A stretch of DNA of 20,685 nt from a virus. Below are positions 1 through 20,685 of this stretch, in pieces. Location of the stretch: positions 1-20,685 of IMG/VR virus record IMGVR_UViG_3300008117_000371, one strand, 5' to 3'. The notes under the pieces were generated by a model. That model was not told the DNA's origin. It saw only the letters and a list, made by a program, of their open reading frames with translations, and ran no database searches. Position 1 is the stretch's first letter. Every line of letters begins with the position of its first letter. The position numbers and the translations under genes were made by a program.

Positions 1-81
1 ATTACAAGGTCGTGATAGTGTACAATGTGTTACAACAACAAAATCATTTTTGCCGTTAGGCATATTTTATAACATTACCTA

Positions 82-107
82 AACAAAAGGTGAATTTACC
101 TTTTGTT
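82..107. repeat. Perfect inverted repeat (10-bp arms)
   Basis: AACAAAAGGT (82-91) and ACCTTTTGTT (98-107) are perfect complements around a 6-nt centre. The right arm runs into the TGTTA element at 104-108. It is one of several interval palindromes in the array. Confidence 0.8.
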
Positions 108-147
108 ATGAATTGTCCCGAAAATAGTGTAATTAGTGTTATTAAAA

Positions 148-160
148 TGGGATATTCCCA
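148..160. repeat. Small palindrome TGGGA-tat-TCCCA
   Basis: TGGGA (148-152) and TCCCA (156-160) flank a 3-nt centre. The interval is bounded by TGTTATT (137-143) and its complement AATAACA (175-181), so both inner and outer parts are symmetric. Confidence 0.6.
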
Positions 161-254
161 AAATTACATCCTTAAATAACATTACTCACACAAATTTAGT
201 TCACCAATAGTGTAACATGTGTTATGAACTACCGTTTGTTTTTTGTTCATGTTG

Positions 255-300
255 TGTTACAAAACCAAGACCTGGATTTATTCATTCATTGTTTGTAACA
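255..300. repeat. Inverted repeat bounding one array interval
   Basis: TGTTACAAA (255-263) and TTTGTAACA (292-300) are perfect 9-bp complements at the two ends of one roughly 40-bp interval. The right arm also serves as the left arm of the next, longer hairpin at 293-336. Confidence 0.7.
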
Positions 301-336
301 TAAGATACACCAAAACCGGTGTATGTTGTGTTACAA
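293..336. repeat. Long imperfect hairpin (19-bp arms)
   Basis: Positions 293-311 pair with 318-336 around the 6-nt centre aaaacc. There is one mismatch (304/325) and one G-T pair (301/328). The core arms are ATACACC (305-311) and GGTGTAT (318-324), and the outer arms are TGTAACA and TGTTACA. It is the longest arm pair in the array. The 13-mer GTAACATAAGATA at 295-307 recurs at 371-383. Confidence 0.75.
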
Positions 337-364
337 TTATTTATCACATTCCTATATCACCATA

Positions 365-425
365 TGTTATGTAACATAAGATAAAACAAACAAACGAACT
401 TTAGTTTGTTTGTTGTTACATAACA
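365..425. repeat. Bulged hairpin between two TGTTA-N2-TAACA pairs
   Basis: AACAAACAAAC (385-395) pairs perfectly with GTTTGTTTGTT (404-414). Outside it, TGTTATGTAACA (365-376) is the complement of TGTTACATAACA (414-425). Eight unpaired bases (377-384) lie on the left side only, so the two arm pairs share position 414 and cannot both form fully. Confidence 0.65.
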
Positions 426-436
426 CAAAACATTTT

Positions 437-470
437 TAACGATAAATAAACCTTTGTTTATTTGTTGTTA
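437..470. repeat. Hairpin with 15-bp arms and 4-nt loop
   Basis: Positions 437-451 pair with 456-470 with two G-T pairs and no mismatch; the loop is 452-455. The inner core is AAATAAAC/GTTTATTT and the outer ends are TAAC/GTTA. The right arm ends in an array element (466-470). Confidence 0.7.
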
Positions 471-484
471 TACTTTATCACATA

Positions 485-543
485 GAACCTAGTTCGTAAT
501 GTGTTGTAACATTACATGAACATACATTGCCATAGGCATTGTA
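485..543. repeat. Cluster of three small palindromes at the array end
   Basis: Three dyads lie in a row. GAAC-cta-GTTC is at 485-495. GTAATGT (496-502) pairs with ACATTAC (509-515). TACATTGCC (523-531) pairs with GGCATTGTA (535-543) with one mismatch. The TGCC-ata-GGCA core of the last resembles TGCC-gtta-GGCA at 51-62 near the other end of the array. Confidence 0.55.
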
Positions 544-658
544 TTACAATGTGTTATGTAACATTAGTTAAAGTAGTAATGGATTGTTTACGGCCATAGC
601 AACAAGGGGGAGGGTACTTTCCGAACGACGGATCAGCACCGGCGGATGGGGGGTAATG

Positions 659-730
659 CCTAAAATTAGGCCTATGTCATTTCCTAAAATTACGCCCATG
701 TAATTCCCTAAATTTACGCCTACATCAGTT
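659..730. repeat. Three tandem 24-bp direct repeats
   Basis: Contiguous units lie at 659-682, 683-706 and 707-730. Each begins with CCTAAA, followed by ATTAGGCC, ATTACGCC or TTTACGCC, and then a degenerate ATGTnATTn-type end. Unit length falls in the range of plasmid replication iterons. The minus strand stays open through them and would encode an 8-residue repeat, but that reading frame is not convincing as a gene. Confidence 0.7.
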
Positions 731-732
731 AC

Positions 733-756
733 CAAAACCCCCTTGAAGGGGTTTTG
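733..756. terminator. Probable bidirectional intrinsic terminator
   Basis: CAAAACCCC (733-741) and GGGGTTTTG (748-756) form a perfect 9-bp stem around the 6-nt loop cttgaa. The A-run on the left and T-run on the right would give a U-rich tail on either strand. It may insulate the array from the first gene; no gene clearly ends here inside the window. Confidence 0.6.
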
Positions 757-775
757 TTGCACTTACAACAAGTTC

Positions 776-849
776 AATTCGGTATAATTCCGAATTATGT
801 CACAAATTTTGACAGGATTTGTGACAAGTTGTTTCCTTTTGAGGAAACA
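776..849. repeat. Three back-to-back perfect hairpins
   Basis: First hairpin: AATTCGG (776-782) with CCGAATT (790-796). Second: TGTCACAAAT (798-807) with ATTTGTGACA (817-826). Third: TGTTTCCT (830-837) with AGGAAACA (842-849). They are separated by only 1 and 3 nt. With 733-756 they make four stems in 117 bp. No protein-coding frame explains them. A structured leader RNA or a single-strand replication structure are both possible. Confidence 0.7.
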
Positions 850-868
850 GGTGCCGGTACACTCGATT

Positions 869-954
869 AGGGAGTGCTTGAGGTGTGGTTTCCTGCGTTG
901 CTTGATGGTGTAACACCGAGAGTGCTCCCTCTTATTCATATCTTATTAGAGGGA
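869..954 (+). other. Overlapping alternative stems in the leader
   Basis: CTCCCT at 925-930 can pair with AGGGAG (869-874), while TCCCTCT (926-932) can pair with AGAGGGA (948-954); the two pairings exclude each other. A 5-bp dyad GGTGT-a-ACACC (907-917) lies inside the first. This resembles an attenuator layout, but the 6-7 bp stems are weak evidence. Confidence 0.3.
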
Positions 955-1025
955 ATTTGGGGGGTAGTTAAAAAACAGCCTTCTTGATATCAAAAACGCA
1001 GATTTTTGACCACTAAAAATTGATA

Positions 1026-1066
1026 GAGTGGCATGTGGTGCCACTCGAGTGGTATGTGGTGCCACT
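1026..1066 (+). repeat. Two tandem near-identical hairpins with TGTGG loops
   Basis: Two 20-bp repeats (1026-1045, 1047-1066) are separated by one base and differ at one position (1032 C, 1053 T). Each folds as AGTGGCA or AGTGGTA, loop TGTGG, then TGCCACT. The single difference turns a C-G pair into T-G (U-G in RNA), so pairing is kept. The junction CCACTCGAGTGG (1041-1052) is itself a perfect 12-bp palindrome. The position, 66 bp before the first start codon, fits a protein-binding operator in DNA or RNA. Confidence 0.75.
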
Positions 1067-1096
1067 ACTTATGCATCTTTTGGGGTGATTTATGGT

Positions 1097-1104
1097 TATA
1101 TTTG
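1097..1104 (+). promoter_or_regulatory. Possible Bacteroidota-type -7 box
   Basis: TATATTTG matches the TAnnTTTG consensus of the Bacteroidota primary sigma factor and lies 27 bp before the first start codon. No well-spaced -33 TTG/TTTG element was found: the nearest, TTTTG at 1078-1082, is too close. The call is therefore weak. Confidence 0.3.
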
Positions 1105-1131
1105 AGGGTTGTTTGCCCGTTAGATTGATTT

Positions 1132-1611
1132 ATGCCCAAGTACCAAAGACACCGTGAGTTGATGGACCCCGATACGGGGGAGGTGGTTCTCTCGGATGAG
1201 AGGATTTTACTGATTCCTACCTCTGATTTTGACAGAGCGAGGTTTGTCAAGCTGTTTTACCCTGCCGTGCCGGTTTTAGCTCGCTGTAAGCCCTTGGAAT
1301 TCATTTTGGGTATGTACGCCTTGTCTTGCCTAAAGAATGGCACTGTGAGCCTTAAAATGAGTTTTGAGGGGTATTCCCTGTGGTGCGATGGTTTGGGTGT
1401 TCCAAGGAAGGACAAGTCCTCCTATTACCGGGCATTGAGGGGTTTGGTGGACTTGGGCTTTGTGGTACGTGGGGAGGATGGGGACATGGAGATCAACTAC
1501 GACATGGCTTTTGTGGGAAACCGGATGAAAGTGTTAAAAGCTGCTGAATCCATGAAACGAAAGACCGACCGAATTGTTAAGTTGGAAGAAGGTAAACAAG
1601 AAGAGCTATGA
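1132..1611 (+). CDS. Winged-helix protein, RepL-like replication initiator candidate
   Basis: The 159-residue protein has an N-terminal DPDTGEVV segment (12-19). A helical part follows (about 36-70), then a likely helix-turn-helix around 76-108 (FEGYSLWCDGLGVPRKDKSS, then YYRALRGLVDLGF). The wing-like strand VVRGEDGDMEINYDMAFVGNR lies at about 111-131, and the tail is basic and charged. This order, with a Y/N-rich strand followed by a G-N-R segment, resembles plasmid RepL-type winged-helix initiators (PF05732); that is recognition by eye only. A phage transcription regulator is the main alternative. The gene sits directly after the repeat arrays, where an initiator often lies beside its iterons. 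Its stop overlaps the next start (ATGA, 1608-1611), so the two are probably translationally coupled. ATG at 1132 has no Shine-Dalgarno sequence. Confidence 0.5.
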   Translation: MPKYQRHRELMDPDTGEVVLSDERILLIPTSDFDRARFVKLFYPAVPVLARCKPLEFILGMYALSCLKNGTVSLKMSFEGYSLWCDGLGVPRKDKSSYYRALRGLVDLGFVVRGEDGDMEINYDMAFVGNRMKVLKAAESMKRKTDRIVKLEEGKQEEL

Positions 1612-1880
1612 ACTACGGCCTTATTCGCAGGCACCCAGGTATGGTGGTGGAATTGATGGAGGAATACTACGATCGCTTGGATACGTCCCGGGAGATTGGC
1701 TTTGTGCCTTTGATGGCGGACCATGCGTTCTACATCAAGGACATGAACTTTGAGCTTTACCGGGAGATGCTTCACACGCCCAAGGAGGTTTACGAGCTTA
1801 TTTACCGGTCCATTCTGACCAACAGCCATTACAAAACTAAAATCCTGGACCATGACGGCCATCGAGAAGACGCTCAGTAA
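1608..1880 (+). CDS. Small hypothetical protein
   Basis: I do not recognise this 90-residue protein. It is soluble-looking, rich in Tyr, His, Met and acidic residues, with no membrane segment or signal peptide. Residues about 10-24 and 48-72 look helical. It starts inside the ATGA overlap with the upstream winged-helix gene, and its last 29 bp overlap the next gene in another frame, so the three read as one tightly packed operon. Coupling to the upstream gene suggests an accessory role, but nothing in the sequence shows what. Confidence 0.6.
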   Translation: MNYGLIRRHPGMVVELMEEYYDRLDTSREIGFVPLMADHAFYIKDMNFELYREMLHTPKEVYELIYRSILTNSHYKTKILDHDGHREDAQ

Positions 1881-2199
1881 TTACGGCTTTGAGCCCAAGA
1901 CCAGGTCTTGGATTGATGACGAGATGGAGGGTCCCGGGCTTTGGGAGAGTGCCACCCACAAGATTGTGCCGCACGAAGATGGCCGGTACACCATCCTGCA
2001 GTATGGGGAAATCACGGACTACGATGATGCCACAAAGACCTTCTCGGTGGAGAAGATCAAGAACGGCCCTGCATTCTGCTACTTTGGGATGATTGATTGG
2101 GAGGACGAGGAGTACTGTGATAAGTTGCTGACGTCTATTGGTGCGGTCATTGAGATTGACCATGGCTTTGACGACGTCTTTGGGGACGACGAGGAGTGA
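1852..2199 (+). CDS. Small acidic hypothetical protein
   Basis: This 115-residue protein is strongly acidic, ending in a D/E-rich tail (FDDVFGDDEE), with many aromatic residues and no membrane segment. It is not recognised. The start at 1852 lies 29 bp inside the previous gene in a different frame. The next in-frame ATG (codon 25) would lose conserved-looking sequence, so the overlap is accepted but not proven. Other open frames across this stretch (minus strand 1837-2163, plus strand 1889-2092) look like shadows. Small acidic phage proteins can be DNA mimics or inhibitors, but this is only a possibility. Confidence 0.6.
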   Translation: MTAIEKTLSNYGFEPKTRSWIDDEMEGPGLWESATHKIVPHEDGRYTILQYGEITDYDDATKTFSVEKIKNGPAFCYFGMIDWEDEEYCDKLLTSIGAVIEIDHGFDDVFGDDEE

Positions 2200-2245
2200 A
2201 CGATAGCCAAAGCCATATTGTTAATGATGCAGAACTAACAAAATT

Positions 2246-2962
2246 ATGGCAAGTGCAATTCGCTTTATTGAGGTAATTAACAACAACGGAACCGCTCTCA
2301 CGGGGAATGCTCTTCGTGAAACGGCTATTTCCTCTGACGACTTTAAGTGGGCTTACGCTGGCTCTGGTGCCAACCGGTACGTAGAGTTCTACGACGCGCA
2401 GATTGGTGCCAATCGGGTAGCGACAATCACCACGGGGTCTTATGGAACTCTAACGAGCGCATCGGGTACACTCACCCAGGTAACAAGCACCGTCAGCGGC
2501 ATTGGTAAGTACGATGCTCCTGTGACGGGTGTTTCTACGGCTACGGGTGCTTTTATCATCAACATGGAGCATATCGCCGTGGCTTACCTAACGGCAACCG
2601 GTTCTTCCAATGTTCAATACGTTTTCAAGAACAAGTGCTTTGAGTTTGCTATCAACAGGACTCCAACTCAGATTTACAATTCATCGACAAGCTTAGGGGC
2701 CAACAACGTAAAAACGATGTCGGCAGGATTCCCTGTATTCTTCTTTAGCGGGAACAGGATCCTGAACAACACATTTGCAACCGGAACATCTGGCTGCATC
2801 TTTGCTTTCTCAAAGCTGAAATCCGCAGGGGTTATTGCAGACGACCGTCGTTTTATTGACGCAGGAGTTACAGGCGTGGTCAGCGAAATTTACCTTGACA
2901 CCCCAGATAGTTTAGTTTTGGCTACCACAACTCCTCTTTCAACCATTATTCCCATAGTCTAA
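2246..2962 (+). CDS. Probable virion structural/decoration protein
   Basis: The 238-residue protein is Gly/Thr/Ser/Ala-rich and mostly beta-strand by appearance, without signal peptide or membrane helix, typical of phage head-decoration or fibre proteins. The N-terminus (IRFIEVINN, then DDFKWAYAG and RYVEFYD) resembles the pattern at the N-terminus of the next gene product (LIFFDFVTE, then SQIVYMYTT and KTAVVFTNG). The two may share a virion-anchoring fold. Its TAA and the next ATG overlap as TAATG (2960-2964), suggesting translational coupling. It lies between the replication-like genes and the terminase, not with the tail genes. No family could be named; a structural role is inferred from composition and neighbours. 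Confidence 0.5.
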   Translation: MASAIRFIEVINNNGTALTGNALRETAISSDDFKWAYAGSGANRYVEFYDAQIGANRVATITTGSYGTLTSASGTLTQVTSTVSGIGKYDAPVTGVSTATGAFIINMEHIAVAYLTATGSSNVQYVFKNKCFEFAINRTPTQIYNSSTSLGANNVKTMSAGFPVFFFSGNRILNNTFATGTSGCIFAFSKLKSAGVIADDRRFIDAGVTGVVSEIYLDTPDSLVLATTTPLSTIIPIV

Positions 2963-4251
2963 TGAGTGCAAAACTTATCTTCTTTGATTTTGTAACCGAA
3001 CAAGGTACGCCAAACTCTCCTTGTGCGATTAATGCGTCACAAATCGTATACATGTACACCACGCAGTCTACAAAGACTGCCGTTGTATTCACGAATGGAG
3101 ACTTAATGGTGGCAAATCAAACATTGGCGTCATTCAAGTCCGGAGAACAATCCCAAGGATTGGGTGAGTTTGTGTCTATTGGGACTCCCGATTCGTGCAA
3201 CAAGACGCCATGGGGATCGTCAAAGGGAGAGGTGTTGGTCAATACGACTTATTTAGCTCAACTTCAGCGAAGCTTATCAAAAACATCGGTTGTACTAAGT
3301 CAGCCAAGCAGCAATCCAGCCATATTTATTACATCAAAATATATTAACGATATCGTTAATGACTCAAAAATAAACGAATCTCCCTTCAATTACATAAGCT
3401 TAGATGTAACTCAGATAAGCACAAACGCTCCGGTAGTCAATGCCTTATACAGCAATGTCGGACTTACGAAGACGCAAGTAACTGGGTCTAGGAGTGCCGC
3501 TGGCACATACGATTTGGCATTCCCTACTGGGACACCGATTGGGATATCTCCATCTCTTTTCGTTTCGTCTCCAATTGCGGCGGCAAATAATCCAATTGTA
3601 AGGATTTCGGCAACATCAGCAACCGGACTTGGCATAGTAACTCAAAGCTCCGGATTTACCAATGCTGACGGCATTTTGTCAAACACCAAAATAAATATTC
3701 TTTCTTGGCCAATTACTTCGGTAATACCGGCAATTGGAGATCGGACTCAAGGAGGTATCGTTTTTTATGTTGATCAATCTACAAGAAAGGGATATGTGTT
3801 GTACGAAGGAACAGTTAACGCTTCGATTGTTTGGTGTACGCCGACCGGAACAGACGTAACAGGAGTTAGCTTTACAGTAAATTCTGCCTCAACTGGCATC
3901 GCCCAAAGTGCAACAAATACATCATTAATTGCAACAGCAGCTACTGGCGTTGGAGCATCCGTATCTGCCGAGGCTTTTTCAGCAACAGTAGGCGGGGTTA
4001 CCTATGGCGATTGGGCATTGCCTTCTGAAGGAGCCTTGAATGCCATTTATGACTCTCTTCTTTACGCAACAACTGACCCATACGGATTGCGGAGCATTAT
4101 TCCTGTAGGTGCAGATCTTTGGTCGTCAAACCAAGGGGCTTCGTCAAGTGTAGCGAGATATGTCACATTTAACACATCATCAAGAGTCAACGCTCAGAAC
4201 TTAAAAATAAATTCGTATTCCGCCTTAGCAGTTCGCGAGTTTAGTTTCTAA
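2962..4251 (+). CDS. Virion surface protein with C-terminal Lcl_C/DUF1566-like domain; candidate receptor-binding protein
   Basis: The 429-residue protein has three parts: an N-terminal beta module (about 1-75, LIFFDFVTE ... VVFTNGDLMVANQTLASF), a Ser/Thr/Asn-rich middle, and a C-terminal domain from about 257. That domain begins IGDRTQGGIVFYVDQSTRKG and later shows GDWALPSEGALNAIYDSL, LWSSNQG and a terminal ALAVREFSF. This G-G-I-V-F-Y / D-W-x-L-P-S / W-S-S / V-R-x-F series is the hallmark of the Lcl_C (DUF1566) family, a lectin-related fold frequent in Bacteroidota and phage adhesins. The gene is visibly more AT-rich than the downstream terminase. A host-binding fibre or head-surface protein is the likely role. 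Aromatic and polar residues near the C-terminus recall variable receptor proteins, but no reverse transcriptase or template repeat is visible. Confidence 0.6.
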   Translation: MSAKLIFFDFVTEQGTPNSPCAINASQIVYMYTTQSTKTAVVFTNGDLMVANQTLASFKSGEQSQGLGEFVSIGTPDSCNKTPWGSSKGEVLVNTTYLAQLQRSLSKTSVVLSQPSSNPAIFITSKYINDIVNDSKINESPFNYISLDVTQISTNAPVVNALYSNVGLTKTQVTGSRSAAGTYDLAFPTGTPIGISPSLFVSSPIAAANNPIVRISATSATGLGIVTQSSGFTNADGILSNTKINILSWPITSVIPAIGDRTQGGIVFYVDQSTRKGYVLYEGTVNASIVWCTPTGTDVTGVSFTVNSASTGIAQSATNTSLIATAATGVGASVSAEAFSATVGGVTYGDWALPSEGALNAIYDSLLYATTDPYGLRSIIPVGADLWSSNQGASSSVARYVTFNTSSRVNAQNLKINSYSALAVREFSF

Positions 4252-4273
4252 GTATAGGAACAACATTTTTTAA

Positions 4274-4756
4274 ATGCTATTTAAAATAAGTCAAGAGGAT
4301 GTCTTTGATGACAATCCTCATTTGTCCATCCTAACGGAGTTCAAGGGCATAACCTCGGACGAGTTCAAGTTCGTAGCCCTGTACGCGGATTGGAAGTCCC
4401 CCTACAAGAACCTATCCCCCGAGGAACGTTACCAAAAGGCACTACTCAACGTGTCTTCAGTCCGCAAGGACAAGATTGGCAAGTACATTGAGGCATACCA
4501 CGACATGCAGGGCATTGGTTCGGAGAGGGAGTCCCTGGAAGCTCTGGAGGCAGCCCTGTCCGAGATACGCAAGAGGCTTAAAGGGGCTCAAGGCTTGGAG
4601 GCAGACGAGATTAAGAAGCTTTCCGCATCGCTCATTGACCTGACCAAACAACGTAAGGCCATTGAGATCATGATCAACACGGAGATGAACATGGACATGC
4701 AGAAGGATTCTTCAGCTGAGGACGAGATGTCCGCCATTGACAGCTTTCACGCATGA
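4274..4756 (+). CDS. Candidate terminase small subunit
   Basis: This 160-residue protein is almost entirely charged and helical. A likely coiled coil covers about 83-135 (ESLEALEAALSEIRKRLKG, then IKKLSASLIDLTKQRKAIEI), preceded by an aromatic segment FKFVALYADWKSPYKNLSPEERY (about 31-53). Its last four bases overlap the large-terminase start (ATGA, 4753-4756). That position, the size and the oligomerising helices fit a small terminase, the ring protein that recognises phage DNA and hands it to the motor. Against this, no clear N-terminal helix-turn-helix is visible, so a different terminase accessory protein remains possible. The ATG follows an A/T-rich leader with no Shine-Dalgarno sequence. 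Confidence 0.45.
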   Translation: MLFKISQEDVFDDNPHLSILTEFKGITSDEFKFVALYADWKSPYKNLSPEERYQKALLNVSSVRKDKIGKYIEAYHDMQGIGSERESLEALEAALSEIRKRLKGAQGLEADEIKKLSASLIDLTKQRKAIEIMINTEMNMDMQKDSSAEDEMSAIDSFHA

Positions 4757-6639
4757 AGCAAAGCCTGGTCGATTACCTTTTCAACAGCGCCTTTGACGTC
4801 AACGAGAGGGTCAGGTACTACTTGGACAAGATTGGCGACATACAACGGTCTACCTACAAGCCCAAGAAGATGATTATTCCTTCGTTTTCCAGCCGGACGG
4901 AACAGTCCAAGTGGGAGAACGAACAGATACGCAGGACGAGGTTTGGGCACGACGGCATCTGTGGTATGATGTACATGTACACCTACTTCTGGAAAATGAA
5001 GTCCAAGAACGGTGGTCTTATATCCCCGGAGTTTCGAAGGTGCAATGCGGAATTTTTCAACCTCATTGAGTCTTGCCTGTACGGCGAGTCAAGCATCTAC
5101 CCCGACAATACCGGTAAGGGCGTCATCCTCGGTGGACGGCGCCGTTGGGGCAAGTCGTACAGCCTTGCCAACGCGATGTACTGCACGGCGATCCACAACC
5201 CCTATTCGGAGATTGGTTTCACATCCAAGTCCGAAGAGGACATGAAGAAGTTCATGAGCGACGTGCTGAAGACCGGTTACAACAACCTGCCGTCTTTCCT
5301 ACGCGCTACATCCATGGCCGGTAACTCGGCGTCGCGCCTAGAGTTCGCCAAGAAGATTCGCGACAAGGATGGCAACATCAAGAAGGTGGGTCTTAACTCG
5401 GTGATCTTTGGTCGTTCGCCTGAGCCGACGTCGTTTGAGGGATCCGGTATGCGCATGGTGGTGTACGAGGAGCCTGGCAAGTGGGACCCAGGGCAGCTCA
5501 AGCAGAACTGGTCTTATACGGAGCCGGCTTTGGCAGCAGATGACGGTATCACCCGGAAGGGCGTTCCCATCCTCGCTGGTACGGCGGGAGATGCCGCAGA
5601 GAATGGCGATGACTTCAAGGACTTTTGGTACAACGCGGAGGGCTATGGCCTTATCCGCTACTTTGCTGCCGGGTGGAGTGGGTTCATGATTGACAACGAG
5701 TTAGGCAACGAGAATGTCATTGAGGGGTTAAAGTACATCCTTAGTGAGCGCGAGAAAAAGCGTAAGCAGTCCATGAAGCGGTATTACGACTTCATCGTTC
5801 AGTACCCCTTGGAGGCCGAGGAAATGTTCATTCAGGTGGGTGATTCGCCTTTTGACGTGGAGTTAATTAACAACCGCATTGCCCATTTGGACACCCATCC
5901 CCCCAAGATGAAGAGGGGTTTATTCCGCAAATCCAACGACAAGGTGGTATTCATCCCTAAGGAAGACGGGGATGTCATCATGTTGGAGGAACCCTCTGAC
6001 GACGTTCAGTATGCCGCCGGGTGTGACCCGACGGATGGTGCCAAGAAAGAAGGCATTGGCTCAGACTTGTCGTTCTTCATCGCGAAGGGACTGCACTTGG
6101 GGGAAGAGGAGACGCACAGCGGTGGTGCCGTATTGCAGTATACAGCCAAGCCAAAGGATATGAACGAAGCCTACGAGCAATGCGCCCTGGCGGTGGAGTA
6201 CTACAGCAAGAAGAGCACCTGCACGGTGTTGATTGAAAGAAACAGGGCCCGAATGATATCCTACTTCCAGGATCGGGACTTAACGAAGTTTCTGGCGAAA
6301 AAGCCGCCTAAGATTGGCAAATTAGCCAGGCCGGGGAATGTCGTTGAATACGGCGTTTACATGGACGAAATGGTTAAGGATCAGATGATTGGCGTTATTG
6401 ATGATGACCTGACGTCCAACATTGAACATTACCATTACTCTGATTTGCTGTCGGATTTGGCGAATTACAACCCGGACAACAAGAAGAAAAAGTACGACCG
6501 AGTGGATGCTTGGGGCCTTACTTTGATTAATTTACGAACCGTAGCCAAAAGCCGTTTGTTAAGAAAAGAGACAAGCCATGACCTGTTCAAGGGTTTTGAC
6601 TATGTTTTTAGTAAGGAGGGAAAACTACAACGTAAATGA
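4753..6639 (+). CDS. terL: Terminase large subunit (packaging ATPase-nuclease)
   Basis: The 628-residue protein has both terminase modules. ATPase: Walker A GGRRRWGKS at 127-135, an arginine-rich variant of the G-x4-GK-S/T loop; Walker B MVVYEE at 235-240 with catalytic Glu 239 or 240; coupling motif ILAGTAG at about 273-279. Nuclease (RNase H-like): GCDPTDG with Asp 425, LIERNR with Glu 495, and YDRVDAWGL with Asp 582/585. It docks on the portal, pumps DNA into the procapsid and cuts the concatemer. It is full length and its genes overlap on both sides (ATGA at 4753-4756 and 6636-6639), so the small-subunit candidate, terminase and portal are coupled. Packaging strategy (headful or site-specific) cannot be read from the sequence. 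Confidence 0.95.
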   Translation: MKQSLVDYLFNSAFDVNERVRYYLDKIGDIQRSTYKPKKMIIPSFSSRTEQSKWENEQIRRTRFGHDGICGMMYMYTYFWKMKSKNGGLISPEFRRCNAEFFNLIESCLYGESSIYPDNTGKGVILGGRRRWGKSYSLANAMYCTAIHNPYSEIGFTSKSEEDMKKFMSDVLKTGYNNLPSFLRATSMAGNSASRLEFAKKIRDKDGNIKKVGLNSVIFGRSPEPTSFEGSGMRMVVYEEPGKWDPGQLKQNWSYTEPALAADDGITRKGVPILAGTAGDAAENGDDFKDFWYNAEGYGLIRYFAAGWSGFMIDNELGNENVIEGLKYILSEREKKRKQSMKRYYDFIVQYPLEAEEMFIQVGDSPFDVELINNRIAHLDTHPPKMKRGLFRKSNDKVVFIPKEDGDVIMLEEPSDDVQYAAGCDPTDGAKKEGIGSDLSFFIAKGLHLGEEETHSGGAVLQYTAKPKDMNEAYEQCALAVEYYSKKSTCTVLIERNRARMISYFQDRDLTKFLAKKPPKIGKLARPGNVVEYGVYMDEMVKDQMIGVIDDDLTSNIEHYHYSDLLSDLANYNPDNKKKKYDRVDAWGLTLINLRTVAKSRLLRKETSHDLFKGFDYVFSKEGKLQRK

Positions 6640-8861
6640 GCGCTACTGCAATACAAACAACTTTCCCCAATATGTGGGTCCAAGACTCGCAGAAAGGGGA
6701 GGATTATCACAAGCAAGCCATCTTGGCTATTCTTGGGCAGACGGTGGCGAACGGTTACATCCCCAACCTTTACACGGCCATGGACCGGTCCATGAACTTC
6801 TACAACGGAGACTACGACCTTTCCAAGAAGTTTGACTTCCTGCAGAAGGATTACAACGGACGGAGCCTTCCCGCGCTGTGGATTAACTTCAACAAGATCC
6901 GCAACAAGGTCAACCTCCTGGAAGGGGAGGTGGCTATTCAGAAGCTGGACGTATCGTGCAAGACGCTGAATCGTGACGCGGTATCCCGCAAGATGAAGAA
7001 GAAGTCTTCCATCATTGCCCAGAAGATTATGATGTCCATCATGCCAAAGATTGACCCTACGGGGGAACTCATTGAGATGAAGGAGCCGGATTTTCTGCCG
7101 TATTCGGAGGAGGAGCTGGACCTCTACATGCGTTCCTCTTACAAGGAACCCATTGAGCGTACCATGGATTCCATCTTACGCTATGAGATTGAGAGGGACA
7201 AATACGTGCAGACCAGGCTTGCCTTTTGGAGGGACATCCTCATAACCGGCCGGGCTATTGGTAAGCACGAACTCAAGTACGGAAAGCCACACATCCGTCG
7301 TGTAGACCCGAGGTATGTCATCGTGGATCCTTACGTCTTTGACGACAGCTTTAGTACATCCGCATTCATTGGTGAATGGCGCTACGCTCCGGTTACGGAG
7401 GTCTGCGACACCTATGGCTTGACGCTCGAGGAGTTGAATACGATAAGGTACGACCAGGGTTCTTGGCTATGGGGCGGTTATTCGCAGAACGGAACGAACT
7501 TCCTATTGCCCTACATCACCGTGAACAACCAGTTTATGTGCTTGGTGTTTTACGCAGAGTGGAGAGACATCCGCCAAGTGCGCGCTAAGGTAACCGTGGA
7601 CCAATACGGCGGTGAGCACGTCAAAATCCTAGGGAAAGACGAAAAGCCCAAGTTGACGGAGAAGGAGAAGGAGCACGGCGGACGCATTGAGACGAGGAAC
7701 ATCGAGACGATCCGCAAGGCAACCCTTGTGGGGTCAAGCGTCGTGAAGGAGTGGGGCGAGATGAACAACATCGTAAGGGATAGCGTTGACAACCCGGTGA
7801 AAGCCGAGTACAGCTACACAATTATCTCTCCTCAGTACACCAACTTTAGGACCGTATCCAAGGTTGAGGAGATGTCTGCTCTGCAGGAGTTCAAGGACCT
7901 GATCATGTACACCGTGCAGCAGGAGATGTCAACGGCAGGCCGTAAGGGTTTCGTCTACGACCTTCGCTACAAGCCGGACAACCTGCAGTTGCAGGACGTG
8001 ATGTACTACCTGAAGACCTCCGGTATTGCATTTACGAGCAGCGGACAGGAAGCGGTACCGCCCAACGGTAACCCATTCCCGAGCATTGACACGGGTATTT
8101 CGAATTCTATCAACTTGTACTTGAACCTGGCATCGTACATCGACATGGAGATTGACAAGATCTCCGGAATCAACGACGCTCGTCAAGGCTTTCAGAAAGG
8201 TGACGCTCTTGTAGGCGTCAGCCAAATGGCCGTCATGCAGAGCAGTCTGATTACACAGCCGTTGAACAAGGCTTTTGAAATCTTTGAGAACGAGTTGTTG
8301 CAGAAGTACGCGAACTACATCAAGACCATTTTCCCATTCTTAAAGGAGCAGTATGAACCCATCGTATCGGAAATCGGCGTTGACATTATGGAGATTGACG
8401 AAGATGTACCTCTTCAGGATTATGGTATTTTTGTCAAGGTTAACTCCGATGATATCATGAACAACCGTCAGCGGTTCGAGAGCATTGTTACCACGGCTGT
8501 ACAGTCAAGCAATGTCACCCTCGCCGAGGCGATGGTACTGCTCTACAACCCCGACACGAAGGAGGCTGTTAAGAAGTTCTTGGCTCTGCAGGATCGCAAA
8601 GCAGCGCAAGCACAACAGGCCCAGGAACAGCAGGGCGCCATGCAGCAGCAGCTCATGCAACAACAAATGCTTGGCGACACGGAGAAGCAAATCCAGGTGG
8701 ATAGAGCTCGCTCCGAGAACAAAGGTCAACTTCAGGTGTTAAGAGAAGAGTTAAAGAACCGCACGATGGAGCAGCAAACTCAACTTGATATGCTCAAAAA
8801 AGAACAGGAGCAGAACTTTAACCTCATCGTTGAAGCGTTAAAAGAACAAAAAACCCAATAA
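6636..8861 (+). CDS. Portal protein (P22/crAss-like size)
   Basis: The 741-residue protein follows large terminase directly and has the size of P22-type portals. Visible segments include an N-terminal helical region with ALWINFNKIRNKVNLLEGEV (about 80-99), and a DPRYVIVDPYVFDDS stretch (about 224-238) typical of the portal wing. A helical stem-like region contains DKISGINDARQGFQKG and VSQMAVMQSSLITQPLN (about 507-544). The Gln-rich C-terminal coiled coil (about 651-741) suggests a helical barrel reaching into the head. Twelve copies would form the DNA channel at one vertex, binding terminase during packaging and the neck proteins afterwards. The start overlaps the terminase stop. AAGGAGG at 6613-6619 is too far upstream to be a good ribosome site. 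A 2-nt gap separates it from the scaffold gene. Confidence 0.88.
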   Translation: MSATAIQTTFPNMWVQDSQKGEDYHKQAILAILGQTVANGYIPNLYTAMDRSMNFYNGDYDLSKKFDFLQKDYNGRSLPALWINFNKIRNKVNLLEGEVAIQKLDVSCKTLNRDAVSRKMKKKSSIIAQKIMMSIMPKIDPTGELIEMKEPDFLPYSEEELDLYMRSSYKEPIERTMDSILRYEIERDKYVQTRLAFWRDILITGRAIGKHELKYGKPHIRRVDPRYVIVDPYVFDDSFSTSAFIGEWRYAPVTEVCDTYGLTLEELNTIRYDQGSWLWGGYSQNGTNFLLPYITVNNQFMCLVFYAEWRDIRQVRAKVTVDQYGGEHVKILGKDEKPKLTEKEKEHGGRIETRNIETIRKATLVGSSVVKEWGEMNNIVRDSVDNPVKAEYSYTIISPQYTNFRTVSKVEEMSALQEFKDLIMYTVQQEMSTAGRKGFVYDLRYKPDNLQLQDVMYYLKTSGIAFTSSGQEAVPPNGNPFPSIDTGISNSINLYLNLASYIDMEIDKISGINDARQGFQKGDALVGVSQMAVMQSSLITQPLNKAFEIFENELLQKYANYIKTIFPFLKEQYEPIVSEIGVDIMEIDEDVPLQDYGIFVKVNSDDIMNNRQRFESIVTTAVQSSNVTLAEAMVLLYNPDTKEAVKKFLALQDRKAAQAQQAQEQQGAMQQQLMQQQMLGDTEKQIQVDRARSENKGQLQVLREELKNRTMEQQTQLDMLKKEQEQNFNLIVEALKEQKTQ

Positions 8862-8863
8862 AC

Positions 8864-10000
8864 ATGTCAGAAGAATTAGAACAACTAGCCCTTCAGAAGC
8901 TGAATGGCGAGCCAACAGGCGTGGCCATTAATGGCGACGAGAACGAGCAAGCAGCGTTGAATGCACTCAACGGTCAACCTGAAGCGCCACCACAAATTGA
9001 TCCACAGACCCCTGAGGTCTCAAGCGAAACACCGGTTGATTTGGATGACGAACCAAATGGAGACGAACCGGCAAACGAAACCGGTACAGAAAATGTTAAT
9101 GCAGATGAGAACCCTAACACGGACCTCAATTTCGACATTGACCTTGACGAAGGCGTTGAAGTACCTGCTACGGATGATTTCGTAACAAAGTACAAAAACG
9201 AGTTTGAGGAACTTGGACTTGAGGGAGTTAACACCTCCCAGGATTTTGTAGAAAAGTTCAAGAACCTAAAGCAGGAACTGGAGGAAACGAAAGAATCCAC
9301 CAAGACCGTCTTCGCCAACGATATGATCCGAGAGGCGAATGAGATCATGAAGCAGGGAGGTGACTGGCTGAGTTATTTAGGCTTGTCGACTCTTGATTAC
9401 GATTCAGTCCCCGACGTGGAACTTTTATCGTATGAGCTTAAATCCGACTTTGATACAAAGGAGGAACTTGATGAGTACATCGCCTCCCTTGACGAGACCC
9501 AAATTCGCCTTAACGCGAAGAGGATACGAAAGGACTTGAAGTTGCAGCAGGATACTCAGAAGCAACAGATTGCCTTACAGGCGCAGGAGCATCAGCGTGT
9601 TTACGATGAGAACCTCCGTAAGGCAATCAACGGCATCGACAAAGTGGACAGGGTTAAGGTCAAAGACCAGGACCGTGCAAGCATCCAAAAGATGCTCACC
9701 ACCTACAACGATAAAGCCAAAGCAACTGAGTTCCAGATCAAGCACTTCCTGAAGCCTAATGGAGAACCGGATTTCCAAAAGATGGTGCAAAGCGCCTACA
9801 AATTGGAGATGTTCGACAAGGTACTTGAGTACGCTACCCGTAGCGCCAAGAATTCAGGAAAAGCCGCTGTGATTCAAAACTTGTCCAACGTAGAGAGACC
9901 GAAAGCAACGAACATTGCTGAGACTACTCCACGAAAGGCTTTGTCTACTGTTGAATCAGAAGTTGAAAGGTTGAGAAAGGGTGAAAAACCTTTGTTCTAA
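8864..10000 (+). CDS. Probable scaffolding protein
   Basis: The 378-residue protein lies between portal and capsid genes, the classic scaffold position. Residues 1-115 are low-complexity and very acidic (repeated Asp, Glu, Asn, Pro). The middle and C-terminal parts are helical and coiled-coil-like (KFKNLKQELEETKESTK, about 130-146; LKLQQDTQKQQIALQAQ, about 225-241). The C-terminal tail is basic (VERLRKGEKPLF), as in scaffolds that contact the capsid protein electrostatically. It would direct procapsid assembly and then leave or be degraded. No protease signature is visible in it or next to it, so how it is removed is unclear. There is no sequence motif that proves the role; order, composition and size support it. 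Confidence 0.7.
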   Translation: MSEELEQLALQKLNGEPTGVAINGDENEQAALNALNGQPEAPPQIDPQTPEVSSETPVDLDDEPNGDEPANETGTENVNADENPNTDLNFDIDLDEGVEVPATDDFVTKYKNEFEELGLEGVNTSQDFVEKFKNLKQELEETKESTKTVFANDMIREANEIMKQGGDWLSYLGLSTLDYDSVPDVELLSYELKSDFDTKEELDEYIASLDETQIRLNAKRIRKDLKLQQDTQKQQIALQAQEHQRVYDENLRKAINGIDKVDRVKVKDQDRASIQKMLTTYNDKAKATEFQIKHFLKPNGEPDFQKMVQSAYKLEMFDKVLEYATRSAKNSGKAAVIQNLSNVERPKATNIAETTPRKALSTVESEVERLRKGEKPLF

Positions 10001-10019
10001 ACTTAAATAAACAAAAAAA

Positions 10020-11396
10020 ATGGCTTACATTAATACAGGCAATCCAAGCAACAATGCTCCTGGCGTTATCCAAACCGGTAACGTAAACGGGCAATATGTT
10101 TTCGGGGGCATTCAAAAACCCGACTTCAGCGACTACATCACGTATCGCTTCCCTCAGTACACCATCACAACCCTCTTGGGCCGTATCGGTCGTAAGAACC
10201 CCGTTGTTGGCAACGACTTCTTCAGCTGGTTTGAGAAGGGCAAGTTCCGTCAATCGGTTACCACCACGACTGCTCCAGTAGGTGCTTCTGGTGACTCAAC
10301 CGGTACCGTGACCGTTCCATCCGGAACTCAAGCGTCCTTCTTGGTCGGTGACGTTATCCGCTTTGAAAACGATGTTTATGCCACCATCACTGGTTTAACT
10401 GGTGCCGGAGGTAATGGCGCATCCGGAACGCTAAACATTGTATCTCTTGGGGCCACCTTTGGTTCAAGCATCGCAACTAATGGAATTAAGTTTGCTCACC
10501 TGTACAACCTGCAACAGGAGTATTCCGACAGCCCATCCGGTCGTGTATGGCAGGAAAGCCAAGTGAATGAGTACATGGGTATCATGCGTCGTTCTGTGGT
10601 CTGTTCCACTACTCAAAGTTCTAACCTCAAGTACGTAAAGAAGTCTGACAGCGAGTGGTCTTACTACTACATCAACGAGATGGAGACCATGCAAGAGATG
10701 GCCATGGACCGCGAGATGTACATCTTGGCAGCCAAGGCTAGCACTACCAGCACCACAAACAACCTTCTTTCTGGAAGCACTCGTTTGGGAGGTAACGGTA
10801 TCTTGCAGCGTGTGATCACCAGCGGTGTTGTAGGAACCTACTCCTCTGCTATTGCCGAGACCGACTTGGCCGAGCAAGTTCGCTTGATGTGCTTGAACAG
10901 CAACGCAACCGAGTTCACCGTGCTTTGCGGTAGCTCTGCCTATGCTGACGCTCAGTTCGCACTCCGCGACTACACCTTGAACGGTGGCATCAGCTTCGGC
11001 GTGTTCTCTGGCGATGGCATCATGACCGGTTTGAACATCACCAAGTACAAGTTCATGGACAAAATCTTGAACTTCGTTCTGTACTACCCATTCGCCAACG
11101 AGGCTCTGTTCCCTGCTCCTGCCACTTCCGGCATCAACTGGGATAAAGCCATGTTGTTCTTGAACATGGGTACCGACGATCGTGGCAACCCGCTCATCAA
11201 CTTGCGCTATAAGCAAGACCTGTTGGGCCAAAGCCTTGAGTTCCGCCGTACTGTCCAGGAAGGTATCACCTCTCCAGAAGCCGGTGCCGGAGCCTCTCGT
11301 TCTAACGGTAAAGATGGATTCACGGTAGACTTCTACTCTTCCATCGGTGTTGAATTGCGCGCAGCCAACAACCACGGTTTGTTGTACGCAGCGTAA
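10020..11396 (+). CDS. Major capsid protein (HK97-fold, inferred)
   Basis: The 458-residue protein follows the scaffold and precedes a strong terminator, the usual place of the capsid gene. It shows a mixed alpha/beta pattern with an N-terminal arm (about 1-45) and a long central helix-rich region with YYYINEMETMQEMAMDREMY (about 215-234). A late beta part includes WDKAMLFLNMG and GFTVDFYSSIGVELRAANNH. A Gly/Thr/Ser-rich beta segment at about 80-156 looks like an insertion or extended loop, which could sit on the capsid surface. The start follows a long A-rich leader (AAATAAACAAAAAAA), typical of highly translated Bacteroidota genes. Codon use looks biased to C-ending codons, consistent with high expression. 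HK97 fold is expected for the order but not demonstrable by eye. Confidence 0.8.
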   Translation: MAYINTGNPSNNAPGVIQTGNVNGQYVFGGIQKPDFSDYITYRFPQYTITTLLGRIGRKNPVVGNDFFSWFEKGKFRQSVTTTTAPVGASGDSTGTVTVPSGTQASFLVGDVIRFENDVYATITGLTGAGGNGASGTLNIVSLGATFGSSIATNGIKFAHLYNLQQEYSDSPSGRVWQESQVNEYMGIMRRSVVCSTTQSSNLKYVKKSDSEWSYYYINEMETMQEMAMDREMYILAAKASTTSTTNNLLSGSTRLGGNGILQRVITSGVVGTYSSAIAETDLAEQVRLMCLNSNATEFTVLCGSSAYADAQFALRDYTLNGGISFGVFSGDGIMTGLNITKYKFMDKILNFVLYYPFANEALFPAPATSGINWDKAMLFLNMGTDDRGNPLINLRYKQDLLGQSLEFRRTVQEGITSPEAGAGASRSNGKDGFTVDFYSSIGVELRAANNHGLLYAA

Positions 11397-11418
11397 CCCC
11401 TCTTATCGGAGGAAACGA

Positions 11419-11450
11419 AGCCCTCGCCCACAAGGCGGGGGCTTTTGTTT
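11419..11450 (+). terminator. Intrinsic terminator after the capsid gene
   Basis: AGCCCTCGCC (11419-11428) pairs with GGCGGGGGCT (11434-11443): ten pairs, one of them G-U, around a cacaa loop. A T-rich tail TTTTGTTTT follows. It sits 23 bp after the capsid stop and ends the head-gene transcription unit. Confidence 0.9.
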
Positions 11451-11498
11451 TGGAACTAATTGTAGTGTTTGTTGTTATTAGGCTATAAAATACAACAA

Positions 11499-12299
11499 AT
11501 GGCAACAACTAAAGACTTTGAAGCCTTTATGCTTCAATCCGGAAACGGCGGAACCTTTCACTTTTCCGAATACCGGACTCTTGACGGGAAGATTCATCGG
11601 CTCACTGAAACGATTCTCCCGGATGGTCGCACAAGGTACAAGCGTTTTCACTTGAACGCGGACGAACCCTATATGATTCACAAAAGCAACGAAGAGCTCA
11701 TGGAGTTCTTTATGAACCACCCCAACAACCCTGAATCGCCATGGTTTAACGGCAAGGCTTTGTTTAAGCGCTTACAGCCCGAGGTTGATTCACAACAGCG
11801 CATTGAGGACAAGCTTTTGAACGCCAAAGCCCTTACCCTTGCTTCAGAGCTGAAAGGACGGAGACTCTTGGAAGTTGCCTCGCTATGTGGTATGTTCTAC
11901 GATGAGGAGGACGAAATTGCAGCCTTTGAGGGCGTATTGACCTTTGCTGACCGCGATCCTAAGCAGTTCTTAAAGATTTACAACATCCCCAACAAGGAAG
12001 CCCGTATGCGTCACTTGGTGCGTACAGCGGTCTCTCGTGGCGTTATCGCAACCGGCGATGGGGTTTACCGCTTTGGTAGTTACACCCTTGGTGTTGACGA
12101 AAACTCAACCATTGGTAAGCTCGTCAACGAGAAGGAAGTCCTTGAGATGATTGAGAGCCGTCTTGGATTCTTGGAATCCGACAGGGAGGCGAAGGCTGAG
12201 AAGCCTGCCCCAAGCGTTGCCCCGGAGCCTGCGCAGAAAGAGCCAGAGATCACGATGGCCGATATCAACAAGTATGCCAGGAACAGGAAGCCCCAATAA
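11499..12299 (+). CDS. Conserved-looking hypothetical phage protein
   Basis: The 266-residue protein is not recognised. Residues 1-60 look beta-rich (GGTFHFSEYRTLDGKIHRLT). The middle is helical and charged, and about 151-197 (FLKIYNIPNKEARMRHLV, then SRGVIATGDGVYRFGSYTLG) resembles a small winged-helix-like unit. The C-terminus is Ala/Pro/Glu-rich and flexible (about 226-250) before a final helix MADINKYARN. The frame is open upstream to a TTG at 11469. ATG at 11499 is preferred because it follows an A-rich leader and keeps the coding part away from the terminator just upstream. It begins a new transcription unit between two terminators and is followed by the collagen-like gene after 12 bp. 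A head-associated or DNA-binding virion role is possible but unproven. Confidence 0.7.
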   Translation: MATTKDFEAFMLQSGNGGTFHFSEYRTLDGKIHRLTETILPDGRTRYKRFHLNADEPYMIHKSNEELMEFFMNHPNNPESPWFNGKALFKRLQPEVDSQQRIEDKLLNAKALTLASELKGRRLLEVASLCGMFYDEEDEIAAFEGVLTFADRDPKQFLKIYNIPNKEARMRHLVRTAVSRGVIATGDGVYRFGSYTLGVDENSTIGKLVNEKEVLEMIESRLGFLESDREAKAEKPAPSVAPEPAQKEPEITMADINKYARNRKPQ

Positions 12300-12302
12300 G
12301 GA
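12297..12302 (+). promoter_or_regulatory. Shine-Dalgarno-like AAGGAG
   Basis: AAGGAG overlaps the stop codon of the preceding gene and lies 9 bases before the ATG at 12312. It is one of few good ribosome-site matches in the window, so translation of the collagen-like gene may differ from its neighbours. Confidence 0.4.
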
Positions 12303-12311
12303 GCACAAGCA

Positions 12312-12878
12312 ATGGCGTCAACATTTACAGATACAGAACTACGCATCTTGAGGTACCGAGAAAGGCACCCAGACGCTAGTCCTGTTGAAATAGCCGCAAA
12401 TATCGGATCTTCGTCTGATAGGGTAGCTACGTTTTTGGCTACTCAAACGTCACAAGTTGCTGTTCCGCAAGTACAACTTGACGAAATAGAAACAGCCTAC
12501 ATTGAACAAAGCGATTTGATTCTGCGATTTGTCAGCGGTCGATTAGTCAATGCCGGCAGAGTTGTTGGCAGCAATGGTGCTACTGGGCCTGCGGGTCCAA
12601 CCGGAGCATCCGGAAGTACGGGCTCAACAGGCCCACAAGGCCCAGCAGGACCTATTGGAAATACAGGTCCAAAAGGAGACTCAGGGAATGATGGACCACA
12701 AGGCCCACAAGGACCGCAAGGACCGGCAGGGCCTGCGGGTCCTGGGTTCAGCAATGGAGATGCCAAGGGAGACATCAAGTACTGGGATGGGTCTTCCTGG
12801 AAGAACTTAGCCGTAGGCACAACCAACCAAGTGCTGACTGTTGGAGAAAACGACGACCTAGAATGGACTGACAAGTAA
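12312..12878 (+). CDS. Collagen-like protein with N-terminal helix-turn-helix-like region
   Basis: The 188-residue protein has four parts. Residues about 6-42 ([13 protein letters not shown], then [20 protein letters not shown]) look like a helix-turn-helix. Residues 43-88 form a helical linker. Residues 89-145 are exactly 19 Gly-X-Y triplets with many G-P-Q/G-P-A units, a collagen-like trimer stalk. The C-terminal 43 residues ([17 protein letters not shown], then [17 protein letters not shown]) match the short repeat type seen at the ends of phage and bacterial fibres. It is probably a trimeric fibre or head-decoration protein, its N-terminal part anchoring it to the virion. A true DNA-binding role for the HTH-like part is uncertain. 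A UUCG-loop terminator follows 21 bp after the stop. Confidence 0.75.
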
Positions 12879-12899
12879 AAGACTTTCAGTTGGTTTGTT

Positions 12900-12925
12900 A
12901 AGGGAGCTTCGGCTCCCTTTTCTTT
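12900..12925 (+). terminator. Intrinsic terminator with UUCG tetraloop
   Basis: AAGGGAGC (12900-12907), loop TTCG, GCTCCCTT (12912-12919), then a TTTCTTTT tail. The C(UUCG)G closing context makes an unusually stable hairpin. It ends the two-gene unit before the neck genes. Confidence 0.92.
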
Positions 12926-12973
12926 TGAACCCGTGTGTTGGATTGTTTGTTAAATGAAAGATAGAGGTATAAA

Positions 12974-13714
12974 ATGACGACAGCAGAACTAAGCTCAAGG
13001 TTTGATTTGATTTGCGATAAGGTGGGTTCGCCCTACTTTACTGCGACAGAAAAAGCCGATTTCTTTAATACGGCTCAATTGAGCATTATTGACGAGATTA
13101 TTTTTCCTACCAAGAAGCAGGACCGCAAGGACGTCGACATTTTTGACTTCAGCCGAGAAGACGCTTTTCAACAAGGCATCGGAACTTTGGTAAGGACCGT
13201 CACAGTCGCGGGCGTTGGTGCAGGAACTAGGGAAATAGCGTTTTCTGTAATAAACACTTCTCTAGGAAGTGGATCTACATCGCTTTATAAGGTCATTGAC
13301 TTCCTCGTACAAGACGCAACCGGGTCTACAACAAACTATAACAGTGCCAAAAGAGTTAGGACCATCAATGCCGCATCAAGGGTATATGGAAATCTTAGGA
13401 CTTTTAACTCTTTCACAAACAACACGGGTAGGTCTGCGATTTACACGATATCGTCTTTTGCTACCGGGACAACCGGCACGACAAGCCAAGGAAAGATTGA
13501 GTTCTTCCCAGCGGCACCAGTATCGGGCAGCTCTTACTTGGTTGAGGTAGTCGTGTTCCCAAGGACTATAAGCATATCGCCTGTTGTTAATCCCGAGATT
13601 GACCCAATGTTCCATAATGAGCTGCTGTTCCGGTCTCTTCAACTTGCCGGTATATCGATAAGGGAAAAGGAACTTTACGATGGAACTAACATAGAACAAG
13701 CCAAAGAGCAATGA
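12974..13714 (+). CDS. Putative neck/head-completion protein
   Basis: The 246-residue protein begins with a helical segment LSSRFDLICDKVGSPYFTAT (6-25) and EKADFFNTAQLSIIDEIIFP (26-45). A beta-rich Thr/Ser/Gly-rich part follows, and then a C-terminal helix (MFHNELLFRSLQLAGISIRE). This helix, beta-insert, helix layout, and its place before the adaptor-like gene, fit a connector or tail-completion protein of a short-tailed phage. No named family was recognised with confidence. The gene opens a new unit after the terminator. A weak AGAGG lies about 8 bases before the ATG. Its last four bases overlap the next gene (ATGA, 13711-13714). Confidence 0.5.
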   Translation: MTTAELSSRFDLICDKVGSPYFTATEKADFFNTAQLSIIDEIIFPTKKQDRKDVDIFDFSREDAFQQGIGTLVRTVTVAGVGAGTREIAFSVINTSLGSGSTSLYKVIDFLVQDATGSTTNYNSAKRVRTINAASRVYGNLRTFNSFTNNTGRSAIYTISSFATGTTGTTSQGKIEFFPAAPVSGSSYLVEVVVFPRTISISPVVNPEIDPMFHNELLFRSLQLAGISIREKELYDGTNIEQAKEQ

Positions 13715-14406
13715 TTAATACCGTAACAATCGATCAGGTCATCAGCAACGCGATGATTGCCTTGGGCATGGAGAATGACCGCTACAGGGTCATTTTCTAC
13801 GAATGGGCCTTCCAGGGTCTGAGGGATATCGGTTTGACGACCATTAGCCTCACCACATCAACCGGGACCATCACGACGGGCAATACCTTCCCTATACCAA
13901 CGAACTGCGTTTACATCGACTCTATTGCCGTCAAGAACAGCACAGCAGGAAATGTGGCTTACCCCATGTTTGACTCCAACTATTGGTCTTCGGTTCCGGA
14001 TGACGACCAAACGACCTACGATAAAGACTATGTGGTGAGCAAGCAAGGCTCGGACCTCGTGTTTAGCACGACGATTCGTGGCAACTCGTACAACCAGGTG
14101 ATTATCCGGTACTACGGCATGCCGGTAGACTCTAGCGGCGTTCCGTTGATTCCGGAGTATTATTTGAGGGCTATTGTCGCCTACATTGAATACATGTTCG
14201 TGAAGAGGGAGCGTTACCGCAAGCGGAACGAAATACCAATGAGCGAGATTCAGACTTTGTACCAACAATGGGTAACCCTGAAGGCAGACGCTATGTCTAA
14301 ACGCAATCAGCCTCAGAAGCCCGAGATTGAAGCGGCTATTGCCACTTGGCTCACGATGCTGCCAAACCAAAAGAGATTGATGCGCACCCCAAAAACGCCT
14401 AATTAA
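13711..14406 (+). CDS. Head-tail adaptor / ring protein (P22 gp4- or T7 gp11-like role)
   Basis: The 231-residue protein has N-terminal helices (VISNAMIALGMEND, then YEWAFQGLRDIGL) and a central beta domain (FPIPTNCVYIDSIAVKN, then QVIIRYYGMPVD). C-terminal helices follow, with YLRAIVAYIEYMFVKRERYR and LYQQWVTLKADAMSKR. This helix-beta-helix plan is typical of ring adaptors that dock under the portal of podoviruses and crAss-like phages. Coupled overlaps on both sides (ATGA upstream, TAATG downstream to the nozzle gene) support a joint role in neck and tail assembly. The family is assigned by architecture and order, not by a diagnostic motif. Confidence 0.6.
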   Translation: MINTVTIDQVISNAMIALGMENDRYRVIFYEWAFQGLRDIGLTTISLTTSTGTITTGNTFPIPTNCVYIDSIAVKNSTAGNVAYPMFDSNYWSSVPDDDQTTYDKDYVVSKQGSDLVFSTTIRGNSYNQVIIRYYGMPVDSSGVPLIPEYYLRAIVAYIEYMFVKRERYRKRNEIPMSEIQTLYQQWVTLKADAMSKRNQPQKPEIEAAIATWLTMLPNQKRLMRTPKTPN

Positions 14407-17400
14407 TGGAGATTAAAAAGGAAGGACAAGCCTTTTTCAAAGGGATGAACAAAGACTTCTCCCCGGCCTATCAACCGGAGGGGACTTACCGTAATGCGAT
14501 TAATATGGAGCTCACGGGTGCCGGAGAGCAGATGATCATCAACCAGATTAAGTCTTCCGAGCTTTTGCAGAAACAAGTTCTTTCTTCCGGGTACCAAGTT
14601 GGGGACATCAACATCCTTGGTTATACGGTAGCTAGGGCAAAAATTGGAACTGAATTTGAAGATGGGTTTGTGGTGTACTGCTATGTTGACCAAGACTCGG
14701 GGATATTAGCCAATAGTGCAATCTACTTTTTTGCACAAAACGGATTATACGCTGATGGGAGCATCTATGAAATATGCACCGACACTACGAGCCTGAACTT
14801 TCAAGCAACTGGAAGCATTGACTCGTTCTTTACGGACGACAGGGAGAATAAGTCTGTTTACTTTACGGATTTCAACAACACAATCCGTAAGATTGACATG
14901 GATAGCTCCTTGTGGCCTTACGCATCTGCATCATCAATGAACCTCATATCCAAGGCAAGCTCGGCCATGAATATGTCGATTACGTCTATTGGCAGTGATG
15001 GAGCGCTGTTAGCCGGTACGTATCAACTTGCTTACAGGTTGAAGAAAACCAATCCGTTGGCGACAACGAAATGGTCGACATTTACAAATCCAGTTCCCGC
15101 TATACCTCTTGCTTACACGAGCGGCACATCGCTCAATTACTATGGAGGACCGGTTGGGCAACAGACTAGTAGGTCGATTAATTACTCCATACCAATAGCT
15201 AGTTCAGAAGTTTCTGGTAACTACGATAAGATAGAAATTGCGGTTGTTAAGAACAACGATGGAACTTACGTAAAGCAATTGGTTGCTTATGTGAGCGAAA
15301 TAAGTAATTCGGTATCTAGTGGAGCAGGAACGGTCACAGGAACCTATAAGGGGACCGAGTCAGAATATGAATTAGACATTGACGAAATCACGGCGCCTGA
15401 CGCGCCGGTAGAAACTGTCAAGACCCTTGTAGAGAAAGACAATCGCCTTCTTGCTGGAAACATTAAATACTTTGACCGAAGGATAGGCGATGGAGAGGCA
15501 AAGGTTATAGAGGCCAGGACGATTCGAAGAGCAATTGATTACGAAGACCCCATCAATACCAACAAGTACAGAGGATACTTCAGAGACGAGGTTTACCGCT
15601 TTGGTATAACATACCACGACGAATACGGCAACTGGTCGCCAGTCAAGCCGATTGATTTTTCTTCATTCACAAAGAGCCTTCCCAAAACATCGTCTCCAAC
15701 ATTTGGAACAATTCCGTCAGGAGGGGTGGATTACAACAAGAATACCATAACAATAACGGGAGGCACTAACTGGCCAACTGGAGCGACTGGATATGTTCAG
15801 GGAGAGTCGGTTTCTTGTACGATGACCATTGGAGGTACTACTTTAAGTTTTGAGTCAGATATTGTATCTGTGTCAACGACGACACTAATCATCCTTTGTC
15901 CAGCCACGTTGCTTGCTCCTTATCCGTCTTTTACAGGGACAACTGGAACTGCAAGTCTCGTTCCATTAAAAGGCAACGCTTACAGCCATTCATCAGATCA
16001 GTTTTCGTGGAAGTTCCCCAAAAGAGAGCATATCGGCGTATTTAGCCCAATAACAACTGGAACGTTTGGAACACTTGAATATGGGACTTACTCCCTACTA
16101 GCCGGCATTGAGCCCAAAGACCTACCTCAAGCATTGGGTCTTGGTCTTAGCGTTTCGGGTCACCCTGCATGGGCAAAGGGAATGGCCGTCGTCAGGATGG
16201 ATAGAGATAGGGATATTGTCTATCAAACACCTATCGTGCCGGCCTCAATGTATGTTGGAGTGTGTACGCAAGGAAGAAACCCTAGCAATAACACATCAAA
16301 CGATTATACTGTAACGAATGGGGTTGGAGAGTTAGACTATCTTGGCCCCAAGTCGCTCAAGATGGGTGCCGCTAGGAATATGGAGGTGTTGTCACCAAAT
16401 GGTGTAGCGACAGGATCGCCTACCACGACATTGAACACATGGAATCTTCCGGTATATCAAAGCATAAATAGCATCCCGGAGAACAGGATGATGTGGAAAA
16501 AATGTTTTGCCCCAGCGATTGACTATGTCTATAATGCCGCTGGAACGCCTTTGATACCAACTCCCGAACTAGTGTCTTTGAATCTAGATATTGTTGATGT
16601 TTGTGGATTCACGTTGTCATCATTAACTCCTACGACAACGACCTCAACAGTTACTCCATCTAACGGAATGTCTATATCGTATCCAACAGGGTATGTAGAG
16701 GCAAGGGTTTATTCTTGCGTAAACAATACTCTTCATTGGTATCCAAATAACTACTTTAACATGAAGACTCAAAGTTCTGCGGGGACCGGCGGAACTTACG
16801 TTCAAACGTACAACAGGAAAATACAAGAGTCATTCCTTCAAACAAACGGAATACAGACAGCGGCATATATTGGACAACAAAAGGCCGCAGACGTTCTTTC
16901 AAGTCTTGCAAGTACGGGAATAGCATTTGCTTATTACACAAGAACATTGATGGATTTGACGTCGTTGTCAACGACTGAGCTCGTTATACCCATAACAAAA
17001 GGTCAGTCAAAAATACTTTTAAGTTCAACAGAACAAGCATCTAGTGCTGGATCAACAATTAGCGCGGCAAGAAGTGGCGTAAACTACCTTTTGGCCGGAA
17101 CCGACTTGACAAGTCAACAGCGAAACCCGTCTGTTGATATGTCTTCTGGTTCTACAAATGCTGCCCTTTGGACCTCTAATATTGAGGCGCAAAGATCCTT
17201 GGCGATTTCATTAAACCAATTCCTTGACGACCCGCTGTACCTAATCACGGCCAATTACTGCCCATTGAGTGCCGGACAGTTTGGGTATATACCAAGAGAC
17301 ACTACAAATACTGGTAGGACAAACACTTTTGCAAGTGTAGCCTTTTCTCAATATCTAAACACTTATAACCCGACTGGCGGAACAAACCAACTAAGGAATG

Positions 17401-19310
17401 GATTGATTTACAACAATCCATTTATGAATATAACATGGAATGGGTCAGCGTATGCGGCTAATAGCACGTATATGCCTAGTTACCCATTTTTTAGTTGGGG
17501 AGAATTCAATTCCGCATTGGCGGCCCCAATTGAAAATGTTGACGGAGGGGTTGAGTTTGCTTATGCGCCATCAGGTCCGGGGATATCAGCAACTTTCTTT
17601 AACAAATACTCAAGTCCATCAACGGACATTCAGCAGGCACTCTATGTTGCCAATATGAGGGCCGGGAAACAAGACTCAAGGTATGGCGATCCAAATCAAA
17701 TACAAGAGTACTTTCATACAGGAGCGTATTCATCAATCACAGGAACTAGTCAAACAGTAACCCTTGAAGTGTGGGGCGGAGATTGTTTCATATCAAAGTA
17801 TCGCTATAAGGTTAATGACGAATACAATATACCTTCGTATTATATCCCGAATGCTAGCGGAACGTATAGTTTGGATCAAGACATTAGGGGTGCCTGCCAG
17901 GGGTGGATTTCAACGCAAGGAGCGCTTTCATCAAGAAGTTTTAAAACCGGCACAAAGACAAGTCCGGAATACATCGAGATGTACATCGAGGGAGAGGCGA
18001 ATGCGTTTTACAATTCAGATAGAAATCGCTTTCCTTACTACAATTTGACTGTAGCAACACCAGGAACCGTTGGGCATTACCAGGCTGATGCTTTCTACAA
18101 CTACAACTTCGGGTATTCAATTGAGAACTTTCCCAAGTCTTTCTTCTCAGAGAACAGACTTGTTCAAATCTCCAACAACTATCCCGCAAGGCTCATCTAT
18201 TCCGATGTACGCTCTGCGGACTTAGGTGCTGATGGTTTTTCAAGGTTTAGGGTTCTGAATTTTTTTGATATGGACGAGCGATATGGCAAAGTAACCAAGA
18301 TTGCCCTGCTCAACGATGCGGAGCCAATTGTTGGCCAAGACGACGCCGTGTCCTTGTTGTACGTTAATAAGTCGCTCACCACCCTTCAGGACAACGAAGT
18401 GTTAACCGTGCAGGGTGGAACCTACATTAGCGAGAACTCACCGCCAAGGTACCTAACAACGAACTACGGTGTAGAGCTTATTCGCTGTATGATTCCAACG
18501 GAAGGCGGTGTGTATGTCCTGGACACCAAGCGAGGTGTATTGATAAACATCTTAGACGGTGCCAAGATTATTACGCTCGCAAGGATGGAGGAGGAGTTTA
18601 GGACTAAGTTCTCAAAGACGAATGTCCCATGGCTTGAGAACTCTATTGAGATGTCTTACGACCGTGTTGACAAGAACCTGTACATTATAGGATTTTTGAG
18701 GAACGAGGACAATCCGTACGACAACCAGGACACCAATGCATGGATGACATACAACGCCAAGCTAGATGCTTTTGTGTCCAATTTGGATTGGGACGTACAA
18801 GGCAACGGATGGGGCGGTAAGTACGGCAACAGGCCGCTCTACATCTTTGACTTAAACGGGAGTACATACATGCTCCAATCCCATAGTGGGAATCAATCTC
18901 ATAACGAGCTTGATTTGCATATCAATCAATGGAAAGGAGGAAACGATTACTTAGACCTTCTTACAGGAAACCACCTGAGACAGGTTTCTGCTGAAATTGA
19001 GTACGTCTTTAACAAAGACGTCAATGAACCAAAAGTCCTGGACATTGTTGGTATTAATAGTCAGTCTCTTTTCAGTCAATACAATGTCACGGCTTACAAC
19101 GACACGTCAACATTGGCGTCCGACACTACGGGCAACCAAGCGGGTGGTGTTGTGAGTCGTCTTGGAATGGCTACAGCGAACATTATTCGTGGTACAGCGG
19201 GAAAGAGGCTTGTCGGGTCTTACCACACCATAAAGCTGTTCTTCAACAATACTACTAGTGCCATAAACCTTCGGTCAGCAGTTAATCAATTCAGAAAGGT
19301 CTTCAGATAA
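14406..19310 (+). CDS. Giant tail nozzle/muzzle protein (crAss-like, T7 gp12/P22 gp10 role)
   Basis: The 1634-residue protein is the largest product here. It opens with FFKGMNKDFSPAYQPEGTYR (about 10-29) and NAINMEL, a signature of phage nozzle proteins with a beta-propeller base. Further recognisable segments are YRFGITYHDEYGNW (from 397), YGKVTKIALLNDAEP (about 1292), GGVYVLDTKRGVLINILDG (about 1366-1384) and AWMTYNAKLDAF (about 1446). I associate this series with the muzzle/stabilisation proteins of crAss-like phages. The centre (about 420-1250) is long, Thr/Ser/Gly/Asn-rich and more AT-rich than the conserved ends, suggesting a variable exposed insertion. Six copies would form the short tail tube below the adaptor ring. 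It is coupled to neighbours by single-base overlaps (TAATG at 14404-14408 and 19308-19312). Confidence 0.75.
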   Translation: MEIKKEGQAFFKGMNKDFSPAYQPEGTYRNAINMELTGAGEQMIINQIKSSELLQKQVLSSGYQVGDINILGYTVARAKIGTEFEDGFVVYCYVDQDSGILANSAIYFFAQNGLYADGSIYEICTDTTSLNFQATGSIDSFFTDDRENKSVYFTDFNNTIRKIDMDSSLWPYASASSMNLISKASSAMNMSITSIGSDGALLAGTYQLAYRLKKTNPLATTKWSTFTNPVPAIPLAYTSGTSLNYYGGPVGQQTSRSINYSIPIASSEVSGNYDKIEIAVVKNNDGTYVKQLVAYVSEISNSVSSGAGTVTGTYKGTESEYELDIDEITAPDAPVETVKTLVEKDNRLLAGNIKYFDRRIGDGEAKVIEARTIRRAIDYEDPINTNKYRGYFRDEVYRFGITYHDEYGNWSPVKPIDFSSFTKSLPKTSSPTFGTIPSGGVDYNKNTITITGGTNWPTGATGYVQGESVSCTMTIGGTTLSFESDIVSVSTTTLIILCPATLLAPYPSFTGTTGTASLVPLKGNAYSHSSDQFSWKFPKREHIGVFSPITTGTFGTLEYGTYSLLAGIEPKDLPQALGLGLSVSGHPAWAKGMAVVRMDRDRDIVYQTPIVPASMYVGVCTQGRNPSNNTSNDYTVTNGVGELDYLGPKSLKMGAARNMEVLSPNGVATGSPTTTLNTWNLPVYQSINSIPENRMMWKKCFAPAIDYVYNAAGTPLIPTPELVSLNLDIVDVCGFTLSSLTPTTTTSTVTPSNGMSISYPTGYVEARVYSCVNNTLHWYPNNYFNMKTQSSAGTGGTYVQTYNRKIQESFLQTNGIQTAAYIGQQKAADVLSSLASTGIAFAYYTRTLMDLTSLSTTELVIPITKGQSKILLSSTEQASSAGSTISAARSGVNYLLAGTDLTSQQRNPSVDMSSGSTNAALWTSNIEAQRSLAISLNQFLDDPLYLITANYCPLSAGQFGYIPRDTTNTGRTNTFASVAFSQYLNTYNPTGGTNQLRNGLIYNNPFMNITWNGSAYAANSTYMPSYPFFSWGEFNSALAAPIENVDGGVEFAYAPSGPGISATFFNKYSSPSTDIQQALYVANMRAGKQDSRYGDPNQIQEYFHTGAYSSITGTSQTVTLEVWGGDCFISKYRYKVNDEYNIPSYYIPNASGTYSLDQDIRGACQGWISTQGALSSRSFKTGTKTSPEYIEMYIEGEANAFYNSDRNRFPYYNLTVATPGTVGHYQADAFYNYNFGYSIENFPKSFFSENRLVQISNNYPARLIYSDVRSADLGADGFSRFRVLNFFDMDERYGKVTKIALLNDAEPIVGQDDAVSLLYVNKSLTTLQDNEVLTVQGGTYISENSPPRYLTTNYGVELIRCMIPTEGGVYVLDTKRGVLINILDGAKIITLARMEEEFRTKFSKTNVPWLENSIEMSYDRVDKNLYIIGFLRNEDNPYDNQDTNAWMTYNAKLDAFVSNLDWDVQGNGWGGKYGNRPLYIFDLNGSTYMLQSHSGNQSHNELDLHINQWKGGNDYLDLLTGNHLRQVSAEIEYVFNKDVNEPKVLDIVGINSQSLFSQYNVTAYNDTSTLASDTTGNQAGGVVSRLGMATANIIRGTAGKRLVGSYHTIKLFFNNTTSAINLRSAVNQFRKVFR

Positions 19311-19759
19311 TGGATCCAAGTTTATACAACCCCGTCATGATGCCGAGCCGGACAGACTATGTCCGGGAGATGGCAGGCAAAGCCAAGCAGGAACGACAAG
19401 CCAAAGCTGCCCCATGGGCCCAAGCTATTGGCACCGGATTGGGAGCCATTGCCGGGTCTTTGTTGGCTCCTGGTGCAGGAACAGTGGCGGGAGCTAGCCT
19501 TGGAGCTAGCCTTGGAGCTAGCATTGGGGGGGCTTTTGGTGGAGCGGCGGCAGGGTTGTTTGGAGGTGGAGCTGCAAGGGAGGCGGAGCAGAACGCTGAG
19601 GAGAGCTACGACGCGATGTACGCCAGCGAAATGGCCGATAGAAATAAGGCTATTTCAGACGCTATGGCGCAGGTAAGGCAAGACGCTTACCTTAGCGAAA
19701 TCCAAAATATGCGCAAGAATGTTATGCCTAATAGGGCTGAATACCTTAAATTTGTATAG
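19310..19759 (+). CDS. Glycine-zipper protein, probable internal/ejection protein
   Basis: The 149-residue protein has a charged N-terminus, an alanine/glycine-rich hydrophobic stretch at about 38-88 with regular small residues (GTGLGAIAGSLLAPGAG, then GASLGASLGASIGG), and a charged helical C-terminus. Such glycine zippers insert into or oligomerise in membranes. Small proteins of this type next to podovirus tail genes are often ejected with the DNA. Three 12-bp units encode the GASL/GASL/GASI repeat. There is no signal peptide. A holin-like membrane protein is an alternative, but the order among virion genes favours a virion role. The start shares one base with the upstream stop. Confidence 0.55.
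   Translation: MDPSLYNPVMMPSRTDYVREMAGKAKQERQAKAAPWAQAIGTGLGAIAGSLLAPGAGTVAGASLGASLGASIGGAFGGAAAGLFGGGAAREAEQNAEESYDAMYASEMADRNKAISDAMAQVRQDAYLSEIQNMRKNVMPNRAEYLKFV
19490..19525 (+). repeat. Three 12-bp in-frame repeats
   Basis: GGAGCTAGCCTT at 19490-19501 and 19502-19513, then GGAGCTAGCATT at 19514-19525. Each unit encodes four residues (GASL, GASL, GASI) inside the glycine zipper. The near-identity at DNA level suggests recent slippage expansion, and copy number may vary between relatives. Confidence 0.9.
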
Positions 19760-19761
19760 AA

Positions 19762-20625
19762 ATGGGAGAGCAAGAACTTAACAACATATATGCCCAAATG
19801 ATGAGGTCAAGAATGGGTGTTAACCCATTGATTTCAGTTGGTGCACCGATAGCTGGCAACCTCATATCCGCATTGGTGTCCAATCAAGCCCGTAGGAGGG
19901 CTCAGGAGCGACTCAATTCATTGCAGACACCCCAACTACCAGCTTTCAGGAGAAACCCTCTCCTAGGGCAGAGAATCGCCCAACAGCAGCAATTGGCTGA
20001 CCAACCTATGATGGGTTATCAGAGGGCTGCCGATGAGCAGGCAGGCAGGCAGTTTGAGCGTGGCAGACAGATTGCCGCGAACCTAGGTGGTGGTGCCGGA
20101 TTGGCCTACATGCAGGGCGTCAGTTCAAACATTGCAGGCCAACAGCGCAAAGGTCTTTTGAACGACATGATTATGCAGGAAAGGAACAGAGCTGACTTGG
20201 ATCAGTTAATCAACATGCAGAACCAAGAGATGGCCCAAGAGAGAGCTCAAGAGCAACTTGGCTACCAAATGGCTATGCGTGACTTTATGGACCAAAGGGG
20301 TAGATTGCAGTCAGATATTGGGCAACAACAGTCCAATATTGCCGCATCCATTGGAGGGATTGTCGGTGACATCCCCAACTATGCTAATGCATTTAGGAAT
20401 TACAATATAATGAGAAACATGGCATTGCCCGGAACGCAAGACCAAGCGCCTGCTTTTGGAAACCAATTTCTGCAGACCGGATCACTTACGGCTAATCGTG
20501 GCACAACGCCACGCCAAGCGATGTTGTCACGTCTTCAGACTCCGACTATGACGCAGGAGCAAGACTTTCTTGTTGACCCGCGGTACTCTATGGCAATGGG
20601 CATTATGCCTAGGTTTTACAGATAA
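19762..20625 (+). CDS. Gln/Met-rich probable internal virion protein
   Basis: The 287-residue protein is rich in Gln, Met, Arg and Ala, mostly helical, with a short hydrophobic segment near the N-terminus (NPLISVGAPIAGNLISALVS, about 21-40) and a Gly/Ala patch (ANLGGGAGLAYMQGVSSN, about 111-128). A long coiled-coil-like Gln/Glu/Arg-rich region covers about 130-200. A hydrophobic patch plus long flexible helices and high Gln content is common in podovirus ejection proteins. The gene follows the glycine-zipper gene after 2 bp and is followed by another reading frame after 2 bp. No family is recognised; the role is inferred from composition and position. Confidence 0.6.
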   Translation: MGEQELNNIYAQMMRSRMGVNPLISVGAPIAGNLISALVSNQARRRAQERLNSLQTPQLPAFRRNPLLGQRIAQQQQLADQPMMGYQRAADEQAGRQFERGRQIAANLGGGAGLAYMQGVSSNIAGQQRKGLLNDMIMQERNRADLDQLINMQNQEMAQERAQEQLGYQMAMRDFMDQRGRLQSDIGQQQSNIAASIGGIVGDIPNYANAFRNYNIMRNMALPGTQDQAPAFGNQFLQTGSLTANRGTTPRQAMLSRLQTPTMTQEQDFLVDPRYSMAMGIMPRFYR

Positions 20626-20627
20626 TT

Positions 20628-20685
20628 ATGGCAATTGAGCTAACTCCCGACGTATCGCCAGAATCCGGCGGATTTGGATTTCAAG
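20628..20685 (+). CDS. 5' end of a further structural-module gene (partial)
   Basis: An ATG 2 bp after the previous stop opens a frame that runs to the window end (19 codons, starting MAIELTPDVS). The tight spacing, as in the genes before it, supports a real gene cut by the window edge. Product unknown; another internal or tail protein would fit the context. Confidence 0.55.
   Translation, partial: MAIELTPDVSPESGGFGFQ

Follow-up and report, generated by a model that had tools for sequence, protein, structure and literature searches.

Introduction

The F plasmid centromere sopC consists of twelve 43-bp repeats (PMC9178275), and partition of pSK1 involves Par, a single helix-turn-helix (HTH) protein that has a long middle segment and works with no ATPase (PMC11500499). 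Mycobacteriophage stoperators are scattered along the genome (PMC9283540). RepL has been placed among the rolling-circle plasmids of the pSN2 family (PMC5703833), and repL-bearing Crassvirales phage-plasmids have been reported (PMC10136315, PMC11844821, PMC11652158), as has a plasmid lifestyle for Crassvirales (PMC11844821, PMC11652158), with two repL copies in p-crAssphage (PMC10136315). The long persistence of crAss-like phages without obvious lysogeny is a standing question, and one proposal, made for one of these phages, is a phage-plasmid state. Here, we analyzed an array of TGTTA half-sites at one end of a crAss-like phage contig. The author of a preliminary description of this DNA knew of no described phage element with this layout, but sopC of the F plasmid has a comparable one.

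Results

The window and its relatives

The window (the whole stretch of DNA that was analyzed, 20,685 bases) is the full IMG/VR record IMGVR_UViG_3300008117_000371, which is classed as linear and is probably a fragment. Its source group is the crAss-like phages. No close DNA match to the window was found among phage records. In PHROG, its terminase matches phrog_6681 (E 2e-49) and its portal matches phrog_6547 (E 3e-64), and the terminase shares approximately 20–24% identity with its counterparts in Crassvirales, for example cr10_1 and Azobacteroides phage ProJPt-Bp1. A search with the terminase yielded 29 related loci; these relatives are metagenomic virus contigs that are distant from named Crassvirales. 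Clade B includes L006, L015, L024, L029 and L016, and clade A includes L007, L008, L011, L012, L013, L025 and L021. L022 (63% in the terminase) has different genes upstream of its terminase and is therefore uninformative on the presence of the array. We take the host to belong to the Bacteroidota, going by the phage group and a TAnnTTTG −7 box before the gene at 1132–1611.

Several other genes were noted in these phages. L034 (G001) encodes a phage sigma factor at 10626–11216, in which Pfam recognizes regions 2 (E 9e-14) and 4 (E 5e-11), and G001 also encodes a DnaB helicase, a Rad52-like annealing protein and a C5 cytosine methylase. One early-region protein of G002 (L038, L040 or L041) matches the Thoeris anti-defence Tad2-like domain (E 2e-22).

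A regularly spaced array of TGTTA half-sites

The array covers positions 28–563 of the window, its left side being cut by the contig end. The preliminary description reported 18 TGTTA/TAACA half-sites in 14 clusters, spaced 33–49 bp apart, with a single extra site in the following 560 bp. All of these were recovered where it had placed them, with a mean cluster spacing of 40.6 bp (sd 5.3) and the extra site at 911. Its start of the array at base 1 is merely the contig end, as L006 extends leftward with further sites. The expected count of 2–3 sites was also too low, since dinucleotide-preserving shuffles of the same 565 bases (n = 500) contained 6.8 sites on average and 15 at most, vs 18 observed; the excess itself holds. 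No other pentamer is as concentrated in the region, relative to the rest of the window, as TGTTA (18 vs 41, hypergeometric 1e-14), and the spacing is highly regular (CV 0.13 vs 0.57 for random placement, p = 5e-5). The array has a GC content of 28%.

The spacing had been likened to nearly four helical turns, but no helical period is shared, with relatives spaced at approximately 49 or 56 bp. Helical phasing was rejected on a Rayleigh-type scan, in which the best period differed in each relative. When the window is compared with L006, 0 of 82 aligned core bases are substituted, vs 44 of approximately 435 elsewhere in the array (Fisher p = 3.5e-4); judged by this alignment, the array cores are under constraint.

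Some of the half-sites are paired. A divergent pair (TAACA-N2-TGTTA) is found at 213–224, with its first half missing in L006, and head-to-head pairs are found at 365–376 (TGTTATGTAACA), 414–425 (TGTTACATAACA) and 552–563 (TGTTATGTAACA again, at the right end of the array). Perfect hairpins are present in two spacers, at 82–107 (stem 10, loop 6) and 385–414 (stem 11, loop 8; present in L006 too). Spacer hairpins were rejected as a general principle: they are strong in the window, L006 and L015 and absent in L021 and L024.

The full element is approximately 21 bp long and bipartite, with TKTA-N5-TGTTAYR followed by an A-rich stretch (approximately TKTA-N5-TGTTAYRAAA). The TKTA box, which begins 9 bp upstream of TGTTA, was missed in the preliminary description; the preference it noted after TGTTA (C/T, then A/G) is real. 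These flanks are common to clade B arrays, clade A arrays and the sites within clade A genes (profile correlations 0.55–0.61, p = 0.0005), and the elements include head-to-head pairs of the form TGTTA-N2-TAACA or TGTT-N2-AACA. The upstream box looks like the core repeated directly in degenerate form, so that one element may present two successive major grooves to a dimer. The extended motif was not found elsewhere in the records and is confined to the array locus; for this reason, and because repL has its own −7 box, we rejected the array as a set of promoters. We also searched viral contigs for three TGTGTTAY in a row, and outside the phage group the inspected matches, among those listed, were mostly repeats in coding sequence.

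Conservation of the array in two clades

One refuting case named in the preliminary description was relatives with the flanking genes but without the array. Within the phage group we found the opposite: the array is kept, and it is present in relatives wherever the divergent junction is covered. Clade B arrays contain 6–22 sites over approximately 0.2–0.6 kb, and clade A arrays contain up to 66 sites over 2.4 kb. The main spacings across arrays are 33–59 bp. In L021, 13 successive sites stand 40–52 bp apart, with 11/12 intervals at 47–52 bp, and 12 of these sites have the same orientation. The peak in site density is unique in each of three long records (61.8, 71.4 and 53.7 kb) and coincides with the switch from leftward to rightward genes.

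In clade A, the sites do not stop at the first leftward (divergent) gene but run on across its coding sequence. Four of these genes contain 15–17 sites within the reading frame, vs 5.6–7.7 in synonymous codon shuffles (n = 2000, p = 0.0005), with the observed counts above every shuffle. This excess is therefore direct evidence of selection on the nucleic-acid sequence, beyond selection on the protein alone. There was no excess over synonymous shuffles in the clade B divergent genes, repL or terL. A second repeated palindrome, AGTATACTATAGTAGACTTT, was observed in clade A only, where it is close to early promoters and within the left portion of the array (L007 at approximately 3720, 4003, 4163, 5544 and 5602; L021 at 984 and 1273; L059 at approximately 1273, 1463 and 1610).

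A divergent gene encoding a predicted HTH protein

In relatives, the divergent gene is directly left of the array, which places it outside the left end of the window (it is at 76–951 in L003 and 4377–5204 in L007), and its product is 269–304 aa long. Structural models for both clades (pLDDT 73 for clade B and 57 for clade A) contain helices with an HTH-like pair, followed by a linker that is charged or of low complexity and, at the C terminus, a strand-helix part. This predicted order is as in P1 ParB (helical HTH region, charged linker, strands plus helix). The top structural matches in the PDB for the clade B model are the DNA-binding domains of Spo0J (Z 7.0), ParB (6.8), Noc (6.5) and KorB (5.3), although, per the tool's own warning, Z below 8 (or below approximately 13 for helical bundles) may reflect a common helical arrangement. 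P1 ParB is also the first-ranked Foldseek match for this model, at an E value (0.24) that a common helical arrangement may likewise produce. No ParB match was obtained for the clade A model. Going by the clade B model, the predicted fold of the divergent protein weakly resembles ParB, Spo0J, Noc and KorB. In a viral structure library, the best match was a phage "chromosome partitioning protein" (E 0.016), which was rejected as it superposed poorly.

The clade A and clade B proteins show a weak match to each other by hhalign (p = 0.004), colinear over the N-terminal HTH region only. Pfam and PHROGs gave only chance-level matches to the divergent proteins, and a PDB sequence search with the divergent and RepL-like proteins gave nothing significant. 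Across eight records, all incomplete or possibly so, there was no match to the ParB N-terminal CTPase domain (PF02195) and, for ParA, no PF13614 match over the cut-off and no PF01656 match. Both clades keep GATAGTGATAGTGA, exactly or nearly so, just past the 3′ end of the divergent gene (L007 at approximately 4222, L003 at approximately 5 and L029 at approximately 4146).

An origin-like block, a hairpin region and a RepL-like gene

An origin-like block follows the array at 577–725 of the window. On the plus strand, it includes TAATGGATTGTTTA (577–590), which is the invariant right border of the array, two G6 runs (GGGGGAGGG at 607–615 and GATGGGGGGTAATG at 645–658) and AAATTTACGC (710–719). 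The relatives examined have TAATGGATTGTTTA right of the array and a G-run approximately 30 bp on, and clade B has a second G-run at approximately 68–72. A pattern scan identified the same border on the reverse strand of L201 (approximately 135–170), which is part of a 64-kb record from an otherwise unrelated phage with no detectable terminase match. In L201, GATGGGGGGTGATG (the counterpart of the second G-run) and AAATTTACGC are at matching offsets, and approximately 100 bp separate the block from a gene whose C-terminal half is RepL-like (PF05732 E 0.007). The TGTTA array is absent from L201. As the block is found there beside a RepL-like gene without the array, the array is a module separable from the origin-like block. 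We infer that this block is part of a RepL origin.

Between the origin-like block and repL, a series of hairpins extends over 719–1000 on the plus strand (folding z = −5.6), and an Rfam search gave no match (best E 0.42, to an implausible lncRNA). A counterpart row of hairpins is found at 2425–2620 of L021 (z −5.0), and the row is partly near-identical in L021 and L029, which are from different clades.

The gene at 1132–1611 (plus strand, 159 aa) encodes a RepL-like protein, for which initiation of replication is predicted. No direct PF05732 match was found in the window or in the records of five relatives, even at E 10, or by hmmscan. The assignment was instead made through more distant comparisons, as follows. 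First, the L016 relative of this product matched six plasmids by tblastn (approximately 90% coverage, E 0.02–1), including ones of 3.4 kb and 5 kb, and one matched protein is annotated as RepL. Second, 4 of the 6 plasmid proteins match PF05732, one over the cut-off. Third, a profile–profile comparison with the phage family (hhalign) gave 97.6% (E 4e-12). The gene is kept in both clades with 40–66% identity. RepL was not found in six named Crassvirales records, a set that contains no positive control.

The Bacteroidota-type −7 box has the consensus TAnnTTTG, and we take TATATTTG at 1097–1104 (plus strand), which is before repL and is conserved, to be such a box. Before this promoter, two GTGG..CCAC operator-like palindromes (copies of GTGGYATGTGGTGCCACT) can be read at 1028–1066 on the plus strand and are a possible operator of repL. 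Relatives have two GTGG..CCAC palindromes with other letters in the same place before the repL promoter.

Discussion

A proposed plasmid-type locus

Taken in order, the divergent HTH gene, array, origin-like block, hairpin region and repL read as a plasmid-type locus. We consider the array to be a cis-acting centromere- or operator-like site within a plasmid-type locus for replication and maintenance; the HTH protein probably binds it, and its role would be partition or copy control together with autoregulation. We put the probability of this reading at roughly 0.5. It is supported by cores that are fixed while spacers drift, by the same motif in both clades, by the ParB-family chains that top the structural matches and by the RepL-like neighbour. 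Counting against it, the structural matches may reflect a common helical arrangement, the clade A model has no ParB match, neither ParA nor a ParB CTPase domain was found in the eight records, and the clade A and clade B proteins barely match in sequence even though their motif is the same. The preliminary description proposed an initiator origin, a centromere or a regulatory hub for a cooperative protein. As a general class this is supported by the RepL-like gene, the origin-like block, the HTH neighbour and the unique site at the divergent junction.

In the mechanism we propose, the divergent HTH protein is the putative binder and would probably bind each 21-bp bipartite element. A row of bound copies would form a higher-order nucleoprotein complex beside the RepL origin. 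This complex would switch off the promoter of the divergent gene itself and would hold sister genomes or set them apart (partition or copy control), comparable to SopB on sopC and Par on pSK1. The RepL-like product of 1132–1611 is not the best candidate for array binding, because a relative of the origin-like block exists without the array.

Because a real, conserved array adjoins a plasmid-style replication gene, crAss-like phages of this group are probably maintained partly in the style of a plasmid in the cell. More tentatively, a centromere-type array of up to 66 sites in and around its own binder's gene, without ParA or a ParB CTPase and beside a RepL origin, might represent a new kind of partition or copy control, a suggestion that we ourselves regard with some doubt. 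If true, it implies a phage-plasmid life style for an environmental crAss-like group. Crass-like phages with a plasmid-type replication gene now include ones in which the RepL profile finds nothing, and the array, HTH gene, origin-like block and RepL-like gene make up a compact, clonable locus for direct tests of plasmid maintenance.

Alternative readings of the array

Theta plasmid iterons are approximately 22 bp, and the 40–56 bp spacing seen here is unlike them. We consider it unlikely that the array is an iteron-type origin, at which the RepL-like protein would bind the array and open adjacent AT-rich DNA. Direct repeats at approximately 17–22 bp next to a rep gene, as expected of iterons, were not found, with spacings of 33–59 bp and the array 570 bp from repL. 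The sites also reach 1–2 kb from repL, through the divergent gene, and L201 has the origin-like block beside RepL without the array. On the other hand, the RepL-like gene is conserved in both clades, like the motif, the array is low in GC, and P1 RepL replication requires an AT-rich region (PMC9948254). Mapping the origin by GC skew, as the preliminary description suggested, does not lead to the array either: the cumulative minimum is at approximately 21 kb in G001 and approximately 8–11 kb in G002 (flipped), which is inside leftward genes and approximately 10–13 kb left of the array.

It is similarly improbable that the array is a purely transcriptional repressor/anti-repressor hub, i.e., local stoperators over divergent promoters with no role in replication or partition. 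The array is at the junction of divergent transcription and adjoins the HTH protein, clade A sites are in the 5′ region of the divergent gene, and the sigma-factor gene shows that there is transcriptional control in the phage. However, 14–66 regularly spaced sites are more than one or two promoters need, the −7 box of the repL/late promoter is approximately 530 bp right of the array, and the sites are at one place only, unlike stoperators.

A site for a host nucleoid or initiator protein (DnaA-like or IHF/HU-like), acting as an origin enhancer, seems very unlikely. While the motif is kept across clades whose adjacent proteins differ, and its flanks are AT-rich, the motif is long, specific and bipartite and also occurs within one phage gene, suggesting that its partner is phage-specific, and there is no close match to the DnaA box (TTATCCACA). 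Chance or an artefact of AT-richness, for which only the 28% GC of the region could speak, is refuted by the shuffles, regular spacing, core constraint, conservation and synonymous-shuffle excess, and we give it practically no weight.

Comparison with known systems

The centromere- or operator-like reading can be set against the described systems. Like stoperators, the array offers many asymmetric sites for one (candidate) protein, but all of them are at one locus rather than dispersed. Like theta plasmid iteron origins, it has many initiator-type sites in AT-rich DNA beside a rep gene, but with approximately double the spacing, mixed orientation and an array separable from the RepL-linked block. 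With Carjivirus communis (p-crAssphage) and the other repL-bearing Crassvirales, it shares a crAss-like phage with repL; unlike theirs, the phage RepL here is missed by direct PF05732 search, and the array is undescribed in the sources cited for them.

Like sopC (parS_F) with SopB, the locus has a tandem array beside an HTH gene, with a period of approximately 43 bp in sopC and mostly 33–52 bp here. However, the units of sopC are identical to one another, lie in tandem and include a palindrome, whereas here only the bipartite element recurs and the spacers are unrelated; the phage array overlaps a gene in clade A; and the SopA/ParA and ParB CTPase domain of sopABC-type systems were not found in the eight records. 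As in ParABS, an array of specific sites is near the gene for its candidate binding protein, but the negative result for the CTPase domain keeps us from classing the locus as ParABS. In pSK1 par, repeats are upstream of the gene and the Par C terminus is disordered, unlike the clade A and clade B proteins, which end in a predicted strand-helix region. As far as the models go, the architecture and position of the phage protein would fit a single-protein system of this kind, with an HTH protein that has a long middle segment beside an array and no ATPase.
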